64,000 bases of DNA from Tamlana sp. 2_MG-2023 (GTDB lineage: Bacteria; Bacteroidota; Bacteroidia; Flavobacteriales; Flavobacteriaceae), in assembly GCF_030548465.1 (NCBI RefSeq), contig NZ_JAUOSF010000001.1, forward strand, positions 62,001-126,000, given 5' to 3'. How positions within the stretch are numbered: the first letter of the stretch is position 1; the number at the start of each line of letters is the position of its first letter. The notes below the pieces were generated by a model. It was not told where the DNA came from. It searched no databases and saw only the letters and a program-made list of their open reading frames with translations. Made by a program: the position numbers and the translations under genes. Of the stretch, positions 1-64,000 are shown piece by piece.

Positions 1-672
1 CGTGATGAGGCATCAGATCGTGTGGCTTTGGCTCCAAAGGTTTATGATGTAAATGGCGTAAAACTGATGTATCCAAAAGATGAATTATCCGGAGGGACTT
101 GGATTGGTGTGAGTGAAAAGAAGCGATTAATATGTGTGTTGAATGGAGGCTACGTTCTTCATGAACGTAAAGCTTCTTACAGAAAGAGTCGTGGTATTGT
201 TGCGAAAGACTTGATGCTTGCAGATACTATTTCTTCAGAAATAAATAATTATGATTTTAGTGATATCGAACCTTTTACAATTATTATTGCCGATTGGAAT
301 TTCAGTTTAAAATTTTATGAATTGGTTTGGGATGGAGAACAAGCGCATCTTTCAGAACTACCTTTAGAACCTAAAATTTGGTCATCTTCTACGTTATATA
401 CTGAAGCGATGAAAAAAGAACGTCAAGATTGGTTTAAAATCTTTCAAACTGTTAATCATTTGAACGCTACCAACATTCTTAAGTTTCATAAAACTACTGG
501 TAAAGAAAACACAAATTATGGTGTAATTATGGATCGCGGTTTTGTGAAAACTACGAGTATAACACAGGTTGAAAAGCAGGAGGATACAGTTACTATGCGT
601 TTTGAAAGTGTTGAAAATCAAAAGGTTTATGTTGAAAAGCTAAATTTCAAAGAAACTTTGGTAAATGAGTAG
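1..672 (+). CDS. NRDE/TANGO2 family protein, 5' end cut by window edge
   Basis: The reading frame is open to the first base, and the first three codons read R-D-E. In this family the N-terminal signature is N-R-D-E, so the window begins inside that motif and roughly 15-20 residues are missing. A GTG at position 22 could be called as a start, but the in-frame RDE directly upstream argues against it. Downstream features fit the family: a GGTWIGV segment at about residue 34 and an LNGGYVLHERKASYRKSRG stretch. TANGO2 homologues are linked to haem and lipid homeostasis in eukaryotes; the bacterial role is not established. The gene overlaps the next by 8 bp, suggesting co-transcription. Confidence 0.8.
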   Translation, partial: RDEASDRVALAPKVYDVNGVKLMYPKDELSGGTWIGVSEKKRLICVLNGGYVLHERKASYRKSRGIVAKDLMLADTISSEINNYDFSDIEPFTIIIADWNFSLKFYELVWDGEQAHLSELPLEPKIWSSSTLYTEAMKKERQDWFKIFQTVNHLNATNILKFHKTTGKENTNYGVIMDRGFVKTTSITQVEKQEDTVTMRFESVENQKVYVEKLNFKETLVNE

Positions 673-1678
673 AAACGGTATTGTTTTAATTCTAGCTTAT
701 CCCGATACCATAGTTAGAGGGCCTAAAGAATGGTATGCACCATTTATGCGTTTCGTGGGAATGGGAACCAAAAACTACATACGCGCTGGTCATGCTGCTT
801 TGGTTTTAATAGACGAAAAAACAGGAGGTTTAGCATATTATGATTTCGGACGCTATATCGTGCCAGAGCCTTATGGACGTGTTCGAAGTCAAGAAACTGA
901 TCCTGAATTAACTTTACCGTTAAAAGCTAAAATTGTAGATGGTTCAGTGCAAAATATGGATGATATTTTAGTGTATTTAACCACGCATCCAAAAATAACT
1001 CATGGCGATGGAAAAATGTTAGCTTCGTTATGCCATGCGATTGACTATGATAAAGCCAGTACTTTTATTTTGGAATTACAAAGTCAAAAGTCTGTTAGAT
1101 ATGCAGCATTTATTAAAAAAGCTTCAAACTGTGCGCGTTTTGTGACTGATGTATTGATAGCTTCAGTAACAGATGAAACGATTAAAAAAAATTTACTAAA
1201 ATCGAAAAGGTTTACACCGAGCACGGTGGGGAATGTGTTATTAGGAAATACTGAAAAGTTGGTTTATGAAGTTTCCGAGCAAGGGGTTATTTCAGAATTC
1301 AATGGATCTCAAAAAAGTGAAAATTTACGATGTTTTTTAGATCGGTTGAAAGGTTATAAACCTAATTTAGAAGGAAATTTGAAGCCCAAAACGGTTTCTG
1401 GTTTACCCGAAGAAGCGCAATGGCTGCCTGGAATAGGCAGTGGTGCTTGGTTTTTGTTAGATAAAACTGAAAGTGAATCCGATTTCAGATTTAGACGCGT
1501 GTCTCCATATGGAACAGTAGATTGTGATGCTGAATTTTCGGTAGATAAAAAAGACTTTTGTTTTAATTCAGACTTTAGATTTTTGCCTTTTTCTAATTGT
1601 AAAAGTTTTCAGATAGAACAAGATGGTACCGTTTTTAATTTTAATCAGGTTGTTTCTTCTGAAGAAATTTACAAGTAA
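665..1678 (+). CDS. Uncharacterised protein, possible permuted papain-like fold
   Basis: This 337-residue protein has no signal peptide or membrane segment that I can see. I do not recognise a characterised family, though it looks like a conserved flavobacterial protein. Two motifs suggest a circularly permuted NlpC/P60-like papain fold: an early AGHAALVLID (His near residue 43) and a later SNCARFVTDVL (Cys near residue 156, preceded by Asn). This is the order His then Asn-Cys seen in permuted papain-type enzymes. It overlaps the upstream NRDE gene by 8 bp and converges with the transporter gene, with which it shares 10 bp at the 3' ends. The enzymatic assignment is inference only. Confidence 0.6.
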   Translation: MSRNGIVLILAYPDTIVRGPKEWYAPFMRFVGMGTKNYIRAGHAALVLIDEKTGGLAYYDFGRYIVPEPYGRVRSQETDPELTLPLKAKIVDGSVQNMDDILVYLTTHPKITHGDGKMLASLCHAIDYDKASTFILELQSQKSVRYAAFIKKASNCARFVTDVLIASVTDETIKKNLLKSKRFTPSTVGNVLLGNTEKLVYEVSEQGVISEFNGSQKSENLRCFLDRLKGYKPNLEGNLKPKTVSGLPEEAQWLPGIGSGAWFLLDKTESESDFRFRRVSPYGTVDCDAEFSVDKKDFCFNSDFRFLPFSNCKSFQIEQDGTVFNFNQVVSSEEIYK

Positions 1679-3162
1679 ACGGAAACCGTTAGAAATACCA
1701 TTGTTGTAATAATTAAAATAAGGAGTAGGGGCGTTATAAATTTCAGCCACTTGTCAAATCCAATTTTCACAATAGCTAAAGCTGCTAGTATTAGTCCGGT
1801 TGGACTTATTAAATAAAGCAATCCCATACCATATTGGTACGTGTTCACAATAACTTCGCGTCCTAAGTTTACAGTGTCTGCCAAAGGAGACATGATAGGC
1901 ATGGTTAAAACTGCCATTCCTGAAGATGATGGCATGAAGAAGGATAGGCCTGCATATATAAAAAGCATAAAATTAGTAAAAAGGCCTTTGGGCATACCGG
2001 CAGTGATGTTACTAGCGTAAAAGAGTAAGGTGTCGCTTATAAGTCCGTCTTCCATTATAATGGTAACACCTCTAGCAATACCAACAATAAAGGCGACACT
2101 TAATAAATCGCCAGCACCTTTTGCGAAGTTTTCTATAAATACACTTTCGTTTATTTTAGCAATAAACCCGATAATTATGGCGCCTATTAAAAATGTTGTG
2201 GTCATTTCAACAAACCACCAATCTAAAAAAGAAACACCAATAATCATCACGATAAAACAAAGCGTAAAAACAAAAGTGATAAGCTTTAATCTTGGTGTGA
2301 ATTTTATATTTGCATCCGTATTCAGCTTGAAAAGCGATTCAATAGCTTCTTTTTGATCATATACTATGGATTTTGAAGGATCGCTTTTAACGCGTTTGGC
2401 ATATCGAAGTATATAAAATATGGTAATGGTTAAACATAGCATGAGCATGAGAATGCGGCTTTGTAAACCTGTGGTCCAACTAATCCCTGCAGCATCAGAG
2501 GCGATAATGGTTGAAAACGGATTTATAGTTGAGCACATCGTACCAATAGCAGAGCCTAGAAAAATACAACTCACACCAACGATAGCATCGTATTTCGCTG
2601 CTAAAAAAACGGGGATTAAAATCGGATAAAAAGCCATGGTTTCTTCGGCGAGACCAAAAGTAGTTCCGCCAGCAGCAATAAGCGTAGTGACTACGATAAT
2701 TAAAAGGTATTCTCTTTCCTTTAAAGACTGAGCCATCCAAGCAATACCTGCATCAAAAGCACCAGTAATATTCATTATACCTATTAAGCCGCCAATAATC
2801 AGAATTAGAAAAATAATATCTGAAGCCGCAATAGTACCTTTTATAGGCGATTTTAATAAGTCACCAAAACCTTGAGAATTTGGTTCGAGTTCTTTATAAG
2901 AATTTGGGATGCCAATGGGTTTATAAATAGCGCCACTAGTGAATTTTTCCAGTGGAATTTTAATGTTGAGGTCGTTTAGGGTTTCTGTCGTTGCAGGGAG
3001 TTCGGTGGTTTTCTTTAAACTGACTACGGTAAAACTGTTGTTTGAAGCGTTATAAGTGAGGCTGTCATATTTTCCTGCTGGAATAATCCAAGTTAGAAGC
3101 GCAACAAGACCTGCAATAATAATAAGTATGGTTTGTGCTGAAGGGAATTTTAGTTTTTTCAT
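1669..3162 (-). CDS. YfcC family membrane transporter
   Basis: This polytopic inner-membrane protein of about 497 residues has roughly a dozen hydrophobic segments and family-typical stretches such as GGTTFGLAEETMAFYPILIP and a C-terminal FMPSSSGMAVLTMPIMSPLAD. It matches the YfcC/DcuC-like group of the ion transporter superfamily, whose members are annotated as carboxylate, basic amino acid or peptide permeases. The substrate cannot be read from sequence. I chose the start at MKKLKFPSAQT (3162) over an ATG six codons upstream because hydrophobic residues begin right after it. It is convergent with the preceding gene (10-bp overlap). Confidence 0.85.
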   Translation of the reverse strand: MKKLKFPSAQTILIIIAGLVALLTWIIPAGKYDSLTYNASNNSFTVVSLKKTTELPATTETLNDLNIKIPLEKFTSGAIYKPIGIPNSYKELEPNSQGFGDLLKSPIKGTIAASDIIFLILIIGGLIGIMNITGAFDAGIAWMAQSLKEREYLLIIVVTTLIAAGGTTFGLAEETMAFYPILIPVFLAAKYDAIVGVSCIFLGSAIGTMCSTINPFSTIIASDAAGISWTTGLQSRILMLMLCLTITIFYILRYAKRVKSDPSKSIVYDQKEAIESLFKLNTDANIKFTPRLKLITFVFTLCFIVMIIGVSFLDWWFVEMTTTFLIGAIIIGFIAKINESVFIENFAKGAGDLLSVAFIVGIARGVTIIMEDGLISDTLLFYASNITAGMPKGLFTNFMLFIYAGLSFFMPSSSGMAVLTMPIMSPLADTVNLGREVIVNTYQYGMGLLYLISPTGLILAALAIVKIGFDKWLKFITPLLLILIITTMVFLTVSVYL

Positions 3163-3291
3163 ATCCAATATTAAAACCAAGTAATAACTGGTATTGCCGT
3201 AATTTGGTTAAAAATAATGAATTTTAAATTACAATACTTCCTTGTAGATACATGTAGCAGTAGTAGTTTTCTACCAACTAGTGCAATAGAA

Positions 3292-3678
3292 TTAGTTTAT
3301 AGCAAAAGGTGCGCTAAGTTTAAAGTTAGGAATGGTGACTTGAAACTTTTTAGTTGTAGTAAAGTTGACCATACTGTAGTGGCCCTGCATGGCACCGAAT
3401 GGTGAGGTTAGTAAACATCCAGAAGAGTAAGTGTGTGATTCACCTGGTTTAAGAACGGGTTTTTTTCCAACAACACCTTCCCCAGAAACGGTTTCAATAT
3501 TGTTTAAGGCATCTAATATCTCCCAATGACGTGCAAAAAGTTGAACTGAATCTTTACTTTGGTTTTCTATAGTAATGGTATAGCCAAAGGCGTATTGTAT
3601 TTTATAATTTTTATAAAACGAGCCCTCGTAAGTGGTTTTTACGGAAATCTTTATGCCTTTTGTAACCTGTTGAACCAT
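3292..3678 (-). CDS. apaG: ApaG domain protein
   Basis: This 128-residue protein is the usual length for ApaG. The diagnostic central and C-terminal segments are present: FGYTITIENQS, RHWEILDA, GEGVVGKKPVLKPGESHTY and SPFGAMQGHYSM. ApaG is a small fibronectin-III-like beta-sandwich protein; in enterobacteria it is linked to Co2+/Mg2+ tolerance, but the biochemical role is unresolved. It lies directly upstream (minus strand) of the YfcC gene with a gap of about 130 bp, and downstream of the T9SS plug gene. The assignment to the family is firm; the function is not. Confidence 0.92.
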   Translation of the reverse strand: MVQQVTKGIKISVKTTYEGSFYKNYKIQYAFGYTITIENQSKDSVQLFARHWEILDALNNIETVSGEGVVGKKPVLKPGESHTYSSGCLLTSPFGAMQGHYSMVNFTTTKKFQVTIPNFKLSAPFAIN

Positions 3679-3784
3679 GTTAACTATAGATATACCATGT
3701 GTTTATAGCTGCTAATGTAACAAAATATAAATGTCTGTCACAAATTTTAACGTGATTGGTACAAAAATTAGATAATTTGCAGTT

Positions 3785-5035
3785 TTAGTTGCTAATATTT
3801 ACAGAACTCCCTTCGTTATAGCCTATAATTCTATCATATCGAGCTCCTAAATCTCTGTAATATACTAATACTTTGTAGCTATTTTCGGTTTGCCAATGAT
3901 TTCCACTTATATACCCTTCATCTATTTCACCATCTGCATTGACAACAACATATTTATAATTGTAAAATCCTTGTTTCAACAAAAGGGAGCTACTGAAAAT
4001 GTTTTTTGAAGCATCGTATGACATCTTGGTAGCTTCTTCAATGGCATAATTATTAAAGCTACCATAAACATGTATATTTTTGTCTTTTATGGTGTTATCC
4101 GCTTTTAATGAAAAATGCATCCAAACATAATCTGCTTCAATATCTGGGTTTGTGGCATCTAAATTGTTTATTACATAATTACCGTTGATATCCGGGTTAT
4201 AGGTGTAGGGTTGGCTGACACGACTCACATTGGTGTACATATAATTATGATATAAATCTTGTAAGTCTATAAATTGTATGTTGTTATTCGCGCCACGAAC
4301 ATCTTTGTTTTCAAAAAAGAAGTATTCGTTTCCACCCCAAAAACTAGTTTCTGAATCGTATTTGTATATTAACTGATTGCCTAAAGTATATTGAGGCCTG
4401 ATATCTGTAATAGCTGTTTTAAGATTATTATTTTGGATAATCACAGCATTAACAGTTTGCAATGGGTTGTTAAACTGAATTCGGTTAGAATCTACAATAA
4501 GTTCTACACGTTGCTTAGCTTCAATGCTTTCCATGTCTCTGGTTCGTTTTACAACAACACCAACATTAGCTATGTTTTCATAAAGCATAAATTTACGTGA
4601 AAAAACAAGTTCACTGTTGTTGTCGTAAATGAAAATCATGTAATTTCCAGACACTTTTAGACCTCTTGTTTGGTCGTTTGGAATGGTAAGTTTGTAGTGA
4701 GAAAATATTTGATAGGTATTAAAGGAGTTTTCGTATTCTCGTATACGTTGGTTGTCGAAACCATCTAGGTATTCTGACTGTACTAAAACGGAAGGTGTCC
4801 AATCGCGGTTATAATATTTTATTTTATAGTAAAAGTCGTCTTCATTACCATTTAAAGCATCAAATTCTAAAATAATAGGATCGCTCATATTTAAAATAGG
4901 CAATTGATTTTCGTTTGTGCCACTTCTAAAATTGATAGTTTTTATATAGTCAGGCGGATTTGTTTCTTCAACTTGAGCAAAAAGGAACACAGGAAGTAAG
5001 AAAGCGATGATGTTTAATGTGAGTTTTAGTCTCAT
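3785..5035 (-). CDS. Type IX secretion system plug protein (DUF5103)
   Basis: This 416-residue protein has a clear signal peptide (MRLKLTLNIIAFLLPVFLFAQ). The mature protein begins with a DYIKTINFRSG segment and contains YYNRDWTPS, NYMIFIYDN and a C-terminal GFYNYKYVVV region, all typical of DUF5103. Established work on Flavobacterium johnsoniae showed that a protein of this family (Plug) occupies the periplasmic end of the giant SprA outer-membrane channel of the type IX secretion system. Here it is divergent from nqrA. No other T9SS component is in the window, so the main machinery must lie elsewhere. Confidence 0.85.
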   Translation of the reverse strand: MRLKLTLNIIAFLLPVFLFAQVEETNPPDYIKTINFRSGTNENQLPILNMSDPIILEFDALNGNEDDFYYKIKYYNRDWTPSVLVQSEYLDGFDNQRIREYENSFNTYQIFSHYKLTIPNDQTRGLKVSGNYMIFIYDNNSELVFSRKFMLYENIANVGVVVKRTRDMESIEAKQRVELIVDSNRIQFNNPLQTVNAVIIQNNNLKTAITDIRPQYTLGNQLIYKYDSETSFWGGNEYFFFENKDVRGANNNIQFIDLQDLYHNYMYTNVSRVSQPYTYNPDINGNYVINNLDATNPDIEADYVWMHFSLKADNTIKDKNIHVYGSFNNYAIEEATKMSYDASKNIFSSSLLLKQGFYNYKYVVVNADGEIDEGYISGNHWQTENSYKVLVYYRDLGARYDRIIGYNEGSSVNISN

Positions 5036-5153
5036 TTGGGGTTTATTTTGGGTAAATATAGTTAAATTATAAAGGTTGACTAATTCAGTTATTAAGAATC
5101 AGTATAAATAATATCAAGCTTTCTTTTAAAGTGCGAATTTCATAATTTATACG

Positions 5154-5161
5154 TATTTTTG
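5154..5161 (+). promoter_or_regulatory. Candidate -7 element for the nqr operon
   Basis: The octamer TATTTTTG matches the Bacteroidota -7 consensus TAnnTTTG and lies 38 bases before the nqrA ATG. I see no good TTG-type -33 element at the expected distance, so this is a tentative call. Confidence 0.4.
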
Positions 5162-5199
5162 CTGCGATTTTTAGACAACTAATTTCAATAAATATAAAT

Positions 5200-6555
5200 A
5201 TGTCAAACGACATTCGTATTAAAAAAGGTCTGGACATTAAACTTAAGGGTGAGGCTGAAAAAACTGTTGAGCAAGCAGTGATCAGTAACTACTGCACCAT
5301 AAGGCCAGAAGACTTCCACGGAATTATTCCAAAACTTATTGCAAAAGAGGGTGCTACAGTCCAAGCTGGAGATACTTTATTTTTCGATAAATCTAACGAA
5401 GCTGTTAAGTTTGCTTCTCCTGTATCAGGGAAAGTAGTTGAGGTTGTTCGTGGACCAAAAAGGCGTATCGATGCCATTAAAATAGAAGCCGATAAAACAC
5501 AATCTCACAAGGATTTTGGACAGGTTAATGTTGAAACTGCAAAACCAGAGGACCTAAAAGCACATTTACTTGCTTCAGGGTGTTGGCCATTTGTAAAACA
5601 GCGTCCGTATGATGTTGTTGCAAACCCAGATAAGGCGCCTAAAGCGATCTTTATTTCTGCATATGCCAGCGCACCATTAGCGGCCGATTTAGATTTTACT
5701 TTAAAAGGTAAAGAAGCTGAATTGCAAGCGGCTATTACTGCTCTAGGAAAGCTAACCGAAGGTAAGGTACATGTTTCTGTTGGTAAGAATGCAAATTCTC
5801 CACTTTCAGGTTTAAACGGTATTACTTTACATAAAGTTTCTGGACCACACCCATCAGGGAATGTGGGAACACAAATCAATAAAATTGATCCAGTAAACAA
5901 AGGTGAAGTGGTTTGGACGGTAAATCCGCAGGACCTAGTCATAATGGGTGAGTTGTTGTTGACAGGAAAGTTCAACGCACAGCGTATTGTTGCTTTAGTC
6001 GGGTCTTCTGTTCAAAAACCAAGATATTTCAAAACACTTATCGGAAGCGAAGTGGCAACTATCATATTTGATAAAGGTATCGATAGATCAGGTCATGACC
6101 GTGTGATTTCTGGTAATGTTTTAACGGGAAAAGAAATCAAAGCAGACGGTAGTTTAGGGTATTACGATAACGTGATCTCTGTGATTCCAGAAGGTGATGA
6201 TTATGAGTTTTTCGGATGGAATAAACCTATTTTTAACAAGGTTTCTACTTCAAGAGCATTAACTTTCTCATGGTTAACACCTAACAAAGCTTACGATTTG
6301 AATACCAATACAAACGGTGAACACAGAGCTTTTGTAACCACAGGAACTTATGAAGAGGTCTTTCCTTTAGATATTTATCCATTACAAATCTTAAAAGCTT
6401 GTATGTATAAAGATTTAGATGAAATGGAAGCTTTAGGGATGTACGAAGTTGCTCCTGAAGATTTTGCTCTAACTGAATTTGTTTGTGTGTCTAAGCAACC
6501 ACATCAAAAAATAATTAGAGAAGGTTTAGACTTAATGCTAAAAGAAATTGGATAA
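5200..6555 (+). CDS. nqrA: Na+-translocating NADH:quinone reductase subunit A
   Basis: NqrA is a cytoplasmic-side subunit of the Na+-pumping NADH:ubiquinone oxidoreductase. The 451 residues match the family length, and the N-terminal KKGLDIKLKGEAE and FHGIIPKLIAKEGATVQAGD segments are typical. Also typical are KVVEVVRGPKRRIDAIKIE and GPHPSGNVGTQINKIDPVNKG in the middle. It is the first gene of nqrABCDEF, with a 36-bp gap to nqrB. The ATG at 5200 starts directly before the conserved N-terminus. Many marine bacteria use Nqr as their main NADH dehydrogenase, making a sodium motive force. Confidence 0.97.
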   Translation: MSNDIRIKKGLDIKLKGEAEKTVEQAVISNYCTIRPEDFHGIIPKLIAKEGATVQAGDTLFFDKSNEAVKFASPVSGKVVEVVRGPKRRIDAIKIEADKTQSHKDFGQVNVETAKPEDLKAHLLASGCWPFVKQRPYDVVANPDKAPKAIFISAYASAPLAADLDFTLKGKEAELQAAITALGKLTEGKVHVSVGKNANSPLSGLNGITLHKVSGPHPSGNVGTQINKIDPVNKGEVVWTVNPQDLVIMGELLLTGKFNAQRIVALVGSSVQKPRYFKTLIGSEVATIIFDKGIDRSGHDRVISGNVLTGKEIKADGSLGYYDNVISVIPEGDDYEFFGWNKPIFNKVSTSRALTFSWLTPNKAYDLNTNTNGEHRAFVTTGTYEEVFPLDIYPLQILKACMYKDLDEMEALGMYEVAPEDFALTEFVCVSKQPHQKIIREGLDLMLKEIG

Positions 6556-6591
6556 TTATTCATTGAGAAACGAAATGAAAAATATTACAAG

Positions 6592-7818
6592 ATGGGTTTA
6601 AAAGAGAATTTACATAATTTTAAAGTTAAAAATAAAGGGAAGAAGTGGTTACCTGCTTTTTCAGCCATTCATACCTTTTTATTTTTACCTAATGAGACCA
6701 CACATAATGGAACTCATATAAAAGCAGCCGACGATTTAAAACGTACCATGAATACTGTAATTATGGCTATGGTACCATGTTTAATCTTTGGTATGTTTAA
6801 CGCAGGATATCAGCATCACTTAGCTTTTGATGGTATTCAAGCCGTATCAGGAGGATTTTTTAGTCCAGAATTTTGGACTCTAGACAACTTCACTGTTGGT
6901 TTTTGGAAAATCATACCACTAGTACTCGTGTCTTACGGTGTTGGTTTAGGTATTGAGTTCATATTTGCAATTATCAAAGGACATGAAGTTGAAGAAGGTT
7001 ACCTGGTAACGGGAATGTTAGTGCCACTTATTGTGCCTATTGATATTCCATTATGGATGCTTTCAGTAGCTGTTATTTTTGGAGTTGTAATTGGTAAAGA
7101 AGTTTTTGGTGGTACAGGAATGAACATTCTTAATCCAGCATTAACTATTCGTGCCTTTTTATTCTTCGCATATCCAACATGGATGTCTGGAGATAAAGTA
7201 TGGGTTGAAGGTGCTGTAGCCAGAGATCAAGCAATTGCTTCTGGTCAAAACTTAGATGCTGTTTCAGGAGAAACCATTTTAGGAACTTTAGCACAAGGTA
7301 AAGAAGTTGCGCATTCAGCAGCCGATATGTTCCTTGGGTTTATACCAGGTTCTATCGGGGAAACCTCTACACTTTTAATCATTTTAGGTGGTTTATTTTT
7401 AATATTCGCTAAAATAGGAAGTTGGAGAATCATGTTGTCTTCAGCACTTGGGGCTATAGTTATGGGCTTAATTTTTAACCAAATTGTTGACGCTGGTGTT
7501 ATAACAGAAACAAGCAAGTTTTACGGATTAATGAGCACACCATTCTGGCACCACCTACTTATTGGAGGTTTTGCTTTTGGTACGGTGTTTATGGCAACCG
7601 ACCCTGTAACGGCTTCACAAACAAATAAAGGGAAATGGTACTACGGTTTCTTAATAGGATTACTTTCTATTTTAATACGTGTATTCAACCCGGCTTACCC
7701 AGAGGGTGTGATGTTAGCGATTCTATTAATGAATGTTTTCGCACCAACAATCGACTATTACGTGATTCAAGGTAATGTGAAGAAAAGAAAGAAACGTTTA
7801 AAAGTAAAAACGGCTTAA
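6592..7818 (+). CDS. nqrB: Na+-translocating NADH:quinone reductase subunit B
   Basis: This 408-residue integral membrane subunit has about ten hydrophobic segments and the family motif FGGTGMNILNPALTIRAFLFF. NqrB carries a covalently bound FMN attached to a threonine by ApbE; the matching site here is D-A-V-S-G-E-T at residues 222-228, with Thr228 as acceptor. The residue before the threonine is Glu, where the usual flavinylation motif has Ala. NqrB also houses riboflavin and much of the Na+ path. It ends 2 bp before nqrC. Confidence 0.97.
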   Translation: MGLKENLHNFKVKNKGKKWLPAFSAIHTFLFLPNETTHNGTHIKAADDLKRTMNTVIMAMVPCLIFGMFNAGYQHHLAFDGIQAVSGGFFSPEFWTLDNFTVGFWKIIPLVLVSYGVGLGIEFIFAIIKGHEVEEGYLVTGMLVPLIVPIDIPLWMLSVAVIFGVVIGKEVFGGTGMNILNPALTIRAFLFFAYPTWMSGDKVWVEGAVARDQAIASGQNLDAVSGETILGTLAQGKEVAHSAADMFLGFIPGSIGETSTLLIILGGLFLIFAKIGSWRIMLSSALGAIVMGLIFNQIVDAGVITETSKFYGLMSTPFWHHLLIGGFAFGTVFMATDPVTASQTNKGKWYYGFLIGLLSILIRVFNPAYPEGVMLAILLMNVFAPTIDYYVIQGNVKKRKKRLKVKTA

Positions 7819-7820
7819 CA

Positions 7821-8573
7821 ATGGAAAACAAAACGGATAAAAATTCATATACTATAATATTTGCCATTGCCATGGTTATCGTGGTTGGTGCATTATTAGC
7901 ATTTACAGCTTCTTCTTTAAAACCGAAGATTTCTGAAAATCAACGTATAGAAAAGCAACAGAATATTCTATATGCGATGGGAGTTAATGATAATGATGAA
8001 GGCAGTGCAGTGTTTGTTTCTACAAAGGATGCGCCTGAATTATTTGACAAGTATATCTCGAAGCAGTTAGTGATAAAAAACGGAACACCTGAAGAAAACG
8101 ATAAAGCCTATTTAATTGACCTTAAAAAAGACAAAGCCGCTGCTGGAGGCGATCCTTCAAAGCGTAACTTGCCTTTATTTATCGGAGAAAAAGATGGTGT
8201 AACGTATTACATAATTCCTATTTACGGAAAAGGTTTATGGGATGCGATTTGGGCCTATGTTTCTGTAGATGAAAACATGGTAATCAAAGGGGCTTATTTT
8301 GACCACAAAGGAGAAACGCCTGGTTTAGGTGCAAATATCAAGCAACGTTACTTCATGGACGATTTTATTGGAGAACACCTTTTAGATGATAATGGAAACT
8401 TTAAAGGGGTGACTGTAGCTAAAGGAAATGCAGATCCAACAAACGAAGATAAAACAGATAACGAGGTTGATGCTATTGCAGGAGCTACTATCACAGGTGA
8501 TGGTGTTACAGCAATGATTAAAAGTGATCTAAAACTTTACAAGCCTTATTTCGATAATTTAAAAAATAATTAA
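7821..8573 (+). CDS. nqrC: Na+-translocating NADH:quinone reductase subunit C
   Basis: NqrC is a 250-residue protein with one N-terminal membrane helix (about residues 10-32) followed by a periplasmic FMN-binding domain. The covalent FMN site is the canonical D-A-I-A-G-A-T at residues 217-223, so Thr223 is the expected acceptor for ApbE. The GETPGLGANI segment at about 164 is also conserved. It sits 2 bp after nqrB and 3 bp before nqrD, so the genes are tightly coupled. Confidence 0.97.
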   Translation: MENKTDKNSYTIIFAIAMVIVVGALLAFTASSLKPKISENQRIEKQQNILYAMGVNDNDEGSAVFVSTKDAPELFDKYISKQLVIKNGTPEENDKAYLIDLKKDKAAAGGDPSKRNLPLFIGEKDGVTYYIIPIYGKGLWDAIWAYVSVDENMVIKGAYFDHKGETPGLGANIKQRYFMDDFIGEHLLDDNGNFKGVTVAKGNADPTNEDKTDNEVDAIAGATITGDGVTAMIKSDLKLYKPYFDNLKNN

Positions 8574-8576
8574 TTT

Positions 8577-9224
8577 ATGGGACTTTTATCAAAAAAAGAC
8601 ACAAAGTTAATCACAGACCCATTAGCAGATAATAATCCAATTACCATTCAGGTATTAGGTATTTGTTCAGCATTAGCGATTACAGCAGAGCTTAAAGCTT
8701 CTATTGTAATGTCTATTTCAGTATTATTCGTACTAGGGTTTGGTAATGTTATTATTTCATTAATGCGTAACATTATACCTTCTAAAATTAGAATTATAGT
8801 ACAGTTAACTGTAGTTGCTGCTTTAGTAATTATTGTAGATCAAGTGCTAAAAGCTTTTGCTTACGAATTGAGTAAAACACTTTCAGTTTTCATTGGTTTA
8901 ATTATTACAAACTGTATTATTATGGGACGTTTTGAGGCTTTTGCTCTAGCGAATGGCCCTTGGAAATCTTTCCTTGATGGTATTGGAAACTCTTTAGGAT
9001 ACGGCGTTATTCTTATTATAGTTGGTTTCTTTAGAGAGTTATTAGGTTCTGGAACATTATTAGGTTTTCCTGTTTTAGGAGATCCAATTACAAAAACTGG
9101 ATTATACTCAATTGGCTATGAAAATAACGGATTTATGTTATTATCACCAATGGCCTTAATCGTTGTGGGTATCATCATTTGGGTACAACGTTCAAGAAAC
9201 AAAGCTTTAGTAGAAGATCATTAA
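8577..9224 (+). CDS. nqrD: Na+-translocating NADH:quinone reductase subunit D
   Basis: NqrD is a 215-residue membrane subunit with about six helices, paralogous to NqrE and RnfA/E. Recognisable segments are LADNNPITIQVLGICSALAI at the N-terminus and IIMGRFEAFALANGPWKSFL, which contributes a cysteine-bearing helix (TNCIIMGR) that together with NqrE binds an intramembrane iron-sulfur centre. It is followed by a 73-bp spacer containing a flavobacterial repeat before nqrE, the only loose junction in the operon. Confidence 0.97.
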   Translation: MGLLSKKDTKLITDPLADNNPITIQVLGICSALAITAELKASIVMSISVLFVLGFGNVIISLMRNIIPSKIRIIVQLTVVAALVIIVDQVLKAFAYELSKTLSVFIGLIITNCIIMGRFEAFALANGPWKSFLDGIGNSLGYGVILIIVGFFRELLGSGTLLGFPVLGDPITKTGLYSIGYENNGFMLLSPMALIVVGIIIWVQRSRNKALVEDH

Positions 9225-9230
9225 TAAGTC

Positions 9231-9296
9231 GCAGTTTGCAGTCACAGAGAACAGTAATTTACTGTAAACTGAGACTGAGACTGAAAACTAAAAACA
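9231..9296. repeat. Short dispersed repeat in the nqrD-nqrE spacer
   Basis: The spacer holds CAGTTTGCAGT, an AGTAATTTACT palindrome and a GAGACTGAGACTGAAAACT run. The word ACTGAGACTGAAAACT recurs at 21197-21212 in the trpC-trpD spacer, so this is a dispersed, non-coding repeat family. Confidence 0.5.
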
Positions 9297-9297
9297 T

Positions 9298-10020
9298 ATG
9301 GAACATTTAGAATTATTTTTAAAATCAATATTTATAGATAACATGGTATTTGCCACGTTCTTAGGGATGTGTTCTTACCTAGCTGTATCTAAAAAAGTGA
9401 GTACAGCTGTTGGTCTTGGTGCTGCAGTAATCTTTGTATTAGCTATAACAGTGCCTTTAAACTGGTTGTTGGATCAGTATTTATTACAACCAGGTGCTTT
9501 AAAATGGTTAGGTGCTGAGTATGCCGATTACGATTTAAGCTTCTTATCTTTTATCATGTTTATTGCAACTATTGCAACCATGGTACAATTAGTTGAAATT
9601 GTGGTTGAAAAATTTTCACCATCATTATATAACTCACTTGGTATTTTCTTACCACTAATTGCGGTAAACTGTGCCATCTTAGGAGGGTCTTTATTCATGC
9701 AATCTCGTGAAATTCCTTCATTAGGATTAGCAACAACTTACGGAGTAGGTTCTGGAATTGGATGGTTTTTAGCTATTCTTGCTATTGCTGCCATTCGTGA
9801 GAAAATTAGATACTCTAACGTACCACCGGCATTAAGAGGACTAGGAATCACATTTATCATTACAGGATTAATGGCCATTGGTTTCATGAGTTTTGGAGGG
9901 ATGTTAACAGGAGGTGATGATGAAGGTGCTAAGGAAACTAAAACTGCTAAAGTTGAAAAGCCTCAAGCTGATTCAGAAAACAATAAAGTGATCGCTAACA
10001 ACATAAAAGTAACCGAGTAA
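9298..10020 (+). CDS. nqrE: Na+-translocating NADH:quinone reductase subunit E
   Basis: NqrE is a 240-residue six-helix membrane protein homologous to NqrD in inverted topology. Typical segments are [19 protein letters not shown] at the N-terminus and [14 protein letters not shown], which carries one of the cysteines of the intramembrane iron-sulfur centre. The C-terminus has a charged tail of about 35 residues ([17 protein letters not shown]) that extends beyond the usual NqrE core of about 200 residues. It ends 1 bp before nqrF. Confidence 0.96.
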
Positions 10021-10021
10021 T

Positions 10022-11329
10022 ATGATTTTAGCAGCAAGTACAACAGGAACTATTTTAGTAACCGTAATAGCGTTTTTAATTATTACATTATCATTGGTTA
10101 CTTTACTATTATTTGTAAAACAAAAATTATCACCATCAGGACCGGTAAAAATTACCATAAATGGTGAAAAAGAAATTGAAGTAGCTTCAGGAGGAAGTTT
10201 ACTTTCAACATTAGGTAATGCGAAAATATTTTTACCATCGGCGTGTGGTGGAGGTGGAACTTGTATTCAATGTGAGTGTCACGTATTAGAAGGTGGTGGT
10301 GAAGCATTACCAACTGAGATTCCTCACTTTACTAGAAAAGAATTAGCTCATGGAGCACGTTTATCTTGTCAGGTAAAAGTGAAACAAGACATGAATATTA
10401 CGATTCCAGAAGAAGTTTTCGGAATTAAAAAGTGGGAAGCTACTGTAGTTCGTAATTATAACGTAGCATCTTTCATTAAAGAATTTGTAGTTGAAATTCC
10501 AGAAGATATGGGCTACAAAGCAGGTGGATATATTCAAATTGAAATTCCACCATGTGAAGTGAAATATTCTGAAATGGATATTACAGCACACCCTGAGGAA
10601 CATGAAACGCCTGATAAGTTTCAAGCAGAATGGGATAAATTCGGATTATGGCCATTAGTAATGAAAAACACCGAAACAGTAGAAAGAGCTTATTCTATGG
10701 CTTCTTACCCTGCTGAAGGACGTGAAATCATGTTGAACGTTCGTGTGGCTTGTCCGCCATGGGATCGTGCTAAAAACGGATGGATGGATGTAAATCCAGG
10801 TGTAGCTTCATCGTTTATTTTTAATCAGAAACCAGGAGATAAAGTGACCATTTCAGGACCTTACGGTGAATTCTTCATCAACGAGTCTGATAGTGAAATG
10901 CTTTACGTTGGTGGTGGAGCAGGTATGGCGCCAATGCGTTCGCACTTATACCACTTATTCAAAACATTAAAAACGGGAAGAAAAGTAACGTATTGGTACG
11001 GTGGACGTTCAAAACGTGAGTTATTCTACTTAGAGCACTTCCGTGAATTAGAAAGAGATTTCCCTAATTTTAAATTTTACTTAGCCTTATCTGAACCTTT
11101 ACCAGAGGATAACTGGCAGGTAAAAGAAGATATCGATGCTCCTGGAGATGGTTTTGTTGGGTTTATTCACAATTGTGTAATAGATAATTACTTAAGCAAA
11201 CATGAAGCTCCTGAAGATATTGAATTGTATTTCTGTGGACCACCATTAATGAACAATGCCGTTCAGAAAATGGGTGAAGATTTTGGAATCCCAGATGAGC
11301 ATATTAGATTTGATGACTTCGGAGGATAA
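10022..11329 (+). CDS. nqrF: Na+-translocating NADH:quinone reductase subunit F
   Basis: NqrF is the NADH-oxidising entry subunit. The 435 residues start with one membrane helix (about 10-32), then a 2Fe-2S ferredoxin domain with Cys75, Cys81, Cys84 and Cys116. An FAD domain follows with the RAYSMAS motif (about 222-228), and then an NAD-binding domain with [12 protein letters not shown] (about 297-308) and CGPPLMN near the end. Electrons pass from NADH to FAD, to the 2Fe-2S centre and on to NqrD/E and NqrC. It is the last gene of the operon and is followed by a strong hairpin terminator. Confidence 0.97.
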
Positions 11330-11371
11330 ATTTCAGCAAAAGCAGAAATCTCAAGAAGATTATATTTATAT

Positions 11372-11401
11372 AAAAACCGATACTAAAGTGTCGGTTTTTT
11401 T
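11372..11401. terminator. Terminator after nqrF, shared with the convergent gene
   Basis: The stem ACCGATAC/GTGTCGGT has a TAAA loop and is flanked by an A-run on the left and T7 on the right. It can therefore terminate nqrF on the plus strand and the convergent gene ending at 11400 on the minus strand. Confidence 0.85.
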
Positions 11402-11858
11402 ATGACTTCATTTCAGAAGGTAATTTTATGTTTACGGTATGAGCTTCAAAAAGTTTGGTATAATCCATCACATTTTGAATTTTATCTAATCCACATAGCA
11501 AAGTCACGACGGCATATAAACCCTGGAATAAAATAGCCTTATCGGAAATGTTTTTAGGTTTCCGATTTGTATGATGTAATGGTGTTTTAAAGCCACAAGC
11601 TTCTAAAAAGGTATGCTCTATTTGTAATAATTGGCTAGGTGTATAACCGTTAAATTTTCTGTTTAGGCTTTGGTGTACTTTTCCAACGTAATTCAATTGA
11701 AGGCTTCCATGGTGGTCTGAAAGATGTTTCCAACCGTCAGTTTGGTCTAAAATATTTCCTACGGCACATTGCTTACAACACTCCGGATTAAGAGTGTTAT
11801 TATGAAAGGCCTTGTATAATTTGTTTATGGCCAAATCAAAACGCAAAGTTGTTTTCAT
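11400..11858 (-). CDS. Conserved flavobacterial protein next to nqrF, function unknown
   Basis: This 152-residue soluble protein has no signal peptide. It has a cysteine cluster CCKQCAVGN (about residues 27-35), a DGWKHLSDHHGS segment and a later CGFKTP, so it could bind metal. I recall proteins of this kind being misnamed as an Nqr subunit in databases, probably from their position; nothing in the sequence resembles NqrF (no ferredoxin or FAD motif). It is convergent with nqrF and shares its terminator. The function is unknown. Confidence 0.75.
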   Translation of the reverse strand: MKTTLRFDLAINKLYKAFHNNTLNPECCKQCAVGNILDQTDGWKHLSDHHGSLQLNYVGKVHQSLNRKFNGYTPSQLLQIEHTFLEACGFKTPLHHTNRKPKNISDKAILFQGLYAVVTLLCGLDKIQNVMDYTKLFEAHTVNIKLPSEMKS

Positions 11859-12285
11859 CAGTTTTTTTCTTTCTAAGATAATAAAAAATCATAAATATTT
11901 AATCTTCATTAAATTACAAAGTGATTGTTTTCAGTGTTTTATGTGTTTTGAATTCATTGTGAACGATGTGTTTTAAATATAAAAAGAGAACATTACTGAT
12001 TATCCGTAATGTGACATAATTGTTATCGTCAACCTCTACTTGTTTCAGGTTCTCATCACAATATATTAATTATCAGCTTTATTAGATTCCGAAATAAATT
12101 CGGAATGACGTAAATACAATATTTAGGTTACAAAACGGATATACAAAGAACATTACTATACTATAATCTTCAATTTAGATTTGAACCGATTTGATTTAAG
12201 GGATGCAATAGTTGAATATAGTGGTGGTTTGTCCTCAAATAATCAAAATATTATTAAGTTTGCTTAGTGAATATAAATTTAGAAT
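11859..12285. other. 427-bp intergenic region
   Basis: This AT-rich divergent spacer holds one dispersed double-hairpin repeat (12027-12110). I find no open reading frame, RNA gene or clear promoter in the rest. Confidence 0.6.
12027..12110. repeat. Dispersed CGTCA...TGACG double-hairpin repeat, copy 1
   Basis: The element starts with CGTCA and ends with TGACG. It contains two short hairpins: AACCT/AGGTT on the left and ATTCCGAA/TTCGGAAT on the right, joined by TCTCATC and an AT-rich spacer. A second copy with the same order of parts is at 62920-63004. Such units are common between genes in flavobacterial genomes. Confidence 0.7.
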
Positions 12286-12663
12286 ATGAGTAAACCGCTT
12301 ACAGAACAAGAATTACATAATCTAGCCATGAACCATGTTGGAAAGGATTTAGAAGAACGTGGTTTCGAATTTATAGCTATTAATAGTAAACTGAAAAAGC
12401 ATCCGCAATTTGTTTGCATTGATAAAAACAAGCAGTACTTTTTTGTAATTGTTCGGGCTGTAGTTTTACCTGAAAACCCTAATAATTATGATGTTGTTTG
12501 GATGGAATCTTTTAAAAACCATGCAAGAGAACAGGACGCTAAAGTACTTTATGCAGGTGTAGGGATTGGCAGTCTTGAAGGCGAAAAAGAACCAATTTAT
12601 TTAAACAGAGATTATTTGTTAGAATATAATGGTATTCAGTTTTTGGAAACAAATTTAAATTAA
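12286..12663 (+). CDS. Small conserved protein upstream of apbE, function unknown
   Basis: This 125-residue cytosolic protein has alternating hydrophobic strands (FVCIDKNKQYFFVIVRAVV, AKVLYAGVGIG), suggesting a small alpha/beta fold of restriction-nuclease-like or similar type, but I cannot assign a family. It is 12 bp before apbE and in the same direction, so it is probably co-transcribed. It lies close to the nqr operon, which suggests but does not prove a role in Nqr assembly or flavin transfer. Confidence 0.7.
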   Translation: MSKPLTEQELHNLAMNHVGKDLEERGFEFIAINSKLKKHPQFVCIDKNKQYFFVIVRAVVLPENPNNYDVVWMESFKNHAREQDAKVLYAGVGIGSLEGEKEPIYLNRDYLLEYNGIQFLETNLN

Positions 12664-12675
12664 ATCATAACACCT

Positions 12676-13650
12676 ATGAAGAACATAGCACTAATTATCA
12701 TACTTCTGGTGACAGTTTCTTGTAAAAAGGAGATTAAGAACACGAAGTTAGTAGGGAGTGTTTTCGGAACGACTTATGCGGTTACCTATAATTCTGAAGT
12801 TAATTATAAACCGCAATTCGATAGCTTATTTGCTGTGATTAATAATTCCATGTCTACCTATCAAGATAATTCTATCATATCTAAATTGAATGAAAATGAA
12901 TTGGTTGAAGTTGATGATCATTTTATAACGGTTTTTGAAGCTTCTAAAACCATTTATGAAGAAACTGATGGCGCTTTTGACCCAACAATTGGAGCCGTGG
13001 TGAATGCTTGGGATTTTGGTCCTAAAGGCGAAATAAAGGAGTTAGATACTCTTAAAATTGATTGGCTTATGCGGTCTGTTGGTTTAAAACAGGTTACGCG
13101 ACTTGATAAAAAAATTGTAAAGCCGAAGGGGACTTTCTTAGATTTTAATGCTATCGCAAAAGGTTATGGTGTTGATATGATTGGGGAATACCTAGAATCA
13201 CGTAACGTGAATGATTATCTAGTAGAAATTGGTGGAGAAATTAGAACAAGCGGTATAAATGCTGAAAAAGAACACGGTTGGAAAGTGGGCATTGAGAGTC
13301 CGAATTTTGAAGGTGAGCACTCCATTTTAGATGTTGTAGAACTTATGGATGAAGCTATGGCCACATCTGGAACTTATCGTAAATTTAAAATTGATAAAGA
13401 AGGTAAGCGCTATGCGCATATTATCGACCCAAAAACGGGCTTTCCAAGTAGAACTAACTTATTAAGTATTTCGGTGATTCATGAAAACTGTATGACAGCT
13501 GATGCTTATGCCACAGCTTTTAAGGCTATGGGCTTAGAAAAAGTAAAGAACTTTGCAAAGGATCATCCGGAACTTAAAGTATACTTGATTTTTGAAAACG
13601 ATAATCAAGAATTAGAAACTTTAGCGCTTAATGGTTTTCCTAAAAATTAA
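12676..13650 (+). CDS. apbE: FAD:protein FMN transferase (ApbE), lipoprotein
   Basis: ApbE transfers FMN from FAD to threonine residues of target proteins; NqrB and NqrC encoded just upstream are its classic substrates. The 324-residue protein starts with a lipoprotein signal (LLVTVSC, lipid-anchored Cys16), fitting action in the periplasm. Family motifs are visible: FGTTYAVTY near the N-terminus, DFNAIAKGYGVD, MATSGTYRKF, YAHIIDPKTGFP and CMTADAYATA, the last providing metal-binding and catalytic residues. Proximity to nqrABCDEF supports its role as the maturation factor for this Nqr. Confidence 0.95.
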   Translation: MKNIALIIILLVTVSCKKEIKNTKLVGSVFGTTYAVTYNSEVNYKPQFDSLFAVINNSMSTYQDNSIISKLNENELVEVDDHFITVFEASKTIYEETDGAFDPTIGAVVNAWDFGPKGEIKELDTLKIDWLMRSVGLKQVTRLDKKIVKPKGTFLDFNAIAKGYGVDMIGEYLESRNVNDYLVEIGGEIRTSGINAEKEHGWKVGIESPNFEGEHSILDVVELMDEAMATSGTYRKFKIDKEGKRYAHIIDPKTGFPSRTNLLSISVIHENCMTADAYATAFKAMGLEKVKNFAKDHPELKVYLIFENDNQELETLALNGFPKN

Positions 13651-13717
13651 TTTTAACAGAATCTCAGATCGCAGTCGATATCCAATTTTATTAAAATCTA
13701 AATTTGATGCAAATAAA

Positions 13718-13753
13718 AAGGCTGTCTAAACCTTATTGAATTTTGACAGCCTT
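13718..13753 (-). terminator. Terminator between apbE and the EF-hand gene
   Basis: The perfect 9-bp stem AAGGCTGTC/GACAGCCTT is followed on the minus strand by TTTTTATTTG, so it should terminate the minus-strand EF-hand gene. On the plus strand it may also limit apbE, though the T-run there is weak. Confidence 0.75.
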
Positions 13754-13784
13754 ACTAAAATAACTTAGCGTTTACAACACACTA

Positions 13785-14084
13785 TTATTGTTTCTTTTTC
13801 TTTTTTCCTTTACTCCAGTTTGTTTTTAACTCATCTATAGTAACTTCACCACTAGAATCACTATCCAGTTTAGTAAATTGTTTTTCTAATTTTTCTGTAG
13901 GCACTTCTTTTTTTCTCTTAGCAGATTTGAATTCTTCAAGAGAAATCGTGCTGTTTTTGTCGGCATCAAAACGCTTCATCATTTTTTCAAAGTCTGGTTC
14001 CTTTTTTTCTTGAGCTTGCGCTGAAAAGGAAATAGTAAATAAAGCTAAGGCTGCAATTCCGAATTTTAAAGTTTTTAAAGTCAT
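13785..14084 (-). CDS. Secreted EF-hand calcium-binding protein
   Basis: This is a 99-residue protein when started at MTLKTLKFGIAALALFT, which gives a clean signal peptide ending at AQAQ; an upstream in-frame ATG would add 21 unlikely residues. Two EF-hand loops are seen: DADKNSTISLEEF and DSDSSGEVTIDEL, both with acidic residues at positions 1, 3 and 12. The C-terminus is a lysine-rich tail. It is a small periplasmic or outer-surface calcium-binding protein; its partner is unknown. It is a stand-alone gene with its own terminator. Confidence 0.85.
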   Translation of the reverse strand: MTLKTLKFGIAALALFTISFSAQAQEKKEPDFEKMMKRFDADKNSTISLEEFKSAKRKKEVPTEKLEKQFTKLDSDSSGEVTIDELKTNWSKGKKKKKQ

Positions 14085-14161
14085 CTTATTTTGTTTTAAT
14101 TGTTTTGTTGAATAATTCTGAGTGTTTAGACTCCAATTTTCAAACAAAGTTTAATTCAGAA

Positions 14162-14611
14162 TTAAATATTTTTTAAACCCTCATAAACCACGATACTCAC
14201 TGCGTTGGCAAGGTTTAAACTGCGCACATGTTCGCTATAAAGTGGAATCTTATAAAGTTTATCAGCATGTTGGTTTACGATTTCTGGAGCTAAGCCTACA
14301 GATTCCTTTCCGAAGATTAAAAACAGATCATCTTCAAAGGGAATGTCCCAATGATTTTTTTCACCTTTACTAGAAAGAAAGGCCATCTTTTTCTCCTTAT
14401 TAATTCTGAAAAATTCCTCTACACTTTCATAGTAAGTAACCGAAAGGTGTTTCCAATAATCTAAACCAGCTCGTTTTAATCGGGTATCATCAATTTCAAA
14501 CCCAAAAGGTTTAACCAAATGTAAATGTGAGCCTGAACCCAAAGCTAACCGTCCTATATTCCCTGTGTTATTAGGTATTTCAGGTTCTATTAAAACAATA
14601 TTTAAAGGCAT
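14162..14611 (-). CDS. trmL: tRNA (cytidine(34)-2'-O)-methyltransferase TrmL
   Basis: TrmL is a SPOUT-class RNA methyltransferase that 2'-O-methylates the wobble nucleotide of leucine tRNAs using S-adenosylmethionine. The 149 residues are the normal length. The family signature is complete: LIEPEIPNNTGNIGRLA near the N-terminus, the FGKESVGLAPEI loop and the C-terminal knot IPLYSEHVRSLNLANAVSI. It overlaps the upstream NADH dehydrogenase gene by one base in a TGATG junction, so translation may be coupled. Confidence 0.95.
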   Translation of the reverse strand: MPLNIVLIEPEIPNNTGNIGRLALGSGSHLHLVKPFGFEIDDTRLKRAGLDYWKHLSVTYYESVEEFFRINKEKKMAFLSSKGEKNHWDIPFEDDLFLIFGKESVGLAPEIVNQHADKLYKIPLYSEHVRSLNLANAVSIVVYEGLKNI

Positions 14612-15882
14612 CAGGTTTTTTTTGTTTTTACACGATTAGCAACAGGCTTCATTATAATTCTTAGAGTACTGTCATTATTAAAATAACTAATCATCCAATT
14701 CATAAAGATAAGTAGTTTGTTTTTAATACTTAAAATGAGCATGAGATGTATAAACATCCAAGTAAACCAGGCCATTTTTCCTTGGAAACTGAATTTAGGC
14801 ATGTCAACGACAGCCTTTCGTTTTCCAATGGTAGCCATCGAACCTTTTTCAGTATACTTGAATGGTTTAAGAGTTTTCTTCTCAGTTTTTCTTTTGAAGT
14901 TTTTTGCTAAAAGAGCCGCCTGTTGAAGAGCGACACTAGCCACCTGAGGATGCCCATGCGGGTAGTCCTTAGTTTCCATATAAGCAATATCACCTAAGGC
15001 ATAAACTTGATTTAGACCTTTAACCTCGTTAACTTCATCTACAATAAGGCGGTTGCCTCGAGCTATGGTTTCTTCTTTAAAGCCATCAACTTTATTACCA
15101 ATAACTCCAGCAGCCCAAATAACATTTTTAGAATTTATTTGTTCGCCTGAGTTTAGAGTAACCACTTCACTATCGTAGTCTTTTACGAAGGTATTGGTTT
15201 TTACCACTACGCCTAAATCTTCTAAATATTTTTGAGACATCTTTTGAGACCCTTTACTCATCGGACTCAAAGTGTTTGGTGAACCTTCTAAAAGATATAT
15301 TTGTAACTTAGAAAAGTCTTTGTCTGGGTAATCTTTAGGGAGAATATGTTGTTTCATTTCAGCTAAAGCCCCAGCTAATTCTACACCGGTTGGACCTCCA
15401 CCAACAATAACGAAGTTTAATAAAGCTTGAAGCTCATCTTGGTCGGTAGTGTTTAGTGCGTTTTCAAAGGTTTGTAAAATACGATTCCTAAGCTGAATAG
15501 CCTCCGGAATGGTTTTCATCGGGTAAGCGTAATCTTTGAGATTCTGATTGCCAAAATAATTGGTAGTACACCCAATAGACATCACCAAGTGATCGTAATC
15601 AAAATCCCCAATGGTTGTGGTGATGTTTTTCTGATCGAAGTTGATACCCTTAACTTCAGCGATACGTATTTTTACGTTTTTTGCCTTTTGAAATACTTTC
15701 CTTAACGGAAAAGAGATACTCGCAGGCTCCAATCTCGCCGAAGCGACCTGATACATTAAAGGTTGAAACTGGTGGTAGTTTTGTTTGTCAATTAAATAAA
15801 TCTGATAATAGGGGTTGTTCATTAAGTCTTGGGCTAATCTTAAGCCTGCAAAACCAGCTCCAACAATTATGATTTTTTCCAT
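14611..15882 (-). CDS. ndh: Type II NADH:quinone dehydrogenase (NDH-2)
   Basis: This 423-residue flavoprotein oxidises NADH and reduces quinone without pumping ions. Two dinucleotide-binding folds are visible: GAGFAGLRLA at residues 8-17 (FAD) and GGGPTGVELAG at 161-171 (NADH), and VYALGDIA near 295 closes the FAD site. The C-terminal region with hydrophobic and basic residues probably binds the membrane surface. Together with Nqr this gives the organism an ion-pumping and a non-coupled NADH oxidase. It is translationally coupled to trmL. Confidence 0.9.
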   Translation of the reverse strand: MEKIIIVGAGFAGLRLAQDLMNNPYYQIYLIDKQNYHQFQPLMYQVASARLEPASISFPLRKVFQKAKNVKIRIAEVKGINFDQKNITTTIGDFDYDHLVMSIGCTTNYFGNQNLKDYAYPMKTIPEAIQLRNRILQTFENALNTTDQDELQALLNFVIVGGGPTGVELAGALAEMKQHILPKDYPDKDFSKLQIYLLEGSPNTLSPMSKGSQKMSQKYLEDLGVVVKTNTFVKDYDSEVVTLNSGEQINSKNVIWAAGVIGNKVDGFKEETIARGNRLIVDEVNEVKGLNQVYALGDIAYMETKDYPHGHPQVASVALQQAALLAKNFKRKTEKKTLKPFKYTEKGSMATIGKRKAVVDMPKFSFQGKMAWFTWMFIHLMLILSIKNKLLIFMNWMISYFNNDSTLRIIMKPVANRVKTKKT

Positions 15883-15965
15883 GTTTGGTAGTTGTTTAGG
15901 TTGAAATATCTATTCTAAATTTGAAGGTATAATATCTTTAATAAATTAATGTTATTAAAGATATC

Positions 15966-17129
15966 TTAGTCATCATCTGTTTCATAGACATTGTTATCTA
16001 AGTCTATTTTTTCCTGGGCTCTTTTTTCAAAAATGTTATTTGATTTTGTGCCAAGTGCTCTTTGAGTAGGGGTTAAGCTTCCATTTAAGTTAATCATTCT
16101 ATGCTCTATTTCGGGAATCATATTTTGAGTACTTAATCTTTGAATAGCTTCTTTATAAATTTCAATAAATATGGGGTTTTTTTCCTCTTTTAATCTTGAT
16201 TCAAGATCAGGAAGCGCTTTTTTACAGTTAAGATCAGCTAATGCCATAATAGCAAAAATGATCCCCTTTCCATCTTCTTCTGATTTGAGATACGATAATG
16301 CACTTTCACTGTCATTGGTTAACAGCCACTTAGCATAAAGCGTTTGATGGACGAAAACATTGTTTTTATAATGTTCTCCTGTAATATTAATGGCGTTTTC
16401 TAATACTTGGATGTCGATTTGTTTATTGTAGTATAATAATAGTAAAGCGATGAAACCTGAAGCTTGATTTAATTCATAACTTTTCTCATCGGAAGAACAG
16501 AAAGTATAAATGTCGAATATTAAGTTTGAAAATTCTTCTCGATCTTCCGCGTTTAGGCAAGAAATGGCTTGAGAAATAACTAATAAAATAGTGCCACTTG
16601 GGTCACCACTTAAATAATCCCATTCTTTATTTTCTCTGGCGTATTTTTTCGCAAAATTAAAAGCTTGATTAAAGAATAAAGTCACTTCCTCTTTTCGGGA
16701 AGGATTGTAATAGGCTTTAATTAAATCAAATAACACTTGTCCGTCTTCATAGCGATATCCAAACTCATTCAGATAGTCATCACCTTTTAAAAAGTCTTCA
16801 GCATTTTTTAATACGATATCAAAAGATTCTTTATCGTCCAATTCGATTAGAATATCATACCTTTTATAGCTGTCGTTCAAGGCAATATGCTGAATTTCTT
16901 TTTTTAAGTTAGCATGATGTGATTTTTTATATTCATTTATGGCAAGCTTAAAATAAATATCACTCTGTTCTATTTTGAACTGGTTAAATTCACTATAATT
17001 TTCGGTGTAATCGCTGTATTTATATTGGTATATTTTATCGAAAATTGAAGTAAAGCTGAAGTCTTTAGAATTTGAAAAAGAAGATAACTCTTCTCTTATT
17101 TTGTGTTTATAACTATTTGAATCTGTCAT
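15966..17129 (-). CDS. Uncharacterised helical protein
   Basis: This 387-residue soluble protein has no signal peptide or recognisable catalytic motif. It is rich in helices, with a middle region of paired-helix character (ALSYLKSEEDGKGIIFAIMALADLNCKKALPDLESRL) that resembles HEAT-type repeats. The C-terminus is acidic (ETDDD). It stands between ndh and trpA with its own spacers of about 80 and 110 bp. I do not recognise it; a scaffold or immunity-type role cannot be judged from context. Confidence 0.65.
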   Translation of the reverse strand: MTDSNSYKHKIREELSSFSNSKDFSFTSIFDKIYQYKYSDYTENYSEFNQFKIEQSDIYFKLAINEYKKSHHANLKKEIQHIALNDSYKRYDILIELDDKESFDIVLKNAEDFLKGDDYLNEFGYRYEDGQVLFDLIKAYYNPSRKEEVTLFFNQAFNFAKKYARENKEWDYLSGDPSGTILLVISQAISCLNAEDREEFSNLIFDIYTFCSSDEKSYELNQASGFIALLLLYYNKQIDIQVLENAINITGEHYKNNVFVHQTLYAKWLLTNDSESALSYLKSEEDGKGIIFAIMALADLNCKKALPDLESRLKEEKNPIFIEIYKEAIQRLSTQNMIPEIEHRMINLNGSLTPTQRALGTKSNNIFEKRAQEKIDLDNNVYETDDD

Positions 17130-17240
17130 TTTTATTATTTACAAATATCATAATTAGGGTGATTTATTAAATCTTAAGCCATTAAAACCAACTCCTAAAA
17201 TTATTATTTTCCTTTTTGAAACCGCTTTATATTTATATAA

Positions 17241-18005
17241 CTACTCTAAAATAGAATCTGTAAATTCTTTAATGGTATTAATCCCATGATTAGAAACATG
17301 TTTTACAAAAGCACTACCAATAATAGCACCTTTGGCGTATTGTGTGGCTTGTATGAAGGTTTCGTTATTGCTAATACCAAAACCTATAACTTGTGGGTTT
17401 TTAAGGTTCATATCAGCAATGCGTTTAAAATATTGGGTTTGTTCATCGCCAAAACCAGATTGTGAACCCGTAGTACTCGCACTACTCACCATGTATATAA
17501 AACCGTTTGAAATAGAATCGATATAACGAATACGCTCATCATTAGTTTGTGGAGTAATTAAGAAGATATTTCTCAGTCCGTATTGCTCAAAGATGGCTTG
17601 ATATTGCTCATGATACACATCTACAGGTAAATCAGGAATGATTAAGCCGTCAATGCCTATTTCCTGACATTTTTTACAGAAGGCTTCTACACCATATTGA
17701 AACATCGGGTTAAAATAGCCCATGATGATTAATGGAATGTTTACCGTTTTACGGATGTCTTTTAACTGATTGAAAAGCACTTCGGTAGTCATACCATTTT
17801 TTAAAGCCTGTGTTGAGCTGGCCTGAATGGTTGGGCCATCGGCTAATGGGTCGCTAAAAGGTAAACCTATTTCAATAATATCAACACCGTTTTTTTCTAA
17901 ATCTTGTATGATAGAAACCGTATCGTTAATATTAGGGTAGCCTGCTGTGAAATATATAGACAGTAGCTTTTTGTCTTCGCTTAGTTTTTTATTTATTCTG
18001 TTCAT
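17241..18005 (-). CDS. trpA: Tryptophan synthase alpha subunit
   Basis: TrpA cleaves indole-3-glycerol phosphate to indole and glyceraldehyde 3-phosphate in the alpha2beta2 complex with TrpB. The 254 residues include the catalytic Glu45 in IIEIGLPFSDPLADGP and Asp56 in the same loop, matching Glu49 and Asp60 of the E. coli enzyme. It is the last gene of the trp operon. Unusually it is separated from trpB by a 353-bp repeat-bounded cassette carrying a GIY-YIG gene; in most genomes trpB and trpA overlap or nearly touch. Confidence 0.97.
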   Translation of the reverse strand: MNRINKKLSEDKKLLSIYFTAGYPNINDTVSIIQDLEKNGVDIIEIGLPFSDPLADGPTIQASSTQALKNGMTTEVLFNQLKDIRKTVNIPLIIMGYFNPMFQYGVEAFCKKCQEIGIDGLIIPDLPVDVYHEQYQAIFEQYGLRNIFLITPQTNDERIRYIDSISNGFIYMVSSASTTGSQSGFGDEQTQYFKRIADMNLKNPQVIGFGISNNETFIQATQYAKGAIIGSAFVKHVSNHGINTIKEFTDSILE

Positions 18006-18025
18006 TGTAAATGAATAGTTTTTTC

Positions 18026-18045
18026 ATTCCCTCGAAGGAGGGAAT
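18026..18045 (+). repeat. Left hairpin of the GIY-YIG cassette
   Basis: Perfect 8-bp stem ATTCCCTC/GAGGGAAT with a GAAG loop, followed by CT. Matches the hairpins at 18361-18378, 38832-38851 and 63039-63058. Confidence 0.8.
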
Positions 18046-18060
18046 CTTTTAATAATTATT

Positions 18061-18345
18061 TTAAATATATTCTGAAAGATCTTTCCAATCAGGATTCAAT
18101 CCATTAATTAAATTTATTTTCCATTCTCGGTTCCATTTTTTTAATTGGTGTTCTCTTTTTATAGCGTTATTTATATATTTCGTTGTTTCAAAATAGACTA
18201 ATTTATCTACATTATATCTTCCCGTAAAGGTTTTTATACTGTTGTTTTTATGTTGAATTAATCTTGTTTTTAATTGTTTTGTACGACCTATATATAGAAC
18301 GGTATGGTTTTTATTGGTTAATATGTACACATAATAAAGATCCAT
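18061..18345 (-). CDS. GIY-YIG nuclease family protein
   Basis: This 94-residue single-domain protein belongs to the small UvrC-N-terminal-like nucleases. The GIY-YIG core is VYIL followed by LYIGRTKQL, with the basic LKTRLIQHK helix and the catalytic glutamate in AIKREHQLKKWNREWK. Such stand-alone proteins are numerous in flavobacterial genomes and their biological role is not settled. Here the gene sits inside the trp operon between trpB and trpA, in the same direction, flanked by inverted hairpins, which suggests it was inserted as a cassette. It would be transcribed with the operon. Confidence 0.9.
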   Translation of the reverse strand: MDLYYVYILTNKNHTVLYIGRTKQLKTRLIQHKNNSIKTFTGRYNVDKLVYFETTKYINNAIKREHQLKKWNREWKINLINGLNPDWKDLSEYI

Positions 18346-18360
18346 AAAAAATGGGTGAGA

Positions 18361-18378
18361 TTTCCGCCTTCGCGGAAA
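18361..18378 (-). repeat. Right hairpin of the GIY-YIG cassette
   Basis: Perfect 7-bp stem TTTCCGC/GCGGAAA with a CTTC loop on the plus strand, which reads GAAG on the minus strand. It is the inverted partner of the hairpin at 18026-18045 and lies 15 bp before the GIY-YIG start codon. Confidence 0.8.
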
Positions 18379-18388
18379 TTAGAAAATT

Positions 18389-19570
18389 TTAGATTTTGAA
18401 ATACTCAATATAATTCTGTAAATCTTTATCACCACGACCTGATAAACTCACGACAACCACATCGTCTGGTTTAAAGGTCTTTTCTTCAAAAATAGCTAGG
18501 GCATGTGAGCTTTCTATAGCTGGAATGATGCCTTCTAATTTACATAAGTCTAAACCTGCTTTCATAGCTTGGTCATCGGTCATGGCCATGAATTCGGCAC
18601 GTCCTGATTTACATAAATGGGCATGCATTGGACCAACACCTGGGTAATCTAATCCAGCTGAAATAGAATACGGCTCGGTAATTTGTCCGTCGTTAGTTTG
18701 CATCAACAAAGTTTTACAACCGTGAATGATGCCTTCTTTTCCTAAAATAGAAGTTGCCGCGCTTTCGCCTGAATCCACACCGTGTCCAGCAGCTTCTACA
18801 GCGATAATATTCACATCTTCTTCGTGTAAATAATGGTAATAAGTTCCAGCAGCATTACTTCCGCCACCAATACAAGCCACAACGTAATCTGGATTTTCAC
18901 GACCTTCTTGCTCTTTTAATTGCCATTTGATTTCTTCGGAAATCACCGCCTGAAATCGGGTCACCATATCAGGGTAGGGGTGCGGACCAATAGCTGAACC
19001 AATAATGTAATGCGTATCTACAGGATTGTTAATCCAATCGCGAATCGCCTCATTTGTAGCATCTTTAAGTGTACGGCTACCAGATTTTGCTGGAACTACA
19101 CTGGCGCCTAACATTTTCATTCTAGCCACGTTTGGTGCTTGTCTAGCAATATCAATTTCTCCCATGTATACAATACATTCAAGCCCCATTAGTGCACAAA
19201 CTGTAGCTGTGGCCACACCGTGTTGCCCAGCACCTGTTTCAGCAATAATACGAGCCTTGCCTAAACGTTTAGCCATTAAAATCTGACCAATAGTATTGTT
19301 TATTTTGTGAGCCCCTGTGTGATTTAAATCCTCACGCTTTAAATATATTTTGGTGTTGTATTTTTCTGAAAGACGCTTTGCAAAATAAAGCGGGGAGGGG
19401 CGACCAACATAATCTTTTAAAAGCTTGTCGAATTCTGCTTTAAAATCAGGTTCGGCCATCACTTTTAAGTAGTTTTGGCGTAACTCTTCTACGTTTGGGT
19501 ATAACATTTCTGGAATGTATGCACCACCAAATTCGCCGTAGTATCCTTTGTCGTTTACGTTATAATTCAT
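18389..19570 (-). CDS. trpB: Tryptophan synthase beta subunit
   Basis: TrpB joins indole and serine to make tryptophan using pyridoxal phosphate. The 393-residue protein has the PLP lysine in [12 protein letters not shown] (Lys89), the phosphate-binding GGGSNAAG loop and the conserved GRPSPLYFA and EDLNHTGA segments. It overlaps trpF by 4 bp (ATGA), so the two are translationally coupled. Downstream, the usual tight link to trpA is broken by the GIY-YIG cassette. Confidence 0.98.
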
Positions 19571-20307
19571 GAACTTTTATTTTCGTTGTTCGTAAAAACG
19601 TTTTGTTTAAATTCTTTTAGTAATTCTATATTTTTTAATCCGGGTTTCACCTCGAATTTACTATTGACATCCAGAGCATAGCAGTATTTTGAAGCGCTGC
19701 TGTTCTGAAATTTTTTAATATCTGAAATTTGATCTACTCCAATGCCCCCACTTAAAAAGAAGGGTTTTTCGGAAGGATAATCGTTTAAAACATTCCAGTC
19801 GAAAGTATAACCGTTGCCTCCAGGTAATTTGCCTTTGGTATCAAATAGAAAGTAATCGCAAACGGCTTCATAAGGTTTTAAAACTTCAAAATTGAAGCTG
19901 TCTTTTATAGAAAATACTTTAATGATTTCGATATTAAAAGGCATGTCATTTTCTTCTGAAATGAATTGTGTATGTTTTAAAGCATCACAATATTCAGGTG
20001 ATTCTATACCGTGTAGTTGCACGGCTTGTAAAGATAAACTGTTTACTTTTTCAATAACAAAATTGATATCGGCATCAACAAAAACACCAACTTTTTTTAT
20101 TGAAGACGGCAATTCAGGAATGCTGTTGGTTCCAAAATCACGTTCAGAATCTTCAAAAAATATAAATCCGAGATAATCCGGTTGCAAAGCTGCAAGGGCT
20201 TCTATATTATCTTCGAATTTCATACCACATACTTTGAGGTGAAGCCCCTCCCTAACCCTCCCCGAAGGGGAGGGAATGGATTGCGAAGTGTTTTTGTCCT
20301 TATTCAT
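19567..20307 (-). CDS. trpF: Phosphoribosylanthranilate isomerase with repeat-derived N-terminus
   Basis: TrpF isomerises N-(5-phosphoribosyl)anthranilate in the third step of tryptophan synthesis. The TIM-barrel core starts at LKVCGMK (catalytic Cys in CGM) and contains GVFVD, QLHG and a terminal SGGI phosphate loop, all as expected. About 24 residues precede the core, where homologues usually begin with M-x-L-K-x-C-G-M. Residues about 10-24 ([15 protein letters not shown]) are encoded by a GC-rich dispersed repeat, and there is no start codon between it and the core, so the ATG at 20307 must be used. It overlaps trpB by 4 bp. Confidence 0.93.
20241..20280 (-). repeat. GGGAGG-type repeat inside trpF
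   Basis: The core is an 8-bp hairpin CCCTCCCC-GAA-GGGGAGGG (20256-20274) followed on the minus strand by GTTAGGGAGGGGCTT. It is far more GC-rich than its surroundings. Related sequence is at 36165-36224 (CCCTCC-TTGA-GGAGGG then GGGGAGG). Confidence 0.75.
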
Positions 20308-20330
20308 TACTATACTATTATCGTTTGAGT

Positions 20331-20358
20331 AAGCGTTCTCCTCCGATGGAGGAGGCTT
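20331..20358. repeat. Hairpin in the trpF-trpC junction
   Basis: A 7-bp stem CTCCTCC-GAT-GGAGGAG is flanked by AAGC and GCTT that extend the pairing. It abuts the trpC stop codon. The T-tract is absent, so it is more likely a repeat or an mRNA processing or stabilising element than a terminator. Confidence 0.6.
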
Positions 20359-21139
20359 ACAGTAAGTTTTTTATAAATGTTGTAGCACTAGCTCCAGGGT
20401 TATCGGTTTTCATGAAGTTTTCTCCAATTAAAAAACCTTGATATCCGTAAGGTTGAAGTTCTTTAATGGCTTCAATATTGCTGATGCCACTTTCTGAAAC
20501 TTTTACAAAATCATCAGGAATTAAAGTGCTTAAGGTTTTACTGGTATCTAGACTAACATCAAAAGTTTTTAAATTTCGATTATTTACACCTAACATGTCT
20601 AAACTTGGCATGATGGATTTATGTAGTTCTTCTTCATTATGAACTTCTAGGAGTACATCTAAATTTAAACTTTTAGCAAATTCTGAATATTTTTTGATTT
20701 CATCGCGTGATAGAATCGCAGCAATTAAAAGAATAACATCAGCACCATAAGCTTTAGCTTCTAGCAGTTGATATTCGTCAATAATGAATTCTTTTCGTAA
20801 TAAAGGTAAATTGCAACTGGCTCTAGCGGTTAATAAATCGTCTAAAGACCCACCAAAATACTTACCATCAGTTAAGACAGATATACCGCAAACACCCGCT
20901 TCTTCGTAGCCTTTAGCGACATCTTGAACGTTTAATGTGTTATTTATAACAGACTTTGAAGGTGAACGACGCTTGTGTTCAGCGATTATGCCTGATTGGC
21001 TTTGTCTTAGGTTGTTTGCTAATGAAACTGTTGGTCTTTCAAATAAAACCGATTGTTCTAATTGAGATACAGGAATTAAACTTTTACGAAGTGCCACTTC
21101 GTTACGTTTATCTAAGGTTATTTTATCTAGTATATTCAT
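20357..21139 (-). CDS. trpC: Indole-3-glycerol phosphate synthase
   Basis: TrpC closes the indole ring, releasing CO2 and water. The 260-residue TIM barrel has the family motifs IIAEHKRRSPSK (catalytic Lys near 56), LTDGKYFGGSLDDL, LLRKEFIIDEYQ and the C-terminal VSESGI phosphate-binding segment followed by GFLIGENFM. It is a separate gene here, not fused to trpF as in E. coli. The spacers on both sides contain repeats: a hairpin downstream and an ACTGAGACTGAAAACT repeat between it and trpD. Confidence 0.97.
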   Translation of the reverse strand: MNILDKITLDKRNEVALRKSLIPVSQLEQSVLFERPTVSLANNLRQSQSGIIAEHKRRSPSKSVINNTLNVQDVAKGYEEAGVCGISVLTDGKYFGGSLDDLLTARASCNLPLLRKEFIIDEYQLLEAKAYGADVILLIAAILSRDEIKKYSEFAKSLNLDVLLEVHNEEELHKSIMPSLDMLGVNNRNLKTFDVSLDTSKTLSTLIPDDFVKVSESGISNIEAIKELQPYGYQGFLIGENFMKTDNPGASATTFIKNLL

Positions 21140-21190
21140 TTTAATTCGTTTGTGGTTTTTAGTTGTTGGTTTTTAGAGCGCAAACTTGCT

Positions 21191-21214
21191 AACTGAAAAC
21201 TGAGACTGAAAACT
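21191..21214. repeat. Short dispersed repeat in the trpD-trpC spacer
   Basis: The plus-strand sequence contains ACTGAAAACTGAGACTGAAA, matching the GAGACTGAAAACT word of the nqrD-nqrE spacer at 9271-9289. Confidence 0.5.
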
Positions 21215-21216
21215 TT

Positions 21217-22209
21217 TTACTTGCTTAACACAATCAGCTTCTCCAAACTAGCCTTTGCTTTTCCTGAAAACAATGATTCTTTAGCCATTTCAAAACCTTC
21301 TTGATGCGAAATTTGATTGGTTGTCGCAATGGCTAAACCGGCATTGGCACAAACCACGTTATGTTGGGCTTCGGTACCTTCGCCATTTATCACTTTTACG
21401 AATATTTTAGCCGATTCTTCTACCGTACTACCTCCGAAAATAGCTTCTTGTTTTATGCTTGATAAACCTAAATGCTCTGGTGTAAACAAGGTTTCGGCAT
21501 TATTTGAAATGATTTTTGCTTTACCTGTTAGCGATATTTCATCGTAACCATCTAAAGCATGAATGATGCTATAGTTTTTATCGGTTTGTTGATAAAGATA
21601 GCCGTATAAACGTTGTAGTTCTAAGTTGAAAACACCAACCATTTGGTTTTTAGGAAAGGCAGGATTTACCATTGGGCCTAACATATTAAAAAATGTTTTC
21701 ACGCCTAACTCTTTACGAATCGGGCCAACTTCTTTCATAGCCGGGTGAAATAAAGGCGCGTGTAATACGCAGATTCCTGTTTGGTCTATCGAGCGTTTTA
21801 AAAAATCAATATCGTTTGAGAATTTAATACCTAAATATTCCATAACATTTGATGAACCACAAGAGGAAGATACGCCATAATTTCCATGTTTGGTAACATT
21901 TACACCCGCTCCAGCTGTAATGAACGAAGCTAGAGTTGATATATTAAACGTGTCTTTGCCATCACCACCAGTTCCGCAAAGGTCGATGGGATTAAATTCG
22001 TTTAAATCTACAGCGATACATAAATCTAGAAGTGCATTTCTAAACCCGCTTAACTCCTCTAAAGTTATGCTGCGCATCATATAAACGGAAAGAAAACAAA
22101 CAATCTGACTTTGGTTGTACGTACCGTTTGATATGTTCACCAAAACTTGTTTCGCTTCTTCGCTAGACAATGTTTCGTGGTTTAATAATCTGTTTAAAAT
22201 GTCTTTCAT
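21217..22209 (-). CDS. trpD: Anthranilate phosphoribosyltransferase
   Basis: TrpD transfers phosphoribose from PRPP to anthranilate, the second step of the pathway. The 330 residues are normal for the family. The PRPP-binding glycine loop GTGGDGKDTFNIST lies at about 79-92, followed by KHGNYGVSSSCGS (about 117-129) and the HPAMKEVGPIRKELG anthranilate-binding region. It is unfused from trpG, unlike the E. coli arrangement. Confidence 0.97.
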   Translation of the reverse strand: MKDILNRLLNHETLSSEEAKQVLVNISNGTYNQSQIVCFLSVYMMRSITLEELSGFRNALLDLCIAVDLNEFNPIDLCGTGGDGKDTFNISTLASFITAGAGVNVTKHGNYGVSSSCGSSNVMEYLGIKFSNDIDFLKRSIDQTGICVLHAPLFHPAMKEVGPIRKELGVKTFFNMLGPMVNPAFPKNQMVGVFNLELQRLYGYLYQQTDKNYSIIHALDGYDEISLTGKAKIISNNAETLFTPEHLGLSSIKQEAIFGGSTVEESAKIFVKVINGEGTEAQHNVVCANAGLAIATTNQISHQEGFEMAKESLFSGKAKASLEKLIVLSK

Positions 22210-22260
22210 TACTTTAATTTTTACTTAGTTTTTGGTTCCTAGCGATGGCTTTTTTATTTT

Positions 22261-22302
22261 AACCATTAACCATTAACCATTAACCATTAACCATTAACCA
22301 TT
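22261..22302. repeat. Six tandem AACCATT heptamers at the trpG 3' end
   Basis: The plus strand has six exact copies of AACCATT followed by AACCCAG. On the coding strand this reads GGTTAAT repeats that begin at the last codons of trpG (V-N-G-stop), so the final copies overlap the gene and the array lies in the trpG-trpD spacer. Each copy carries a potential stop codon TAA. Confidence 0.9.
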
Positions 22303-22860
22303 AACCCAGTTTTTCAAAATTTGCTTTCCGTCAGGTGTTAAAACCGATTCGGGATGGTATTGAACGCCTCTAACATCGTAAACTTTATGTCTTAACGACA
22401 TTATTTGTCCGTTTGAATCATAAGATGTTGCTTCGAGGCAATCTGGTAAATTAGCGTTAACCACCCATGAATGGTAACGTCCAACATTAAAGTTTTTTGT
22501 TAAGCCATTAAAAAGAACTTCGTCATCTACACATGTTTCTACAGGAGTTGCAACCCCATGATAAACATCGTCTAAATTTTCTAGAGTACCTCCAAAAACT
22601 TCACCTATGGCTTGTTGCCCTAAACACACGCCGAAAATACTTTTTGTTGGGGCGTATTTTTCGATAATGGCTTTTAATAATCCAGCTTCATCTGGAATTC
22701 CAGGGCCTGGAGATAACACAATTTTATCGAAAGGTTCAACGTCTTCTAAAGTTAATTTATCGTTTCTTACCACGGTAACATCACAATCTAAATCTTCTAA
22801 ATAATGAACCAGATTGTAAGTGAAACTGTCGTAATTATCTATAACTAATATTTTTTTCAT
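22294..22860 (-). CDS. trpG: Anthranilate synthase glutamine amidotransferase subunit
   Basis: TrpG supplies ammonia from glutamine to TrpE. The 188-residue class I amidotransferase has the catalytic Cys79 in FGVCLGQQAIGE, the oxyanion loop SPGPGIPDEAG (about 50-60) and the catalytic His-Glu pair in VQYHPESVLTP. It may also serve p-aminobenzoate synthesis, as in many bacteria. The last residues V-N-G and the stop codon lie in a tandem heptamer array. It is 63 bp downstream of trpE. Confidence 0.96.
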   Translation of the reverse strand: MKKILVIDNYDSFTYNLVHYLEDLDCDVTVVRNDKLTLEDVEPFDKIVLSPGPGIPDEAGLLKAIIEKYAPTKSIFGVCLGQQAIGEVFGGTLENLDDVYHGVATPVETCVDDEVLFNGLTKNFNVGRYHSWVVNANLPDCLEATSYDSNGQIMSLRHKVYDVRGVQYHPESVLTPDGKQILKNWVNG

Positions 22861-22923
22861 CGCTTTATTCCTAGGTCAATAGGAATCTATTTTAAGTTAT
22901 ACTTTATCTCTTTTTTCAACTAA

Positions 22924-24330
22924 CTAAATATCTTCAGCTAGAGTGATGGCTTTAGTTAAAGCGCCTAGTTTATTAAATACCTCTTGTAATTCACTTTCAG
23001 CATCCGATTTTGAAACCATTCCGGCGCCAGCTTGCCAATTTAATTTGTAGTTTTTACTTAAAAAAGTACGTATCATGATGGCATGATTAAAGTTGCCATC
23101 AAAATCCATAAAACCAATCGCGCCACCATAGTAGCCACGACTTGTTTTTTCGTATTTTTCAATAAGCTGCATCGCCATGTGTTTTGGAGCACCGCTTAAT
23201 GTTCCAGCAGGAAACGTATCGGCAACAACCTGCATCGTTGAAGTGGTCTCATGTTTTTTTCCAATAACCTTACTTACTAAGTGAATTACGTGAGAAAAGA
23301 ATTGAACCTCACGATAAGTAACCACTTTCACATTGCTTCCGTGGCGGCTTAAATCGTTTCGTGCTAAATCTACAAGCATCACGTGTTCTGCATTTTCTTT
23401 GTCGTCTGCTTTTAAAGCTTCAGCAAGTTTTTCATCTTGTTCGTCGTTTCCGGTACGCTTAAAAGTTCCGGCGATCGGATGAATTTCAGCTAAACCATCA
23501 TCCACAACAAGCTGCGCTTCTGGCGAACTACCAAAAATTCTAAAATCACCATAATCAAAATAAAATAAGTATGGCGACGGATTGATGCTTCGCAAGGCAC
23601 GATACACATTAAAGTCATCACCAGTAAATTCTTGAGAAAAACGTCTCGATAATACAAGCTGAAAGATGTCGCCACGACCTGCATGCTTTTTGGCTACGGC
23701 AACTTGTTCTCTAAATTCATCATCGGTTAAATTCGATTGAATAGGACCTTTTGAACTGAAATCGTATTCAGCAAAATTCTGAGTATTTATCAGTTTATCA
23801 ATCGCATCAATATTGTTTTCTTGATCTTCGTAACAATGTGCGAAAATATAAGCTTCATTTTTATAATGATTGATGGCAATAATGTTCTTGTAAACGGCAT
23901 AATATATATCTGGAACCGTCACAGAATCATCTTTTTTGCTTATTTGAATATCTTCAAAGTAACGTACAGCATCATAAGCTGTATAACCGAAAATACCATT
24001 GTTTATAAACTTGAAGTCTTCATCTGAATTCGTATCAAAACGCTTGGTGAATTTGTATATTTCATCAACAACATTCACATCATCTGTAATGTCTATCGCT
24101 GTTGAACTTCCGTCAGGATAGGTTTCATAAATCACCTCGTTTTCAACTTTTATTGTTGCAATAGGATTGAAACAGATGTACGAGAAGTTTTTATGACTTC
24201 TATGGTAGTCACCACTCTCTAACAGTATACTATTCGGGTGTTTATCACGAATTTTGTAGTATACCGTAACAGGTGTTATGGTGTCGGTTAATATTCTTTT
24301 GTTATGGGTGTATAGGCTAAATTTTTTCAT
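22924..24330 (-). CDS. trpE: Anthranilate synthase component I
   Basis: TrpE converts chorismate to anthranilate with ammonia from TrpG. The 468-residue protein has an N-terminal LLESGDYHRS element that in this family forms the tryptophan feedback site, followed by the catalytic half with GSSPEAQL, HPIAGT, DLARND, FPAGTLSGAPK and QAGAGMVSKSD. I set the start at MKKFSLYT (24330); another ATG three codons upstream (24339) directly abuts the T-run of the attenuator and is less likely. It is the first structural gene of the trp operon, preceded by a leader peptide and terminator. Confidence 0.96.
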   Translation of the reverse strand: MKKFSLYTHNKRILTDTITPVTVYYKIRDKHPNSILLESGDYHRSHKNFSYICFNPIATIKVENEVIYETYPDGSSTAIDITDDVNVVDEIYKFTKRFDTNSDEDFKFINNGIFGYTAYDAVRYFEDIQISKKDDSVTVPDIYYAVYKNIIAINHYKNEAYIFAHCYEDQENNIDAIDKLINTQNFAEYDFSSKGPIQSNLTDDEFREQVAVAKKHAGRGDIFQLVLSRRFSQEFTGDDFNVYRALRSINPSPYLFYFDYGDFRIFGSSPEAQLVVDDGLAEIHPIAGTFKRTGNDEQDEKLAEALKADDKENAEHVMLVDLARNDLSRHGSNVKVVTYREVQFFSHVIHLVSKVIGKKHETTSTMQVVADTFPAGTLSGAPKHMAMQLIEKYEKTSRGYYGGAIGFMDFDGNFNHAIMIRTFLSKNYKLNWQAGAGMVSKSDAESELQEVFNKLGALTKAITLAEDI

Positions 24331-24341
24331 ATATAACATAA

Positions 24342-24371
24342 AAAAGGCTTGTCGTGAATGACAAGCCTTTT
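24342..24371 (-). terminator. Attenuator hairpin before trpE
   Basis: The 12-bp perfect stem AAAAGGCTTGTC/GACAAGCCTTTT has a 6-nt loop (ATTCAC on the RNA). On the minus strand it is followed by a U-run that continues to 2-3 bases before the first possible trpE ATG. It lies 45 bases after the leader peptide stop. RNA segment UUCACGA, spanning the loop and the right arm, is exactly complementary to UCGUGAA just after the leader stop codon (24406-24412), a candidate antiterminator pairing. Confidence 0.85.
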
Positions 24372-24415
24372 GATATTTTAATTTTTAAATATACTAGGAT
24401 TTTACTTCACGAAGT

Positions 24416-24463
24416 TTAGTTTCGAAAGCACCACCACCAAGAATTATTTAAAATAGTTTTCAT
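24416..24463 (-). CDS. trpL: trp leader peptide with three tandem Trp codons
   Basis: The 15-residue peptide MKTILNNSWWWCFRN is encoded on the minus strand between the trp promoter and a strong intrinsic terminator. Three consecutive TGG codons (residues 9-11) and a TAA stop at 24416-24418 fit a ribosome-mediated attenuation leader: scarcity of charged tRNA-Trp would stall the ribosome at the WWW run and alter downstream RNA folding. It is too short for ordinary gene callers. Mechanistic parallels are the E. coli and rhizobial trp leaders; the operation in this organism is inference from structure. Confidence 0.85.
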   Translation of the reverse strand: MKTILNNSWWWCFRN

Positions 24464-24482
24464 TTTGTAAATTTTATCTGGC

Positions 24483-24513
24483 CAAATATAAAAATGATAA
24501 GCGATTGCGCAAA
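24483..24513 (-). promoter_or_regulatory. trp operon promoter
   Basis: On the minus strand a TTTG (-33 element, 24510-24513) is followed after 19 bp by TATATTTG (24483-24490), matching the Bacteroidota consensus TTTG-N17-23-TAnnTTTG. The expected RNA start is near 24476, about 13 bases before the leader peptide ATG. Confidence 0.75.
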
Positions 24514-24589
24514 ACTTTAGATCACTTTTTTAATTAAAAGTTTGTTAAACTAAAAGATATTCAATGAAGTATTATTTAGTTTTATGCTT

Positions 24590-25126
24590 ATGAAATTAAA
24601 AGTGTTATTTGTTGCTGTTTTGATAATGGCAAGTTGTGCAAAAAATAAAAAGCAAGAAAGCGGTACTGAAACTACTAAAGAAGTTGAAACAACTAAAGAA
24701 AAAGAGACGCCACTTGAAGTCTATGATTTTAATGGTTTTGAAAAATTTCTAAATCAGAAAGATGATAAGATTCATGTCGTAAATTTTTGGGCAACTTGGT
24801 GTGCGCCGTGTGTCAAGGAATTGCCGTATTTTGAACAATTAAATGATACTTATAAAGATGAAAATGTTGAAGTGCTTTTAGTGAGTTTAGATTTTCCGCA
24901 TATGTACGATAGCAAATTGAAACCTTTTATTAAGGATAGAAAATTAAAATCGAAAGTAGTGGCTTTGGATGATCCTGATATGAACACGTGGATTCCTAAA
25001 GTTAACGAAGCTTGGTCAGGCTCCATTCCGGCAACTGTAATTTATAATAAAAACAAAAGTGTGTTTTTTGAGCAGTCCTTTACTTTCGACGAATTGGAAA
25101 AAGAGGTCAAACAATTTTTAAACTAA
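24590..25126 (+). CDS. TlpA-type thioredoxin-like lipoprotein
   Basis: This is a membrane-anchored thiol-disulfide oxidoreductase of about 178 residues. A lipoprotein signal ends at IMASC, and a charged Glu/Lys/Thr linker leads to the thioredoxin fold with the WCAPC active site (FWATWCAPCVKEL) and the cis-proline loop SIPATVIY. It probably acts in the periplasm in disulfide reduction or cytochrome maturation. The ATG at 24590 gives the best signal peptide; one two codons earlier is also possible. The gene is divergent from trp and 12 bp before another thioredoxin-fold gene. Confidence 0.88.
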   Translation: MKLKVLFVAVLIMASCAKNKKQESGTETTKEVETTKEKETPLEVYDFNGFEKFLNQKDDKIHVVNFWATWCAPCVKELPYFEQLNDTYKDENVEVLLVSLDFPHMYDSKLKPFIKDRKLKSKVVALDDPDMNTWIPKVNEAWSGSIPATVIYNKNKSVFFEQSFTFDELEKEVKQFLN

Positions 25127-25138
25127 AACGATCACAAA

Positions 25139-25756
25139 ATGAAAAAAGCAATTAAAATAATATCAGGAGGCTTGTTAGTGCTTTTGATTAGTGCATTTAC
25201 AGTAAATAATACAATTAATAAGGGCTATAAAATTGGAGATGTTGCAGAGGATTTTTCCTTAAAAAACATTGACGGTAAAATGGTATCTATGGCCGATTAT
25301 AAAGACGCCAAGGGGTTCATAATAACTTTTACCTGTAATACTTGTCCATATGCGGTTATGTATGAAGATAGAATTATAGAATTGAACAAGAAATATGCCC
25401 CTAAAGGTTATCCAGTTATAGCTATTATGCCTAATAATGTTGAGGTGAAGCCAGGTGATGCTTTACCAGAAATGAAAAAAAGGGCAGGGGAGAAAGGTTT
25501 TAATTTTCCGTATTTAATTGATGAATCTCAAAATGTATTTCCGAAATTCGGAGCCACAAAAACACCGCATATGTTTGTTTTAGAGAAAACAAGTAAAGGG
25601 AATGTGGTTAAGTATATTGGTGCCATTGATGATAATTATAAGGATGCTGCTGCGGTAAATACAAAATATGTTGAAGCCGCTGTAGATGCCTTACTAAAAG
25701 GCAAAGAAGTTCCTGAATCTGAAACTAAAGCGATAGGTTGCTCTATCAAAGTATAA
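25139..25756 (+). CDS. Secreted thioredoxin-fold protein (redoxin family)
   Basis: This 205-residue protein has an N-terminal signal or anchor segment (ISGGLLVLLISAFTV). It then has a redoxin-type fold: IGDVAEDFSLKNIDGK, the CxxC motif in TFTCNTCPYAVMYE, and FGATKTPHMFVLE as the cis-proline loop. It belongs to a group of thioredoxin-like peroxiredoxins common in Bacteroidota; the exact substrate is unknown. It is 12 bp downstream of the TlpA-like gene and is followed by a strong terminator, so the two form an operon for periplasmic thiol chemistry. Confidence 0.85.
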   Translation: MKKAIKIISGGLLVLLISAFTVNNTINKGYKIGDVAEDFSLKNIDGKMVSMADYKDAKGFIITFTCNTCPYAVMYEDRIIELNKKYAPKGYPVIAIMPNNVEVKPGDALPEMKKRAGEKGFNFPYLIDESQNVFPKFGATKTPHMFVLEKTSKGNVVKYIGAIDDNYKDAAAVNTKYVEAAVDALLKGKEVPESETKAIGCSIKV

Positions 25757-25780
25757 CTTATAAATAATGGTAAGTAAAAG

Positions 25781-25810
25781 TCCGAAGCAGTAATTCTTCG
25801 GATTTTTTTT
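25781..25810 (+). terminator. Intrinsic terminator after the thioredoxin pair
   Basis: Stem TCCGAAG/CTTCGGA with an 8-nt loop followed by eight T residues. Confidence 0.88.
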
Positions 25811-25831
25811 CGTCTATACTATTAGAAATCT

Positions 25832-25839
25832 TAATTTTG
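25832..25839 (+). promoter_or_regulatory. Candidate -7 element for the rhodanese pair
   Basis: TAATTTTG matches TAnnTTTG and is 22 bases before the start codon at 25862. No clear TTTG lies at the -33 position, only a T-run ending in TTCG, so confidence is moderate. Confidence 0.4.
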
Positions 25840-25861
25840 TAGAACACATATATAATTAAAC

Positions 25862-26176
25862 ATGGAAGATTTAACACAAGAAGAATGGGTAGAACAATTA
25901 GCGAATGATGAAAACGCTGTTGTTTTGGATGTAAGAACCGATGCTGAAGTTGCTGAAGGGATTATCGAGAATGCAATTCATATAGATATTTACAAAGGAC
26001 AAGAGTTTGTAAACGAAATTGAGGAATTAGATAAGTCTAAAAACTACTATGTGTACTGCCGTTCTGGAAACCGTTCGGGTAAAGCCTGCCAAATTATGGA
26101 GCAACTAGGTTTTGAAAATGCATATAACTTAGAAGGTGGAATGTTAGAATGGACCGGTGATGTTGTTGAAAAGTAA
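25862..26176 (+). CDS. Cytosolic rhodanese-like domain protein
   Basis: This 104-residue single-domain protein has a VLDVRTDAEVAEGII substrate-side motif and the active-site loop YCRSGNRSGKA with the nucleophilic cysteine. No signal peptide is seen. Rhodanese domains carry sulfane sulfur as a persulfide. It is 8 bp before a paralogue with a lipoprotein signal, so the operon encodes a cytoplasmic and an envelope version of the same domain. Confidence 0.92.
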   Translation: MEDLTQEEWVEQLANDENAVVLDVRTDAEVAEGIIENAIHIDIYKGQEFVNEIEELDKSKNYYVYCRSGNRSGKACQIMEQLGFENAYNLEGGMLEWTGDVVEK

Positions 26177-26184
26177 TAGGTTGT

Positions 26185-26571
26185 ATGAAGTATTGTATAC
26201 ATTGTTTATTTATATTTTTTGCTTTTGCAAGTTGTAACCAATCTGCATCTGATGATTATATGGATATGAGCGTAAAACAATTTAAAACGGATGTAAGTCA
26301 TGACTTTGTTCAACTTATAGATGTTCGAACGCCTGAAGAATTTAAAGAAGGCCACTTAGAGAACGCTATTAACGTTGATTTCAAATCCAGTGATTTTACA
26401 GATAATATTGAAAAATTAAATTCCGATAAGCCTGTATATATTTATTGTCGCTCAGGAAACCGTAGTAAAAAAAGTGTTTCCTATTTTAAAAAAGTTGGTT
26501 TTACTACAATCTATAATTTAAAGGGCGGTATCCTTGCTTGGAAGGCAAAAGATCTTCCTGTAGTTAAATAA
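26185..26571 (+). CDS. Lipoprotein rhodanese-like protein
   Basis: This 128-residue protein starts with a lipoprotein signal (FFAFASC) and then a rhodanese domain. IDVRTPEEFKEGHLENAINVD and the active loop IYCRSGNRSKKS are intact, so sulfur transfer in the periplasm is plausible. It is paralogous to the preceding gene and in the same operon. The start ATG at 26185 is 6 bases after the previous stop codon. Confidence 0.9.
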   Translation: MKYCIHCLFIFFAFASCNQSASDDYMDMSVKQFKTDVSHDFVQLIDVRTPEEFKEGHLENAINVDFKSSDFTDNIEKLNSDKPVYIYCRSGNRSKKSVSYFKKVGFTTIYNLKGGILAWKAKDLPVVK

Positions 26572-26797
26572 GTTTACTAATTCGGAAAACAGTTTTTTGT
26601 TACCTATTTACTGATTTTCAACGACTAAACGTTAGTATAAAACGAATAATTAAACGTTTATCTAAAATTTAAGCCATTCATCTTTTTTATTTTAATTCAA
26701 GGGGCTCTTTTTTATACCTTTAATTACAAGTTTGCTAAAATATTGATGATTCAATAATTTTAAGGCAAAAAAAAGAACATAATTAATAGCGTTTAAA

Positions 26798-27067
26798 ATG
26801 GAATACGGTTTTGTAGTACTAGGAATTGTTGCTTTATTATTTATAAGCATGTATGGATATTCATATTTATCTGTTGCTCAAGAGAGAGCAAAGTTAATGA
26901 AAGAAAGACAAGTGCGTAAAGATAAAGAAGAAGAGAGGCGTCAAAGTCGGCTTAGACATCAGGCAATCATAGATGAGAAAGTAAATAAGGTGGCAGCAAG
27001 AAGAGAAGAAATTCAGCGTGAGTTGAAATTATTAAAAGATATGAAAACAGCACAAAAAGTGAGTTAA
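26798..27067 (+). CDS. Small membrane-anchored coiled-coil protein
   Basis: This 89-residue protein has one N-terminal membrane helix (FVVLGIVALLFISMYGYSYL) followed by a highly charged helix of about 60 residues, rich in Lys, Arg and Glu, that should form a coiled coil on the cytoplasmic side. I do not recognise a family. It is a stand-alone gene after a 226-bp AT-rich spacer without visible features, and it ends before a strong bidirectional terminator. Confidence 0.7.
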   Translation: MEYGFVVLGIVALLFISMYGYSYLSVAQERAKLMKERQVRKDKEEERRQSRLRHQAIIDEKVNKVAARREEIQRELKLLKDMKTAQKVS

Positions 27068-27090
27068 AATTATTTGTGTTTCAATCTAAA

Positions 27091-27125
27091 AAAAGCCCAT
27101 GTAACTAAGTTATATGGGCTTTTTT
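27091..27125. terminator. Bidirectional terminator between convergent genes
   Basis: Stem AGCCCATGTAAC/GTTATATGGGCT (12 pairs including two G-T) with a 3-nt loop, flanked by A7 and T7. It serves the plus-strand gene ending at 27067 and the minus-strand gene ending at 27125. Confidence 0.9.
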
Positions 27126-27484
27126 TAATTCAAAAACTCATCCTGAGTATTAATTCTGATACATTGTTCAGAACCAAGGTAGGCTGGGTCGCCATATTCC
27201 TCAGACCAAAAGCCTTCTAAAACATTCTTAGAAAGACATTTGTAAACAACGACACCATAAAATGTCTCGTGATTTTCTCCCTTGTACTGAAAATTTATTA
27301 CCAGAATATTGTCTTTAAAAAAGCCTTGACCTAATTGTGTTTGGATATTATTAATGTACCATTCCGCTTTAATTCTATTGTGATGATCAAGACTTAAATT
27401 TAAAGAACCTTTATAGGTGTTTTTTTCGCTGTCTTGATTGCTGCCTACAATAGAATAATTACCAACTAAATCTTGAATTGTCAT
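27125..27484 (-). CDS. Small uncharacterised protein, possible beta-barrel fold
   Basis: This is a 119-residue protein when started at MTIQDLVGNYSIVGS (27484), which fits better than an upstream in-frame ATG at 27505 because the conserved-looking region begins there. It consists of alternating strands (SLNLSLDHHNRIKAEWYI, DNILVINFQYKG, FYGVVVYKC, VLEGFWSEEYGDP) like a small lipocalin or similar beta-barrel. No signal peptide. The function is unknown. Confidence 0.65.
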   Translation of the reverse strand: MTIQDLVGNYSIVGSNQDSEKNTYKGSLNLSLDHHNRIKAEWYINNIQTQLGQGFFKDNILVINFQYKGENHETFYGVVVYKCLSKNVLEGFWSEEYGDPAYLGSEQCIRINTQDEFLN

Positions 27485-27923
27485 GTTTTGTGTTATGAAT
27501 TTCACTCTAAAAAAATGGAGTTTGGCGTAATTATAAAGAATTTAATCCAATATATTTCGAAAAGCTTTTGTAGAATTAAAAAAAATAATTTGATATCTTT
27601 TATAAAGTTCTAACGGCAAGAACCATTGTCTATTTACGTGGTAACGATTTAGCTCTCAAAAAGAGGCTTTATAAGCGTCGACAATTCAAACTATAAAACT
27701 AATAGGGAGCAACTGTTAATCTAAATACGTTCAGTGCTTTATATGAAAAAAATCTCAGATTAATTTTTAACCTGAGATTTTAAAACTTACACAGTTTATG
27801 AGATACTGCCTTTAGGAGCAATTTCGTTTATATGTAAAAGATATATGCGTACACAAAAAGAAAATCGCCTAAAAATTACTTTTTAGGCGACCTCCTTTAA
27901 AAACTTGTAATTTATATGTCTAA
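27485..27923. other. Intergenic region upstream of a sulfatase terminator
   Basis: This AT-rich spacer holds a hairpin AAAATCTCAG/CTGAGATTTT (27748-27781) and the sulfatase terminator (27865-27890). No reading frame or RNA gene is visible otherwise. Confidence 0.55.
27865..27890 (-). terminator. Terminator of the first sulfatase gene
   Basis: Perfect 11-bp stem TCGCCTAAAAA/TTTTTAGGCGA with a 4-nt loop. On the minus strand it is followed by TTTTCTTTTTG, right after the sulfatase stop codon. Confidence 0.88.
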
Positions 27924-29477
27924 TTAATGACCACCGGCCGTAAACGAAGCCATCACTTCATCTAAATTAAATGAAGCTGGTTTTTGTCTTGGAGGAAAAT
28001 CTTTAAACGTAGATATCATCTTCCCTGCAACAGTTTGGGAAGGTACTACTATCCATTGTACTTGCTCTTCCATCCATTGATAGTAAACATTTGAATTATG
28101 CTGTGCACGTTCAAAGGGATCCATACGTAAATCAAAAATTAAAGGAATTCTCAACTTAACAAAAGGATACATCCAAACACCAAATTTAGAAGATTGCTGC
28201 TCCATAAAAACTAACTTCCAACGTTGGTAACGCATAGCTACTAATTGACCATCATCACTCCAGTAATAAAATTCTTTTCTTGGAAAGGTAGTATCACCAT
28301 ACTTATCTTTTCCAGCTTCTTTTTCACCTGTTAAATAAGGTAATATATTATACCCATCTAAATGCACTTTAAAAGTACGTTTAGCACCTTTATAACCTGT
28401 TAATAATTTCTCTTTAATATTAGGTTCTCCAGCAGCAGCCATTAAAGTTGGCAACCAGTCATTACCAGCAACGATTTCGTTCATAACTGTTCCTGCAGGA
28501 ATTTTATTTGGCCATTTTACAATACAAGGTACACGGTATCCACCTTCCCAGTTTGTGTTTTTCTCACCTCTAAACGGTGTAATACCACCATCTGGCCACA
28601 TATTAAAGTGTGGTCCATTATCTGTTGTATACACTATTATGGTATTATCCTCGATACCTTTTGCTTTCAAGTGTTCTAACAGTTGACCAACCTGATTATC
28701 ATGCTGTCTCATACCGTCTGCATACGTACCTAAACCTGTTTTTCCTTGCTCTTCCTCTGGAACATGGGTTACATAATGCATACGTGTTGTATTAAACCAT
28801 AAGAAGAATGGCTTATCAGCATCAACCTGCTTATCAACAAACTTTGTTGCAGCTGCCATAAATTCGGCATCTACAGTTTCCATACGTTTTTTGGTTAAAG
28901 GGCCTGTATCTTCAATTTTACCATCTGCCGTACTATGAATAACGCCACGAGGTCCAAATTTTTTACGAAATTCTGGGTTTTGAGGGTATTCGGCTAATTC
29001 TGGTGTTTCTTCTGCATTTAAGTGATATAAATTACCAAAAAATTCATCGAAACCATGATTAGTTGGTAAAAATTCATCACGATCACCAAGGTGATTTTTA
29101 CCAAATTGTCCTGTTGCATAACCAAGTGGCTTTAAAAGCTCTGCCAATGTTGGATCTTCGGGTTGTATCCCTAAAGTAGCACCAGCTGCTCCTACTTTAG
29201 TCATTCCCGTACGTATCGGCATTTGTCCTGTAATAAAAGCTGCCCTACCAGCAGTACAGGATTGCTCTGCGTAGTAGTCTGTAAAAATAGTTCCTTCGGA
29301 AGCTAATTTATCAAGGTTAGGAGTTTTATACCCCATCATACCTTGGTTATTGTAACTTAGGTTCCAATAGCCGATATCGTCGCCCATGATAACAACAATA
29401 TTGGGTTTCTTCTGTGCAAAAGCAACAACAGAAATAAAGCACAGTAATAACGTGCCAAGGAGTTGTGTTTTCTTCAT
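27924..29477 (-). CDS. Periplasmic arylsulfatase
   Basis: This 517-residue sulfatase removes sulfate esters. A signal peptide (LLCFISVVAFAQ) is followed by the metal-binding VVIMGDDIGYWN (Asp33, Asp34) and the active-site motif SCTAGRAAFITG, where Cys74 is expected to be converted to formylglycine. The further metal site TTDNGPHFN and the lysine in GEKNTNWEGGYRVP are intact. It is the third in the direction of transcription of three related genes; each has its own terminator. The natural substrate is probably a sulfated algal polymer but cannot be read from sequence. Confidence 0.93.
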   Translation of the reverse strand: MKKTQLLGTLLLCFISVVAFAQKKPNIVVIMGDDIGYWNLSYNNQGMMGYKTPNLDKLASEGTIFTDYYAEQSCTAGRAAFITGQMPIRTGMTKVGAAGATLGIQPEDPTLAELLKPLGYATGQFGKNHLGDRDEFLPTNHGFDEFFGNLYHLNAEETPELAEYPQNPEFRKKFGPRGVIHSTADGKIEDTGPLTKKRMETVDAEFMAAATKFVDKQVDADKPFFLWFNTTRMHYVTHVPEEEQGKTGLGTYADGMRQHDNQVGQLLEHLKAKGIEDNTIIVYTTDNGPHFNMWPDGGITPFRGEKNTNWEGGYRVPCIVKWPNKIPAGTVMNEIVAGNDWLPTLMAAAGEPNIKEKLLTGYKGAKRTFKVHLDGYNILPYLTGEKEAGKDKYGDTTFPRKEFYYWSDDGQLVAMRYQRWKLVFMEQQSSKFGVWMYPFVKLRIPLIFDLRMDPFERAQHNSNVYYQWMEEQVQWIVVPSQTVAGKMISTFKDFPPRQKPASFNLDEVMASFTAGGH

Positions 29478-29566
29478 AAATACTTGATGTTAAGATTAAT
29501 TAATGTATTTAAAGGTATGTTTTTTTTTTAACTTTTAATAATTAATGTTTTGCTATTGTTAGGCAA

Positions 29567-29598
29567 AAAAAAAGACCACCCTTTCGGGCAGTCTTTTT
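29567..29598 (-). terminator. Terminator of the second sulfatase gene
   Basis: Stem AAAAAGAC..CCC/GGG..GTCTTTTT with a TTTC loop and one internal mismatch, flanked by A and T runs. Located between two sulfatase genes. Confidence 0.85.
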
Positions 29599-29624
29599 TA
29601 TTTTACTCTTTTGTTTCAGAAAAA

Positions 29625-31142
29625 TTAATTTCTAGAAGGTGTTTTTAAAGTTTCTAAAACTTGATCCACACTTAAAGAACTACCTTTTCTTGAAGGGAAT
29701 TCTTTGAACGTACCTAAAAATTTACCAACATAGTTTTGTGCTGGTACCATCATCCACATTTGATCCGCATAATTTCTAATATATAGTGCGGCATCCATAG
29801 AAACTTCAAAAGGGTCATTTCTTAAGTTTAAGATTATTGGCCAAGATGGTGATTTTCTATAAGCTTCATTAATAGATCCTTCCATGATAGAGAAGTGTAA
29901 TTTCCAGTCTTGATATCTTAATGCGTTTAAGTGTCCAGCAGCATCAAAATAGAAAATTTCTTTTCTTGCTCCTTCGCCTTTTTTAGTTTTACCGGTTAAT
30001 AAGTCTAATTGGTTATAACCATCTAAATGTGCTTTAAAAGTTTTTCCAGAGTAGCTTTTACCTTTTAGTAATTCCTCTTTTACGTTAGGGTTACCGGCTG
30101 CAGCTAAAAGCGTAGGCATCCAATCTTCATGAGAGAAGATATCATTAATAACAGTTCCTGCTTCAATATGACCTGGCCATCTTACCATGGCAGGTACTCT
30201 AAATCCACCTTCCCAAGTTGTTCCTTTTTCACCTCTAAATGGAATGGTTCCACCATCAGGGAAAGTAAATTTCTCAGCACCGTTATCTGTAGAAAAGATA
30301 ATAATTGTGTTTTCTGTAATACCTAGCTCATCTAATTTATCTAATACACGACCTACACCATCATCTAATTCCATCATGGCATCAGCATATAAACCATAAC
30401 CAGATTTATGTAAATATTTGTCAGATAAGTGTGTCCAAACGTGTGTTCTTGTAGAGTTTATCCATGTAAAGAAAGGTTTGTCGTCTTTAGCGTTTTTATC
30501 AATAAAACTTAAGGCAGCATCAATAAATTCTGAATCTGCAGTTTCCATACGTTTTGTTGTTAATGGTCCCGTATCTTCGACTTTACCATCTGCAGTTGAT
30601 TTTAACACACCTCTTGGTCCATATTTTTTGTGGAACTCAGGGTCTTTTGGATAAAATTCAGTTTCAGGCTCTTCTTCAGCATTTAAGTGATAAAGGTTTC
30701 CGAAGAATTCATCGAAACCATGGTTTGTTGGTAAATGCTCATCGCGATCACCAAGGTGGTTTTTACCAAATTGTCCACTAGTGTAACCTAATGGTTTTAA
30801 TAATTCGGCTATAGTAGGATCGGCTGCATTAATACCATGCTCTGATCCAGGCATACCAATAGTTAATAATCCTGTTCTAAACGGATGTTGTCCTAAAATA
30901 AAAGACGCACGACCAGCAGTACAAGATTGTTGCGCGTAGTGATCGGTAAATATAGCACCCTCTTTAGCGATTCGATCAATATTAGGTGTTGTTCCACCCA
31001 TCATACCATTGTGGTAGGCGCTAATGTTCCACATTCCAACATCGTCTCCCCAAAAGACTACAATGTTGGGTTTATCTTGTGCAAACGCGAGGGAGGTCGC
31101 CATGCAAAAAAATAACAGATTAAAAAAATGATTTTTTTTCAT
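29625..31142 (-). CDS. Periplasmic arylsulfatase, paralogue 2
   Basis: This 505-residue sulfatase has signal peptide MKKNHFFNLLFFCMATSLAF-AQ, metal-site WGDDVGMWN and active-site SCTAGRASFILG (Cys74). The usual TG after the motif is LG, but the C-x-A-x-R core is intact. STDNGAEKFTFPDGG and RGEKGTTWEGGFRVPAM match the family. Its signal peptide is nearly identical to that of the gene upstream at 31421, pointing to a recent duplication. The three copies are likely specialised for related sulfated substrates. Confidence 0.93.
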   Translation of the reverse strand: MKKNHFFNLLFFCMATSLAFAQDKPNIVVFWGDDVGMWNISAYHNGMMGGTTPNIDRIAKEGAIFTDHYAQQSCTAGRASFILGQHPFRTGLLTIGMPGSEHGINAADPTIAELLKPLGYTSGQFGKNHLGDRDEHLPTNHGFDEFFGNLYHLNAEEEPETEFYPKDPEFHKKYGPRGVLKSTADGKVEDTGPLTTKRMETADSEFIDAALSFIDKNAKDDKPFFTWINSTRTHVWTHLSDKYLHKSGYGLYADAMMELDDGVGRVLDKLDELGITENTIIIFSTDNGAEKFTFPDGGTIPFRGEKGTTWEGGFRVPAMVRWPGHIEAGTVINDIFSHEDWMPTLLAAAGNPNVKEELLKGKSYSGKTFKAHLDGYNQLDLLTGKTKKGEGARKEIFYFDAAGHLNALRYQDWKLHFSIMEGSINEAYRKSPSWPIILNLRNDPFEVSMDAALYIRNYADQMWMMVPAQNYVGKFLGTFKEFPSRKGSSLSVDQVLETLKTPSRN

Positions 31143-31360
31143 AAAGGTTTGATTTTAAGATTAATTAAAGTTGTAATTGTATTTATACGTTATAAATATA
31201 CAAAATTATATAAGTAATTTCTTCGAGTTTATTTTAAAATAATCAACGATAACGTTTTTTATTTGTTTAAGAATAGTTTCCTAATTTAGGTATTAGGGTT
31301 AAATTCAATTAAGTCTAGAAACATGAATTATAAAAATACTAATCATGAATTTAAACAAAA

Positions 31361-31398
31361 AAAACAGGCTGTCCAAATACCATAGACAACCTGTTTTT
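31361..31398 (-). terminator. Terminator of the third sulfatase gene
   Basis: Stem AAAACAGGcTGTC/GACAaCCTGTTTT with one mismatch; the flanking A-run gives a U-run on the minus-strand transcript. Located 22 bp after the sulfatase stop. Confidence 0.82.
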
Positions 31399-31420
31399 AA
31401 TTATACTATTATATGAATAT

Positions 31421-33034
31421 TTAATTTTGGCCTCCGGTAGGCTGTTCCATCATTTTCATAGCTGTTTCAATAGATTTTTTCATACTTAGCGATTCTCCGC
31501 CTTGACTAGGAGGGTACTCTGCTAAAGATTTTAAATGCGCTTGCAGAAAAGGAACAGCGGCTGTTGGTGCCCATAATTTTTGAGCAACAAATTTCTTTCC
31601 AGCATAACCCCACTCTTCAGAATCTGGCGTCATTTTTTCCATAGGATCCATTAATAAATTGATTATATATGGCACACTTGGATACGATTTTTCATCGAAC
31701 CAACTGCCATTATGCTTAACACCAATATGCATTTTCCAAGCATCAATACGTACAGCCATTAGGTCTGATTCGTCGTAATAGAATATTTCTCTTCGGGCAG
31801 ATTTATCTGTTTTTCCTGTCCATAACGGCAGGTTGTTATAACCATCTAAGTGTTTTTTAGCAGAAATATTACCCACTTTTTTACCATTTAAAAAGTCTTC
31901 TTTTAAGTTTGGTAATCCTGCAGCTGCAGCTAAAGTTACGTATAAATCCTCATGACTCTGTATACCATTAGAAGATGTTCCTGCAGGTATGTGTCCTGGC
32001 CACTTAACAATCATTGGTACTCTAAGGCCACCTTCCCAAGTGGTTCCTTTCTCACCTCTAAAAGGTGCGTAACCACCATCAGGCCAGTACATCAATTCGT
32101 TTCCGTTATCTGTACTATAAACGACAATAGTATTATCTTCAATACCTAAATCTTTTAGTTTTTGGAGAATTTTACCTATTAATTCGTCGTGTTCTATCAT
32201 TTTTGCACGAACGACATCTTCTTCTGCGCGACCTTCATCTACAGCAGCTTGGATATATTTATTAGTACTGTGAGACCAGATATGTGTTGCAGTTGTGTTG
32301 TACCACATAAAAAATGGTTTGTCATCTTTACCTACACGATCTAAATAATCTAAAGCAACATCGGTTACCTCAGAATCCATAGTTTCCATACGTTTACGTG
32401 TAAGTGGTCCTGTATCTTCAATACGTTGCTTACCAACTCGACCAAATTTAGGGTCTTCTGTAGAATCATCCTTATCTGTAGCCCAAGCATGTAAAACACC
32501 TCTTGGCCCAAATTTCTCTTTATACGCTGGATTTTTTTGTCCAGGGTAATCTAATTCTTCAGGCTCTTCTTCAGCATTTAGATGATAAAGGTTACCAAAC
32601 CATTCATCAAACCCATGCATAGTTGGTAAAAATTCGTTACGATCTCCTAAATGGTTTTTACCAAATTGGGCTGTATTATAGCCTTGTGTTTTTAAAACTT
32701 CGGCTAAAGTTGGGTCTTCTTTTTGAATACCTTGTTTAGATCCTGGTATTCCAATAGTCGTCATTCCAGTTCGTATTGGCATTTGCCCCATGATAAATGC
32801 TGCACGACCTGCAGTACAACTTGGTTGTCCATAATGGTCTGTAAATAACATACCGTCTTTCGCTAATTTATCGATATTAGGAGTTCTCCCCATCATTCCA
32901 TGGGTATACGCTCCGACATTCCAGTATCCAATGTCGTCTCCCCAAATCACTAAGATATTGGGTTTGTCTTGTGCAAAAACAAATGTAGTTGCCATGCAAA
33001 AGAATAAAAGATTAAAAAATTGATTTTTTTTCAT
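31421..33034 (-). CDS. Periplasmic arylsulfatase, paralogue 3
   Basis: This 537-residue sulfatase has signal peptide MKKNQFFNLLFFCMATTFVF-AQ, WGDDIGYWN and the active-site motif SCTAGRAAFIMG (Cys73). It is the longest of the three and carries an insert after the GPRGVLHAW segment (DKDDSTEDPKFGRVGKQRI) and another in the EGRAEEDVVRAK region that the paralogues lack. STDNGNELMYWPDGG and GEKGTTWEGGLRVPM complete the site. No SusC/SusD pair or sulfatase-maturation enzyme is nearby. Confidence 0.93.
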   Translation of the reverse strand: MKKNQFFNLLFFCMATTFVFAQDKPNILVIWGDDIGYWNVGAYTHGMMGRTPNIDKLAKDGMLFTDHYGQPSCTAGRAAFIMGQMPIRTGMTTIGIPGSKQGIQKEDPTLAEVLKTQGYNTAQFGKNHLGDRNEFLPTMHGFDEWFGNLYHLNAEEEPEELDYPGQKNPAYKEKFGPRGVLHAWATDKDDSTEDPKFGRVGKQRIEDTGPLTRKRMETMDSEVTDVALDYLDRVGKDDKPFFMWYNTTATHIWSHSTNKYIQAAVDEGRAEEDVVRAKMIEHDELIGKILQKLKDLGIEDNTIVVYSTDNGNELMYWPDGGYAPFRGEKGTTWEGGLRVPMIVKWPGHIPAGTSSNGIQSHEDLYVTLAAAAGLPNLKEDFLNGKKVGNISAKKHLDGYNNLPLWTGKTDKSARREIFYYDESDLMAVRIDAWKMHIGVKHNGSWFDEKSYPSVPYIINLLMDPMEKMTPDSEEWGYAGKKFVAQKLWAPTAAVPFLQAHLKSLAEYPPSQGGESLSMKKSIETAMKMMEQPTGGQN

Positions 33035-33292
33035 AAAGGGTTGATTTTTAGATTAATTAAGAGTAAATAGTTTAATATAAGATATTAAATATACAAAATA
33101 ATTTGAGCTATAGGATTATTATTTTAGGTTTAATTATGGGTAGTGTTAATTGTTTTAAATCCATAGGATTATATAATAATGTTTTTGTTTCTTAAGATTC
33201 TACTTTTTTTTAAACGTTAATAACTACTCATAATAACCTTTTTAAAAGCTATATTAAAGTTCTATTTTGCAAGCCTGTTTTAAAATGTATAA

Positions 33293-35596
33293 ATGAAAGT
33301 CTGTATAGCCGAAAAACCCAGTGTTGCGCGTGAGATTGCTTCTGTTCTAGGAGCTAATACGCAGCGCGATGGCTATTATGAAGGCAACGGTTACGCGGTA
33401 ACTTATACCTTCGGACATTTATGCACCTTAAAGGAACCCAATGATTATAAACCTTATTGGAAAAGTTGGGATCTGAATAATTTACCTATGCTTCCAGAGA
33501 AATTTGAAACTAAAGTGGTTTCAAATTCAGGGATTCAGAAGCAATTTAAAATTGTAAAAAGTTTATTTGATAAGGCCGAAGTGGTTATAAACTGCGGGGA
33601 TGCCGGGCAAGAAGGAGAACTCATTCAGCGTTGGGTGTTGAATGAAGCTAATTATAAGGGCGAGGTTCAGCGCTTATGGATTTCTTCCTTAACTACCGAA
33701 GCTATTAAAGAAGGTTTTGAAAGTTTGAAACCTTCTGCAGATTACGATAACCTGTATTATGCTGGTTTTTCTAGAGCGATTGGCGATTGGTTGTTAGGTA
33801 TGAACGCCACACGATTATACACTGTAAAACACGGTGGTTATAAACAAGTGCTTTCTGTTGGACGTGTGCAAACGCCAACTTTAGCTATGGTGGTGAATCG
33901 TTTTAAGGAAATAGAAAATTTTAAGCCACAACCTTACTGGGAGTTGCAAACCCAATATCGTGATACGCTTTTTAGTTATGAAGAAGGGCGTTTTTTAAAG
34001 AAAGCAGATGGAGAGGCTTTAGCGAATAAAGTCAAGGAAAGCGAATTTGAAATTGATTCGATTACCAAGAAAAAAGGTAAAGAATACGCGCCAAAATTAT
34101 TTGATTTAACGGGTTTACAGGTGTATTGTAATACTAAGTTTGGCTTTTCGGCAGACGAAACGCTTAAAATAGTACAAGCATTATACGAACGAAAAGTCGT
34201 GACTTACCCAAGAGTAGATACCACTTTTTTACCAAATGATATTTATCCGAAAGTTTCAGGTATTCTTCAAAAACTTACCAATTACGGGACCTTAACACAG
34301 CCGCTTTTGGGTAAGAAAATTAAAAAATCGTCTCGCGTTTTTAACGATAAAAAAGTAACCGATCACCATGCCATTATACCAACGGGTATGCAAACGCACT
34401 TACAGGCTGCGCAACAACAGGTTTACGATATTATTGTAAAGCGTTTTATTGCGGTCTTTTATGATGATTGTACCGTGTCAAATACCACCGTTTTAGGAAA
34501 TGCTGCTAAAATTGTGTTTAAAACCACAGGAAAGGAAATTTTAGAAAAAGGATGGCGTGTTGTTTTTGAAAACCCACATGCTAAGGAAAAGGAATCTGGC
34601 ATCTTACCAACTTTTGTTAAAGGAGAAAAAGGGCCACATGAACCGTCGTTTTTAGAAAAGGAAACCAAGCCGCCTAATCAATTTACTGAAGCTTCCTTAC
34701 TACGAGCCATGGAAACGGCAGGTAAGCAAGTTGATGATGAAGAGTTACGTGATTTAATGAAAGAAAACGGTATTGGACGACCATCGACACGAGCCAATAT
34801 TATTGAAACGCTTTTTAGAAGAAAGTACATAAAACGAAATAAAAAACAGGTTTTACCCACAGTTACAGGTATTCAGTTGATTGATACGATTCAGAATGAT
34901 TTACTGAAATCTGCCGAGTTAACGGGGTCTTGGGAAAAACAGTTAAAAGATATCGAAAAAGGAGAATTTAGTGCCGCTGCGTTTATTAAAAATATGAAAC
35001 ACATGGTTGATGCCTTGGTTTATGAAGTACGCAGCGAAACCAAACGCGCTAATATTTCTTATGAAACGGTGCAAAAACAGCGTGCGGCGAAGGCTGAGAC
35101 TAAAAAGGTTGCGGGGATTTTAAATGAAAGCTGTCCGAAATGTAAAAAGGGAAAACTATTAAAAGGAAAAACAGCCTATGGGTGTAGTGCCTATAAAGCG
35201 GGTTGTGATTTTGTCCTGCCTTTTAGTTTTGCTGATAAAAAAATATCTGAAAAGCAATTTATTCGTTTGCTTCAGAAAGGTTCTACCGTAAACTTGAAAG
35301 GCTTTAAAACGGAAGCAGGAACTGTTGAAGGCTTGTTGCGTTTTGATGATGAATTCCAATTAAAGTTAGAACCGAAAAAGACTTCCGCGAAAGCGATAGA
35401 AAAACCAACTTCTGATGCTTTGGCTTGTCCGAAATGTAAAAAAGGTACCGTACTAAAAGGAAAAACGGCCTACGGATGCAGCGCCTATAAATCGGGCTGC
35501 GATTTTAAAATGACCTTCGATGCCGTGAGAAGCGCTATGAACGGACAAAAACCTACCAAAGCATTGGTGCATCAAATATTAAATGGAAGCGTTTAA
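33293..35596 (+). CDS. topB: DNA topoisomerase III-type (type IA)
   Basis: This 767-residue type IA topoisomerase passes single DNA strands through a transient break. The Toprim domain has Glu7 in CIAEKPS and the acidic DAGQEGE (103-109). The active-site tyrosine is Tyr305 in VTYPRVDT, and GIGRPSTRANII lies at about 500. The C-terminus has two copies of a zinc-ribbon-like unit (CPKCKKG-x-LKGKTAYGCSAYK-x-GCDF), probably for DNA binding. Its last 14 bp overlap the next gene. Confidence 0.93.
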   Translation: MKVCIAEKPSVAREIASVLGANTQRDGYYEGNGYAVTYTFGHLCTLKEPNDYKPYWKSWDLNNLPMLPEKFETKVVSNSGIQKQFKIVKSLFDKAEVVINCGDAGQEGELIQRWVLNEANYKGEVQRLWISSLTTEAIKEGFESLKPSADYDNLYYAGFSRAIGDWLLGMNATRLYTVKHGGYKQVLSVGRVQTPTLAMVVNRFKEIENFKPQPYWELQTQYRDTLFSYEEGRFLKKADGEALANKVKESEFEIDSITKKKGKEYAPKLFDLTGLQVYCNTKFGFSADETLKIVQALYERKVVTYPRVDTTFLPNDIYPKVSGILQKLTNYGTLTQPLLGKKIKKSSRVFNDKKVTDHHAIIPTGMQTHLQAAQQQVYDIIVKRFIAVFYDDCTVSNTTVLGNAAKIVFKTTGKEILEKGWRVVFENPHAKEKESGILPTFVKGEKGPHEPSFLEKETKPPNQFTEASLLRAMETAGKQVDDEELRDLMKENGIGRPSTRANIIETLFRRKYIKRNKKQVLPTVTGIQLIDTIQNDLLKSAELTGSWEKQLKDIEKGEFSAAAFIKNMKHMVDALVYEVRSETKRANISYETVQKQRAAKAETKKVAGILNESCPKCKKGKLLKGKTAYGCSAYKAGCDFVLPFSFADKKISEKQFIRLLQKGSTVNLKGFKTEAGTVEGLLRFDDEFQLKLEPKKTSAKAIEKPTSDALACPKCKKGTVLKGKTAYGCSAYKSGCDFKMTFDAVRSAMNGQKPTKALVHQILNGSV

Positions 35597-36203
35597 AACG
35601 ATACACAGGCACTTTATAATTTACAAGCCGTATGGTTTTTTGAGTCAGTTTAAAAGTCATGACTCCAAGCAACAATCTAAAAATTTTCTGGGGTCTCTAC
35701 ATGATTTCCCTGAAGGCATAATGTCTATTGGTCGCCTGGATGAAAAATCTGAAGGTTTATTGTTATTAACCACCGATGGAAAAATGAGCGATTATGTAAA
35801 CAGTCGGAAAGTAGAGAAGGAATATTACGCGCAAGTAGATGGAGCAATTTCCGCGGAAGCGATAGCACAATTAAAATCAGGAGTAGAGATAGGTTTTAAT
35901 GGTAAAAAGTACCAAACCAAACCCTGTAAAGCCTTTGCTTTAGAAACGTTACCAGATTTACCAACCCGATCGAAAAAAATTAGAGATGAACGTCATGGTC
36001 CGGCACCATGGATTTCGGTGACTTTAAAAGAAGGTAAATTTAGACAAGTACGAAAAATGACTTCAGCAGTGGGCTTTCCTACTTTGCGTTTGGTACGCGT
36101 TAGAGTAGGAGATATCAAGTTAAATAACATGCAACCTGGCGAAGTCGTTGAAATCCCCAATTTAAGCTCCCTCCTTGAGGAGGGCCGGGGAGGTGTTTTA
36201 TAA
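35583..36203 (+). CDS. rluE: RluE-type 23S rRNA pseudouridine synthase with repeat-derived tail
   Basis: This 206-residue enzyme of the RsuA/RluB/RluE family lacks an S4 domain, which points to the RluE type that modifies the peptidyl-transferase region of 23S rRNA. The catalytic Asp53 is in SIGRLDEKSEGLLLLTTDG, the RNA-site basic KFRQVRKMTSAVGFPTLRL is intact. The last 12 residues, SSLLEEGRGGVL, are encoded by a GC-rich dispersed repeat, so the native end was probably EIPNL or similar. It overlaps topB by 14 bp. Confidence 0.88.
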   Translation: MEAFKTIHRHFIIYKPYGFLSQFKSHDSKQQSKNFLGSLHDFPEGIMSIGRLDEKSEGLLLLTTDGKMSDYVNSRKVEKEYYAQVDGAISAEAIAQLKSGVEIGFNGKKYQTKPCKAFALETLPDLPTRSKKIRDERHGPAPWISVTLKEGKFRQVRKMTSAVGFPTLRLVRVRVGDIKLNNMQPGEVVEIPNLSSLLEEGRGGVL

Positions 36204-36245
36204 CTCGAGGAGAGTTAGGGAGGTGTTGGCGAGCTTGCAAGCTGC
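36165..36245 (+). repeat. GGGAGG-type repeat at the rluE 3' end
   Basis: A CCCTCC-TTGA-GGAGGG hairpin (36169-36184) followed by GGGGAGGTGTTTTATAA, then a second degenerate copy CTCGAGGAGAGTTAGGGAGGTG, then a palindrome AGCTTGCAAGCT (36232-36243). The GTTAGGGAGG core also occurs in the trpF repeat. The first unit supplies the end of the reading frame and the stop codon of the pseudouridine synthase. Confidence 0.75.
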
Positions 36246-36262
36246 TCACAATTCCGCAAAAA

Positions 36263-36895
36263 TCAAACCTCCAATTTCTTAAGCTCTCTATAATTTCTGT
36301 TTAAACGTTTTAATAATAAACCGTATAACAGCTTGTAAAACAACCAAAAACAAAGCAAGAAAAACAGCGCCATAACAAAGCAGACACCATAGAATACTAA
36401 CATTTCTGAAGTGCTAGCGTTGGTGAGCATGTTAGAAGCTTCAGTAGAGTGTTTAATGCCGAAATATAAACCGAGTATGATTGAAATAAAAAGTACGATG
36501 AGGTTGTATAGCACGTAGTACTTTATGATTTTACGTGTTTTTAGGATGCTTTCCATGAGTTTTTTAGCATTATCGGTAACCGAAATGGCCTTCTGTGATT
36601 TAAACAACAGATAAACAAAAAGTAGGATAATAGCATATGAAACCACATTGATAAGCACCAAAACTGTTTTGTTAGAGTAAACAAGGTCTAGTTGCTCGTT
36701 GTATGATTTCGAAAAGAAAGTAGGTAAAACATTAATTAGAATCCAAAAAACAAGCTCAGCAATACTGATATAAAACAGCGTCTTTACTATAGAAGACGAT
36801 TTTTTATGCAGCATGGCATAAATAGATTTCGCAGAAACCTTATGATTGTCGGAACTTTGATTCCAATCTTTCTTTAATAAATCTAATTCATCCAT
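36263..36895 (-). CDS. Membrane protein paired with an ECF sigma factor
   Basis: This 210-residue protein begins with a soluble DELDLLKKDWNQ segment of about 40 residues and has four to five predicted membrane helices. Short flavobacterial proteins starting D-x-L-x-x-L-K-x-x-W are often encoded with sigma factors. It starts 4 bp after the sigma gene (same operon), so it may modulate the sigma factor from the membrane. There is no classical anti-sigma motif such as a zinc-binding HxxxCxxC. Confidence 0.75.
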   Translation of the reverse strand: MDELDLLKKDWNQSSDNHKVSAKSIYAMLHKKSSSIVKTLFYISIAELVFWILINVLPTFFSKSYNEQLDLVYSNKTVLVLINVVSYAIILLFVYLLFKSQKAISVTDNAKKLMESILKTRKIIKYYVLYNLIVLFISIILGLYFGIKHSTEASNMLTNASTSEMLVFYGVCFVMALFFLLCFWLFYKLLYGLLLKRLNRNYRELKKLEV

Positions 36896-36899
36896 AGGG

Positions 36900-37394
36900 T
36901 TACGGATTTAAAATGGTTTTAAGTTTCGTTTTAATTCTATTCATCTTCACGCGGGCATTCACTTCACTAATTCCCAAAGTTTCACTTATTTCTCTATAGT
37001 CTTTGTCTTCTAAATACAGAAACACTAAAGCTTTTTCGATATCATTTAATTGATGTACGGCTTGGTAAAGTACTTTTAATTGTTGCTCCTGGGTATCGTC
37101 GTACTCTTCAGCACTTATTTTAAATGAGACACCTTCAAAATCTTGTGTGCTAATGGTGCGTTTAGATTTTCTATAAAGCGTAATGGCGGTATTTAATCCC
37201 ACACGATACATCCAGGTACTAAACTTGGCATCTCCTCTAAATTTCGGATACGCTTTCCATAACTGAATGGTGATTTCTTGAAACAAGTCGTTATGCGCAT
37301 CGTAATTATTGGTGTACAAACGACAGACCTTGTGCACGATATTTTGGTGCTTTTCAAGTAATTCAACAAAATTATGTTCTAACTCTTTATTCAA
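36900..37394 (-). CDS. ECF-type RNA polymerase sigma factor
   Basis: This 164-residue protein has sigma region 2 (LYTNNYDAHNDLFQEITIQLWKAY and KFSTWMYRVGLNTAITLYRK) and region 4 with a helix-turn-helix (YLEDKDYREISETLGISEVNARVKMNRIKTKLK). It belongs to the small extracytoplasmic-function group. The partner gene at 36263 starts 4 bp downstream. The target regulon is unknown. Confidence 0.92.
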   Translation of the reverse strand: MNKELEHNFVELLEKHQNIVHKVCRLYTNNYDAHNDLFQEITIQLWKAYPKFRGDAKFSTWMYRVGLNTAITLYRKSKRTISTQDFEGVSFKISAEEYDDTQEQQLKVLYQAVHQLNDIEKALVFLYLEDKDYREISETLGISEVNARVKMNRIKTKLKTILNP

Positions 37395-37882
37395 GGGGTT
37401 GGATTAGTTATGATGTAAGTGTTCCAAAGTTTTAAATTGTTACACTTCTGTAGATTTTTTTTAATAATACTGCTTGGTTTTCTAAAAGGATATGGGAAAT
37501 AAGACTGTAAATTAAAGATTTAGAGCGGTTTATAGTTGAGGTTTTTAAGATTTATTTATTATTGAAGTAAAAGTTTAGGGTGATTTTATAATTATCTGGT
37601 TTTTAGGTTTTTAAATATTAATGATAGATAAAATCTATGGTGGTGAAAAACTTAAATAATTGATTATTAGAAGGGCTAATATATGAAAAAAATATAATTG
37701 AAAAATTTCATAGGTCCATGTGTTTATTAATTACTAAAAAGGCTTCTGGTGAGTTCATTTTTTTGAGTGAAATATTATAGGTAAATATCTTTAAATGAGT
37801 TGTTTGTTATGATAATTGTCATATTTTTTTTGAGTTAAATTTCTTAGTTTTAGAATATTAATCAGTTCTAAAATATATCATC
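37395..37882. other. 488-bp intergenic region upstream of tonB
   Basis: This divergent spacer is very AT-rich and separates the sigma operon from tonB. I see no reading frame, RNA gene or strong hairpin. Promoters of both sides must lie here, but no sequence matches the TAnnTTTG consensus with a good -33 partner. Confidence 0.5.
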
Positions 37883-38614
37883 ATGAAAGCTAAGAAAAAT
37901 CCCGTAGTAGACATTGGGAGAAATAGCAGTATATATTTTGCTATTGGATTAAATATCATGTTGTTTTTTACTTGGCAGGCTTTAGAAATTAAAACCTATG
38001 AAGTAGACCAAGACCTTGTTGAAATTATCAATATGGAAAAACAATATGAAGAAGAAATTCCAATTGTGAACGTAAATACGCCACCCCCACCGCCACCTCC
38101 TGCATCTGTTCAAGAGTCTATCAAGATTATTGAAGATGTGGTTGAAATTGAAGAAACGGTTATTGAAAGTTCTGAAATCGGACTAGAAGATGCTATTGTT
38201 GCGCCAATTCCTGTAGCTGTTGAAGCTGTAGAAGTTGAAGAAGTTGAAGAAGATGTTCAAGTGCCGTTTGCTGTTATAGAACATGTGCCTGTATTTCCTG
38301 GTTGCGAACAAGGCTCTAATCAAGAGAAGATTGCTTGTTTTCAAGAAAAAATGAAGGCGCACATTTCTAAGCATTTTAAATATCCGCAAGCTGCTTTAGA
38401 TTTAGGTACCCAAGGTCGTGTGTCTGTAGTATTTATAATTGATACTACTGGAAAAATTTCATCAATAAAATCAAGAGGCCCAGATAAAATTTTAGAAAAA
38501 GAAGCAGAACGCATTATAAGTTTACTGCCTAATATGACCCCAGGCAAGCAACGCGGAAAACCCGTAAAAGTTTCTTATGCTGTGCCTATATTCTTTAAAT
38601 TTGAAGAGCGTTGA
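37883..38614 (+). CDS. TonB family energy transducer
   Basis: This 243-residue protein has one N-terminal membrane helix (YFAIGLNIMLFFTWQALEI), a periplasmic linker with seven prolines (TPPPPPPPA) and long Glu/Val-rich stretch, and a C-terminal TonB domain (KHFKYPQAALDLGTQGRVSVVFII...KVSYAVPIFFKF). It spans from inner membrane ExbB/ExbD to outer-membrane receptors. The PVFPGCEQ segment before the domain is typical of the Bacteroidota type. ExbB and ExbD genes are not in the window. Receptors such as the one at 47024 could be clients. Confidence 0.9.
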   Translation: MKAKKNPVVDIGRNSSIYFAIGLNIMLFFTWQALEIKTYEVDQDLVEIINMEKQYEEEIPIVNVNTPPPPPPPASVQESIKIIEDVVEIEETVIESSEIGLEDAIVAPIPVAVEAVEVEEVEEDVQVPFAVIEHVPVFPGCEQGSNQEKIACFQEKMKAHISKHFKYPQAALDLGTQGRVSVVFIIDTTGKISSIKSRGPDKILEKEAERIISLLPNMTPGKQRGKPVKVSYAVPIFFKFEER

Positions 38615-38641
38615 GTAAATTATAGTTGAATTAAAAAATTA

Positions 38642-38677
38642 GAGGCGGTTTGAATACCTTACTTTTCAAACCGTCTC
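38642..38677 (+). terminator. Hairpin after tonB, probable terminator
   Basis: Stem GAGGCGGTTTGA/TCAAACCGtCTC (12 positions, one G-T) with a 12-nt loop, 27 bp after the tonB stop. Only a short T-run follows. Confidence 0.65.
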
Positions 38678-38926
38678 CTTTACGTTTATACCTGGTTTCT
38701 ACATTTCATCTCATAGTTTCTACAGTTCAGTCAAACTGTTTTTCAAAATCAGTTCTTCTGTTAGATATTTGCTTCATCATTAATCTTAAAACGTATCATT
38801 ATGAAAAATCAAGACTATCACCTTAAACTTCATTCCCGTGAAAACGGGAATCTAAAAAACAACCGTAACCTCCACCGAAAAACTTTTCACTAAATTTAAC
38901 TTTTAACTTCTAACTTTCGAACCCTT
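38678..38926. other. Spacer between tonB and the LytS kinase
   Basis: Contains one hairpin repeat at 38832-38851 and otherwise AT-rich sequence; nothing else seen. Confidence 0.5.
38832..38851 (+). repeat. Solo hairpin of the GIY-YIG cassette type
   Basis: ATTCCCGT-GAAA-ACGGGAAT-CT, a perfect 8-bp stem with a GAAA loop followed by CT. It has the same shape as the two hairpins bounding the GIY-YIG gene in the trp operon but no nuclease gene nearby. Confidence 0.75.
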
Positions 38927-40264
38927 ATGTCAAAATCTGCTAAAAATAGCATCATATTATTTGTTGTAGCCTGTATTGCTTTTGTAATAGGGACCTTAAT
39001 TAACGGTGGATTTGAAGCTAGAAATGCAAACACACTCCTCATAGATTTTGTGTTTTATCAATTGTATGGTTTCGTGTTAGGGTATTCAAATATGTATTTC
39101 TTTAAGTATTTGAATGGTTTAAATTGGAAGAAAAAGGCCTATGCCAAACGAATTATAATCGGTGTTTTCGGGTCGATAGTCATCACTTTAGTAGGATTGT
39201 TTGTCTTGCGTTCAGCCTCGGCAATGGTTTATTATGACATGGACTTTAATACTTTCTTAAGTCGTGAGAAGATTGAATATTATCAATTCGGACTCTGGAT
39301 TACCCTTACCATTGTAGCCATATTTCATGTTATTTATTATTACAATAGATATCAGCAAAACAAGTTAAAAGAGCAAAAAGTTATTGCAGGGACCGCCAGT
39401 GCAAAGTTTGACGCCTTAAAAAATCAATTAGACCCGCATTTTCTGTTTAACAGTTTAAATGTATTAACCAGTTTAATTGAAGAAAATCCTAAAAACGCAC
39501 AAAAATTCACCACTGGATTATCAAAAGTGTACCGCTATGTTTTAGAACAAAAAAGTAAAGAGTTAGTTACGGTAGATGAAGAATTGCAGTTCGCAAAAAC
39601 TTACATGTCCTTACTAAAAATGCGTTTTGAAGACAGTATCGTGTTCACGATGCCAGAGCAGGCTTCTAATCCAGAAAGTAAGGTCGTGCCGCTATCATTA
39701 CAGCTTTTATTAGAAAACGCCGTAAAACATAATATGGTGACCTCCAGCAAGCCATTGCACATCACCATATATGAAGAAGGACATAATTTAGTGGTTGAAA
39801 ACAATTTTCAGCCCAAACAAATAGTAAAAAAGAGTAGTGGAGTAGGTTTAAATAATATTAACCAACGCTATAATTTACTCACCAATCGTAAAGTCAATAT
39901 AACCAAAGAAGCAAAGCGTTTTGCTGTGTCAATCCCTATGCTTACTAAAAAAATATCAATTATGAGAACAACATCACATACACATTTAGACGATAGTTAC
40001 GTACGCGCACGCAAACACGTAGAAGAATTAAAAGGCTTTTATTACAGCTTAGCATCCTATTGGGTAGTCATTCCATTTTTAATTTTTGTAAACTATAAAA
40101 CCTTTTGGGGCTTCCAGTGGTTTTGGTTTCCTATGTTTGGCTGGGGTTTAGGCCTTGTTATTCAAGCCTTCCGCGTTTTTGTAGACGACGGTGCTTTTGG
40201 CCGAAACTGGGAAAAACGCAAACTTGAACAATTTATGAAAGAAGAAAAAAGCAAATGGAACTAA
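38927..40264 (+). CDS. LytS-family sensor histidine kinase fused to a 2TM domain
   Basis: This 445-residue protein has four N-terminal membrane helices (about 8-140), a kinase core with phospho-acceptor His171 in LDPHFLFNSLNVL, and an ATP-binding NxxKHN box (LLLENAVKHNMV) with SSGVGLNNINQRY. After the kinase domain an in-frame extension from about residue 346 (MRTTSHTH) contains a 2TM domain: KHVEELKGFYY, two helices and FGRNWEKRKLEQFM. The ATG at residue 346 could be the start of a former separate 2TM gene. It works with the LytTR regulator at 41273. A MITE-like element sits at its stop codon. Confidence 0.9.
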   Translation: MSKSAKNSIILFVVACIAFVIGTLINGGFEARNANTLLIDFVFYQLYGFVLGYSNMYFFKYLNGLNWKKKAYAKRIIIGVFGSIVITLVGLFVLRSASAMVYYDMDFNTFLSREKIEYYQFGLWITLTIVAIFHVIYYYNRYQQNKLKEQKVIAGTASAKFDALKNQLDPHFLFNSLNVLTSLIEENPKNAQKFTTGLSKVYRYVLEQKSKELVTVDEELQFAKTYMSLLKMRFEDSIVFTMPEQASNPESKVVPLSLQLLLENAVKHNMVTSSKPLHITIYEEGHNLVVENNFQPKQIVKKSSGVGLNNINQRYNLLTNRKVNITKEAKRFAVSIPMLTKKISIMRTTSHTHLDDSYVRARKHVEELKGFYYSLASYWVVIPFLIFVNYKTFWGFQWFWFPMFGWGLGLVIQAFRVFVDDGAFGRNWEKRKLEQFMKEEKSKWN

Positions 40265-40424
40265 TACCATTTTAACCATATAATGTCGCATATAATTTGT
40301 TTCTTTTTCGCCCATATTTCAATATAAAATAAAACCGTAGCTCATGCTATGCTTGAATTTTCTATCTCATTTGAACAAAAAATAATTCAAATTAAAAACA
40401 CGACATTATACAGTTAAATTGGTA
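40265..40424. mobile_element. MITE-like element at the kinase stop codon
   Basis: This 160-bp unit is bounded by 24-bp terminal inverted repeats: the left end reads TACCATTTTAACCATATAAT-GTCG and the right end, reversed, TACCAATTTAACTGTATAAT-GTCG, 21 of 24 identical. It is flanked by TAA on both sides (40262-40264 and 40425-40427), a 3-bp target duplication. The left TAA is the stop codon of the kinase gene. The interior has no coding capacity but has further pairing segments, so it could form a long hairpin. Confidence 0.75.
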
Positions 40425-40437
40425 TAAATATAACATC

Positions 40438-40755
40438 ATGGAATCAGATTATAATCACGAAAATTATCAAAAGGAAGAAGCGTATTTAAGAGCCGAAAAA
40501 CGCTTAAAAGAACTCAAAGGTTTCTACTGGCATGCCTTTTGGTATGTGGCCGTCAACATTTTTATCACCGGTATGATCGTATTCAACGGAGGGCAATTTT
40601 GGAACTTTGGCACCTTTGCAACGCCGCTTTTTTGGGGTATAGGTTTAGCATTTCATGGGTTATGTATCTTCGGTAAAGATTTCGTTTTTGGAAAATCGTG
40701 GGAAGAGCGAAAAATAAAAGAATACATGGAAAAGGAACAAGAAAATTTTCAATAG
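40438..40755 (+). CDS. 2TM domain protein
   Basis: This 105-residue protein consists only of a 2TM domain: RLKELKGFYWHAFWYVAVN, two membrane helices and GKSWEERKIKEYME. It is a paralogue of the extension of the kinase and of the next gene. It starts 13 bp after a MITE-like element and lies 2 bp before the next gene. 2TM proteins accompany LytS/LytTR pairs in flavobacteria; their role is unknown. Confidence 0.85.
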   Translation: MESDYNHENYQKEEAYLRAEKRLKELKGFYWHAFWYVAVNIFITGMIVFNGGQFWNFGTFATPLFWGIGLAFHGLCIFGKDFVFGKSWEERKIKEYMEKEQENFQ

Positions 40756-40757
40756 TC

Positions 40758-41075
40758 ATGGAAACAGAAGAAAAGAAACATCAGCTATATATTGAAGCTA
40801 AGAAAAAAGTAAAAGACCTAAAGATATTCTACATCCATTTTGTGGGCTATCTCATTGTAGTGCTATTACTTTGCTATAATTTATATATTATGTCAGGACC
40901 ACATAAACCGTTTTTTCAATGGTTTGATATTAGTATTCTCGTTGGGTGGACGATCTTTATTTCCTACCATGCTTGGAATGTGTTTAAAGGCCGGTTATTT
41001 TTCAAGAAACGTTGGGAAGACGAGAAATTACGAAAATTTATGGATGCCGAAAACCAGACTTCACGTTGGGAATAA
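40758..41075 (+). CDS. 2TM domain protein, second copy
   Basis: This 105-residue protein has the same architecture as the preceding gene: KKKVKDLKIFYIHFVGYLIV, a second helix ISILVGWTIFISYHAWNVF and FFKKRWEDEKLRKFMD. I set the start at the ATG at 40758 (METEEKKHQ), since the longer frame from 40698 runs through the coding sequence of the previous gene. It is 2 bp after the previous stop codon, so the two are co-translated. Confidence 0.85.
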   Translation: METEEKKHQLYIEAKKKVKDLKIFYIHFVGYLIVVLLLCYNLYIMSGPHKPFFQWFDISILVGWTIFISYHAWNVFKGRLFFKKRWEDEKLRKFMDAENQTSRWE

Positions 41076-41094
41076 AAATAATAAATATTTGGGC

Positions 41095-41240
41095 GTTACC
41101 ACAAGGGTCGGGCTTTCCGTTGCAATCTTTTTTTAGGCAAATTCAAGTGGTTTTTTCGGCTTTAAAAGGTCGTCGAAAGCCTCAAAACAAAAGCAAGTTC
41201 ACAAATAAAAAAAAGGATTTTCACTGCAATCCCTAACGCA
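41095..41240. repeat. Dispersed repeat with GGGCGTTA / TAACGC ends
   Basis: The sequence starts with GGGCGTTACCACAAGGGTCG followed by GGCTTTCCGTTGCAATC and a T6 run, and ends with A8-GGATTTTCACTGCAATCCC and TAACGCAAAGCCC. The two ends are related as imperfect inverted repeats (CGGGCTTT/AAAGCCCG, GCGTTA/TAACGC, GCAATC/GATTGC not perfectly ordered). I recall related non-coding repeats from other flavobacterial genomes. An open frame across it is not a gene. Confidence 0.5.
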
Positions 41241-41272
41241 AAGCCCGTTTCTAATTAAACTTATAGAAAAAA

Positions 41273-42028
41273 ATGAATGTCATAATTATAGAAGACGAAA
41301 AACCATCAGCAAGACGCTTACAACGGATGTTAACAACTTTAAACCTCGAAACCGAAGTCATGCTACATTCGGTAGAAGAATCTATAAACTGGTTTAAAAC
41401 CAACACCCATCCTGATTTAATATTTTTAGACATTCAACTTAGCGACGGACTCTCATTCGAGATTTTTGAAGCTATAGAAGTGAAGTCGGCCATAATTTTC
41501 ACCACAGCTTATGACGAATACGCGCTTAAAGCCTTCAAATTAAACAGCATTGATTATTTGCTAAAACCCATAGACGAAGACGAGCTAGCTACAGCTGTAG
41601 AAAAATTTAAAGAACGCGCACCGCTGCCCCAAGGAGTGACTTTAGATTTCGAAGATATTAAAAAACTGCTTGTAAATCCAATTGACCGCGCCTATAAAAA
41701 ACGCTTTTCAGTAAAAGTAGGGCAACATTTAAAACTCATTAATATTGAAGATATTGAATGTGTGTACAGCGAAAATAAAGGCACCTATATTCATACTTCC
41801 GAAGGAAGAAATTATTTGTTAGACGCCACTTTAGATTTTTTGGAAAACGAACTAGAACCTGAAACCTTTTTCCGCATCAACCGTAAATTCTTTGTAAATA
41901 TTAATGCCATTAAAGACATGGTAAGTTATACCAATTCCCGTTTACAAATAAAATTAAACAGTTATAAGGAGCAAGACGTTATCGTTGCTCGCGAGCGTGT
42001 AAAAGATTTTAAAGCCTGGTTGGAGTAA
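41273..42028 (+). CDS. LytTR-family response regulator
   Basis: This 251-residue protein has a receiver domain with phospho-acceptor Asp53 in LIFLDIQLSDG, acidic pocket IIIEDEK and the lysine in DYLLKPI. A C-terminal LytTR DNA-binding domain follows (RFSVKVGQHLKLINIEDIE, FFRINRKFFVNINAI). It is the expected partner of the LytS-type kinase encoded upstream. Three bases separate its stop codon from that of the convergent lpxD. Confidence 0.93.
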   Translation: MNVIIIEDEKPSARRLQRMLTTLNLETEVMLHSVEESINWFKTNTHPDLIFLDIQLSDGLSFEIFEAIEVKSAIIFTTAYDEYALKAFKLNSIDYLLKPIDEDELATAVEKFKERAPLPQGVTLDFEDIKKLLVNPIDRAYKKRFSVKVGQHLKLINIEDIECVYSENKGTYIHTSEGRNYLLDATLDFLENELEPETFFRINRKFFVNINAIKDMVSYTNSRLQIKLNSYKEQDVIVARERVKDFKAWLE

Positions 42029-42031
42029 TTA

Positions 42032-43024
42032 TTACTTCTTCGTTAATCGCTTTAGTGCAACCCATTGTTTGAGCATTTCTCTAGAATCTTGCGCAGGGTA
42101 ACCCAATACGGTTTGTCCGGCTTTTATATCTCCAATAACACCAGATCCTGCACCTACAGTAGCTCCAGATTCAATAGTGGTATGGTCTTTAATAGAAGCA
42201 CTTCCGCCAATAATAACACCATCACCTAAGGTTACAGAACCAGCTAAACCACTGTGTCCAGCCATAATACAAGAACGTCCCATAACACTGTTGTGCGCGA
42301 TTTGAACCAGGTTGTCAATTTTACATCCATCTCCAATAATGGTCGAACTAAATTTAGCTCGATCCACACAAGAGTTCGCACCAATTTCTACATAATGTCC
42401 AATAATCACGTTTCCTATTTGCGGGATTTTAACCAAGCCACGACCATCATCGCTAGGGCGGTAACCAAACCCGTCTGCACCAATGCTCACATTAGTATGG
42501 AAAATACAATGACTACCAATAATACAACGTTCTCTAATTATTGTTCCAGACCAAACTGTGGTGTAATCACCAATAATCGTTTCGTCATAAACACAAACAT
42601 TAGGGTATAGCGTCACACCATCGCCAAGAACAACATTTGGCCCGATATAACAGTTAGCACCAATTTTACAATCGGAACCAATTTTTACCGTTTCATGTAT
42701 TACCGCAGTTGGGTGCATTTCAACTTCAAACTCTGGAGCTGGCGGACTAAACATTTCTAAAATGCTAGCCATGGCCAAATCGGCGTTGGGCACTTTAATT
42801 AAAGCTTTATTTTCTCCCGGTTCAAGTTGAATATTGTTGTTTATAACAGCAGCACAAGCTTGGGTGGTTTCCCAAAGTTTACTGTATTTGGCACTTCCAA
42901 TAAAAGTAATATGATTGTTTTTTGCGTTTTTTAATTGTTCAGGACCTTCAATAAGTACATCGGTATTACCTATTAATTCACCTTTTAAAATATCATTAAT
43001 TTCTTGAATTGTATATGAAGCCAT
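42032..43024 (-). CDS. lpxD: UDP-3-O-acylglucosamine N-acyltransferase LpxD
   Basis: LpxD adds the second acyl chain to UDP-3-O-acyl-glucosamine in lipid A synthesis. The 330 residues have an N-terminal uridine-binding region (ITFIGSAKYSKLW), then a left-handed beta helix of hexapeptide repeats from about 104, with the catalytic His244 in QIAHNSVMG and a DGFGYRP segment near 184. The C-terminus is helical (EMLKQWVALKRL). A stand-alone gene converging with the LytTR regulator. Confidence 0.93.
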   Translation of the reverse strand: MASYTIQEINDILKGELIGNTDVLIEGPEQLKNAKNNHITFIGSAKYSKLWETTQACAAVINNNIQLEPGENKALIKVPNADLAMASILEMFSPPAPEFEVEMHPTAVIHETVKIGSDCKIGANCYIGPNVVLGDGVTLYPNVCVYDETIIGDYTTVWSGTIIRERCIIGSHCIFHTNVSIGADGFGYRPSDDGRGLVKIPQIGNVIIGHYVEIGANSCVDRAKFSSTIIGDGCKIDNLVQIAHNSVMGRSCIMAGHSGLAGSVTLGDGVIIGGSASIKDHTTIESGATVGAGSGVIGDIKAGQTVLGYPAQDSREMLKQWVALKRLTKK

Positions 43025-43085
43025 GGAGTTGTTTAGTTTACTTATTGCCGTAAAGCTAATAGAAAAATAACAATTATCCTTTTAT

Positions 43086-44258
43086 TTAGTCATCAATCCT
43101 GTTTTCATCAAAGGCAGAAGGCAAAAGATTTGGTATAAATTTTATCACTAGTGGCAGTAAAATAGCGCCACCAGGAAGTAAAAATATGGCTAAACTCGGA
43201 ATGGATTTAAAAATATCTAACAGCTGTTCTTGTACCTTTTTCTGCTCTGCTTTGGTTAATTCTCGCTTTGTAGATTGCGATATTAACACCATAAGTTCTT
43301 TACTTTCTTTTATCTCAGAGTACAAGCGTTTGCTGTTTCTCGTAATGAGTTTAAAAACCATTTTACTAGAATTGTTGTAAAAGGTCTGTACAATATTTGA
43401 TGAACTTAAAAGCGCAATGCTTTTCTCATTTATTGTATAAAACCGATTTACCGATTTTATAGACTGGTGGATGGTAATCAGATTTAAACCCATGTCTAAG
43501 CCTAATTTTTCTAAAAACTGATGCTCATCGGTATCAATCATGCGGTCGCCCCAAGTCGCCATGCAAGCTAAGTCTAAAATATATTGCTTTTCAAACGGGC
43601 TTTTTAAATAGGTTAGGGCTTGGTCGTAATTTATATAACTACGGTCACTATAACGTAGAGAGGCTTCAAAGAGTTTAATTAAACTGTCTTCGTATTGATT
43701 TTTAATGTCTTTAGAGTTTAAAACCCCTAAGGTGATCGAAACAATAGACGCTTCAATGTTTTTTAGGTAATCTTTTGAGATGCTTTGTTGTTTTAAATAT
43801 TCAGCATACGCTAAAACATCAACATAAAGTAAGGCGTTAATAACAAAGTAATTGAAGTTTTTTGTGAGGATATTATCATTAATATGAACACGCTTTTGAA
43901 TGATTTTTTCAAGTTGTTCACTAGACTTTTTTCCTCCTAAGATATCCTGGAAAAGAGATGTTTTAATTTCGTTTATGTTCGTATAAAAATTGATAACACT
44001 TTCACTAAAATGTACTTTGCTTTTTGAGTTCTCGTGTGCGTATAGCAAGGCTAAAACCAGGTTGGTTTTGCATATTTCTTCTTCAGTAAGATCACTTTTT
44101 GGTAAGCTTTGCGCAACAACATCTAGGTTGTTGCCATATATAAAACCGCAATGTCTTAGGGTGATATAAAATTCTTCCTCACTGTATTTTAAAAAGAGGT
44201 TGAAGTTATAAAGTTCTTTAAGCAGCTTGTTTATCCAACCTGCAGCCGATGGATTCAT
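43086..44258 (-). CDS. LETM1-related biofilm-associated protein
   Basis: This 390-residue protein is mostly helical and lacks a signal peptide. Its C-terminal part, ELTKAEQKKVQEQLLDIFKS followed by IPSLAIFLLPGGAILLPLVI and KFIPNLLPSAFDENR, matches the ribosome-binding-like and membrane segment of the LETM1 family. In eukaryotes LETM1 is a mitochondrial inner-membrane cation exchanger; the bacterial proteins are annotated as biofilm-associated, with unclear function. A stand-alone gene, 61 bp after lpxD in genome order and divergent from the DUF4331 locus. Confidence 0.8.
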   Translation of the reverse strand: MNPSAAGWINKLLKELYNFNLFLKYSEEEFYITLRHCGFIYGNNLDVVAQSLPKSDLTEEEICKTNLVLALLYAHENSKSKVHFSESVINFYTNINEIKTSLFQDILGGKKSSEQLEKIIQKRVHINDNILTKNFNYFVINALLYVDVLAYAEYLKQQSISKDYLKNIEASIVSITLGVLNSKDIKNQYEDSLIKLFEASLRYSDRSYINYDQALTYLKSPFEKQYILDLACMATWGDRMIDTDEHQFLEKLGLDMGLNLITIHQSIKSVNRFYTINEKSIALLSSSNIVQTFYNNSSKMVFKLITRNSKRLYSEIKESKELMVLISQSTKRELTKAEQKKVQEQLLDIFKSIPSLAIFLLPGGAILLPLVIKFIPNLLPSAFDENRIDD

Positions 44259-44405
44259 AGTTATGGATTATGGTGCAAAAGTAATGTTTTCAATAATGAA
44301 ATCGCTAACAATTCCTTTAACAAAACTTTAACAAAACCGCTATTTTCTTTTTTTCGTAGGTATGGGTGAGAGTCAAAAAATAACTTAAACAAAATCTCAA
44401 ACATT

Positions 44406-45056
44406 ATGAAAAATTTTAAAGCAGTATTAGGAATTGGAGTGATCGCATTAGCGGCTTTCTTCATTGTTGCAGCCGATCACATTGACGCGCCTGCAGTACA
44501 AGGTGGTAATAGTGATATTACCGATTTTTATGCCTTTCAAGGCGAAAACACAGATAATTTAGTTTTTGTAGCGAACCTTCAAGGCTTATTAAGTCCGTCG
44601 GCTACAGGAGCAGCATTATTTGATGAAAATGTGTTGGTGGAATTTAATATCGATACCGATCAAGACAACATGGAAGATTTAGTGATTCAAGCCATTCCTA
44701 GAGATGGTAAAATGTACTTCTTCGGTCCTGTAGCACCTTCTCAAACTGGTTTGGAAAGCACCATTCAATCTGACGCGATGGTAGGTGGCGCTGTAGATAT
44801 TTCAGCTTATGGCGACAGTCCGAAAACAGCATCTTACGACGGTATGAAATTTTTTGCTGGCCCACGTGATGATCCGTTTTTCATGGATTTCGCTCAGTAT
44901 TCAGAAATTATAGCTGGTAATGCAGGGAGCTTCAATATGCCAGGGGCAGATACTTTTAAAGGGACTAACGTGATGTCTATTGTAGTAGAAGTTCCAAAAT
45001 CTATGATTGGTACTTCAGGAACCATCAATACTTGGGTAGAATCTAAAAGAAAATAA
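44406..45056 (+). CDS. DUF4331 family exported protein
   Basis: This 216-residue protein has an N-terminal signal sequence (AVLGIGVIALAAFFIVAA) followed directly by the family hallmark DHIDAPAVQGGNSDITDFYAF, and PRDDPFFMDFAQYSEI near 155. DUF4331 proteins are secreted and uncharacterised. It is the first gene in a probable operon with a DUF4331-like lipoprotein, a TPR lipoprotein and a TonB-dependent receptor. It is 26 bp before the next gene. Confidence 0.85.
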   Translation: MKNFKAVLGIGVIALAAFFIVAADHIDAPAVQGGNSDITDFYAFQGENTDNLVFVANLQGLLSPSATGAALFDENVLVEFNIDTDQDNMEDLVIQAIPRDGKMYFFGPVAPSQTGLESTIQSDAMVGGAVDISAYGDSPKTASYDGMKFFAGPRDDPFFMDFAQYSEIIAGNAGSFNMPGADTFKGTNVMSIVVEVPKSMIGTSGTINTWVESKRK

Positions 45057-45082
45057 TAACAACAACTTAAAAATAGAATCAA

Positions 45083-45637
45083 ATGAAAACTTTAAATAAA
45101 ATATTAGTTATGCTAGCCGTTTCATTAGTAGCATTTAACTGTTCTAACGACGACGATAATCAAGTTATAATAACAGGCCCAGATTTTTCTGGAACTTACA
45201 TGCAGGAAGATCAAATGGGTAGGCCAGCAGTAAATACAGTTTTTGTGGCTTCAGCCGATAAAGACGCGTTTAACGTTACGGTACCTTCAAATCAAGATGC
45301 GGCGTTTCAAAGTAAATTTCAAACCAATTTAATGGCTTTAAGTCCAGCATTTGCAAATGCAGGTGACATGAATGCTTTAGGGCAAGATGCTGCAGCATTC
45401 ACAGGATTATTAGCTACCGATGTACTTAACGTTTCCTTGGATGGTACCACTACGTTTTATGATGGCACCAACGTTTTAACAGGACGTGCCCTAGCAGATG
45501 ACGTGATTACAGTAGAATTGTTACTGATTTTTGGTGGTGAAGATTTCACTGAAAACCCAGGATTATCTAACGATAACGTTGATGCCAATGATAAAGCCTT
45601 TTTGACCTCATTTCCTTACCTAGCATCACCACATTAA
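45083..45637 (+). CDS. DUF4331-like lipoprotein
   Basis: This 184-residue protein has a lipoprotein signal (LVAFNC) and an acidic SNDDDN tail after the anchor cysteine, typical of Bacteroidota surface lipoproteins. The mature part (FSGTYMQEDQMGRPAVNTVF and DNVDANDKAFLTSFPYLASP at the end) resembles the C-terminal part of DUF4331 proteins, complementing the preceding gene. Binding partner and function are unknown. It is followed by a terminator-like hairpin. Confidence 0.8.
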   Translation: MKTLNKILVMLAVSLVAFNCSNDDDNQVIITGPDFSGTYMQEDQMGRPAVNTVFVASADKDAFNVTVPSNQDAAFQSKFQTNLMALSPAFANAGDMNALGQDAAAFTGLLATDVLNVSLDGTTTFYDGTNVLTGRALADDVITVELLLIFGGEDFTENPGLSNDNVDANDKAFLTSFPYLASPH

Positions 45638-45658
45638 GCGGTTCTCTCTCAACCTCTC

Positions 45659-45699
45659 TCTCCGGGATTAAGGCACATGCCTTTCTCCTGGAGATTTTT
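45659..45699 (+). terminator. Terminator-like hairpin within the DUF4331 locus
   Basis: Stem TCTCCgGG..AAGGCA/TGCCTT..CCtGGAGA with a 2-nt apical loop and small bulges, followed by T5. It could reduce read-through from the DUF4331 genes into the TPR gene. Confidence 0.7.
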
Positions 45700-45731
45700 A
45701 AACTCAAAAAAAACCTAAAAACTCAAACATT

Positions 45732-47024
45732 ATGAAACCATTTAAATACATAGCATTTATTTGTTTATTGGTAGTTCAAGTTAGTTGTACGAAAACATCA
45801 AAACAAATAACCAGTACGCAAGATTACAATAGCACTTTAGAAATTACCGAGAACGAAAAACTAGAATTAGCACTGGCCGATTTTAATTTTTGGGATGAAA
45901 AACTGCAAAAAACACCTAATCAGTTTCCTTACTTAGCAAAAGCTGCGGCTTCTCAAACGCAAATTTTTAATAGCACAGGCCGTATTGATGCTTTAATTAA
46001 AGCTGAAAACTATTTAATAGAAGTTAATAAATCAACAAACTACGAAAAATCAGGGTACTTAAAAGCCCTAGCCAGAAACTACATTTCTCAGCATAAATTC
46101 AAAGCTGCATTAGATTTATTAAAAAAAGCTGAAGCCAATGGCGAAGGCTTGAAGGGTACAGAAAAAATGCTTTTCGATGTCTGTCTTGAATTGGGCGATT
46201 ACGATTCCGCGAAAGCGTATTTAGAAAAAATTAGAAAAGACGAAGATTTCGATTATCTCATACGCCTTTCAAAATGGTCGGACCATAGAGGCGATTTAAA
46301 TGCTGCGATAAAATACCTTGAAAAAGCTAAAGTGATTGCAGATTTATCAAATTTACCTAGTAAGAAGCAATGGGTTTATACCAATTTGGCCGATTACTAT
46401 GGACATGCAGGTGAAATAAAAACGTCATATAATTATTACTTAAAGGCTTTAGACATTGACCCTAACGATGCTTATGCTAAAAAAGGTATTGCATGGATTG
46501 TGTATTCTCATGAAAAAAATCCGAATGAAGCCCTGCGCATTTTAAATCGTATTTCACAAAACTATAAATCACCAGATATTTATTTATTAAAATCTGAAAT
46601 CGCCGAGTTTCAAGGTGATTTAGATGCCAAGATTAAATATTTCAATTTATACACCATGGCTGTTGAAAACCCTAAATATGGTGCCATGTACAATAAATAC
46701 AATGCCTTACTATATGCTGAAGATGAAAAGAAAACGGCCGATGCCTTAAAAATTTCATTAGAAGAAATTGAAAATAGACCAACGCCAGCATCTTACGATT
46801 TATTGGCATGGACGTACTTCAAATCTGGTGATTACAAACAAGCTCTAAAAATTGCCGAAACTCATGTGGTGGGTAAAACATCGGAACCTGATGTTTTGTT
46901 GCATTTATCTGAGATTTACAAGGCGAATGGAAAGGTAGAGAAAGCTGAAGAATTAAAAAAAGAATTACTAGAAAGCACTTTTGAATTAGGTCCATTAGCA
47001 GAACAACAAATAAACAGAATTTAA
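45732..47024 (+). CDS. TPR-repeat lipoprotein
   Basis: This 430-residue protein has a lipoprotein signal (LLVVQVSC) and a chain of tetratricopeptide repeats across residues about 95-420, e.g. HKFKAALDLLKKAEANGE, TSYNYYLKALDIDPNDAYA and GDYKQALKIAETHVVGK. TPR domains mediate protein contacts; a periplasmic scaffold for the neighbouring receptor is plausible. Its stop codon overlaps the receptor start by one base (TAATG), so translation is coupled. Confidence 0.88.
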   Translation: MKPFKYIAFICLLVVQVSCTKTSKQITSTQDYNSTLEITENEKLELALADFNFWDEKLQKTPNQFPYLAKAAASQTQIFNSTGRIDALIKAENYLIEVNKSTNYEKSGYLKALARNYISQHKFKAALDLLKKAEANGEGLKGTEKMLFDVCLELGDYDSAKAYLEKIRKDEDFDYLIRLSKWSDHRGDLNAAIKYLEKAKVIADLSNLPSKKQWVYTNLADYYGHAGEIKTSYNYYLKALDIDPNDAYAKKGIAWIVYSHEKNPNEALRILNRISQNYKSPDIYLLKSEIAEFQGDLDAKIKYFNLYTMAVENPKYGAMYNKYNALLYAEDEKKTADALKISLEEIENRPTPASYDLLAWTYFKSGDYKQALKIAETHVVGKTSEPDVLLHLSEIYKANGKVEKAEELKKELLESTFELGPLAEQQINRI

Positions 47025-49270
47025 TGAGCAGGTCTATGAATTACATCAGTCAGTTTACTTTTTTGATACTGTGTTTGTTTGTAACTACTTTGCAAGGGCA
47101 AGACCTTAAAGGTGTTGTTGTAAGCCAGGCGAATCAGCCCTTAGAAGCTGTTTATGTTTATAATTTAAACTCAAAAGTACATGCGCATTCTTCTGAAAGT
47201 GGTTTGTTTGCTTTAGAGAATAGCAAAGTAGGAGATTCCATAAAATTAGGATTATTGGGGTATGAAAACCAAATTTTAGTTTTAACAGGCTCAAATTTTG
47301 AATCGAAATTAAGCGTTACTTTAAAGGAGAAAATTTTTCAGCTTGACGAATTGGTTATCCGTGAAACGCTAAACCCCTTAAATACGATCGCCAGATTAGA
47401 TTTAAGCACCTCACCGGTAAATTCATCTCAAGAAATTTTAAGAAAAGTACCGGGATTAATTATTGGTCAGCATGCCGGTGGCGGAAAAGCAGAACAAATT
47501 TTTTTAAGAGGATTTGATATCGATCACGGTACCGATGTGGCTATTCAAGTTGATGGTATGCCAGTCAATATGGTATCTCATGCGCACGGACAAGGGTATA
47601 GTGATTTGCACTTTATAATTCCAGAAACGGTAAACAATATCGATTTTGGCAAAGGGCCTTATTATGCCCATAAAGGTGATTTTGATACGGCGGGGTATAT
47701 CGATTTTTCTACAAAAGATTATTTAGGAGAGAGTACGGTGGCCTTGTCAGTTGGTCAGTTTAATTCCTTACGAACTTTAGGTATGTTCGATTTATTAGAA
47801 AACACTCCAAATCAGAATGCCTATGCCGCAGTAGAATATATTGCGACTGACGGGCCTTTTGAATCGCCTCAAAATTTTAATAGGCTAAACATGTTTGGTA
47901 AATACGTGATGTTTTCTCCTGAAAATGATAAACTCTCTTTAACGGTTTCGCACTTTACAAGCCGTTGGGATGCTTCAGGGCAAATTCCACAACGTGAAGT
48001 GGATAACGGAAACATCACACGTTTTGGAGCTATTGATGATACCGAAGGCGGAAATACCCAACGTACCAATTTGAATGTTGAATATGCCAAGCAAGTTTCC
48101 GAGAAATCGTTGTTAAAAACAAACGCTTTTTATGTGAAAAATCAATTTGAATTGTATTCAAATTTTACGTTTTTTCTTGAAGATCCTATTAACGGTGATC
48201 AAATCAAACAAAAAGAAAATCGTGATATCTTTGGCTTAAATAGCATGTTAACTCACGATACACGATTGGGTGATACAGAAGTAAAAATAACATCTGGATT
48301 AGGTTTTAGACAAGATATCACGAACGATACCGAGTTGTCAAAAACGCTGAACAGAACAACAACTTTAGAATTTGTGCAATTGGGAGATATTAATCAAACT
48401 AATATTAATGGGTTTGCAAATGCAGATTTTGAATTTGGAAAATTGACCGTGGCTCCTGGGTTACGATTGGATTATTTTAAGTTTATGTATAATGACAAAT
48501 TGCAATCCGAGTACGAGACTTTAGCGCAAACGAAAACTATTGTATCTCCAAAACTGAATTTTTTCTATGCAGCAAAAGATAATTTACAACTGTATGTGAA
48601 ATCGGGGATAGGCTTTCATTCAAATGATGCTCGTGTGGTTTTAGATAATCAAATTGATGATATTTTACCTAGAGCTTACGGTGTAGATGTGGGGAATATT
48701 TGGAAACCGACTTCTAAATTGGTTGTGAACACCGCATTGTGGTATTTGTTTTTAGAACAAGAATTCGTTTACGTGGGTGATGCAGGAATTGTTGAGCCTA
48801 GTGGAAAAACGGAGCGTTTCGGATTAGATTTAGGACTGCGTTATCAGCTAAATGATTGGTTGTTTTTTGATACCGATGCGACTCTAACAAAGGCCAGAAG
48901 TGTTGATGAACCTAGCGGAGAAGATTACATCCCGTTAGCGCCAAGCTTCACCTTAACAGGAGGTTTGGCTCTTAATAATTGGAAAGGATTTTCAGGAGGA
49001 TTGCGCTACCGTTTTATTGATGATAGACCAGCAAATGAAGATAATAGCATCATCGCTGAAGGTTATTTTGTTACAGATTTTAATCTGAATTACACCATTG
49101 GTCAAGTGACTTTAGGTGTTGCTATTGAGAACCTGTTTGATACCGAATGGAATGAAACTCAATTTGCTACAGAGTCGCGATTACAAAACGAACCCCAATC
49201 AGTGACTGAAATACATTTTACACCAGGAACCCCGTTTTTTGCTAAAGGAACGATTTCGTACAGATTTTAA
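47024..49270 (+). CDS. TonB-dependent outer-membrane receptor
   Basis: This 748-residue receptor has a signal peptide (FLILCLFVTTLQGQ), a carboxypeptidase-regulatory-like domain (LKGVVVSQANQPLEAVYVYN), a plug domain and a 22-strand type barrel ending in FAKGTISYRF. The plug is rich in histidines (IIGQHAGGGKAEQIFLRGFD, IDHGTDVAIQVDGMPVNM, VSHAHGQGYSDLHF), a conserved signature of a receptor group also found in Proteobacteria. There is no SusD partner, which speaks against glycan import. The substrate is unknown; metal or metal-complex import is an inference from the histidines. Confidence 0.92.
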   Translation: MSRSMNYISQFTFLILCLFVTTLQGQDLKGVVVSQANQPLEAVYVYNLNSKVHAHSSESGLFALENSKVGDSIKLGLLGYENQILVLTGSNFESKLSVTLKEKIFQLDELVIRETLNPLNTIARLDLSTSPVNSSQEILRKVPGLIIGQHAGGGKAEQIFLRGFDIDHGTDVAIQVDGMPVNMVSHAHGQGYSDLHFIIPETVNNIDFGKGPYYAHKGDFDTAGYIDFSTKDYLGESTVALSVGQFNSLRTLGMFDLLENTPNQNAYAAVEYIATDGPFESPQNFNRLNMFGKYVMFSPENDKLSLTVSHFTSRWDASGQIPQREVDNGNITRFGAIDDTEGGNTQRTNLNVEYAKQVSEKSLLKTNAFYVKNQFELYSNFTFFLEDPINGDQIKQKENRDIFGLNSMLTHDTRLGDTEVKITSGLGFRQDITNDTELSKTLNRTTTLEFVQLGDINQTNINGFANADFEFGKLTVAPGLRLDYFKFMYNDKLQSEYETLAQTKTIVSPKLNFFYAAKDNLQLYVKSGIGFHSNDARVVLDNQIDDILPRAYGVDVGNIWKPTSKLVVNTALWYLFLEQEFVYVGDAGIVEPSGKTERFGLDLGLRYQLNDWLFFDTDATLTKARSVDEPSGEDYIPLAPSFTLTGGLALNNWKGFSGGLRYRFIDDRPANEDNSIIAEGYFVTDFNLNYTIGQVTLGVAIENLFDTEWNETQFATESRLQNEPQSVTEIHFTPGTPFFAKGTISYRF

Positions 49271-49308
49271 AAAAAATGACTTGACTTTTAGGTTTTACGT
49301 CGAGTTTG

Positions 49309-49348
49309 TAAGCGTTCAGTTTTAATTAATTGGGCGCTTATTTTTTTT
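49309..49348 (+). terminator. Terminator after the receptor gene
   Basis: Stem TAAGCG/CGCTTA with a 20-nt loop that may extend the pairing, followed by T8. Confidence 0.7.
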
Positions 49349-49455
49349 AAGAGTAGATTTTCGTCAAACTGAACTTATTTCAGTTTCTCATAATGATTGG
49401 TTTCTATGAGGTGATTCTAAAAAAAGTCCCAAAATGACGATTAGTTTGTTGTTTA

Positions 49456-49809
49456 TTAAGAATTAGTTTTATATAAATCTAGAGCCAAATTTAAAATGGT
49501 TTTTATGGTATCGATTGGAAGATCTTCATTAGGGTTTATTCTGAAGATTTTCATTCGCGAACGACTTCCTGTTTCTAATTGCGGATGTTCAATACGGTTA
49601 CCATCAACAATTAAATAATAAGGTTCTAGTGTTTTTTTGTCCGTCCAGATATAGCAGAACATTTTTCCTTTATAACAAAAGCAAGGCATACCGTATTTTG
49701 TAGTTTCTGTAATATTTTCATCAAATTGAAGCAAAATATCACGCATGGCCAGCACACAACTTTTAATAGGTTCTTCTTTTTTGAAATAGAATGTGTCGTT
49801 GTTAGGCAT
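49456..49809 (-). CDS. DUF1801 domain protein
   Basis: This 117-residue cytosolic protein has the DUF1801/YdhG-like pattern: LRMRDILLQFDENITETTKYGMPCF in the first half (a helix followed by the conserved KYGMPCF strand) and a YLIVDGNRIEHPQLE middle. The fold is a small alpha/beta domain related to iron chaperone-like proteins, but function is not known. It stands alone between two terminators or spacers. Confidence 0.8.
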   Translation of the reverse strand: MPNNDTFYFKKEEPIKSCVLAMRDILLQFDENITETTKYGMPCFCYKGKMFCYIWTDKKTLEPYYLIVDGNRIEHPQLETGSRSRMKIFRINPNEDLPIDTIKTILNLALDLYKTNS

Positions 49810-49890
49810 GGTTGAAGATGGTTTTAATGTTGGAGGGTGTCATGTTAAAGTACAAGCTTATTAAATAACGTTTTTTTTCAGTTAAAGCTA

Positions 49891-50316
49891 CTAAAATTTC
49901 AACCCTAAATTTACATCAAAAGGAAATCCAATAGTTAAATTTCCAGTAGTATTATTTTTGAACTTATATTCTGTTCCAGTTGTCATGTAGTACTTTGAAG
50001 GTTCTTCAATGTTTAGCATTTGAAGGTTTCTACGCTCCACTTTTCTCGATTGTGCCCCTAAAGATGTTGACCATCTTTCTGAAATGTTATATTTAATCAA
50101 AACCGGAATTTCTAAAGTATTAAAATAAAACCCTTTTCTATATGAAATACCATTTTGAAGTGTCAATTTTTTTGATAGCGGAATGTTGCTCAAAAAACTA
50201 GCACTGAAGAGATTGTCTTTTATTTGGATTGGTGGCTCTTCTTGGTTTGAAATAATACTTTGTTGAGCTGAACCTATAATTGCAAATAGATATAAAAATA
50301 AAAGTATTGATTTCAT
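49891..50316 (-). CDS. Small exported beta-barrel-like protein
   Basis: This 141-residue protein has a signal peptide (ILLFLYLFAIIGSAQ) and short amphipathic strands in the rest (LTLQNGISYRKGFYF, EIPVLIKYNISERWSTSLGAQ, GNLTIGFPFDVNLGLKF). The terminal Phe fits an outer-membrane beta-barrel. It looks like the C-terminal portion of a PorT/OmpW-like outer-membrane protein, half the usual length, so it may be a degraded copy. Function unknown. Confidence 0.65.
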   Translation of the reverse strand: MKSILLFLYLFAIIGSAQQSIISNQEEPPIQIKDNLFSASFLSNIPLSKKLTLQNGISYRKGFYFNTLEIPVLIKYNISERWSTSLGAQSRKVERRNLQMLNIEEPSKYYMTTGTEYKFKNNTTGNLTIGFPFDVNLGLKF

Positions 50317-50587
50317 AATAAAAATGTTGGTTTATTAGACAAACTTAATCTTATTCTGACATTGCAGGTGTTAAATAGCTCTTAATATGTTAGTTAAATA
50401 AAATATAAAATTAAACTTTGAGATTTTTAGAATGCGTTTGAATTTTGAAAAAGTATCTGTCAGTATTTTTTAATTTATATTTGTGAAGAAAGTATGGTAG
50501 TGTACGCTGCCTTATACCGTTTCAATTAGAACCACCTGCGTTTTCTAAATAATTAATTGCTAATTTAGAAGCGTTTATTAAGGCTAT

Positions 50588-51910
50588 ATGACTAAAACCA
50601 AAACCAAAGATTTTTTATTTTCTATTGAGCAAATCCCTTCGTTATTGTACCTTTTAAAATGGACTTTAATTTGTGCGGTTTTAGGGGCTATTGTAGGTAG
50701 TGTTTCAGCATTTTTCTTAATAAGTTTAGAGTGGGCTACAGATTATCGCGAGTCCAACCAATGGATTATTTGGCTCTTACCAATTGGCGGATTCATAATA
50801 GGGCTCTCTTATCACTTATACGGTAATAGTGTGGTTAAAGGCAATAATTTGTTGCTCGAAGAATTTCATTCACCGAAAAAAATTATTCCTTTTAGAATGG
50901 TACCACTGGTGTTGTTTGGTACAGTTTTAACCCATTTATTTGGTGGTTCGGCCGGTCGAGAGGGTACGGCAGTGCAAATGGGAGGGGCGATTGCCGATAG
51001 ATTCACTAAGATTTTAAAATTAAAGAATCGCGACCGGAAAATTCTTTTAATCGCTGGTATCAGTGCTGGTTTTGCCTCAGTGTTCGGAACCCCTTTAGCG
51101 GGAGGTATCTTTGCTTTGGAAGTCCTCATCCTTGGAAGAATACGTCTCGATGCCATTATTCCTAGTTTTTTGGCAGCTGTTTTTGCCAATTACTTTTGCC
51201 ATATTTGGAATGTATCACATACCCATTATACGATTAGTACTGTGGCTGAAATGACACCGGTAAATGTATTGTGGTGTTTGTTGGCAGGAATTATTTTCGG
51301 ACTCGTAGCCATGCTTTTTTCTAAATCCACACACTTTTGGGGACATCTATTTGGGAAGTTTATTAAATATCCGCCGTTGCGACCTGTGGTTGGTGGTGTG
51401 ATATTGGCGGTGACTATTTATTTGATGGGTACTACAAAATACATTGGTTTAGGTATCCCAATGATTGTTGATGCTTTTAGTGTTGAGCTTAACTCATACG
51501 ATTTTATTCTGAAATTATTATTCACTTCATTTACGCTAGGAGCCGGGTTTAAAGGCGGCGAAGTAACACCCTTATTCTTTATTGGTGCAGCCTTAGGGAA
51601 TGTGTTAATATGGTTTATCCCTTTACCCATGGGCTTACTTGCAGGTATGGGATTTGTGGCGGTTTTTGCCGGTGCTACCAATACACCGATTGCCTGTACG
51701 GTTATGGGTATAGAGCTTTTTGGGATTGAATCGGGTGTTTTTATTGCCTTAGCCTGTTCGACAGCCTATGTGTTTTCAGGGCATTCAGGGGTATATTCGT
51801 CTCAAATTATTGGAAGTCCGAAAAACAACTCTTTCCTTCGTGAAAAAGGGTTACATCTCTCTGAAATTAAAGATAAAAGAACCAAACATGAAGCACCTGA
51901 TAACGATTAG
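50588..51910 (+). CDS. CLC-F type fluoride/proton antiporter
   Basis: This 440-residue member of the CLC family has about 16 hydrophobic helices. Two features separate it from chloride-type CLCs: the gating-glutamate motif reads GREGT (residues 123-127, Glu125) rather than GREGP, and the selectivity loop that is GSGIP in chloride CLCs reads GNNLL (85-89). Both are the hallmark of the CLC-F group, which exports fluoride in exchange for protons. The overlapping downstream DUF190 gene supports this, because DUF190 genes commonly accompany fluoride channel genes. A TATATTTG (-7 type) is at 50476-50483, but I see no fluoride riboswitch. Confidence 0.82.
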   Translation: MTKTKTKDFLFSIEQIPSLLYLLKWTLICAVLGAIVGSVSAFFLISLEWATDYRESNQWIIWLLPIGGFIIGLSYHLYGNSVVKGNNLLLEEFHSPKKIIPFRMVPLVLFGTVLTHLFGGSAGREGTAVQMGGAIADRFTKILKLKNRDRKILLIAGISAGFASVFGTPLAGGIFALEVLILGRIRLDAIIPSFLAAVFANYFCHIWNVSHTHYTISTVAEMTPVNVLWCLLAGIIFGLVAMLFSKSTHFWGHLFGKFIKYPPLRPVVGGVILAVTIYLMGTTKYIGLGIPMIVDAFSVELNSYDFILKLLFTSFTLGAGFKGGEVTPLFFIGAALGNVLIWFIPLPMGLLAGMGFVAVFAGATNTPIACTVMGIELFGIESGVFIALACSTAYVFSGHSGVYSSQIIGSPKNNSFLREKGLHLSEIKDKRTKHEAPDND

Positions 51911-52229
51911 AATCTATTTTGAGTACGGACAAAAAATTGAGAATAATTCTTTTTGGAAGAAATTATATGGTTCAGATTTTTCGGAAGTCTTGATGAAACG
52001 TGCCAAAAACTTTGGATTGCATCAAGTACTTCATCTTAATGTGAGTAAAGGGTATTTGAATGACCAGAGTGTAAACTGGGGGCAACATGAAATCCGAAAC
52101 CATAAACACCCACATCTGATTGAAATCCTAGATTCCGAAGAAAAAATTAATGCTTTTTTAGACGAAGAAAAACTGCTGCTTCAAAATACTAAAATTTTAA
52201 TGGTTAAGGGTGAAGTTTTGTTGAGGTGA
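51888..52229 (+). CDS. DUF190 family protein
   Basis: This 113-residue protein starts at the ATG 51888 within the 3' end of the antiporter gene (23-bp overlap), giving a typical DUF190 N-terminus MKHLITIRIYFEYGQK. Other family segments are LMKRAKNFGLHQVLHLNVSKG and the C-terminal PHLIEILDSEEKINAFLDEE. DUF190 proteins have a PII-like ferredoxin fold and are often encoded beside CrcB/Fluc fluoride channels. Here it pairs with a CLC-F antiporter instead. Its role (regulator or sensor) is not established. Confidence 0.85.
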   Translation: MKHLITIRIYFEYGQKIENNSFWKKLYGSDFSEVLMKRAKNFGLHQVLHLNVSKGYLNDQSVNWGQHEIRNHKHPHLIEILDSEEKINAFLDEEKLLLQNTKILMVKGEVLLR

Positions 52230-52246
52230 TTTTTTATAAAATTTAA

Positions 52247-52900
52247 TCATTTAGATACGCTTTTCAGAGCTTCAATAATATCATCTGGTTCAGAGCGTGT
52301 TCTATAATCCACATCTACGTAACGCCATACTACAATACCGTGAGTATCTAATATAAAAGTTGCAGGAATTGGTAAAATACTGCCATCACCATTGTTGATT
52401 TTATCCAAATCCAAATTACGGTCTACGCGCATGTGCTCGGCTAAAAATTCAGGAACTTTCCAGGCGACACCGTATTGGGTAGCTACTTTAGCATCTTGAT
52501 CGGATAAGACGGTAAACTCCATGTCGTTAATTTCTGATTCAGATAAAGAGTCATCAGGTACCTGCGGACTCACAGCAACTAAGGTTGCTCCGAGTTCGTG
52601 GATTTCAGAAAGCTTACTTTGTAGAGCTCGAAGCTGTAAGTTGCAATAAGGACACCAATCACCACGGTAAAAAGTGACAACCACAGGGCCTTTATCAAGT
52701 AAGCCTTCTAAATTTATTAAAGTACCTTCAGCATTTGGAAGCTTGAAATTTGGTGCTTTTTGGTTAACTTTTAGGGCTTTTTCACCTTGTTGAAGCGCTT
52801 TTGCTTCATTTATGATGTCATCAACGCCTTGCATGAATTCTGGTTTGGCTTGACGGCCAGCAGCAATTTTAGCTTCGGTTTGTGCTTTTAATGTTTTCAT
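52247..52900 (-). CDS. Peroxiredoxin-like (AhpC/TSA) family protein
   Basis: This 217-residue cytosolic protein has an N-terminal helical part, followed by the thioredoxin fold with VVTFYRGDWCPYCNLQLRAL, where the first cysteine is the likely peroxidatic one, and LPIPATFILDTHGIVVWRYV. The start at MKTLKAQTEAKI (52900) is preferred over 52933. It reduces peroxides or hydroperoxides by analogy. It is downstream of the M3 peptidase gene with a hairpin in between, and converges with the fluoride pair. Confidence 0.9.
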   Translation of the reverse strand: MKTLKAQTEAKIAAGRQAKPEFMQGVDDIINEAKALQQGEKALKVNQKAPNFKLPNAEGTLINLEGLLDKGPVVVTFYRGDWCPYCNLQLRALQSKLSEIHELGATLVAVSPQVPDDSLSESEINDMEFTVLSDQDAKVATQYGVAWKVPEFLAEHMRVDRNLDLDKINNGDGSILPIPATFILDTHGIVVWRYVDVDYRTRSEPDDIIEALKSVSK

Positions 52901-52931
52901 TTGGCTTGTTTTTGAATTTTGTTCATAAAGC

Positions 52932-52964
52932 AAACCCTTCAGTTTTTTGAAACCTGAAGGGTTT
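52932..52964. terminator. Hairpin between the M3 peptidase and peroxiredoxin genes
   Basis: Perfect 11-bp stem AAACCCTTCAG/CTGAAGGGTTT with an 11-nt loop. It lies downstream of the M3 peptidase gene on the minus strand, 32 bp before the peroxiredoxin ATG, with only short T-runs there. Confidence 0.7.
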
Positions 52965-53012
52965 TTGTTGTATAAATATAATTTTTAAGAACGTGTTCTC
53001 CTAAAAACTCTA

Positions 53013-55157
53013 TTATTTCTTTACAGGAAAACCACGATCACGCATTAAGGCATCAATAGTTGCATCACGACCTCTAAATTGTTTGTAGGCTTCAGCAGGA
53101 TCCATAGCATTTCGTGGCGCGAATAGATATTTTACTAATTTACTTCCTACGTTTTTATCGTAAAAACCGTCTGGAGCTTCAGCAAAAGCTTCCGAAGCAT
53201 CACTGGTTAAAACATCGGCCCACATATAACCGTAATATGCCGTAGCGTAACCTTCTCCTGAAAATACGTGACTAAACTGTGGTGTGCGGTGACGCATAGG
53301 AATTTCTTTAGGAATACCTAGCTCTTTTAAGGTTTCACGTTCAAACGTTGCCACATCTATGTTTTCTGGGTTGGCAAGATGAATTTTCATATCTATTAAA
53401 GCTGAAGCTAAATACTCTGTTGTTTTGAAACCTTGATTGAATGTTGCTGCATTTTTTATTTTTTCCACTAAACTTTTCGGCATTGGTTCACCGGTTTTGT
53501 AATGCACCAAATAGTTGTTGATTACCTTATCAGTAGATAACCAACGCTCTAAAAGTTGCGATTGGAATTCGGTGTAGTCTCTAACGCCTCCATTCAGCGT
53601 TGGGTATTTTACATCTGCAGAGAAAAAATGCAGGGCATGTCCGAACTCATGGAAAAAAGTTGTCGCGTCATCCCAGGAAACCAAAACGGCTTCACCAGGC
53701 GCAGGTTTTACAAAATTAGAATTGTTAGAAGCTAACACATTGGTTTCTCCTTCAAATGAAGAAGAGCTTCTGTAAGTCGTAGCCCAAGCCCCAGAACGTT
53801 TTCCTTGGCGAGCATAAGGATCTAAATACCATAAACCGATATGATTTTCAGTGTCTTTAACGGTAACTTCCCAAACTTTGACATCTTCCTGAAAAACAGG
53901 GACAGAACCTTCAGGAACCGGCGTAAAGTTATAATTGAAAATTTCGCCTGCAACAAAAAACATGGCTTCGGTAAGTTTGTCGAGTTGTAAATATTGTTTT
54001 ACTTCCTCGCTATCTAAATCATATTTCTTTTTACGCACTTTTTCAGCATAAAATCTGTAATCCCAAGGTTCTATAGTGATGTTATCGCCAAGGGTATTGG
54101 CTACGTCTTGCATATCGGTAACTTCTTCTTCAACCCTTGCAATGGCAGCCGGCCAAACCGCCATCATGAGTTGCATAGCGTTTTCTGGTGTTTTTGCCAT
54201 GCGGTCTTGTAAACGCCATTCCGCATAATTTTTATAGCCCATAAGACCAACACGTTCTTTACGAAGTTTTAGTATTTTGGCTATAGTGGCTTTATTGTCG
54301 TATTCGTCATTATTATCGCCTCTTGAATAATAGTTTTCCCAAACTTGTTTTCTTAATTCACGGTTTTCAGAAAAGGTTAAGAAAGGATCCATCGAAGATC
54401 GTGTATTTGTAATGGCATATTTACCTGATTGGCCTTTGTCGTTTGCAATTTTCGCAGCCGATTTAATAAACCCATCAGATAAACCGTCGAGTTGGTCTTC
54501 CGTTAAATAGGTGATGTAGTTTTCTTCGTCGTGTAAAACATTATTAGCAAAATCGGTGTAAAGAGAAGACAATTCTTTGTTGATTTCAGCATAGCGCTTT
54601 TTCTTTTCAGCATCGAGATTAGCACCATTCATTTCAAATCTTTTGTAGGTTAGAAATACAGTACGTTGCGCTTGGGGCTCTAAAGGGGTTGTAAGTGAAG
54701 CCTCGTAAACCGTTTTTATGCGTTTAAAAAGCTTTTCATTTTGTGAAATTTTAGATCTGAATTCAGAAAGTTCTGGAGCAAGTTCTGATTGTATGGTTCT
54801 AAATTGTGGAGACGATAGGTTGCTGCTTAGAATACCATAGTAGGTCGATACGCGATCTAAGGTTTTACCAGCACTTTCCATGGCAACAATAGTGTTTTCA
54901 AAAGTAGGAGCTTCGGTATTATTAGCTATGGTTTCAATTTCGTCAAGATTGAGAGCCATAGCTTCCTCCATGGCTGGTTTTATAGCTTCAATAGAAAGTT
55001 TATCGAAGGCAGGAACACCGCCATAAAGACCATTCCACTCTTGAAGGAGTACGTTGTCACTCATTGTTTTTTTAGTTTCGTTAGAAGTGTCTTTTTTACA
55101 AGCGGTTATTGAGATTAAGCTGCAAAAAATAATTGTTTTAATGCTATTAGAAATCAT
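53013..55157 (-). CDS. dcp: M3-family peptidyl-dipeptidase, lipoprotein
   Basis: This 714-residue zinc metallopeptidase has a lipoprotein signal (SLISITAC) and the M3 catalytic motif HEFGHALH (near residue 505) with downstream Glu in the TEFQSQLLE region. The length and the GLWYLDPYARQGKRSGAW and HRTPQFSHVFSGEGYATAYYGY segments match Dcp, which removes C-terminal dipeptides. Lipid anchoring indicates action in the periplasm or at the outer membrane, degrading imported peptides. Confidence 0.92.
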   Translation of the reverse strand: MISNSIKTIIFCSLISITACKKDTSNETKKTMSDNVLLQEWNGLYGGVPAFDKLSIEAIKPAMEEAMALNLDEIETIANNTEAPTFENTIVAMESAGKTLDRVSTYYGILSSNLSSPQFRTIQSELAPELSEFRSKISQNEKLFKRIKTVYEASLTTPLEPQAQRTVFLTYKRFEMNGANLDAEKKKRYAEINKELSSLYTDFANNVLHDEENYITYLTEDQLDGLSDGFIKSAAKIANDKGQSGKYAITNTRSSMDPFLTFSENRELRKQVWENYYSRGDNNDEYDNKATIAKILKLRKERVGLMGYKNYAEWRLQDRMAKTPENAMQLMMAVWPAAIARVEEEVTDMQDVANTLGDNITIEPWDYRFYAEKVRKKKYDLDSEEVKQYLQLDKLTEAMFFVAGEIFNYNFTPVPEGSVPVFQEDVKVWEVTVKDTENHIGLWYLDPYARQGKRSGAWATTYRSSSSFEGETNVLASNNSNFVKPAPGEAVLVSWDDATTFFHEFGHALHFFSADVKYPTLNGGVRDYTEFQSQLLERWLSTDKVINNYLVHYKTGEPMPKSLVEKIKNAATFNQGFKTTEYLASALIDMKIHLANPENIDVATFERETLKELGIPKEIPMRHRTPQFSHVFSGEGYATAYYGYMWADVLTSDASEAFAEAPDGFYDKNVGSKLVKYLFAPRNAMDPAEAYKQFRGRDATIDALMRDRGFPVKK

Positions 55158-55541
55158 GAATAAAGATATTGAAATTGAAACAAAATGAAAATAGTGTCAA
55201 AAGTATGCAATATACATAAATTTGCTTGATTTGTATTTTAATTTTAAGAGGTTTTGGGGGTTTGTGTTTGGTATTGTAGTGTGTGTGTTGAGTTTTTCTT
55301 GAAATTGATAAGCTGTATGAAGTTCGGTTTTTGTTTGTATGTTTTTGATTGGTATTGTTGCTAATGAGCGCTAGTTTGGAAGTTAATTTGGAAGTTAGAA
55401 GTTTCAGGTTTCAAGTTTCAAGTTGGGTGTCATTTCTGAAGAAAAATATGTGGTATACAATAATCAGTGAAATCTGTGTCTAAAAATAGTCCTCGGTGAA
55501 TCTCTGCGAAACCTCTGCGTAGCTCCGTGTCATAGAAAAAT
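55158..55541. other. 384-bp intergenic region with short repeats
   Basis: No gene is seen. It contains a heptamer array (GTTTCAG then two GTTTCAA, 55401-55421) and a run at 55491-55534 with the periodic words TCGGTGAATCTCTGCG and CTCTGCGTAGCTCCGTG. The latter resembles non-coding repeats found in other Bacteroidota genomes. Confidence 0.5.
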
Positions 55542-56912
55542 CTACCCCATAAGCCATTTAATAATACGCAACTTCATATTAGAATACGGACTATATTTCA
55601 AATTAGGTTCCAGCCAAAACGATTTGTGTAAAATACTTTTTTGATGTGAAAAAGCATCAAAGCCAGTTTTTCCATGATAAGCGCCTATACCACTTAATCC
55701 AACCCCGCCAAAGGGCAGTTTGCTGTTTGATAAATGCATTAAACTATCATTAACAGCGCCACCACCAAAAGACACTTCTTTTAAAATCTTTTTAATTGTT
55801 GTATTACTTTTTGAGTAAATATAACAGGATAAAGGGCTAGGTTGATCTTTTACCTTTTGAATGGCGTCATCAAGGTTACTAAAAGAAATAACGGGTAGGA
55901 TAGGACCAAAAATTTCATCTTTCATCACTTCATCTTCAAAAGAGACCTTGTTTAAGATGGTCGGACTAATAAAACGAGCATCCTTATTGGTTTGTCCGCC
56001 AAAATAAAGCTTGTCTTGGTTAATAAGTTTAACCAAGCGTTCGAAATTAGTCGTGTTTATGATTTGTAAATAATTAGGCGCGTCCGTATAATTTTGATCA
56101 TAATGGTTTTCAATTTCAGCTTTTAAAGCTTCAAGAAAACGCGTTTCAATAGTTTTTTCAACTAAAATATAATCTGGAGCGACACAAGTTTGTCCGGCGT
56201 TGAGAAATTTTGCCCAAACGATACGCTTGGCCGTCATTTTGACGTTTGTATCATCTAGCACAAAAGTTGGACTTTTACCACCTAATTCAAGAGTTACTGG
56301 TGTTAAGTGTTTCGCAGCGGCTTGGTAAACTATTTTTCCAACCTTAGTACTTCCGGTAAAAAATATTTTATCAAAGCGGTGATTTAAAAGTTCGGTGGTA
56401 ATATCAACGCCGCCTTCAACAACATGGAAATAGTTTTTAGGGAAATTGGAGTTGATGAGCTCTGCCATTAAAGCTGCCGTCTCCTTAGGAAGTTCGCTAG
56501 GTTTTAGTATCACCGTATTTCCTGCAGCCAAAGCTGTTATAGCTGGTAACAAAGATAATTGATAAGGGTAGTTCCAGGCGCCAATCACTAAAGTGTTTCC
56601 TAAGGGTTCGGGGATGATGTAGCTTTTCGCTGGAAAGTTAACAAGATTAGTCCCTACCCTTTTCCGTTTAGACCACTTCGGGATGTTTTTTATGTAGTTG
56701 GAAATTTCATGATAAACTAGTGATAGCTCGGTAACATAGGTTTCAAATTCAGATTTTCCGAAGTCTTCATAAATGGCTTGGTATAAACTGTCTTCATTAG
56801 ATTTTAGAATACTTTTAAGCTTTTTTAATTGTTCAATTCTAAAAGCAACACTTTTAGTTTCATTGGAATTAAAAAACACTTTTTGTTGTTGTAACAAGTC
56901 GTTAATATCCAT
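55542..56912 (-). CDS. Aldehyde dehydrogenase family protein
   Basis: This 456-residue NAD(P)-dependent dehydrogenase is the length of the shorter, class 3-type group. The catalytic cysteine is in NAGQTCVAPDYILV (about residue 241), the general-base glutamate in VTLELGGKSPTFV, and the cofactor loop in FTGSTKVGKIVY. GAWNYPYQLSLLPAI and the KPSE element match. It probably oxidises medium- or long-chain aldehydes to acids. Stand-alone gene; the C-terminal region has hydrophobic residues that may aid membrane association. Confidence 0.93.
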   Translation of the reverse strand: MDINDLLQQQKVFFNSNETKSVAFRIEQLKKLKSILKSNEDSLYQAIYEDFGKSEFETYVTELSLVYHEISNYIKNIPKWSKRKRVGTNLVNFPAKSYIIPEPLGNTLVIGAWNYPYQLSLLPAITALAAGNTVILKPSELPKETAALMAELINSNFPKNYFHVVEGGVDITTELLNHRFDKIFFTGSTKVGKIVYQAAAKHLTPVTLELGGKSPTFVLDDTNVKMTAKRIVWAKFLNAGQTCVAPDYILVEKTIETRFLEALKAEIENHYDQNYTDAPNYLQIINTTNFERLVKLINQDKLYFGGQTNKDARFISPTILNKVSFEDEVMKDEIFGPILPVISFSNLDDAIQKVKDQPSPLSCYIYSKSNTTIKKILKEVSFGGGAVNDSLMHLSNSKLPFGGVGLSGIGAYHGKTGFDAFSHQKSILHKSFWLEPNLKYSPYSNMKLRIIKWLMG

Positions 56913-56994
56913 GGTTTTTAGAATGTTAATTGCTAATTATGATTGTTCTATGTTGTTCCTGTTTCGGTTATTTAAATTTTATCTTTCTCGTTAT

Positions 56995-58176
56995 TTACCA
57001 ATTGGAGTTAGCACCGCCGCCGCCAAAGCCACCGCCACCAAAATAACTTTCATCTTCAGTCGGTGTTGAGTTTCCTCCTAATGTTTGTGAAGCTATAAAA
57101 GCGGTTAAATCTTTGGAATGTGTTTCGTTTAATATCATGTTTTCTCTGGTAAAACCATGACGTGGCTTTTTTAAGTAATTCAATAGAATTAGAGCACTTA
57201 TAATTAATAATGCTCCGGAAATGGTGACCACAACTACGGGAGTTATTGTACTGAAGTAATATATGAACGTCATCACACTTAAAGCGGTTGTCATTAACCC
57301 CACACGTAAAAATAAAATCCTTTTCTTTTTGATGCCCCAATAGATATAGCCTAAAGGAATGAGTAAGGTGAATGCATAAAACAGGTAAGCAAAAGGAATG
57401 TCTTCGTCTTCTGTCAGGTTAATGCCCATGAGGTCAATACTTAATTCACGAACGACAAAGTAATTGCCTGCAACGTAAAAACAAGTTAATGAAACGGCTT
57501 TTAGAATGCTGTAAAAATCATTAAAAATGATGTTTGTAAATGTCTTTTCAAGCTTTAAAGTACCTAGAAAGAGTAATCCGAAATACAGCATAAAAGCAAA
57601 CGGAATAACCGCTTTAGCATAGCCGCCAATATCTACTAAGGTTTGAAAGATAATCCACCCCAAAAACGCTATGGATAAAAGGAGTGTTACTCGGTTAAGA
57701 TATCGTATTGATGCCAACGCAGAGAGGATAAACAGAACAATTGGGTAAACTAAGATATTTTCTGGCTCATTGAATAATATGCCTAAAGCAATAAATGAAA
57801 ACCCCGAAAATAGTCCAGCTTCGGTAACACCAGATAGGTAATGGTGTTTGTTTTGAATCAAAACTTTTTCAGTGAGAAATAAAAGAAGTATGCCAACGAT
57901 TGTAAATAATATTTGAAACCCAATATTATCTAAATCCATAAAAATAAACCCAAATGGTACTGCTGCCGTTGAAAAACCTATGTATGAAAGAATAAACAGT
58001 AATACCCTCATAAATACCGAAGGAGAATAAAGGTTCGTGTTAAACGCCTCACGGATGCCATCCCATTGTTTTTCACTTATCAATTTACTTTTATATAGCG
58101 ATTGAGATGTAGAAAGGATTTTTTTCTTTTCTAATGCAATTATGTCGTAAGCGATAAATGACTTATTCATGAGCAA
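56995..58176 (-). CDS. Polytopic membrane protein with Gly-rich C-terminus (DUF2157-like)
   Basis: This 393-residue protein has an N-terminal soluble helical region (about 1-55), then ten or so membrane helices, and ends with FGGGGFGGGGANSNW. A segment of about 20 residues before this tail is polar. The preceding overlapping gene is a DUF2157-type membrane protein with a similar N-terminal domain, so the two are likely related paralogues or partners. The start ATG at 58176 overlaps the previous gene by 14 bp; an ATG two codons later is also possible. Function unknown. Confidence 0.75.
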   Translation of the reverse strand: MLMNKSFIAYDIIALEKKKILSTSQSLYKSKLISEKQWDGIREAFNTNLYSPSVFMRVLLFILSYIGFSTAAVPFGFIFMDLDNIGFQILFTIVGILLLFLTEKVLIQNKHHYLSGVTEAGLFSGFSFIALGILFNEPENILVYPIVLFILSALASIRYLNRVTLLLSIAFLGWIIFQTLVDIGGYAKAVIPFAFMLYFGLLFLGTLKLEKTFTNIIFNDFYSILKAVSLTCFYVAGNYFVVRELSIDLMGINLTEDEDIPFAYLFYAFTLLIPLGYIYWGIKKKRILFLRVGLMTTALSVMTFIYYFSTITPVVVVTISGALLIISALILLNYLKKPRHGFTRENMILNETHSKDLTAFIASQTLGGNSTPTEDESYFGGGGFGGGGANSNW

Positions 58177-59125
58177 AATGTGATTTCTTCTTAACTAAAA
58201 ATACGATGTAACCAATACAGGTACAAGGGAAGTAATAAATCAGAAGGATATAACCATCACTTGTGTTGGAAACTAATTCGAAAAACAAATAGCTAAATGC
58301 GATATATGCTGAAATATTCGAATATAAAAAGAAAAGAAACGCTTTTGTTTTCCAAGTGTAAAATGACATGAATACAGCCGATCCGAGTGCTACTAAAGTG
58401 TATGGTATATCAAAAGCGGTATAGAATATTCCGGAGAGACACCCCAAATAAAAAGTGATCAATCCGAAGTTTTGATAAGTGAATTTAAAATGAGGTTTGA
58501 TATTTTCCTTTTCGGAAAGATAACCAGAAACGTAAAGGGATACTCCTAAAAGGATGGCGATAATGTGAGTGTAATTCGTAGATACCCCATCGTTTGCAGT
58601 CCAAGCGATAGGCGTAAAGGTAAAGCCTAAAGCGGCGGCAAGGGCGGTAATCCCCATAGCTAACAAGGCCCGGTTATCATACCTATAAGCCATAAAAAAG
58701 AATAGCGAAGCACTAAGGTATGAGCTCCAACTTGCTAAAATAGCTACTATTTCAAAATAAACTTGTATGTACGTAAACAGCCCAATAATTAAAAGCGATA
58801 CAAGAATCAGTAGGTAGTCAAAGTATACCAGTTTTACAGTAACCAAATCATGAGCATATGGTTTTGCGAATTTAGAGATGTAGTAAAACCCAGTTATAAT
58901 GAGTGTGCCCAGAAGTAGCATCAGTAATATATGGCCAAGCGACCCAATGTTTTCATAAATTAAATAGCCAATGCCACCTGTAAAAAGTAGAATGCCAATA
59001 TAGAGCACAGTTCGTAGCTCGTAATAAAGGGAAATTATTTCTTCTTTTCTAATAGATTCTAAGAAAGTAAATTGCTTTTCTGTAATGTGTTTTTGCTCGA
59101 ATAGAAGCTTATATATGTTGTTCAT
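58163..59125 (-). CDS. DUF2157-like membrane protein
   Basis: This 320-residue protein starts with a soluble segment (LLFEQKHITEKQFTFLESIRKEE) and has about ten membrane helices, including YIGILLFTGGIGYLIYENIG, a DUF2157-type pair. It overlaps the next gene by 14 bp, so both are translated together. I know of no defined function for the family. It lies downstream of the anti-sigma gene with a gap of about 50 bp in the same orientation, so it may be part of the sigma operon. Confidence 0.75.
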   Translation of the reverse strand: MNNIYKLLFEQKHITEKQFTFLESIRKEEIISLYYELRTVLYIGILLFTGGIGYLIYENIGSLGHILLMLLLGTLIITGFYYISKFAKPYAHDLVTVKLVYFDYLLILVSLLIIGLFTYIQVYFEIVAILASWSSYLSASLFFFMAYRYDNRALLAMGITALAAALGFTFTPIAWTANDGVSTNYTHIIAILLGVSLYVSGYLSEKENIKPHFKFTYQNFGLITFYLGCLSGIFYTAFDIPYTLVALGSAVFMSFYTWKTKAFLFFLYSNISAYIAFSYLFFELVSNTSDGYILLIYYFPCTCIGYIVFLVKKKSHFAHE

Positions 59126-59177
59126 TTAAGAAGGTTGGTTAGCAATAAAGTAATTCATTGGTTTGAGTTTAACTTCA

Positions 59178-59981
59178 TCACCCCGCACTAACAACACCCA
59201 ATGTATAAAGCATTTCCATGGTTGGTGATTCACTTCCTCCAGTTGGCTCTAAAGTGATACCAAAAGCTTCACTGGCATTAGCATTTTCGATTTCAAATAT
59301 TTTATTGGTATCTGAAATAAAGTTGTCAATAGTTCCTAAACTTGTAGGTGTTAAAGGACTTAACGTTAACGACCACACCTGGTAAACTTTGCCTTCTGGT
59401 GGTTCTGGTAAGCCTTGAGCATCTAAAAATATGCGGTTAGCGTTTTTATCCCAGTATACTTTAGCATAGGTGTTTGAGAAATTTCCTTGACCGTTAAGCG
59501 GAATTCGGGTAATATTATCATCACGCATTACGCTAATTAAGGTATTGGCTTCTTCTAAACTGTTTTTGGAGTTTTCAATTTGAGTCTCTAACAAAGATTG
59601 TTGTGTTTCGGCAACTTGAATGTCCGTTTGTAGCTGCTTGTTTTGGTTAAGCGTCCATAATAAGCCAGCTCCAAAAATAATGGATGCTGCCCAACCAGTA
59701 TAGGTAATCCAGTTGTATTTAGGTTTTACGATTGATATCACTTTTGAATCTCCGTTATTAAAACCTAAACGTTGTTTTATGATATTATAAATATGATTGT
59801 TACTTCTTTGAGATGTTGAAGCTGTTAGTTTCATGATGGCAGCTTCAATTTCTAAAACCTCCTGAAGTAATTCAGGGTGTTTCTGTAAAAGCTTATGGAT
59901 ATCTGCATTTTCTTGTTCAGAAAGTGCGCCAGCCACGTAAAGCTCTAAAATTCCAGATTCTATGTAGGTGTTAATGTCCAT
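59178..59981 (-). CDS. Anti-sigma factor, RskA-like
   Basis: This 267-residue single-pass membrane protein has an N-terminal sigma-binding region (ESGILELYVAGALSEQENADI), a membrane helix (YTGWAASIIFGAGLLWTL) at about 92-110, a coiled-coil linker, and a C-terminal periplasmic domain of RskA type (LPEPPEGKVYQVWSL and EAFGITLEPTGGSESPT). It starts 1 bp after the sigma gene and should hold that sigma factor at the membrane until a signal triggers release. Confidence 0.9.
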   Translation of the reverse strand: MDINTYIESGILELYVAGALSEQENADIHKLLQKHPELLQEVLEIEAAIMKLTASTSQRSNNHIYNIIKQRLGFNNGDSKVISIVKPKYNWITYTGWAASIIFGAGLLWTLNQNKQLQTDIQVAETQQSLLETQIENSKNSLEEANTLISVMRDDNITRIPLNGQGNFSNTYAKVYWDKNANRIFLDAQGLPEPPEGKVYQVWSLTLSPLTPTSLGTIDNFISDTNKIFEIENANASEAFGITLEPTGGSESPTMEMLYTLGVVSAG

Positions 59982-59982
59982 A

Positions 59983-60513
59983 TTAGTTTAAAACCATGCT
60001 TCTAAGTTCGTTAATACAATTCCTGTTTCGTGTTTTAATGGTGCCAATGGGCATGTCTAGTGCTTCAGAGGCTTCACTTTGTGTATACCCTTTAAAATAG
60101 AGCAGTTCAATAACTTCTATACACTTTTTAGCAAGCTTGCTTACGTATTTTTTAATCCCAATCGCATCGGTAGATTTGTCTAGGCTTTCACTGGTTTCAA
60201 GTATATCTACGAAAAAATTAGAGTTGAGGTTTTGTTTGGATTTTTTAAAACTTTTAGAACGCGTTTTATCAATGGCGGCATTACGAGATATATTTAAAAT
60301 CCATGTGAAAAAACGGCCTTTTTTACTAGAATAAGTATCTGCTTTATGCCAAGCTTTTACGAATACATCTTGCATCACCTCCTCGGCGATATCATGGTCT
60401 CTTACTATGTTGAAAATAACACCATGCATGCTGTCTTTGTACATGTGGTATAAAGTTTCAAAAGCTTTTTCGTCTTTTTTCTTGAAATTTTCAACAAGAA
60501 GGTCTAAATCCAT
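59983..60513 (-). CDS. ECF RNA polymerase sigma factor
   Basis: This 176-residue sigma factor has region 2 (VRDHDIAEEVMQDVFVKAWHKADTY and RFFTWILNISRNAAIDKTRSK) and region 4 (LLYFKGYTQSEASEALDMPIGTIKTRNRNCINEL). The pairing with an RskA-type anti-sigma gene 1 bp downstream indicates a SigK-type system. It is preceded by a long inverted repeat at 60576-60647. Confidence 0.93.
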   Translation of the reverse strand: MDLDLLVENFKKKDEKAFETLYHMYKDSMHGVIFNIVRDHDIAEEVMQDVFVKAWHKADTYSSKKGRFFTWILNISRNAAIDKTRSKSFKKSKQNLNSNFFVDILETSESLDKSTDAIGIKKYVSKLAKKCIEVIELLYFKGYTQSEASEALDMPIGTIKTRNRNCINELRSMVLN

Positions 60514-60575
60514 AAAGTTGCGAATGTTTACAATGTTTGGTTGTGAAGGCGTATTTCAATAGGTTTTAATATAAA

Positions 60576-60647
60576 TTGTCAGGTTGGGTTTGTATAAACT
60601 ACTTTTTGTTTGTAGTTTAAAGTTATTGAACAAACGCAACCTGACAA
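60576..60647. repeat. Long inverted repeat between yceI and the sigma gene
   Basis: The 18-bp outer arms TTGTCAGGTTGgGTTTGT and ACAAACgCAACCTGACAA pair with one mismatch. Inside is a second stem AAACTAC/GTAGTTT. The whole forms a branched or stacked hairpin of 72 bp. It could terminate yceI transcription or be a small insertion element; the T-run after it on the minus strand is weak. Confidence 0.7.
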
Positions 60648-60690
60648 CTAAAATATGCTTTTCCTGGCCTTATAAATAAGGTTTTAATGC

Positions 60691-61320
60691 TTAGTTATCA
60701 CGTAAAAATGTGCTTACTTCAATAGCGACATCTTCCCACGTTTTACTAACACCATCAGCTCCAGTATGTAAAGCTTCACAGGCTTTGTTTAATGATGCTA
60801 AGGCGTCTAAGGCTTTCCAATTTGCTAAATTCATAGTACCTGTTAAAGTCACACGTCTTTCATCGGTAATGGTAACATCCATTGGTAAATTTTGTGTTTC
60901 CCCATTCATAGTAACTTCAGCAACTGCAGAACCATTTACGAATTTTATAGTACCTGTAATTAAATCGGTATCTAGCATAGCGCCGAAAAAAGAAGCTATA
61001 ATTTTAGCATCACGTGTATTCGTCGCATCATTAGTAAATAAACTACTTACAGGAATTGAAAAATCTAAATTATTTAAAGCTTCTTCTGGTGTTGCTCCCG
61101 ATTTTTCATCAAACTTAACGGTAGTGAATTCCCCGCCAACGCCAACTTTGTCAGTGGTTTTGTAAGCGGTAAATTTTACTTTAGTGGCTTCTGGTTTTAC
61201 AACAAATTTTGCTTCAGATGAAACTTCAGTAGCGTCCTCAGTTTTTGTCTCCTTTTTTTCTTGCTTACAAGAAGCTAAACTTAAGGTGATCGCGATAAAT
61301 AATAAGCTTAATTTTTTCAT
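60691..61320 (-). CDS. YceI family lipoprotein
   Basis: This 209-residue protein has a lipoprotein signal (LSLASC) and a lipocalin-like YceI domain from about residue 38 (VKPEATKVKFTAYKTTDKVGVGGEF, and IKFVNGSAVAEVTMNGETQNLPMDV). YceI proteins bind isoprenoid-type lipids in the periplasm; the ligand here is unknown. It is located upstream of the sigma operon on the same strand, with the inverted repeat between them. Confidence 0.9.
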   Translation of the reverse strand: MKKLSLLFIAITLSLASCKQEKKETKTEDATEVSSEAKFVVKPEATKVKFTAYKTTDKVGVGGEFTTVKFDEKSGATPEEALNNLDFSIPVSSLFTNDATNTRDAKIIASFFGAMLDTDLITGTIKFVNGSAVAEVTMNGETQNLPMDVTITDERRVTLTGTMNLANWKALDALASLNKACEALHTGADGVSKTWEDVAIEVSTFLRDN

Positions 61321-61450
61321 TTTTAATAATTTAGGAATAAAAAATTCTTTTAGTAATTGGAGTTTGATTTTTTAAAGATTGATTTAAAACCTTTAAGTTC
61401 TTAATCAAGCGGAAAGTTAGTGAATAATAAAGGAAACGCAAATAGTCACT

Positions 61451-61464
61451 ATGACAAATATCAT
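61451..61464 (+). promoter_or_regulatory. Candidate CRP/FNR-type operator before hemN
   Basis: ATGA-CAAATA-TCAT has the TGA-N6-TCA spacing of CRP/FNR family sites. Its centre is about 43 bases before the expected RNA start deduced from the -7 element, a position typical of class II activation. The half-sites are short, so this is tentative. Confidence 0.35.
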
Positions 61465-61486
61465 GTTTTAAAATGTTGTTTACAGC

Positions 61487-61494
61487 TATTTTTG
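61487..61494 (+). promoter_or_regulatory. Candidate -7 element for hemN
   Basis: TATTTTTG matches TAnnTTTG and is 18 bases before the ATG at 61513. There is no clear TTTG at the -33 position, which is compatible with an activator-dependent promoter. Confidence 0.45.
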
Positions 61495-61512
61495 TGTATT
61501 GATCCTTTTGTC

Positions 61513-62877
61513 ATGTTAAACGAACTAGTAAATAAATACAATATCCCAGGACCTAGATACACCAGTTATCCTACGGTTCCTTATTGGGATAGCGGGACTT
61601 TTTCATTAGAAAAATGGAAAACATCATTACAAAAATCCTTTGCGGAAAGCAATGAGAAAGAAGGTGTTAGCCTTTACATTCATTTGCCTTTTTGTGAAAG
61701 TTTGTGCACTTTTTGTGGTTGTAATAAGCGTATTACTAAGCAGCATAGTGTGGAATCGCCATATATAACCGCGGTTTTAAAAGAATGGCAGTTGTATATA
61801 GAATTGTTTGACCAGAAGCCAATTATCAAAGAATTACATCTTGGAGGTGGTACCCCAACATTTTTTAGGCCAGAGCACTTGACCATGCTTATAAATGGAC
61901 TTTTAAAAGATGCTATTCGTGCTGAAAATTATGAATTTAGTTTTGAAGGCCACCCCAATAATACCACAAAAGAACATTTACAAGCCTTGTACGATGTTGG
62001 TTTTAGACGCGTAAGTTATGGCGTTCAAGATTACAACGAAACCGTGCAAAAGGCGATACATAGAATTCAGCCTTTTGAAAATGTAAAACAAGCTACCGAA
62101 ATGGCGCGAGCCATTGGTTATACGTCGGTGGGGCACGATATTATTTTCGGATTGCCGTTTCAAACCATTGAGCACGTTCAGGAAACCATTTTAAAAACAA
62201 AGGCATTGCTTCCCGATCGATTGGCATTTTACAGTTATGCGCATGTGCCATGGATTAAAGGCAATGGGCAACGCGGATTTAAGGATTCCGATTTACCTTC
62301 CGGGGAATTAAAAAGAAAACAGTACGAGCTAGGAAAACAATTGTTAGCAGAAGTAGGGTACGAGGAAATTGGTATGGATCATTTTTCTCTAAAATCAGAT
62401 TCGCTTTATAAATCTATGATTTCTGGTGATTTACATCGGAATTTTATGGGCTATACCGCTTCAAAAACTCAGGCTATGATTGGACTAGGCGTATCGTCTA
62501 TAAGCGATAGTTGGTATGGATTCTCTCAAAACGTGAAGTCTATTGAAGCGTACTATAAACTGCTGGAAGAAGATACAATTCCTGTTTATCGCGGACATAT
62601 TTTAAATGAAGAAGACCTTATTATTCGTAAGCACATACTCAACTTAATGTGCCGCTTTAAAACATCGTGGACAGCAGATCAACTCTATTTTAAGGAATTG
62701 CCAGATGTGCTTGTGAAGCTGCAAGAAATGGAAAAAGATGGCTTGCTGATTAGGACTAAAAACAGTGTAGAAGTCACTCAAAAAGGACAACCTTTTGTGC
62801 GTAATATTTGTATGGCATTTGATGTGTTATTACAACGGAAACAGCCGCAAACGCAGTTGTTTTCTATGACGATATAA
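61513..62877 (+). CDS. hemN: Oxygen-independent coproporphyrinogen III oxidase
   Basis: HemN decarboxylates coproporphyrinogen III to protoporphyrinogen IX without oxygen, using radical SAM chemistry. With the start at 61513 (MLNELVNKYNIPGPRYTSYP) it has 454 residues; the 4Fe-4S cysteines are Cys61, Cys65, Cys68 and the extra Cys70, within HLPFCESLCTFCGC, matching E. coli HemN spacing almost exactly. LHLGGGTPTF and SFEGHPNNTT are conserved. A longer frame from 61420 would run through the likely promoter and is rejected. A universal stress gene follows on the same strand. Confidence 0.95.
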   Translation: MLNELVNKYNIPGPRYTSYPTVPYWDSGTFSLEKWKTSLQKSFAESNEKEGVSLYIHLPFCESLCTFCGCNKRITKQHSVESPYITAVLKEWQLYIELFDQKPIIKELHLGGGTPTFFRPEHLTMLINGLLKDAIRAENYEFSFEGHPNNTTKEHLQALYDVGFRRVSYGVQDYNETVQKAIHRIQPFENVKQATEMARAIGYTSVGHDIIFGLPFQTIEHVQETILKTKALLPDRLAFYSYAHVPWIKGNGQRGFKDSDLPSGELKRKQYELGKQLLAEVGYEEIGMDHFSLKSDSLYKSMISGDLHRNFMGYTASKTQAMIGLGVSSISDSWYGFSQNVKSIEAYYKLLEEDTIPVYRGHILNEEDLIIRKHILNLMCRFKTSWTADQLYFKELPDVLVKLQEMEKDGLLIRTKNSVEVTQKGQPFVRNICMAFDVLLQRKQPQTQLFSMTI

Positions 62878-62919
62878 AAAAAGGCTATTTGCATATTTGT
62901 AAATACTCATAGTAGTGCC

Positions 62920-63004
62920 CGTCACCTTAAATTTATTTCAAGGTCTCATCATAAAATGTTGACTGAGCAGTTTCATGGGATACCGAATCAAGTTCGGCAT
63001 GACG
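62920..63004. repeat. Dispersed CGTCA...TGACG double-hairpin repeat, copy 2
   Basis: Same order as the copy at 12027-12110: CGTCA, a CCTT...AAGG hairpin, TCTCATCAT, an AT-rich spacer, GATaCCGAATCAAGTTCGGC and ATGACG. Located between hemN and the stress protein gene. Confidence 0.7.
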
Positions 63005-63038
63005 AAATCAAAGGAGATGTCAAAGGTTAGAAAAACAG

Positions 63039-63058
63039 ATTCCCGTTTTCAAGGGAAT
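63039..63058 (-). repeat. Solo hairpin of the GIY-YIG cassette type
   Basis: On the minus strand ATTCCCTT-GAAA-ACGGGAAT-CT, a stem with one mismatch and a GAAA loop followed by CT. Same shape as the hairpins at 18026, 18361 and 38832. Confidence 0.7.
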
Positions 63059-63083
63059 TAGAAAAGATATAAATATAAGTACC

Positions 63084-63917
63084 ATGGAAAAAATTATTGT
63101 TCCTGTAGATTTTTCTGAACATTCAGAGTATGCTTTACAAACAGCTGCAAAATTAGCTAAAAGGTATCAAGCAGAGCTGTTAGTGCTTCATATGTTGGAA
63201 ATGCCCGAAATGGTATTGACATCAACTGGTAAAAAGCAAAATGAAAAAGCTGGTTTTTTATTACGTTTAACAGAGCAAAAATTTGAGAAACTACTTGATA
63301 AAGATTTTTTATTTGGATTAAAAGTAACCCCAATTATTAAGCATTTTAAGATGTTTAGTGAAGTAAATGATGTCGCTATAGAAAATGGCGCCGACCTTAT
63401 TGTTATGGGAACCCAAGGCGCTAGTGGTTTCAAAGAAATGTTTATGGGATCTAATACTGAACGGGTTATTCGCTATGCGGAAATTCCTGTTTTAGCTGTT
63501 AAAAAAGAGGTCGTGGATGTTAGTTTTGAAGTGATTACTTTTGCGTGCGATTTCTCGGAAGAATGTATTCCAGCTTATTTAAAAGCGCTTGTTTTGTTCG
63601 AAAGCATGAATTCTAAAATGTATTTGGTTTATGTTAATTTGCCTAATGATAAATTTAAAAGCTCTGTAGAAATAGAAAAACGTGTTGCTGATTTTTTCAT
63701 AAAAGCCTGCGGTAATTTAAGACGAATGAAGGATGTTCATTATGTATCGCATTATAGTGTTGAGGAAGGTGTTTTAAATTTTTCCAATAAAATAGGAGCC
63801 GATTTGATTGCGCTTCCAACTCATGGTAAAAAAGGCTTAGCTCATTTTTTTGAAGGTAGCGTAGGTGAAGATGTTGCAAACCATGCGACACTACCAGTTA
63901 TGACATTTAAAATATAA
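63084..63917 (+). CDS. Universal stress protein, tandem UspA domains
   Basis: This 277-residue protein has two UspA domains in tandem. The first starts with KIIVPVDFSEHSEYALQTA and ends with VMGTQGASGFKEMFMGSNTE; the GASGFKEMFMGS segment is the G-2x-G-9x-G(S/T)-type ATP-binding element. The second (VITFACDFSEEC ... ALPTHGKKGLAHFFEGS) has a looser form. Such proteins respond to stress or low oxygen. Its position after hemN fits an oxygen-limitation context, as in several flavobacteria, but a repeat-containing spacer of about 200 bp separates them. Confidence 0.92.
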   Translation: MEKIIVPVDFSEHSEYALQTAAKLAKRYQAELLVLHMLEMPEMVLTSTGKKQNEKAGFLLRLTEQKFEKLLDKDFLFGLKVTPIIKHFKMFSEVNDVAIENGADLIVMGTQGASGFKEMFMGSNTERVIRYAEIPVLAVKKEVVDVSFEVITFACDFSEECIPAYLKALVLFESMNSKMYLVYVNLPNDKFKSSVEIEKRVADFFIKACGNLRRMKDVHYVSHYSVEEGVLNFSNKIGADLIALPTHGKKGLAHFFEGSVGEDVANHATLPVMTFKI

Positions 63918-64000
63918 CGAGATTAAAAGCATAGAAGAAAGAGAGCGTGAAAGTAGCTGTAACTGTGATGATGCAATTACTTGGAATAGGTAGCTAAATT
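63918..64000. other. End of window, no gene seen
   Basis: The last 83 bases follow the stress protein stop codon and contain no recognisable feature or long frame; a gene may begin beyond the edge. Confidence 0.4.

Follow-up and report, generated by a model that had tools for sequence, protein, structure and literature searches.

A GIY-YIG nuclease gene between inverted REP-like palindromes at the trpB-trpA junction of Tamlana sp. 2_MG-2023: a candidate partner enzyme of CGTC/TGTC-like repeats

RAYT genes (TnpA_REP, HUH Y1) with their GTAG-REPs/REPINs share several traits with the locus described here: a small nuclease gene with inverted palindromes of a scattered family on both sides, the occurrence of these palindromes as scattered singles and inverted pairs, a palindrome type that follows the protein clade, and near-vertical descent at low copy number. 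Free-standing GIY-YIG homing endonucleases of the Seg/I-TevI kind serve as a further comparison system. With the present locus they have in common the catalytic domain family and a lateral spread that reaches one conserved site and does not carry the flanks along.

REPs were divided into two superfamilies by Di Nocera et al. (2013), whose accessible text describes the CGTC kind as lacking a dedicated transposase and names this as future work (PMC3733652). According to the same accessible text, CGTC REPs are defined by a CGTC, TGTC or CCTC tag, stems of 8-9 bp starting with AT, loops of 4-5 nt and mostly CCA tails, and the neisserial dRS3 and the rickettsial RPE-4 and RPE-6 were placed in the CGTC/TGTC superfamily (PMC3733652). 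The accessible parts of PMC12306157 and PMC6006769 list this work among their references, and that of PMC5896051, a later paper naming CGTC-type repeats, makes no mention of GIY-YIG. A literature search, in which subscription papers and preprints were thinly covered, yielded no paper linking GIY-YIG genes with REPs. The preliminary description of this DNA had been aware of no such element in the literature; its palindromes do resemble a published REP superfamily, and the GIY-YIG partner is the new part, as the accessible text of PMC3733652 reports no transposase gene for these repeats, whereas a GIY-YIG gene is associated with them here.

In the window, i.e., the whole stretch of 64,000 nucleotides that was analysed, an ORF of 94 aa lies between two hairpins pointing inward from opposite strands, as first noted, and the ORF coordinates confirm that it separates two genes which we take, from their sequence, to be trpB and trpA (Table 1). 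Each flanking palindrome has an 8-bp stem starting with AT and a 4-nt loop, like the CGTC/TGTC-REP superfamily. The hairpin consensus given earlier fits the 3′ palindrome exactly; the 5′ palindrome deviates from it at two positions, yet its 8-bp stem is perfect. The solo hairpins reported at 38832 and near 63039 could also be found, the latter with one stem mismatch.

Table 1. Position of the nuclease gene, its neighbours and the palindromes in the window.
Feature	Position	Strand	Evidence and remarks
GIY-YIG nuclease ORF, 94 aa	18061-18345	-	ORF list, Pfam, AlphaFold2
REP-like palindrome 5′ of the GIY-YIG gene	18358-18379	-	CT tail faces the gene; ATTTCCGCGAAGGCGGAAATCT
REP-like palindrome 3′ of the GIY-YIG gene	18026-18047	+	CT tail faces the gene; ATTCCCTCGAAGGAGGGAATCT
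trpB (presumed), upstream neighbour of the insertion	18389-19570	-	ORF list
trpA (presumed), downstream neighbour of the insertion	17241-18005	-	ORF list; query for the junction search in relatives
Solo palindrome, shape as at the nuclease gene	38832-38853	+	between ORFs 37883-38614 (+) and 38927-40264 (+)
Solo palindrome, shape as at the nuclease gene, one stem mismatch	63037-63058	-	between ORFs 61420-62877 (+) and 63084-63917 (+)
GTC-tagged palindrome of another sequence type (ATGCCGAACTTGATTCGGTAT), one stem mismatch	62980-63000	-	beside 63037-63058
GTC-tagged palindrome of another sequence type (ATTCCGAATTTATTTCGGAAT)	12086-12106	-	palindrome scan

The protein belongs to the GIY-YIG superfamily by its family profile (Pfam GIY-YIG, E 2e-15, 57.3 bits against a cut-off of 22.6) and by its fold. 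The AlphaFold2 model (mean pLDDT 93.0) was compared with solved structures by Foldseek, where 1zg2 (UPF0213) came first and Slx1 and the GIY-YIG domain of UvrC were also among the top matches; the best E was 7e-3 at a TM of about 0.6, and no match had E < 0.001. By sequence profile, the nearest solved relatives are 1zg2 and 1ywl, small GIY-YIG proteins of the UPF0213/YhbQ type. Y7, Y18, G20, R28, H32, E53 and N84, residues with a catalytic role in other GIY-YIG enzymes, are invariant across 19 diverse members. As Slx1 cuts branched DNA (title of 6seh), it is plausible by analogy that a small GIY-YIG protein recognises hairpins or branches. Unlike the Seg/I-TevI kind, the protein has only about 94 aa and no separate DNA-binding domain, its gene is intergenic without an intron, and the element has palindromic ends of its own and scattered palindromes. 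In the own genome (4.01 Mb, 45 contigs), it is the single small GIY-YIG gene; two further domain matches sit in frames of 629 and 471 aa.

A profile search revealed GIY-YIG copies in 164 of 299 genomes of the Flavobacteriaceae, up to seven each, mostly divergent and in many places. For the survey of their flanks 96 loci were taken, roughly by rank among the matches listed with some places skipped, and three with short or N-rich flanks were dropped, leaving 93 copies other than that of the window. The enrichment of hairpins beside small GIY-YIG genes that the preliminary description had proposed as a check could be verified: a strict inward pair is present at 36 of the 93 copies vs 4 of 179 control ORFs taken from the retrieved loci (Fisher p 2.3e-15), while 57 of the 93 fail this strict both-sides test. 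An inward palindrome was counted upstream of 51 copies, downstream of 45 and on at least one side of 60 (13, 10 and 19 for the controls), and outward palindromes numbered 10 upstream and 22 downstream vs 3 and 11 in the controls, which establishes, at the level of sequence, both the association and its polarity. The distances of the inward palindromes peak in the first 100 bp (48 and 41 on the two sides; 7 and 9 in the next bins). Among the 33 loci without a strict match, most show by eye, uncounted, inverted palindromes of another make. An earlier control with looser windows (23/53 vs 5/145) is superseded by this matched comparison; an earlier flank statistic had given 25/39 for GIY-YIG genes vs 7/145 for controls, and a single-arm hairpin score of at least 9 did not separate the downstream flanks (2/39 vs 19/145). 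Two more distant small GIY-YIG genes (L287, L289) are flanked, as read by eye, by another palindrome kind with GAGCGCAGTCGA.

In the window, the palindromes differ from the CGTC/TGTC-REP superfamily in the tag, as TTC and CTA stand in front instead of GTC. The tag is present at other GIY-YIG copies, where 88 of 111 flanking palindromes carry GTC. The tail, mostly CCA and in general short and C-rich in the superfamily, is CT in the window; among the same 111 palindromes, CT was counted 59 times, CC 39, CG 9 and CA 4 times. For E. coli yhbQ, the annotation table by itself gives a gene placed tightly between its neighbours with no such layout.

A reading of the hairpins as nothing but signals for transcription or mRNA processing, of the kind that accompanies any gene inserted into an operon, is very improbable. 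A terminator-like match does lie at 18026-18045 (+), on the strand opposite to trp; however, such matches were about as frequent as in shuffled sequence (2 found vs 2.1), none of them falls on the trp strand at either hairpin, and control ORFs are without the palindrome pairs (4/179). The reading of the hairpins as trp terminators was rejected for the lack of a terminator-like match on the trp strand. An Rfam scan of the window gave no match at the hairpins; it detected the Bacteroid-trp leader (RF01692) at 24360-24483 (-) and the Flavo-1 RNA (RF01705) at 41102-41244 (-), both of which are ordinary in this bacterial group.

Likewise, it is next to negligible in probability that RAYT/Y1 transposases spread these palindromes as ordinary REPs, with the GIY-YIG link due to chance. 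The own genome has three Y1_Tnp matches, one of them below the Pfam cut-off, and upstream of one there is one such palindrome. A search of 60 family genomes gave Y1_Tnp genes in 28, and 26 loci were sampled (23 of L145-L173 and the three own ones), L162 being too short, so that 25 were scored; L155, L159, L160, L165, L166 and L169 were left out for contig ends or broken frames. None of the 25, the three matches of the own genome included, has an inward palindrome pair, in contrast to 36 of 93 GIY-YIG loci, and the flanks that were inspected, those of seven loci, carry other repeats. The Y1/RAYT reading is thus already contradicted within the family and was rejected as the driver. Compared with RAYT/REP systems, the enzyme here is a GIY-YIG and not an HUH Y1 protein, and the palindromes are of the CGTC/TGTC kind. 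Near the Y1_Tnp loci L150, L151 and L153, repeats of the CCCTACGGGG, GTCCCGTAGGGAC and CTCTGGAGC kinds were observed.

The two flanks of a locus resemble each other and change with the protein. Scored against the own downstream flank, the upstream flank reached a mean of 29.7, vs 19.3 for mismatched loci, and 0 of 2000 permutations did as well. The flank score climbs with protein identity (rho 0.55 within genomes, 41 pairs; 0.43 between genomes, 4237 pairs, the pairs not being independent). With classes defined after the data were seen, palindromes of the GTCATTGC type accompany all 17 proteins whose residue at the W71 position is G or Y and 3 of 74 W-type proteins, two further proteins being unclassified; in the G/Y clade, the tag side is turned toward the gene on at least one side in 14 of 17, the reverse of the other copies. 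Protein and palindrome therefore co-vary in sequence.

The palindromes are also scattered apart from the gene. With up to three mismatches, the hairpin pattern gives four matches in the window vs 0.04 expected from shuffles; single matches of the GTC-palindrome scan are weak, as 10 were found in the window vs 3 to 7 in five shuffles. Genome-wide, the exact pattern occurs 12 times (reversed-pattern control, 0) and the relaxed 22-mer with up to two mismatches 49 times (control, 8). Among these 49, there are nine pairs within 400 bp, including that of the nuclease gene itself, where 0.24 would be expected by random placement, and all nine run + then -, which agrees with the frequent dimers in one favoured orientation of the CGTC/TGTC-REP superfamily. 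Recent movement of pairs within the genus was considered and gained no support from the two pairs compared with five genomes: one is old, decayed and common to the whole genus, and of the other, one palindrome (28 bp) is absent from G084, which could be a gain or a loss.

At the level of genomes, compared without phylogenetic correction, 112 of the 164 genomes that have the gene contain GTCATTCCN{10,12}GGAATC vs 39 of 135 without it, and ten or more copies are found in 47/164 vs 5/135; after subtraction of two palindromes for each copy of the gene, the difference persists in weaker form (p 0.001). The palindrome type of the window is found in all 15 genomes with a trp-type gene (13 after removal of two per genome) vs 90 of 284 others. 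In five palindrome-rich genomes (at least 10 copies), no gene was detected at E 1e-10. With laxer criteria, small frames were found in G250, which are without palindromes, and in G096, where one of two frames has GTC palindromes by eye; the palindrome-rich G094, G208 and G282 gave no small GIY-YIG frame.

The trpB-trpA junction of relatives, which was to be inspected for empty sites, is often empty: among 29 readable junctions, 12 have at most 31 bp between the genes, 7 hold a GIY-YIG gene (one truncated) and 10 hold 45-507 bp of other sequence. All 17 relatives in named genomes (75-96% identity over the best segment) sit between trpB and trpA. The scanner detected both palindromes at 16 of these loci, the upstream one of L022 being imperfect and read by eye; in the Kordia copies, the palindromes switch to the ATTCCTGC..GCAGGAAT type (upstream 3/3, downstream 2/3). 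The gene is broken in 4 of the 17 (L018, L025, L027, L028). Among the family-wide profile matches listed, the trp-type copy is at this junction in 15 of 15 places; these sets of 17, 15 and 29 overlap, and L025 and G291:C20, for example, lie on contigs of equal length. As it was found solely there, the trp-type copy seems to resemble a homing gene with a fixed site more than a transposon landing at random.

A second site, likewise an operon junction, could be identified in genome G291, where a GIY-YIG gene of 92 aa with a GTC-tagged palindrome pair precedes an ORF that is presumably bioD-like. This site is empty in the own genome and in G084, where 5 and 10 bp separate the matched flanks; in the former, the upstream ORF ends in a stop that overlaps the start of the downstream ORF (AAAATGAACACA). 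Elsewhere it holds about 79 bp (G299, G301) or about 1.3 kb (G300). As the empty sites are free of palindromes, these arrived with the gene, at least at the second site and at trp. The own genome carries palindromes like those of this second element, without its GIY-YIG gene. No recognisable target-site duplication was found at the insertions.

At the filled site of G291 (L142, ~4350-4420), the downstream ORF seems to begin at ATGAC past the 3′ palindrome, and its start codon may be a new one provided by the insert. In four relatives (G084, G301, G017 and G005; L194, L195, L200 and L204), the trpB-trpA junction is taken up by another repeated insert, which contains GTTACCACAAGGGT or the complementary sequence, so that this junction may be an insertion hot spot. 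By eye, copies were also seen at other trp-operon junctions (L074, L075, L081, L101), namely before an ORF and between two ORFs that we take to be trpE-like, and trpG-like and trpD-like, respectively.

Descent of the GIY-YIG gene together with trpA and trpB, the vertical alternative named in the preliminary description, was rejected (p-AU of the TrpA+TrpB tree 0.0006, 13 sequences). In the comparison of the window with two Formosa loci, the GIY-YIG gene has a dS of 0.27 and 0.34, and trpB and trpA have 1.51-2.22; the Formosa loci themselves differ by 0.24 in the gene vs 0.97 and 0.80 in trpB and trpA. Against the Tamlana loci L015 and L016 the gene dS of 0.89 is unremarkable (1.00-1.22 in the comparison), and the pair of window and L014 and the Kordia pairs show the opposite trend, with dS not low in the gene. 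Per 30-bp block, identity to Formosa is mostly 0.83-1.00 inside the ORF and falls to 0.44-0.87 outside; the upstream palindrome segment resembles Tamlana more than Formosa. The median dN/dS of the gene is 0.07 (19 usable of 78 pairs), indicating strong purifying selection; mean identities were set aside in this analysis because TrpA of L026 is truncated. By its sequence, the trp copy entered the junction laterally without its flanks in the comparison of the window with Formosa, a homing-endonuclease trait found for this comparison alone and not in the other pairs. Low gene dS, the high-identity tract and purifying selection together suggest homing-like copying into a fixed site.

The gene could be a homing endonuclease and nothing more, entering fixed junctions with the palindromes as its ends or binding sites, the scattered ones being old or spread in another way. 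The single site of the trp-type copy and its entry without flanks fit this account, as do the Formosa tract, which spans the ORF and not the upstream palindrome with its Tamlana resemblance, and the genus-wide, decayed state of some scattered pairs. It leaves unexplained, however, that scattered palindromes match the type of the gene, that scattered pairs take its orientation and that palindromes occur more often where a genome has the gene, and we consider it unlikely. Less probable still, at a small chance, is a structure-specific host repair nuclease of the Slx1 or YhbQ kind without mobility of its own, for which the palindromes would be regulators or substrates. The closest folds, strong purifying selection and the annotation of E. 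coli yhbQ as a DNA damage response nuclease speak for such a role, but patchy presence, empty sites, lateral entry, broken copies (4/17) and the change of palindrome with protein clade speak against it. The initial idea of an autonomous element with hairpin offspring is supported by enrichment and empty sites and has to be amended for the trp copy, which is fixed-site and homing-like.

Homologues are not confined to the family. A tblastn search against plasmid records gave 34 records with homologues, some of chromosome size, from Rhizobium, Sinorhizobium, Shinella, Sphingobium, Azospirillum, Novosphingobium, Neisseria, Aeromonas, Planktothrix, Spirosoma and other genera. Of these, 18 were examined, with the near-duplicate pairs L179/L180 and L189/L191. 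A strict inward pair is present at 8 of the 18 loci (10 fail) vs 24 of 444 random intervals; seven of the eight are alphaproteobacterial, two being near duplicates, and the eighth is from Aeromonas caviae, where the downstream palindrome overlaps the ORF end. By eye, a GTC-GCCCCGTG pair was seen at the Novosphingobium locus, and the Neisseria gene lies inside a cluster of ATTCCC-type palindromes. Several of these genera coincide with the CGTC-positive species in the accessible list of the 2013 paper, which includes S. meliloti, A. lipoferum, N. aromaticivorans and Neisseriae (PMC3733652). In addition, copies were observed inside gene sets, at sufB/sufC in Azospirillum (L183) and at rnc/era in Sphingomonas (L190).

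The best reading of these data is that GIY-YIG nucleases are the partner enzymes of CGTC/TGTC-like REPs, with a RAYT-like logic, an unrelated fold and a homing-like spread. The cassette of the window is probably a member of a class of single-domain GIY-YIG genes between inverted CGTC/TGTC-type palindromes that are spread by their nuclease. From the sequence comparisons we infer cleavage and mobilisation by this enzyme. It would recognise its own palindrome type as an extruded hairpin or single strand and nick or cut beside it, and the pair of palindromes, alone or together with the gene, would then be inserted by repair or strand transfer at new, usually intergenic places. At a conserved junction such as trpB-trpA, the unoccupied allele would be cut and the gene copied in by homologous repair, i.e., by homing, and the scattered solos and inverted pairs would be non-autonomous offspring. 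A wider proposal, held tentatively and at somewhat less than even chance, is that GIY-YIG nucleases play the part of transposases for the entire CGTC/TGTC-REP superfamily across several phyla, including the neisserial dRS3, and that the residue at the W71 position helps to set the palindrome recognised.

Since the pairing of gene and palindromes recurs in other bacteria, the GIY-YIG enzyme is a strong candidate for the driver that this widespread repeat family has lacked. The 2013 survey had left the CGTC REPs without an enzyme, and now that there is a specific candidate, with which the palindromes co-vary, the question becomes accessible to bench tests. If the reading is true, two enzymes of unrelated fold each gave rise to the same arrangement, a lone nuclease and its palindromic offspring, many genes annotated as 'GIY-YIG nuclease family protein' or 'excinuclease ABC subunit C' and otherwise unannotated would be accounted for, and a small, possibly reprogrammable nuclease that reads hairpins would be at hand.
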